Of a stretch of 10,484 nucleotides of DNA, positions 1 to 10,484 are shown in pieces (position 1 is the first letter of the stretch; every line of letters begins with the position of its first letter). Below the pieces are notes generated by a model. That model had not been told where the DNA came from. It saw only the letters and a list, made by a program, of their open reading frames with translations, and did not search any database. The position numbers and the translations under genes are program-made. Source of the DNA: a bacterium (GTDB taxonomy: Bacteria; CSSED10-310; JAJRTK01); the NCBI GenBank assembly GCA_024278345.1, contig JAJRTK010000535.1, positions 1 to 10,484 on the forward strand. The letters run 5' to 3'.

Positions 1-319
1 CCTCTTTGCTCGTGCAGGTGAATTCGTGAATGATGATTCATTCTTTTGGAGACTATACCACGCTTTGCCAAAGGACTGTAGCGGTGTTGCAGAACGAGCC
101 CGAAGTGTGGTTCCCTGCGTCGCTGTTCAAGAGCTGCGGCCGCGTCGAGATCCGACCGATTCCAGCGGGAGTCGCCTTGTTCGCCCCGTTTTTCGTTGCG
201 TTCCGTTCGCATCGGCGGCAGTCCGTCCGCCGCTGCTCACCAGGATCCCCCCCTCTTTCCATCGCCAGCCCCGGAGAGCGGGTTTTCCGCCGAGCGCCGG
301 GAGTTCCGAGGGTTTTTCC
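1..319. other. Leader region upstream of tex, no supported gene
   Basis: I see no convincing gene here. The tex reading frame happens to stay open to the left edge of the window, and a GTG at 26 has an AGGTG five bases before it, but the encoded residues are rich in Pro, Arg and Ser and match nothing in the normal Tex N terminus. A small AT-rich inverted repeat lies at 28-43. I found no -35/-10 pair of good quality. The segment most likely holds the tex 5' untranslated region and the space after an unseen upstream gene. Confidence 0.5.
28..47 (+). other. AT-rich hairpin followed by four T
   Basis: GAATGA (28-33) and TCATTC (38-43) form a perfect 6-bp stem around a TGAT loop, followed directly by TTTT at 44-47. 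It has the layout of an intrinsic terminator, but the stem is AT-rich and weak. It could be the end of an upstream transcript, an operator-like palindrome, or chance. Confidence 0.25.
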
Positions 320-2509
320 ATGCTTGCCACCGAGAAGAGTTTCGATCCCGTTCCGATGTTGGCCCGCGAACTCGACATCCCCGGCGCGGGAGTCCGTGCG
401 GTCCTGGATTTGCTGGACCAGGGGGGCACCGTTCCGTTCATCGCCCGGTACCGGAAGGAGGCGACGGGGAACCTGGACGAGGTCCAGATCCGGGCCATCG
501 AAGAGCGGCGGGCCAGCCTGGAGGAGTTGGAGAAGCGTCGCCGGACGATCCTTTCGGCCATCGAGAGCCAGGGCAAGCTGACCGACGAACTCAGGTCCCG
601 GATCCTGAGTTGCACGGCTCGGGCCACGCTGGAAGACCTCTATCTTCCCTACCGGCCAAAGCGTCGGACCCGCGGGGCCATCGCCCGTGAGCGGGGACTG
701 GAACCTCTCGCTCTCCGCATATTGGAGCAGCCTGGGGCCGGCGATCCCCAGGGGGAAGCGCGGGCCTTCCTGGACCCGGAGAAGGGTGTGGACGGGGGTG
801 CTGCTGCTTTGGCGGGAGCGCGGGACATCGTGGCGGAAGTGACGGCGGAGACGACGGAGGTTCGGGGGTTCGTCCGCCGGATCACGTCGCGGCAGGGGGT
901 CTTGGTTTCCCGGGTCGTTCCGGAGAAGGCTGGCGAGCGCACGAAGTACGAGCAGTATTACGACTACCGGGAGGCCGTGTCGAGGATCCCGTCGCACCGC
1001 TACCTGGCCATGCGTCGTGGGGAGCGGGAGGAGGTTCTTAGCCTCCGCATTGAGGTAGACGGCGAGAAACTGGTTCAGGGTGCTCTCCGGCGGATGGGGC
1101 ATGCTCCCGGCTCCCCTTTTTCCGGAGAGCTGGATCTCGCTGTGCGGGACAGCGTCAAACGCCTTCTTTCACCCAGTGCCGAAGCCGATGTCAAGGCGAC
1201 CCTCAAGGAACGCTCCGATGCCGATGCTGTCGATGTTTTCGCCAGTAACTTGGCAAACTTGCTATTGGCTTCGCCCCTTGGCGAAAAGCGGGTGCTGGGG
1301 ATCGATCCCGGCCTGCGCACTGGTTGCAAGTGCGTGGCCTTGGACGAGACGGGCAAGTTGTTGGAGCATGCGACGTTCTACTTGGCGCAGGGGGATCGGG
1401 CGTCCGCGGCGGCGGCGGATCGGTTTCTTGGTTTCGTCGGCAGGCATCGCCCGGTGGTCATCGCCGTGGGGAACGGCACCGGCGGTAGAGAGGCGGAGAA
1501 GTTTGCCCGGAAGGTGCTGGCGGATGCCGGGATCGGGGGAATCCCGGTCGTTCCGGTCAACGAGGCCGGCGCCAGTGTTTACAGTGCCTCCGAGCTTGCG
1601 CGGGAGGAGTTCCCGGACCTGGACCTGACCTTTCGAGGTGCGGTTTCCATCGGTCGCCGGCTCCAGGATCCCTTGGCGGAGTTGGTGAAGATCGATCCCA
1701 AGGCGATTGGGGTGGGTCAGTACCAGCACGATGTCCAGCAGTCCTTGTTGCGGAAGAAGCTGGATGACGTGGTGGAGAGCTGCGTCAACCTGGTGGGCGT
1801 GGAGCTGAACACGGCCAGTGCGCCGCTTTTGGCCCGCGTGGCAGGAATCGGTCCGGCCTTGGCCAAGCGGATCGTCCGCCACCGGGAGGAGCGCGGGGCG
1901 TTTCGGGATCGCCGGGCGCTCCTGGAGGTGCGGGGCCTGGGTCCCAAGACCTTCGAGCAAGCGGCCGGTTTCCTCCGGGTCCGCGGCAGCCGGAACCCCT
2001 TGGACAGGTCGGCGGTGCATCCGGAGCGGTACGAGTTGGTGGAGCGCATGGCCCGGGATATTGGTGTTCGGGTTGACGATCTCGTGGGCAAGTCCGGGCT
2101 CGTGAGCAAGATCGATGTTGAGGGCTACATCGGCGGTGATGTGGGAATTCCGACGCTTCGGGACATCTTCGCGGAACTCCAAAAACCGGGTCGCGATCCC
2201 CGCAGTACTTTTGCTCCACCGGCCTTCCGGGAGGACGTTCAAACTCTGGAAGACCTCCAAGAGGGGATGGTCCTGGAAGGAGTCGTCACCAACGTGACAA
2301 ACTTCGGTGCGTTCGTGGATATCGGCGTTCACCAGGATGGCCTCGTCCACATTTCTCAGCTTGCCGACCGGTACATTGCTAACCCCCACGAAGTGGTCAA
2401 GGTCGGAGACAAGCTCAAGGTCCGGGTCCTGGCTATCGATCTCCAGCGCAAGCGCGTCTCCCTCAGCGCTCGTTCGGAGCAATCTTTGACAGTGACTCCA
2501 CTGGGATGA
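320..2509 (+). CDS. tex: Tex family RNA-binding transcription accessory protein
   Basis: A 729-residue protein, close to the usual Tex length of about 750-780. Tex is a cytoplasmic nucleic-acid-binding protein linked to transcription; the bacterial family resembles eukaryotic Spt6. The N-terminal helical region carries the family signature TVPFIARYRKEATG at about 37-50 and LEDLYLPYRPKRRTRG at about 104-119. A YqgF/RNase H-like domain begins near 325 with LGIDPGLRTGCK. Helix-hairpin-helix segments follow near 498-555 (VAGIGPALAKRIV and VRGLGPKTFEQAAGF). An S1 RNA-binding domain occupies about 649-717 (NFGAFVDIGVHQDGLVHISQ). I chose the ATG at 320 because GAGGG lies seven bases upstream and the family homology begins just after it. 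The same frame is open further upstream but does not look coding. The last codons overlap the promoter for rplU. Function in this organism is by family only. Confidence 0.95.
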   Translation: MLATEKSFDPVPMLARELDIPGAGVRAVLDLLDQGGTVPFIARYRKEATGNLDEVQIRAIEERRASLEELEKRRRTILSAIESQGKLTDELRSRILSCTARATLEDLYLPYRPKRRTRGAIARERGLEPLALRILEQPGAGDPQGEARAFLDPEKGVDGGAAALAGARDIVAEVTAETTEVRGFVRRITSRQGVLVSRVVPEKAGERTKYEQYYDYREAVSRIPSHRYLAMRRGEREEVLSLRIEVDGEKLVQGALRRMGHAPGSPFSGELDLAVRDSVKRLLSPSAEADVKATLKERSDADAVDVFASNLANLLLASPLGEKRVLGIDPGLRTGCKCVALDETGKLLEHATFYLAQGDRASAAAADRFLGFVGRHRPVVIAVGNGTGGREAEKFARKVLADAGIGGIPVVPVNEAGASVYSASELAREEFPDLDLTFRGAVSIGRRLQDPLAELVKIDPKAIGVGQYQHDVQQSLLRKKLDDVVESCVNLVGVELNTASAPLLARVAGIGPALAKRIVRHREERGAFRDRRALLEVRGLGPKTFEQAAGFLRVRGSRNPLDRSAVHPERYELVERMARDIGVRVDDLVGKSGLVSKIDVEGYIGGDVGIPTLRDIFAELQKPGRDPRSTFAPPAFREDVQTLEDLQEGMVLEGVVTNVTNFGAFVDIGVHQDGLVHISQLADRYIANPHEVVKVGDKLKVRVLAIDLQRKRVSLSARSEQSLTVTPLG

Positions 2510-2515
2510 TATAAA
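2486..2515 (+). promoter_or_regulatory. Strong sigma-70-type promoter for rplU-rpmA-obgE
   Basis: TTGACA at 2486-2491 and TATAAA at 2510-2515 are separated by 18 bp, and TGA just before the -10 box supplies the extended -10 TG. The -35 lies inside the last codons of tex, and the tex stop codon TGA (2507-2509) is itself the extended -10 element. Transcription would begin near 2522, leaving about 78 bases of leader before rplU. A near-consensus promoter suits a ribosomal-protein operon. Confidence 0.7.
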
Positions 2516-2551
2516 AAGCGGCTCACTTGTCTTCACAACCGAAATGATGCT

Positions 2552-2576
2552 GGCTACCGGCCTGTGCAGGTGGCCG
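2552..2576 (+). promoter_or_regulatory. Possible structured leader of rplU
   Basis: Within the predicted rplU 5' leader, GGCTACC (2552-2558) can pair with GGTGGCC (2569-2575) using one G-U pair and a 10-base loop. A competing stem pairs CGGCC (2558-2562) with GGCCG (2572-2576). The two share bases and cannot coexist. Ribosomal-protein operons, including L21 operons in some bacteria, often have autoregulatory leaders. I did not recognise a known L21-leader consensus here, so the role is inference. Confidence 0.25.
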
Positions 2577-2599
2577 TCGGTGTTCAGAGGAAAAATCCG

Positions 2600-3487
2600 A
2601 TGTTTGCTGTTGTTCAAGCTGGCGGCCGGCAACTCCAGGTCTCGCCTTCCGATATCGTCCGAGTGGACAAGCTGACCGCGGAAGTCGGCTCCGAAATCTC
2701 GCTGGGTCGCGTGCTCTTGCTCAAGACCGACGAGGCGACCCATATTGGGCAGCCCACGGTGGAAAACGCGGAAGTCCGTGCAAAAGTACTCCGCCATGCC
2801 CGGGGCAAGAAGATCAAGGTCTTTTTCTTCCGGCGGCGGAAGGACTCGAAAAAGATGAAAGGCCACCGCCAGGACTTTACCGAGCTTCAAGTGGATGCGT
2901 TTCTCCTTGACGGCGAGGTCATTGGCCGGAGCGCTTTGGAGGAAGCCGCGAAAGATGTTTCGCCGGCGGTGGAAGAAACTGTAGAGGCGCCGGCGGAAGA
3001 AATCCCCTCGGTTGAAGAATCTGTGGCGGAAGAAGTTGTCGCGGTGGCAGTAGAGGCTTCGGAAGAAGAGCCTTCCGTCGAAGAAACCGTGGCCGAAGAA
3101 GCTGTCACGGTGGGAGAAGAGGCTTCGGAAGAGCAGCCGGCTGTAGAAGAAGCCGCCTCCGCCGAAGAAGCCCCGGCGGAAGAAGCTGCCTCCGCCGAAG
3201 AAGCTGCAGTCGAAGAAGCCGTGGCGGAAGAAGCCCCGGCGGAGCAAGCCGCTTCCGTCGAAGAAACCGTGGCCGAAGAAGCTGTCGCGGTGGGAGAAGA
3301 GGCTTCGGGAGAGGCCCCGGCTGTAGAGGCTTCGGAAGAAGCCGCTTCCGTTGGAGAAGCTGTGGTGAAAGATAAACCGTCCGCCGAGCCTGGAGCATCC
3401 ACTGTTGTCCCGAAAAACGAGGACGCTGCTCCAGAGGCTTCTCCGCAAGCCACCGAGAACCATGACTCCGAGTCAGAGAAGGAGTGA
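2600..3487 (+). CDS. rplU: 50S ribosomal protein L21 with long acidic C-terminal extension
   Basis: Residues 1 to about 100 are a normal L21: [14 protein letters not shown] at the start, then the basic stretch [22 protein letters not shown] (two adjoining pieces, about 76-95) that contacts 23S rRNA. Ordinary L21 ends near residue 103; this protein has 295 residues. The tail (about 110-295) is almost all Glu, Ala, Val, Ser and Pro, with no Lys, Arg, His or aromatic residue from 119 to 256, and is surely disordered. Part of it is a 60-residue duplication (around 158-178 and 218-238). The ATG at 2600 is preceded by AGAGGA, nine bases away, and begins exactly where L21 homology begins. rpmA follows after 3 bp. 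L21 sits in the large subunit near L20 and domain I of 23S rRNA. What the tail does is unknown to me. Confidence 0.95.
3072..3327 (+). repeat. 180-nt spaced direct repeat in the rplU tail
   Basis: The 76 bases at 3072-3147 recur at 3252-3327, exactly 180 nt apart, with five mismatches by eye (at 3107, 3129 and 3134-3136 in the first copy). The spacing keeps frame and duplicates a block starting [11 protein letters not shown]. It indicates growth of the acidic tail by in-frame duplication or slippage. Confidence 0.8.
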
Positions 3488-3490
3488 GAA

Positions 3491-3754
3491 ATGGCCCACA
3501 AAAAAGGTGTAGGAAGCTCAAGAAATGGCCGCGATTCCAATGCCAAGCGGCTTGGTGTCAAGCGGTTCGACGGCCAGATGGTCCACGCTGGGACGATTCT
3601 TGTTCGCCAGCGTGGAACGCGGTTTCATCCCGGGCATAACGTGGGTCGCGGCAGCGACGACACGCTCTTTGCGAAGATCGGGGGCACGGTGCGGTTTTTG
3701 AAAAAGCGAAATCGCCGCTTTATTACCATCGAAGCTGTTCAGTCAAGCTCTTGA
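3491..3754 (+). CDS. rpmA: 50S ribosomal protein L27
   Basis: An 87-residue protein of normal L27 size. It starts [20 protein letters not shown], the typical N-terminal arm that reaches towards the peptidyl transferase centre, and continues with [21 protein letters not shown] and [15 protein letters not shown], both diagnostic. The first residues match the mature form directly, so there is no cleavable N-terminal extension of the Firmicutes type. GGAG at 3481-3484, inside the end of rplU, serves as ribosome binding site, and the gene begins 3 bp after the rplU stop, implying coupled translation. Co-transcribed with rplU and obgE, the commonest arrangement in bacteria. Confidence 0.98.
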
Positions 3755-3767
3755 GGTTGAGTGTATC

Positions 3768-4778
3768 GTGACTCCAGCATTCCTCGATGAAGCTCGTATA
3801 TGGATTGAAGGGGGTGCTGGAGGCGCGGGCTGCACAAGTTTTCGCCGGGAGAAGTATGTTCCGCGGGGTGGTCCGGATGGGGGAGATGGGGGTTGCGGGG
3901 GCAGTGTTTACCTTGTGGGAAACAGGCACTTTACGAGCCTCCACCATTTTCGGAGGCGCCGTCATTTCCGGGCGGAGCGCGGTCAACACGGCGAGGGTAA
4001 TAATCGGACGGGCCGCTCGGGCCGCGAACTCGATATCGATGTGCCCTTGGGAACCATCGCTCGGGATGAAGAGGGCAACGTCCTTTGCGAGATCCTCCGG
4101 GCGGGCCAGAAAACCATTGTCGCCAAAGGCGCTCGGGGAGGTCGCGGCAACACTCGCTTCAAGACATCGACCAACCGTGTCCCCACCAAGTCAGACAATG
4201 GGGAGGCGGGAGAAAGCCGGTGGATCTTCCTTGAGCTCAAGCTCTTGGCGGACGTGGCGATTGTGGGTTTTCCCAACGCGGGCAAATCGACTCTCATCGC
4301 TCATATTTCCGCGGCCCGCCCCAAGATTGCGTCTTACCCGTTCACCACGCTGGTGCCCAATCTTGGAGTGGTGGAGGCGCCGGGTCACCAAAGTTTTGTT
4401 GTGGCCGATGTCCCAGGCCTCATAGAAGGAGCCAGCGAAGGTCTCGGGATGGGTCACGAATTCTTGCGGCACGTGGAGCGGAGCCGGGTTCTTTTGCATC
4501 TTCTGGATGGTTCAGATCTCGCTACCGCCAGTCCCTTGGAAGCCTACCGGGCATTGCGCGGCGAGTTGCGGGCTTATAGTGGAGAGCTTGCCGAAAAAAG
4601 GGAGATCGTTGCACTGAACAAAGCAGACCTTCCCATTCCTCAGGCGACAATTGATGCTCTGGAACGGGAGATCGGGCGGATCTACGTGGTCTCGGCGTTC
4701 ACGGGGCAAGGTTTGGCCGAGCTCGTCCTTGAGATGTGGAAAGCCCTCAGCCAGAAATCTTTTATCGCCCAGTGGTGA
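3768..4778 (+). CDS. obgE: Obg family GTPase ObgE/CgtA, ribosome assembly
   Basis: A 336-residue Obg GTPase, involved in late 50S assembly and stress signalling. The glycine-rich Obg fold occupies about 1-158 (REKYVPRGGPDGGDGGCGG near 27-45). The G domain follows: G1 GFPNAGKST 167-175, switch I FTTLVPNLG near 192-200, G3 DVPGLIEGAS 214-223, G4 NKAD 284-287, G5 SAFTG 309-313. It ends directly after the G domain, so it lacks the C-terminal OCT domain of some Gram-positive Obg proteins. The GTG at 3768 is the best start: TTGAGG overlaps the rpmA stop upstream, and homology (FLDEARIWIEGGAGG) begins within five residues. It lies 13 bp after rpmA in the same operon. All GTPase motifs are intact. 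Confidence 0.97.
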   Translation: MTPAFLDEARIWIEGGAGGAGCTSFRREKYVPRGGPDGGDGGCGGSVYLVGNRHFTSLHHFRRRRHFRAERGQHGEGNNRTGRSGRELDIDVPLGTIARDEEGNVLCEILRAGQKTIVAKGARGGRGNTRFKTSTNRVPTKSDNGEAGESRWIFLELKLLADVAIVGFPNAGKSTLIAHISAARPKIASYPFTTLVPNLGVVEAPGHQSFVVADVPGLIEGASEGLGMGHEFLRHVERSRVLLHLLDGSDLATASPLEAYRALRGELRAYSGELAEKREIVALNKADLPIPQATIDALEREIGRIYVVSAFTGQGLAELVLEMWKALSQKSFIAQW

Positions 4779-4783
4779 CCGCT

Positions 4784-4802
4784 TGACCCCGGCACCGGGT
4801 CA
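4784..4802 (+). terminator. Hairpin after obgE, possible weak terminator
   Basis: TGACCC (4784-4789) pairs perfectly with GGGTCA (4797-4802) around a 7-base loop, six bases after the obgE stop. A second 5-bp stem, CCGGC (4835-4839) with GCCGG (4845-4849), follows. Neither has a T-run behind it, so intrinsic termination is doubtful. Their position at the operon end suggests transcript-end or stabilising structures. Confidence 0.3.
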
Positions 4803-5011
4803 TCGCCTTCACGATCTGAGTTGAGCACTTGAAGCCGGCTGTTTGCCGGGATCCGGGGAAACTTGCCACCTACTTTTCACGGGTCGGGGGACTTGGTGTG
4901 TTCCAGCGGTTCGATGTTTCATTCAGGGTGCGTTGAAGGCCGACTGGCGGCGGCCGGATGGCCGGCGACGGGAGCGGAAGTCAACACTAAGAAGGAACGT
5001 CCGTGGTTTGC

Positions 5012-5040
5012 TTCTTCTTGCGGTTGAAGCATGCTAACAT
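5012..5040 (+). promoter_or_regulatory. Candidate extended -10 promoter for nadD operon
   Basis: TAACAT at 5035-5040 is preceded by TGC, giving an extended -10 (TGnTAACAT). The box 17 bp upstream, TTCTTC at 5012-5017, is a poor -35, as is usual when the -10 is extended. Transcription would start near 5047, ahead of the GTG at 5102. If real, it rules out a nadD start as early as 5003. A TGCTTC/GAAGCA inverted repeat (5009-5014 and 5026-5031) overlaps it. Confidence 0.4.
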
Positions 5041-5101
5041 TTGCTCGAAGTGGGCAGGGGCCTCGAAAGGGATCGATCATTCAGAGAATAGGAAGGCAGG
5101 C

Positions 5102-5800
5102 GTGAGCGGATTTCGGGAGAAGGTGAGAGAGGCCAGGGGGTTTGTGGGGGTTCGGATCGGTCTTCTTGGAGGCAGCTTCGATCCGCTGCACATCGGTCAC
5201 CTGGTTGTGGGTGAGCAAGCGCGTCTTCAGCTTGGTTTGGATCAGGTCGTCCTCATTCCTTCGGCTGTGCCACCCCACAAGACGGTTCGGCAACTGGTTG
5301 ATCCGCATCACCGGCTTCGAATGGCGGAGCTTGCGGCGGCGCAAAACCCTACGTTTGCCACGGATGACTTCGAGCTGAAGCGGGTGCCCCGGATTTCCTT
5401 TACCATCGATACGCTTCGCCACTACCGTGGCAGCTTCGGGAAGAGTGCTTCTCTCTATTTAATCATGGGGATGGATTCCTTCTTGGAAATCGATACGTGG
5501 AAGGATTACCATCGGCTTCTTGAGCTGGCTCATTTGATCGTTGCGACTCGGGCGGGCTACGATGCGCGGGATTTAGAAGAGGTCGTTCCTTTGAGCCTCC
5601 GTCAACGGATAAGGATACCGTCCGCAGTGGCAAATGGGCCTGGTTCGGGGGACGAGCACGCCGTTTGGTTCATCGAGATTCCGCCTCTTTTTTTGTCGTC
5701 CACCGATTTGCGGCGCCGGGTTCGCGATGGCGGTTCCATCCGCTACTTGGTGCCCGACGATGTTTGGCGTTACATTCAAGAGCAAGATCTCTATCGCTGA
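5102..5800 (+). CDS. nadD: Nicotinate-mononucleotide adenylyltransferase NadD
   Basis: Joins nicotinate mononucleotide and ATP to give nicotinate adenine dinucleotide, the penultimate step of NAD synthesis, in the cytoplasm. The nucleotidyltransferase signature GGSFDPLHIGH is at 23-33, IPSAVPPHK at 52-60, the GMDSF motif at 123-127 and the C-terminal SSTDLRRRVRDGGSIRYLVP at 199-218, matching the family ISSTxIR motif. With the GTG at 5102 the protein has 232 residues. AGGAAGG at 5090-5096 precedes this start with good spacing. The GTG at 5144 (218 residues, AGGGGG three bases upstream) gives an N terminus closer to typical NadD and is a fair alternative. rsfS follows after 33 bp, a widely conserved pairing in which NadD sits between Obg and RsfS. 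Confidence 0.93.
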   Translation: MSGFREKVREARGFVGVRIGLLGGSFDPLHIGHLVVGEQARLQLGLDQVVLIPSAVPPHKTVRQLVDPHHRLRMAELAAAQNPTFATDDFELKRVPRISFTIDTLRHYRGSFGKSASLYLIMGMDSFLEIDTWKDYHRLLELAHLIVATRAGYDARDLEEVVPLSLRQRIRIPSAVANGPGSGDEHAVWFIEIPPLFLSSTDLRRRVRDGGSIRYLVPDDVWRYIQEQDLYR

Positions 5801-5820
5801 GATTTCTTCACGGCAGGAGT

Positions 5821-5836
5821 AAGGAGGCCCTTTTTG
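5821..5836 (+). promoter_or_regulatory. Consensus Shine-Dalgarno with TTG start of rsfS
   Basis: AAGGAGG, fully complementary to the 16S rRNA 3' end, lies six bases before TTG at 5834. This decides the rsfS start despite the rare initiation codon. Confidence 0.75.
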
Positions 5837-6226
5837 GCAGAAACATTCCCCGCCTTGGAACCGGATGATGGTGACGAGATTCAGGACGATGCCTCTTTGG
5901 TGATGGCTCGTGTTGTTGTCAGTGCAGCCAGGGAACGCGACGGAGAAGATCTTGTCGTGCTCGACATTTCAAAGATTTCGAGCTTTGCCGATTACTTCGT
6001 CTTCATGAGTGCCCAAAACGAAAGGCACGTCAAAGCGCTTGTTGACATCGTTTTAGGCAAAATGCGAGATCTCGGCCACAAGCCACACCATACAGAGGGA
6101 GGAGAAGGCAACCGTTGGGTTCTCATCGACTTTGTCGATGTTGTGGTCCATGTCTTTGTTCGTGAGCTCAGGAATTTTTACAATGTCGAGCGGCTTTGGA
6201 CCGATGCTCCCGAGGTAATGGCGTGA
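5834..6226 (+). CDS. rsfS: Ribosomal silencing factor RsfS
   Basis: A 130-residue RsfS (DUF143/Iojap family) protein. The family binds L14 on the 50S subunit and blocks joining with the 30S, lowering translation in starvation. The core is typical: VVLDISKISSFADYFVFMSA (41-60), NERHVKALVD, then WVLIDFVDVVVHVF (95-108) and RNFYNVERLW (113-122). The first 20 residues are an acidic extension. The start is TTG at 5834. AAGGAGG at 5821-5827 with six bases between leaves little doubt, and the next in-frame ATG (codon 24) would remove the start of the first helix. Its last four bases overlap the GTG start of the next gene, so the two are probably translationally coupled. Confidence 0.93.
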   Translation: MAETFPALEPDDGDEIQDDASLVMARVVVSAARERDGEDLVVLDISKISSFADYFVFMSAQNERHVKALVDIVLGKMRDLGHKPHHTEGGEGNRWVLIDFVDVVVHVFVRELRNFYNVERLWTDAPEVMA

Positions 6227-7137
6227 TCTTCCAGTTCGCCCAGGAACTTGATGAGTTGGGGCTTGCCACAAACGGTGCCGGCCTGACGATTCGGCAACGT
6301 CTTGGCGAGATCCTGGAAGGGCCGCCCTGCTCCGCGTTATTTCTTGGGGAGTGCGGTACTGGGCGGAGCTCCACTCTCGATCTGTTTGTTCGCAAGGCAA
6401 AGGCCCACGGTCGTGTGATCTTGCGCCGATGTGGCCGAGCCTGGCTTTGGTCCCATTCTCGCACCGGCAAGCTGGAGACGGAGCTCTGGCCTCTGCTGGC
6501 GAGCTTGGAGGCGAAACGGGTTACTCTAGCCGTCGATGATGTGGCCGACACGGAGCCCCGGTTCCAAAGGCAACTTCTGGAGGCGGCTGAACGCGCCCAA
6601 CGGGGTCAGGCCATCGACTTTCTTGCCACAGCCCATGTCACCTTTCCGCGGTTGGCGGAACAAGGGCTGTTTTCCAAGGTCCTTTTCGACATTTTCGAGG
6701 GGTGTACGGTGGAATTGCCTACGCTCCGCGCCCAACCGGAAAACATCGAGCCGTTGGTTCTGCGTCTGGTCCAGAAAATTGCCGGCGGGTTCGCCGTGGC
6801 GGCCCCGGGCATTCACCGACAGGCAATGCAGCATCTCCAGGCTTTTAGTTGGCCTGGAAACTTGCGTCAGCTCCGCACTCTTTTGGAGAAGCTGGTTCTC
6901 CAGCACTCCGAGGGGGAGATCACCGCTCACGATCTACCCGGATGGCTCCTCAGTGCTGATTCCTTCGGCCTACTCCAGGCGGCACGTGGGCGGATGAGCC
7001 TGAGAGAACTGGAGCGTCTCTATATCGGCAGCGTTTTGGCCATGACCAGGGGACACAAGAGCAAGGCCGCCGCGATCCTGGGAATCAACCGAAAAACCCT
7101 CGCCTCCAAGATACGGCGTTACAAGATTCCCAGCTAG
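6223..7137 (+). CDS. Degenerate sigma-54 activator-like AAA+ protein with Fis-type HTH
   Basis: A 304-residue protein with the fold order of an NtrC-type enhancer-binding protein but no receiver domain. It keeps a Walker A-like GECGTGRSS (42-50), a Walker B-like VTLAVDD (100-106, second Asp where Glu is usual), VELPTLRAQPENI (163-175), FSWPGNLRQL (208-217) and a C-terminal Fis-type helix-turn-helix (GHKSKAAAILGINRKTLASK, 277-296). The GAFTGA loop that contacts sigma-54 is absent, and the interval between Walker motifs is a few residues shorter than in NtrC. The usual arginine-finger segment (DLYYRLNV-like) reads SKVLFDIFEG (151-160). I infer it cannot activate sigma-54 RNA polymerase and may be a DNA-binding repressor or accessory regulator, perhaps with weak ATP binding. 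The GTG at 6223 overlaps the rsfS stop by 4 bp, with GAGG seven bases upstream. No specific gene name is recognised. Confidence 0.85.
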   Translation: MIFQFAQELDELGLATNGAGLTIRQRLGEILEGPPCSALFLGECGTGRSSTLDLFVRKAKAHGRVILRRCGRAWLWSHSRTGKLETELWPLLASLEAKRVTLAVDDVADTEPRFQRQLLEAAERAQRGQAIDFLATAHVTFPRLAEQGLFSKVLFDIFEGCTVELPTLRAQPENIEPLVLRLVQKIAGGFAVAAPGIHRQAMQHLQAFSWPGNLRQLRTLLEKLVLQHSEGEITAHDLPGWLLSADSFGLLQAARGRMSLRELERLYIGSVLAMTRGHKSKAAAILGINRKTLASKIRRYKIPS

Positions 7138-7145
7138 CTGGAATC
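7125..7145 (+). other. Palindromic hairpin over the stop codon of the activator-like gene
   Basis: GATTCCCAG and CTGGAATC pair around a CTAG loop (8 bp with one bulged C); the central part is a perfect palindrome, CCAGCTAGCTGG. The stop codon TAG (7135-7137) lies in the loop region. No T-run follows, so this is not a classical terminator. It may stabilise or process the transcript between this gene and yebC, or be an operator for a dimeric protein. Confidence 0.4.
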
Positions 7146-7234
7146 GGCTGTCAAGGCGGAGCGCATGATGAATTCTCACAAGGTAGACTGAGCTTGCTCC
7201 CAACAATCAACCATTCTTGCAAGGAGACTGCCCG

Positions 7235-7978
7235 ATGTCCGGCCATTCCAAGTGGCACTCCATCAAACACAAGAAAGCCGCTGTCGATGCCAAACGCGGC
7301 AAGATCTTCACCAAGATCATCAAGGAATTGACCGTTGCCGCCCGCCTGGGAGGTGGTGACGCCGGCGCCAACCCGCGTCTCCGCACGGCCGTTGATAAAG
7401 CGAAATCAGTGAACATGCCCAACGACACCATTGAACGGGCTATCAAAAAGGGGACAGGAGAGCTCGAAGGGGTCAGCTACGAAGAGATGACCTACGAAGG
7501 CTATGCCCCAGGCGGCGTTGCCATCATTGCCGAGGTCATGACCGACAATCGGAATCGAACCGTTGGCGAGCTTCGCTACCTTTTCAGCAAATACGGCGGG
7601 AATCTTGCCGAAACGAATGCCGTGGCTTGGATGTTTTCCCGTCGAGGCATCATTCTTGTCGCTGGCGAAGGAGTGGATGAAGACGAGCTCATGATGGCCG
7701 CCTTGGAGGCTGGAGCCGAGGACGTGTCGTTGGAGGAGGACCTATACGAAGTTGTCACCGAAATCGGCAGTCACACCGCCGTGCGCAGCGCCCTGGAGGA
7801 GAATGGGTACAACGTGGAATCTTCGGAGCTCACGCTCATTCCACAAAACACCCTCAAGCTTGAAGGCAAGGAATTGTCAAGGGCGATCAAGCTTATCAAT
7901 CTCATCGACGATCACGACGATGTGCAGAATTGCTACCATAACCTCGATGCGCCCGCCGAAACGTTCCATGAGGCCTGA
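7235..7978 (+). CDS. yebC: YebC/PmpR family regulatory/translation protein
   Basis: A 247-residue YebC family protein of normal length. It begins [20 protein letters not shown], the family signature, followed by [20 protein letters not shown] and [39 protein letters not shown] lies in the central domain. YebC proteins were long annotated as transcription factors (PmpR); more recent work links members to relief of ribosome stalling. Which applies here cannot be told from sequence. AAGGAGA at 7221-7227, seven bases before the ATG at 7235, fixes the start, discarding an in-frame start six codons earlier. The ruvC start overlaps its stop (TGATG), and yebC next to ruvCAB is a common bacterial arrangement. 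Confidence 0.97.
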
Positions 7979-8487
7979 TGGTGGAAACGACACGCGTCCT
8001 GGGCATCGATCCCGGCTTGGCACGAACGGGCTACGGAATCGTCGAGCAGCGGGGAGCCCGGTTAGTGGCTCTCCATTTTGGCTCGGTCAAAACGAGTGCC
8101 AAGATTCCCTTGCCGGAGCGGCTCCACGAGATTTACCAAACGCTGGCCGAGGTCATTGCTGAGGCTCGTCCTATGGCGGCTTCCATTGAGGATGTCTTCC
8201 ATCAGAAGAACTTTCAGTCGGCGGTGAAGATTGCCTATGTTCGGGCTACCGCCATGATCGCCTGCAATCTTGCCGGCATTCCCGTCTTCACTTATTCGCC
8301 CAGAGCCATGAAAAAATCCGTGGTCGGGTATGGCAATGCGGAAAAGACCCAAATCCAATCGATGGTCCGGATGCTGCTTCAGCTCCGGGAGCCACCCCGG
8401 CCTTTCGATGCGGCCGACGCTCTTGCTTTGGCAATTTGTCACATCAACACGATTCCGCTCCGCGCCAGTCTGGAGGTGAATTCGTGA
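7978..8487 (+). CDS. ruvC: Holliday junction endonuclease RuvC
   Basis: A 169-residue RuvC resolvase, which cuts Holliday junctions symmetrically after RuvAB branch migration. The RNase H-like acidic active site looks complete: D11 in VLGIDPGLARTGYG, E71 in AASIEDVF, and D144 and D147 in RPFDAADALALAICH. The DNA-contacting stretch FHQKNFQSAVKIAYVRA (74-90) and SPRAMKKSVVGYGNAEKTQI (107-126) also match the family. The ATG at 7978 shares its A with the last base of the yebC stop, and the final four bases overlap the ruvA start, so yebC, ruvC and ruvA are probably translated by reinitiation on one mRNA. No obvious separate promoter. Confidence 0.97.
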   Translation: MVETTRVLGIDPGLARTGYGIVEQRGARLVALHFGSVKTSAKIPLPERLHEIYQTLAEVIAEARPMAASIEDVFHQKNFQSAVKIAYVRATAMIACNLAGIPVFTYSPRAMKKSVVGYGNAEKTQIQSMVRMLLQLREPPRPFDAADALALAICHINTIPLRASLEVNS

Positions 8488-9104
8488 TCGGCCGCCTGAC
8501 CGGGACCCTTCACTTCGAGAGCGATGGCCGTCTCATCGTCGATGTTCGTGGCGTAGGGTACCTCGTACGGGCTCCGGTTTCCACGACCAAGGTTCTTCAA
8601 CCGGGCGTCGAGGCAACTCTATTGATCCACACTTCGTGGTCACAGGATCAACTTGCTCTCTACGCCTTTGCTACGGCTGAAGAGCTGCGTCTCTTCCGAG
8701 TCCTCATCAAGATCGATCGAGTGGGTCCAAAACTGGCACTCTCGATCCTGGGGTCTCTTGGCCCCAGAGGCTTGGCCCGCGCCGTCCTTTCTAGCGACAT
8801 CCGGGCCCTGAGCGGCGTGCCGGGCGTGGGCAAGAAAACGGCGCAGCGTCTGCTCTTGGAGCTTGGCAGCCAAATGAACGACGTAACCGAGCTTGCGGCT
8901 TTGGCACCCGCCTCCTCGATCGGTTCGCCCGGGAAGGCCGACCACCGAACGGACGCCGTCGATGCCCTGGTGGCGCTGGGTTATTCGCGGACACAGGCAT
9001 CGGCAAGTGTCGCGGAAATCTGTCGAAGTGACAAGGTCGCCGCCGCCTCTACCCAGGGGCTTCTTACCGCTGCCCTCGCCCGCCTGAGCGGCGTACGGTC
9101 CTAG
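8484..9104 (+). CDS. ruvA: Holliday junction branch migration protein RuvA
   Basis: A 206-residue RuvA, which binds four-way junctions as a tetramer and loads RuvB. It starts MIGRLTGTL and contains the OB-fold domain I (1-62), two helix-hairpin-helix motifs in domain II (about 71-90, KIDRVGPKLALSIL; about 106-126, LSGVPGVGKKTAQRLLLEL), a flexible linker (about 133-155) and domain III (156-203, DAVDALVALGYSRTQA), which contacts RuvB. The GTG at 8484 overlaps the ruvC stop (GTGA) and has TGGAGGTG upstream; an earlier in-frame ATG at 8436 would add non-homologous residues. In the acidic pin region the usual Glu-Asp pair of E. coli RuvA appears as Gln-Asp (54-55). Confidence 0.96.
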   Translation: MIGRLTGTLHFESDGRLIVDVRGVGYLVRAPVSTTKVLQPGVEATLLIHTSWSQDQLALYAFATAEELRLFRVLIKIDRVGPKLALSILGSLGPRGLARAVLSSDIRALSGVPGVGKKTAQRLLLELGSQMNDVTELAALAPASSIGSPGKADHRTDAVDALVALGYSRTQASASVAEICRSDKVAAASTQGLLTAALARLSGVRS

Positions 9105-9131
9105 ACGAACTCATCCAAGGGAAGCCGCCCC

Positions 9132-10163
9132 ATGCAAGATCCGCTCATCAGCGCTGAAAAGCTCGACGGCGACGAAGAATCGGCGAACATCCGACCATCC
9201 TCCCTGGATGACTATATCGGGCAGGCCCACCTGAAGCGGTTGCTGAAGATCTATCTGGGTGCCGCCAAACGGCGCGGCGAGCCCCTGGATCACTGCATGT
9301 TCCACGGCCCACCCGGACTCGGGAAGACCTCGCTTGCCTATATCATCGCACACGAAATGGGCGCCGAATTGACGGCGACCCGGGGACCCGCCATCGAGAA
9401 AGCCGGGGACCTGGCGGCGATCTTGACCAGCCTCGGCGCCGGAGCCGTCCTCTTCATCGACGAAATCCACCGCCTTCCGCGCATCGTCGAGGAACACCTC
9501 TATTCGGCCATGGAGGACTTCGAACTCGACATCGTCATCGGCACCGGCCCGGGAGCCCGGACGATCAAGCTTCCCCTACCGCCCTTCACGTTGATTGGTG
9601 CCACAACGCGGTTAGGGCTCCTGAGCTCTCCCCTGCGGGACCGGTTTGGAATCGACCATCGCTTGGAGTTCTATCCGCCGGAAGACCTTGCCCGAATCGT
9701 TTTGCGAGCGTCCAAGATCTGGAAGGTCTCCCTCGAGGTGGAAGGGGCCATGGAGATCGGTCGACGGTCCAGGGGCACACCGAGGATCGCCAACCGCCTT
9801 CTCCGGCGTCTTCGGGACTTCATTGAGGAGGAGGAAAAGGATTCTCTCACCGATTCCTTGGCATCTCAGTATTTGGAGTTTCTTGGGATCGATGAGCTGG
9901 GCTTGGACAAGATGACTCGGCAGATGCTTTTGCTGATGATCGACAGTTTCGGTGGTGGTCCCGTGGGCATCGACACGCTGGCCGCGGCTCTTAGCGAAGA
10001 AAAGGAGACCATCGAAGATGTCTACGAACCGTTCCTGCTTCAGCGCGGGCTTCTGATGAAGACTCCCAGGGGGCGGGTTGCCACGGAAGCCTGTTACCGC
10101 CATTTCGAGAGGATTCCTCCCAGCAAGGGAGGGCAGCTCAGCCTGCCGGAGGAGGTGACGTAA
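9132..10163 (+). CDS. ruvB: Holliday junction branch migration ATPase RuvB
   Basis: A 343-residue RuvB of normal length, the hexameric AAA+ motor that pumps DNA through the RuvA-bound junction. It shows [12 protein letters not shown] near the N terminus, Walker A GPPGLGKT (59-66), Walker [10 protein letters not shown] (107-115), sensor 1 IGATTR (155-160), SPLRDRFG (166-173) with the arginine finger, and sensor 2 [13 protein letters not shown] (214-226). The C-terminal winged-helix domain includes [17 protein letters not shown] (274-290) and [17 protein letters not shown] (299-315). All catalytic motifs are intact. AAGGGAAG at 9117-9124 precedes the ATG at 9132. It lies 27 bp after ruvA and probably belongs to the same transcript. 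Confidence 0.98.
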
Positions 10164-10370
10164 CAAGGGGAAAAGTGCCCTTTCGGTCTTGGAGGGGTGA
10201 TGTCGGCTTGCCCCATGGCCTTGATTTTGGGTTGGCTTCCGCTCTCATCGTTCGCGGCCGCTCACGCTGCTCGCCTTTTATTGCCCCTCTATCGAGCTCT
10301 TTACCCATGATGGGGTATCAACGTAAGCCGGGACACCCGCCAAAACCAAGACGCAACGCGTCGTACATGA
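10164..10370. other. Region after ruvB, nothing supported
   Basis: No gene, clear terminator or promoter is visible. A 5-bp stem, TACCC (10302-10306) with GGGTA (10313-10317), is the only small structure. An 84-codon frame across 10175-10429 has no ribosome binding site and an implausible composition. Confidence 0.5.
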
Positions 10371-10380
10371 ATGTGGGTCC

Positions 10381-10396
10381 AGGGAGCGAGCTCCCT
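10381..10396 (+). other. Short GC hairpin downstream of ruvB
   Basis: AGGGAG (10381-10386) and CTCCCT (10391-10396) pair perfectly around a CGAG loop. There is no T-run after it, so terminator function is uncertain. Confidence 0.3.
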
Positions 10397-10412
10397 GCCC
10401 ACTCGTTCCGTA

Positions 10413-10484
10413 ATGGTGGAAGCGATTGAAGAAGAAAGCGTTTCCCTTTTTCGTCAATTGTGTGGAAAAATGAAAGAGGTCGTC
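10413..10484 (+). CDS. Possible 5' end of a gene running off the window
   Basis: An open frame continues to the right edge and from the ATG at 10413 reads MVEAIEEESVSLFRQLCGKM and on. The Glu-rich, amphipathic look is protein-like. The frame is open from an ATG at 10371, and an internal ATG at 10470 is preceded by GGA. None of these starts has a good ribosome binding site. The fragment is too short to identify; it may be non-coding. Confidence 0.25.
   Translation, partial: MVEAIEEESVSLFRQLCGKMKEVV

Follow-up and report, generated by a model that had tools for sequence, protein, structure and literature searches.

The gene located directly downstream of rsfS in the analyzed stretch of bacterial DNA (10,484 nucleotides, hereafter the window) probably encodes a real and functional regulator, termed X below, which by sequence appears to be a derived, motor-dead member of a family of rsfS-linked proteins. 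The reading that we favor, with a probability of approximately 0.6, is that X is a DNA-binding regulator that needs neither ATP nor sigma-54, is co-translated with the ribosomal silencing factor RsfS, and operates by a logic similar to that of TyrR and VpsR. The features on which this reading is based are collected in Table 1.

Table 1. Location of rsfS, X, and the conserved or degenerate motifs of X in the window.
Feature	Position	Strand	Remarks
rsfS (ribosomal silencing factor), directly 5' of X	5834..6226	+	TTG start, TGA stop; Pfam RsfS 103 bits
X, rsfS-linked pseudo-AAA+/Fis-HTH protein	6223..7137	+	304 aa, GTG start
Overlap of X start with rsfS stop	6223..6226	+	GTGA, 4 bp
Degenerate Walker A	6346..6372	+	GECGTGRSS, Arg for P-loop Lys
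Place of helix 3 and loop L1	6427..6489	+	In-frame 7-residue gap; RAWLWSHSRTGKLETE for ESELFGH-GAFTGA
Degenerate Walker B	6523..6540	+	TLAVDD, Asp for catalytic Glu
Site of second pore loop (L2)	6607..6612	+	L2 removed by 9-residue in-frame gap
Arginine-finger segment	6670..6696	+	FSKVLFDIF for FREDLYFRL, both Arg gone
Lid motif	6850..6873	+	WPGNLRQL, sensor II Arg still there
Fis-type HTH	6994..7125	+	Recognition segment KAAAILGINRKTLASK at 7063-7110

The overlap of the X start with the rsfS stop, pointed out in the first-pass annotation of this DNA, is present as described, and the RsfS domain (PF02410) was matched in the window's own genome. Upstream of rsfS, the window contains tex, rplU, rpmA, obgE, and nadD, and X is followed by yebC, ruvC, ruvA, and ruvB. 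The rplU ORF (window 2564-3487) is unusual in itself, since its L21 domain occupies residues 13-111 of 307 (Pfam) and is followed by a Glu-, Ala-, and Val-rich tail of approximately 195 residues, whereas other L21 ORFs seen in the phylum are 103-126 aa long. The similarity of X to known activators is far above chance (ZraR, 9.8e-16, phmmer against PDB), and a profile built from its own phylum scores it at 99.8 bits. The GC content by codon position is coding-like along all of X and resembles that of the neighbor genes. Since the other frames of this stretch gave zero matches to the X family, X is not a frameshift artefact; a frameshift or misassembly within X was ruled out, as only its own frame matches the family.

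X combines two traits of sigma-54-dependent enhancer-binding proteins, an AAA+ fold with a lid of the NtrC/PspF type (AAA_lid_14, 1.9e-15) and a Fis-type HTH (HTH_8, 7.5e-11), with the absence of L1, L2, intact Walker A and B motifs, and arginine fingers. The Sigma54_activat domain (PF00158), for which the relatives score 202-211 bits, has no match in X even at E<=1, and Sigma54_activ_2 reaches only 18 bits, under its cut-off of 25. The first-pass annotation had noticed the lack of GAFTGA, an altered arginine-finger segment, and Asp for Glu in Walker B, and all three were borne out: the GAFTGA position aligns to GKLETE after the 7-residue gap, SKVLFDIFEG stands for FREDLYFRL, and Walker B ends in DD. 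The same annotation was mistaken in listing GECGTGRSS as an intact landmark, since the P-loop Lys, which is kept in 42 of 43 linked proteins with X as the exception, is replaced by Arg; the removal of L2 was a further loss that it did not mention. The switch Asn is likewise Arg in X, and the sensor II Arg is the only such residue left, although the backbone glycines of the P-loop remain. With none of the four motor motifs, X has the lowest score of all linked proteins. No domain N-terminal to the P-loop was found by Pfam, and the approximately 40 residues in this part hold no receiver or sensor domain.

The window's genome (a 6.06-Mb assembly, 87.9% complete) belongs to a small phylum represented here by eight genomes. 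In five of the seven other genomes, the gene directly 3' of rsfS is the best genome-wide match of X and encodes approximately 315 aa, which makes six genomes of eight with the linked gene, X included; no X-type gene follows rsfS in the other two (G001 and G003). The five orthologs have Walker A and arginine fingers, carry GAFTGA or one of the variants GAFSGA, GAYSGA, and GAFSSA, and have DH or DR in Walker B without exception. A first contig scan with X alone as the query gave no match, whereas a scan with the ortholog alignment retrieved an Acidobacteria contig with the order nadD-rsfS-X-rlmH, in which the linked gene encodes a fully canonical activator and shows an exact ATGA overlap. The gene after rsfS was then read in 88 genomes of Acidobacteriota and in 92 from other phyla. 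A linked gene was found directly after rsfS in 37 of the 88 Acidobacteriota (one further locus, L228, is broken off at a contig end) and was directly adjacent to rsfS in none of the 92. The rsfS linkage, whose conservation the first-pass annotation had proposed to check, is thus conserved across two phyla. Outside both of them, a single genome (G040, locus L294) has an activator near rsfS, approximately 780 bp off on the same strand. An exact start/stop overlap with rsfS was observed for 11 of the 37 Acidobacteriota loci, as well as in G000, G004, and G005. A literature search found no paper on rsfS-linked activators.

The genes downstream of the linked gene vary. In most Acidobacteriota the next gene is rlmH, and in the sister families it is a prepilin-like gene, with ruvX behind it wherever the locus extends that far; the yebC-ruvCAB arrangement is therefore particular to the window's genome. 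The proposed tie of X to yebC, the Holliday-junction genes, and DNA repair is consequently unsupported. The prepilin-like gene (loci L043-L047) has an N_methyl match in G004, and in several sister-family genomes a sigma-70-like TTGAC...TAAT stretch precedes it, as seen by eye.

Phylogenetically, the rsfS-linked proteins other than X form a family of single origin. In a tree that left out X and the most divergent linked sequences and included several other activators from the same genomes, one branch separates 30 linked proteins from 32 other activators with 100/99 support. Taken together, the members of this family deviate from the motor consensus. Strict GAFTGA was found in 14 of 43 linked proteins (20 if conservative variants are counted), the catalytic Walker B Glu also in 14 of 43, and all four motor motifs together in 10 of 43, whereas the switch Asn occurs in only 1 of 42 linked proteins compared with 28 of 37 unlinked activators. 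GAFTDA was not counted as a loss of function, because 5 of the 37 unlinked activators carry it. Many relatives of X thus carry an altered GAFTGA or no longer have the catalytic Glu, even though rpoN is found almost everywhere. One linked protein (L211 in genome G105) has GVATGV for GAFTGA and no Walker B acid, and no rpoN was found in its genome, an assembly of unstated completeness.

The branch of X itself is very long (3.7-5.5 changes per site), and trees that include X fail to assign it to this family. Since X is too long-branched for trees, its membership is argued from the position, the overlap, the best hits, and the HTH. With phmmer, X matches the rsfS-linked proteins from its own phylum best, ahead of the phylum's unlinked activators (p=2e-4). 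The window's genome contains approximately 25 other activator-like proteins, nearly all in long open frames, and X was also considered as a copy of one of these: the position, the best pairwise hits, and the HTH favor the rsfS-linked family, whereas the profile score of X, which is slightly higher with five other activators from its own genome (108.9 bits) than with the five orthologs (101.1 bits), is compatible with a copy. No intact rsfS-type copy was found elsewhere in the 87.9% complete assembly among these activator-like proteins. X is assigned to the rsfS-linked family by its position and HTH, not by a supported branch.

A comparison of its parts indicates that the lineage of X gave up the motor and retained the DNA-binding end. 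Compared with the five phylum orthologs, X reaches an identity of 0.19 over the AAA alpha/beta part, of 0.28 over the lid, and of 0.56 over the HTH. Relative to the Acidobacteriota proteins, the HTH of X is as similar as those of the five orthologs (0.48 vs. 0.49), whereas its AAA alpha/beta part is far less similar (0.21 vs. 0.43). The recognition segment of X shares on average 79% identity with the five orthologs, compared with 49% for unlinked activators, and an RK pair in the recognition helix (INRKT in X) is present in every linked sequence with a readable HTH. Given that the HTH, and above all its recognition segment, is the best conserved part of X, it is very unlikely that X has RsfS or the ribosome, rather than DNA, as its target, as might be expected of a co-translated partner from the stop/start overlap and from the conservation of the linkage across two phyla. 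The predicted model of X (pLDDT 85.9, pTM 0.72) keeps the activator fold and resembles the FleQ, NtrC1, and VpsR domains with Z of approximately 20, although the model is biased toward this fold because the underlying alignment consists of canonical activators.

The same comparison bears on the explanation that X is a decaying remnant of an ancestral rsfS-linked activator, whose sole remaining role would be to let the operon be read. The first-pass annotation had taken intact GAFTGA in close relatives as the mark of a decayed copy, and same-phylum relatives indeed keep GAFTGA intact or conservatively changed, for which reason X is considered derived rather than typical. It had also named the absence of the gene from related genomes, and G001 and G003, representing two sister families, have no such gene after rsfS, but it is present in the five others. 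The extreme divergence of the AAA+ part would likewise be expected under decay. Nevertheless, the 304 codons of X are open despite 219 residue differences from the G004 ortholog, and had all of these been neutral single changes, the chance of encountering no stop would be approximately 7e-5. The two internal gaps preserve the frame, and the codon composition is coding-like. Because the frame is open and the HTH has diverged no faster than those of the orthologs, X is not simply decayed DNA, and we regard decay as unlikely.

The window's genome contains rpoN in full on contig C72, as was to be checked according to the first-pass annotation, and 85 of 90 Acidobacteriota genomes have it as well. 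The loss of sigma-54 therefore does not explain the motif losses of X, and the loss of rpoN was rejected as an explanation for the missing GAFTGA. The sigma-54 DNA-binding domain is matched once more, in part, by a short open frame of 211 aa near a contig end (L002; G000:C491:345-530). With rpoN and many other activator-like proteins in the genome, X could in principle still be a sigma-54 activator of an unusual form; this is scarcely credible for a protein that lacks the catalytic residues as well as the two loops that contact sigma-54, and -24/-12-like sites in the window are no commoner than expected by chance. When the surroundings of rsfS and X were scanned for palindromes in the sister genomes, no convincing shared operator emerged.

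In the favored reading, the AAA+ motor would have turned into a structural scaffold in the lineage of X, and the Fis-type HTH would allow X to bind DNA. X would neither hydrolyze ATP nor contact sigma-54, and its simplest mode of action would be that of a repressor or of a sigma-70-type activator, in the manner of TyrR, VpsR, and Rhodobacter capsulatus NtrC. Since X has no receiver or other sensor domain, its activity probably depends on how much of it is made, an amount that might track that of RsfS through co-transcription and the stop/start overlap. The suggestion of the first-pass annotation that the fold was repurposed as a DNA-binding regulator or an ATP sensor is supported in its first part, as the DNA-binding domain is kept while the sigma-54 loop and the ATPase site are lost; an ATP sensor is disfavored because the P-loop Lys, Walker B Glu, switch Asn, and arginine fingers are lost. 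A related, rather improbable explanation is that X retains the binding of a nucleotide (or of a different small ligand) but not its hydrolysis and that the AAA+ fold serves as a sensor switching DNA binding. It would agree with the retention of the fold, lid, sensor II Arg, and P-loop glycines, and with the requirement of R. capsulatus NtrC for ATP binding but not hydrolysis (PMC10274813); the same four lost elements, including both arginine fingers, speak against it.

At one conserved operon position, the family forms a series that begins with a canonical sigma-54 motor and ends with a DNA-binding protein whose motor is dead, and therefore the purpose of the AAA+ part can be addressed by comparing orthologs. 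The family also points to a probable transcription factor made together with RsfS, in phyla whose ribosome dormancy has received little study. A wider and quite doubtful proposal is that Acidobacteriota and the second, small phylum share an undescribed family of rsfS-coupled regulators that repeatedly shed the motor and pass the RsfS level on to transcription, linking dormancy to expression, with X as the motor-free end state.

Among known systems, the sigma-54 activators of the PspF/NtrC type have the AAA+ fold, lid, and Fis-type HTH in common with X, and the structural check proposed in the first-pass annotation agrees (Z of approximately 20 to NtrC1, with the bias noted above). PspF, like X, has no N-terminal receiver. 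X differs from this type in lacking L1, L2, the P-loop Lys, the Walker B Glu, the arginine fingers, and the PF00158 match. The best matches of the X model among solved structures are Brucella NtrX (5m7n, Z 21.0) and the FleQ central domain (6j7e, Z 20.8); both structures are nucleotide complexes, and both proteins, unlike X, have further domains. Several GAFTGA-less relatives work at sigma-70 promoters, namely TyrR, DhaR, and HupR (PMC3162934), as well as the NtrC proteins of R. capsulatus and Caulobacter and VpsR, which is reported to work without ATP (PMC10274813). These regulators share with X the loss of the sigma-54 loop and the retention of the DNA-binding domain, and by analogy X may work as they do; in contrast to them, X has no N-terminal sensor domain, lacks the P-loop Lys and the arginine fingers as well, and is encoded by a gene linked to rsfS.
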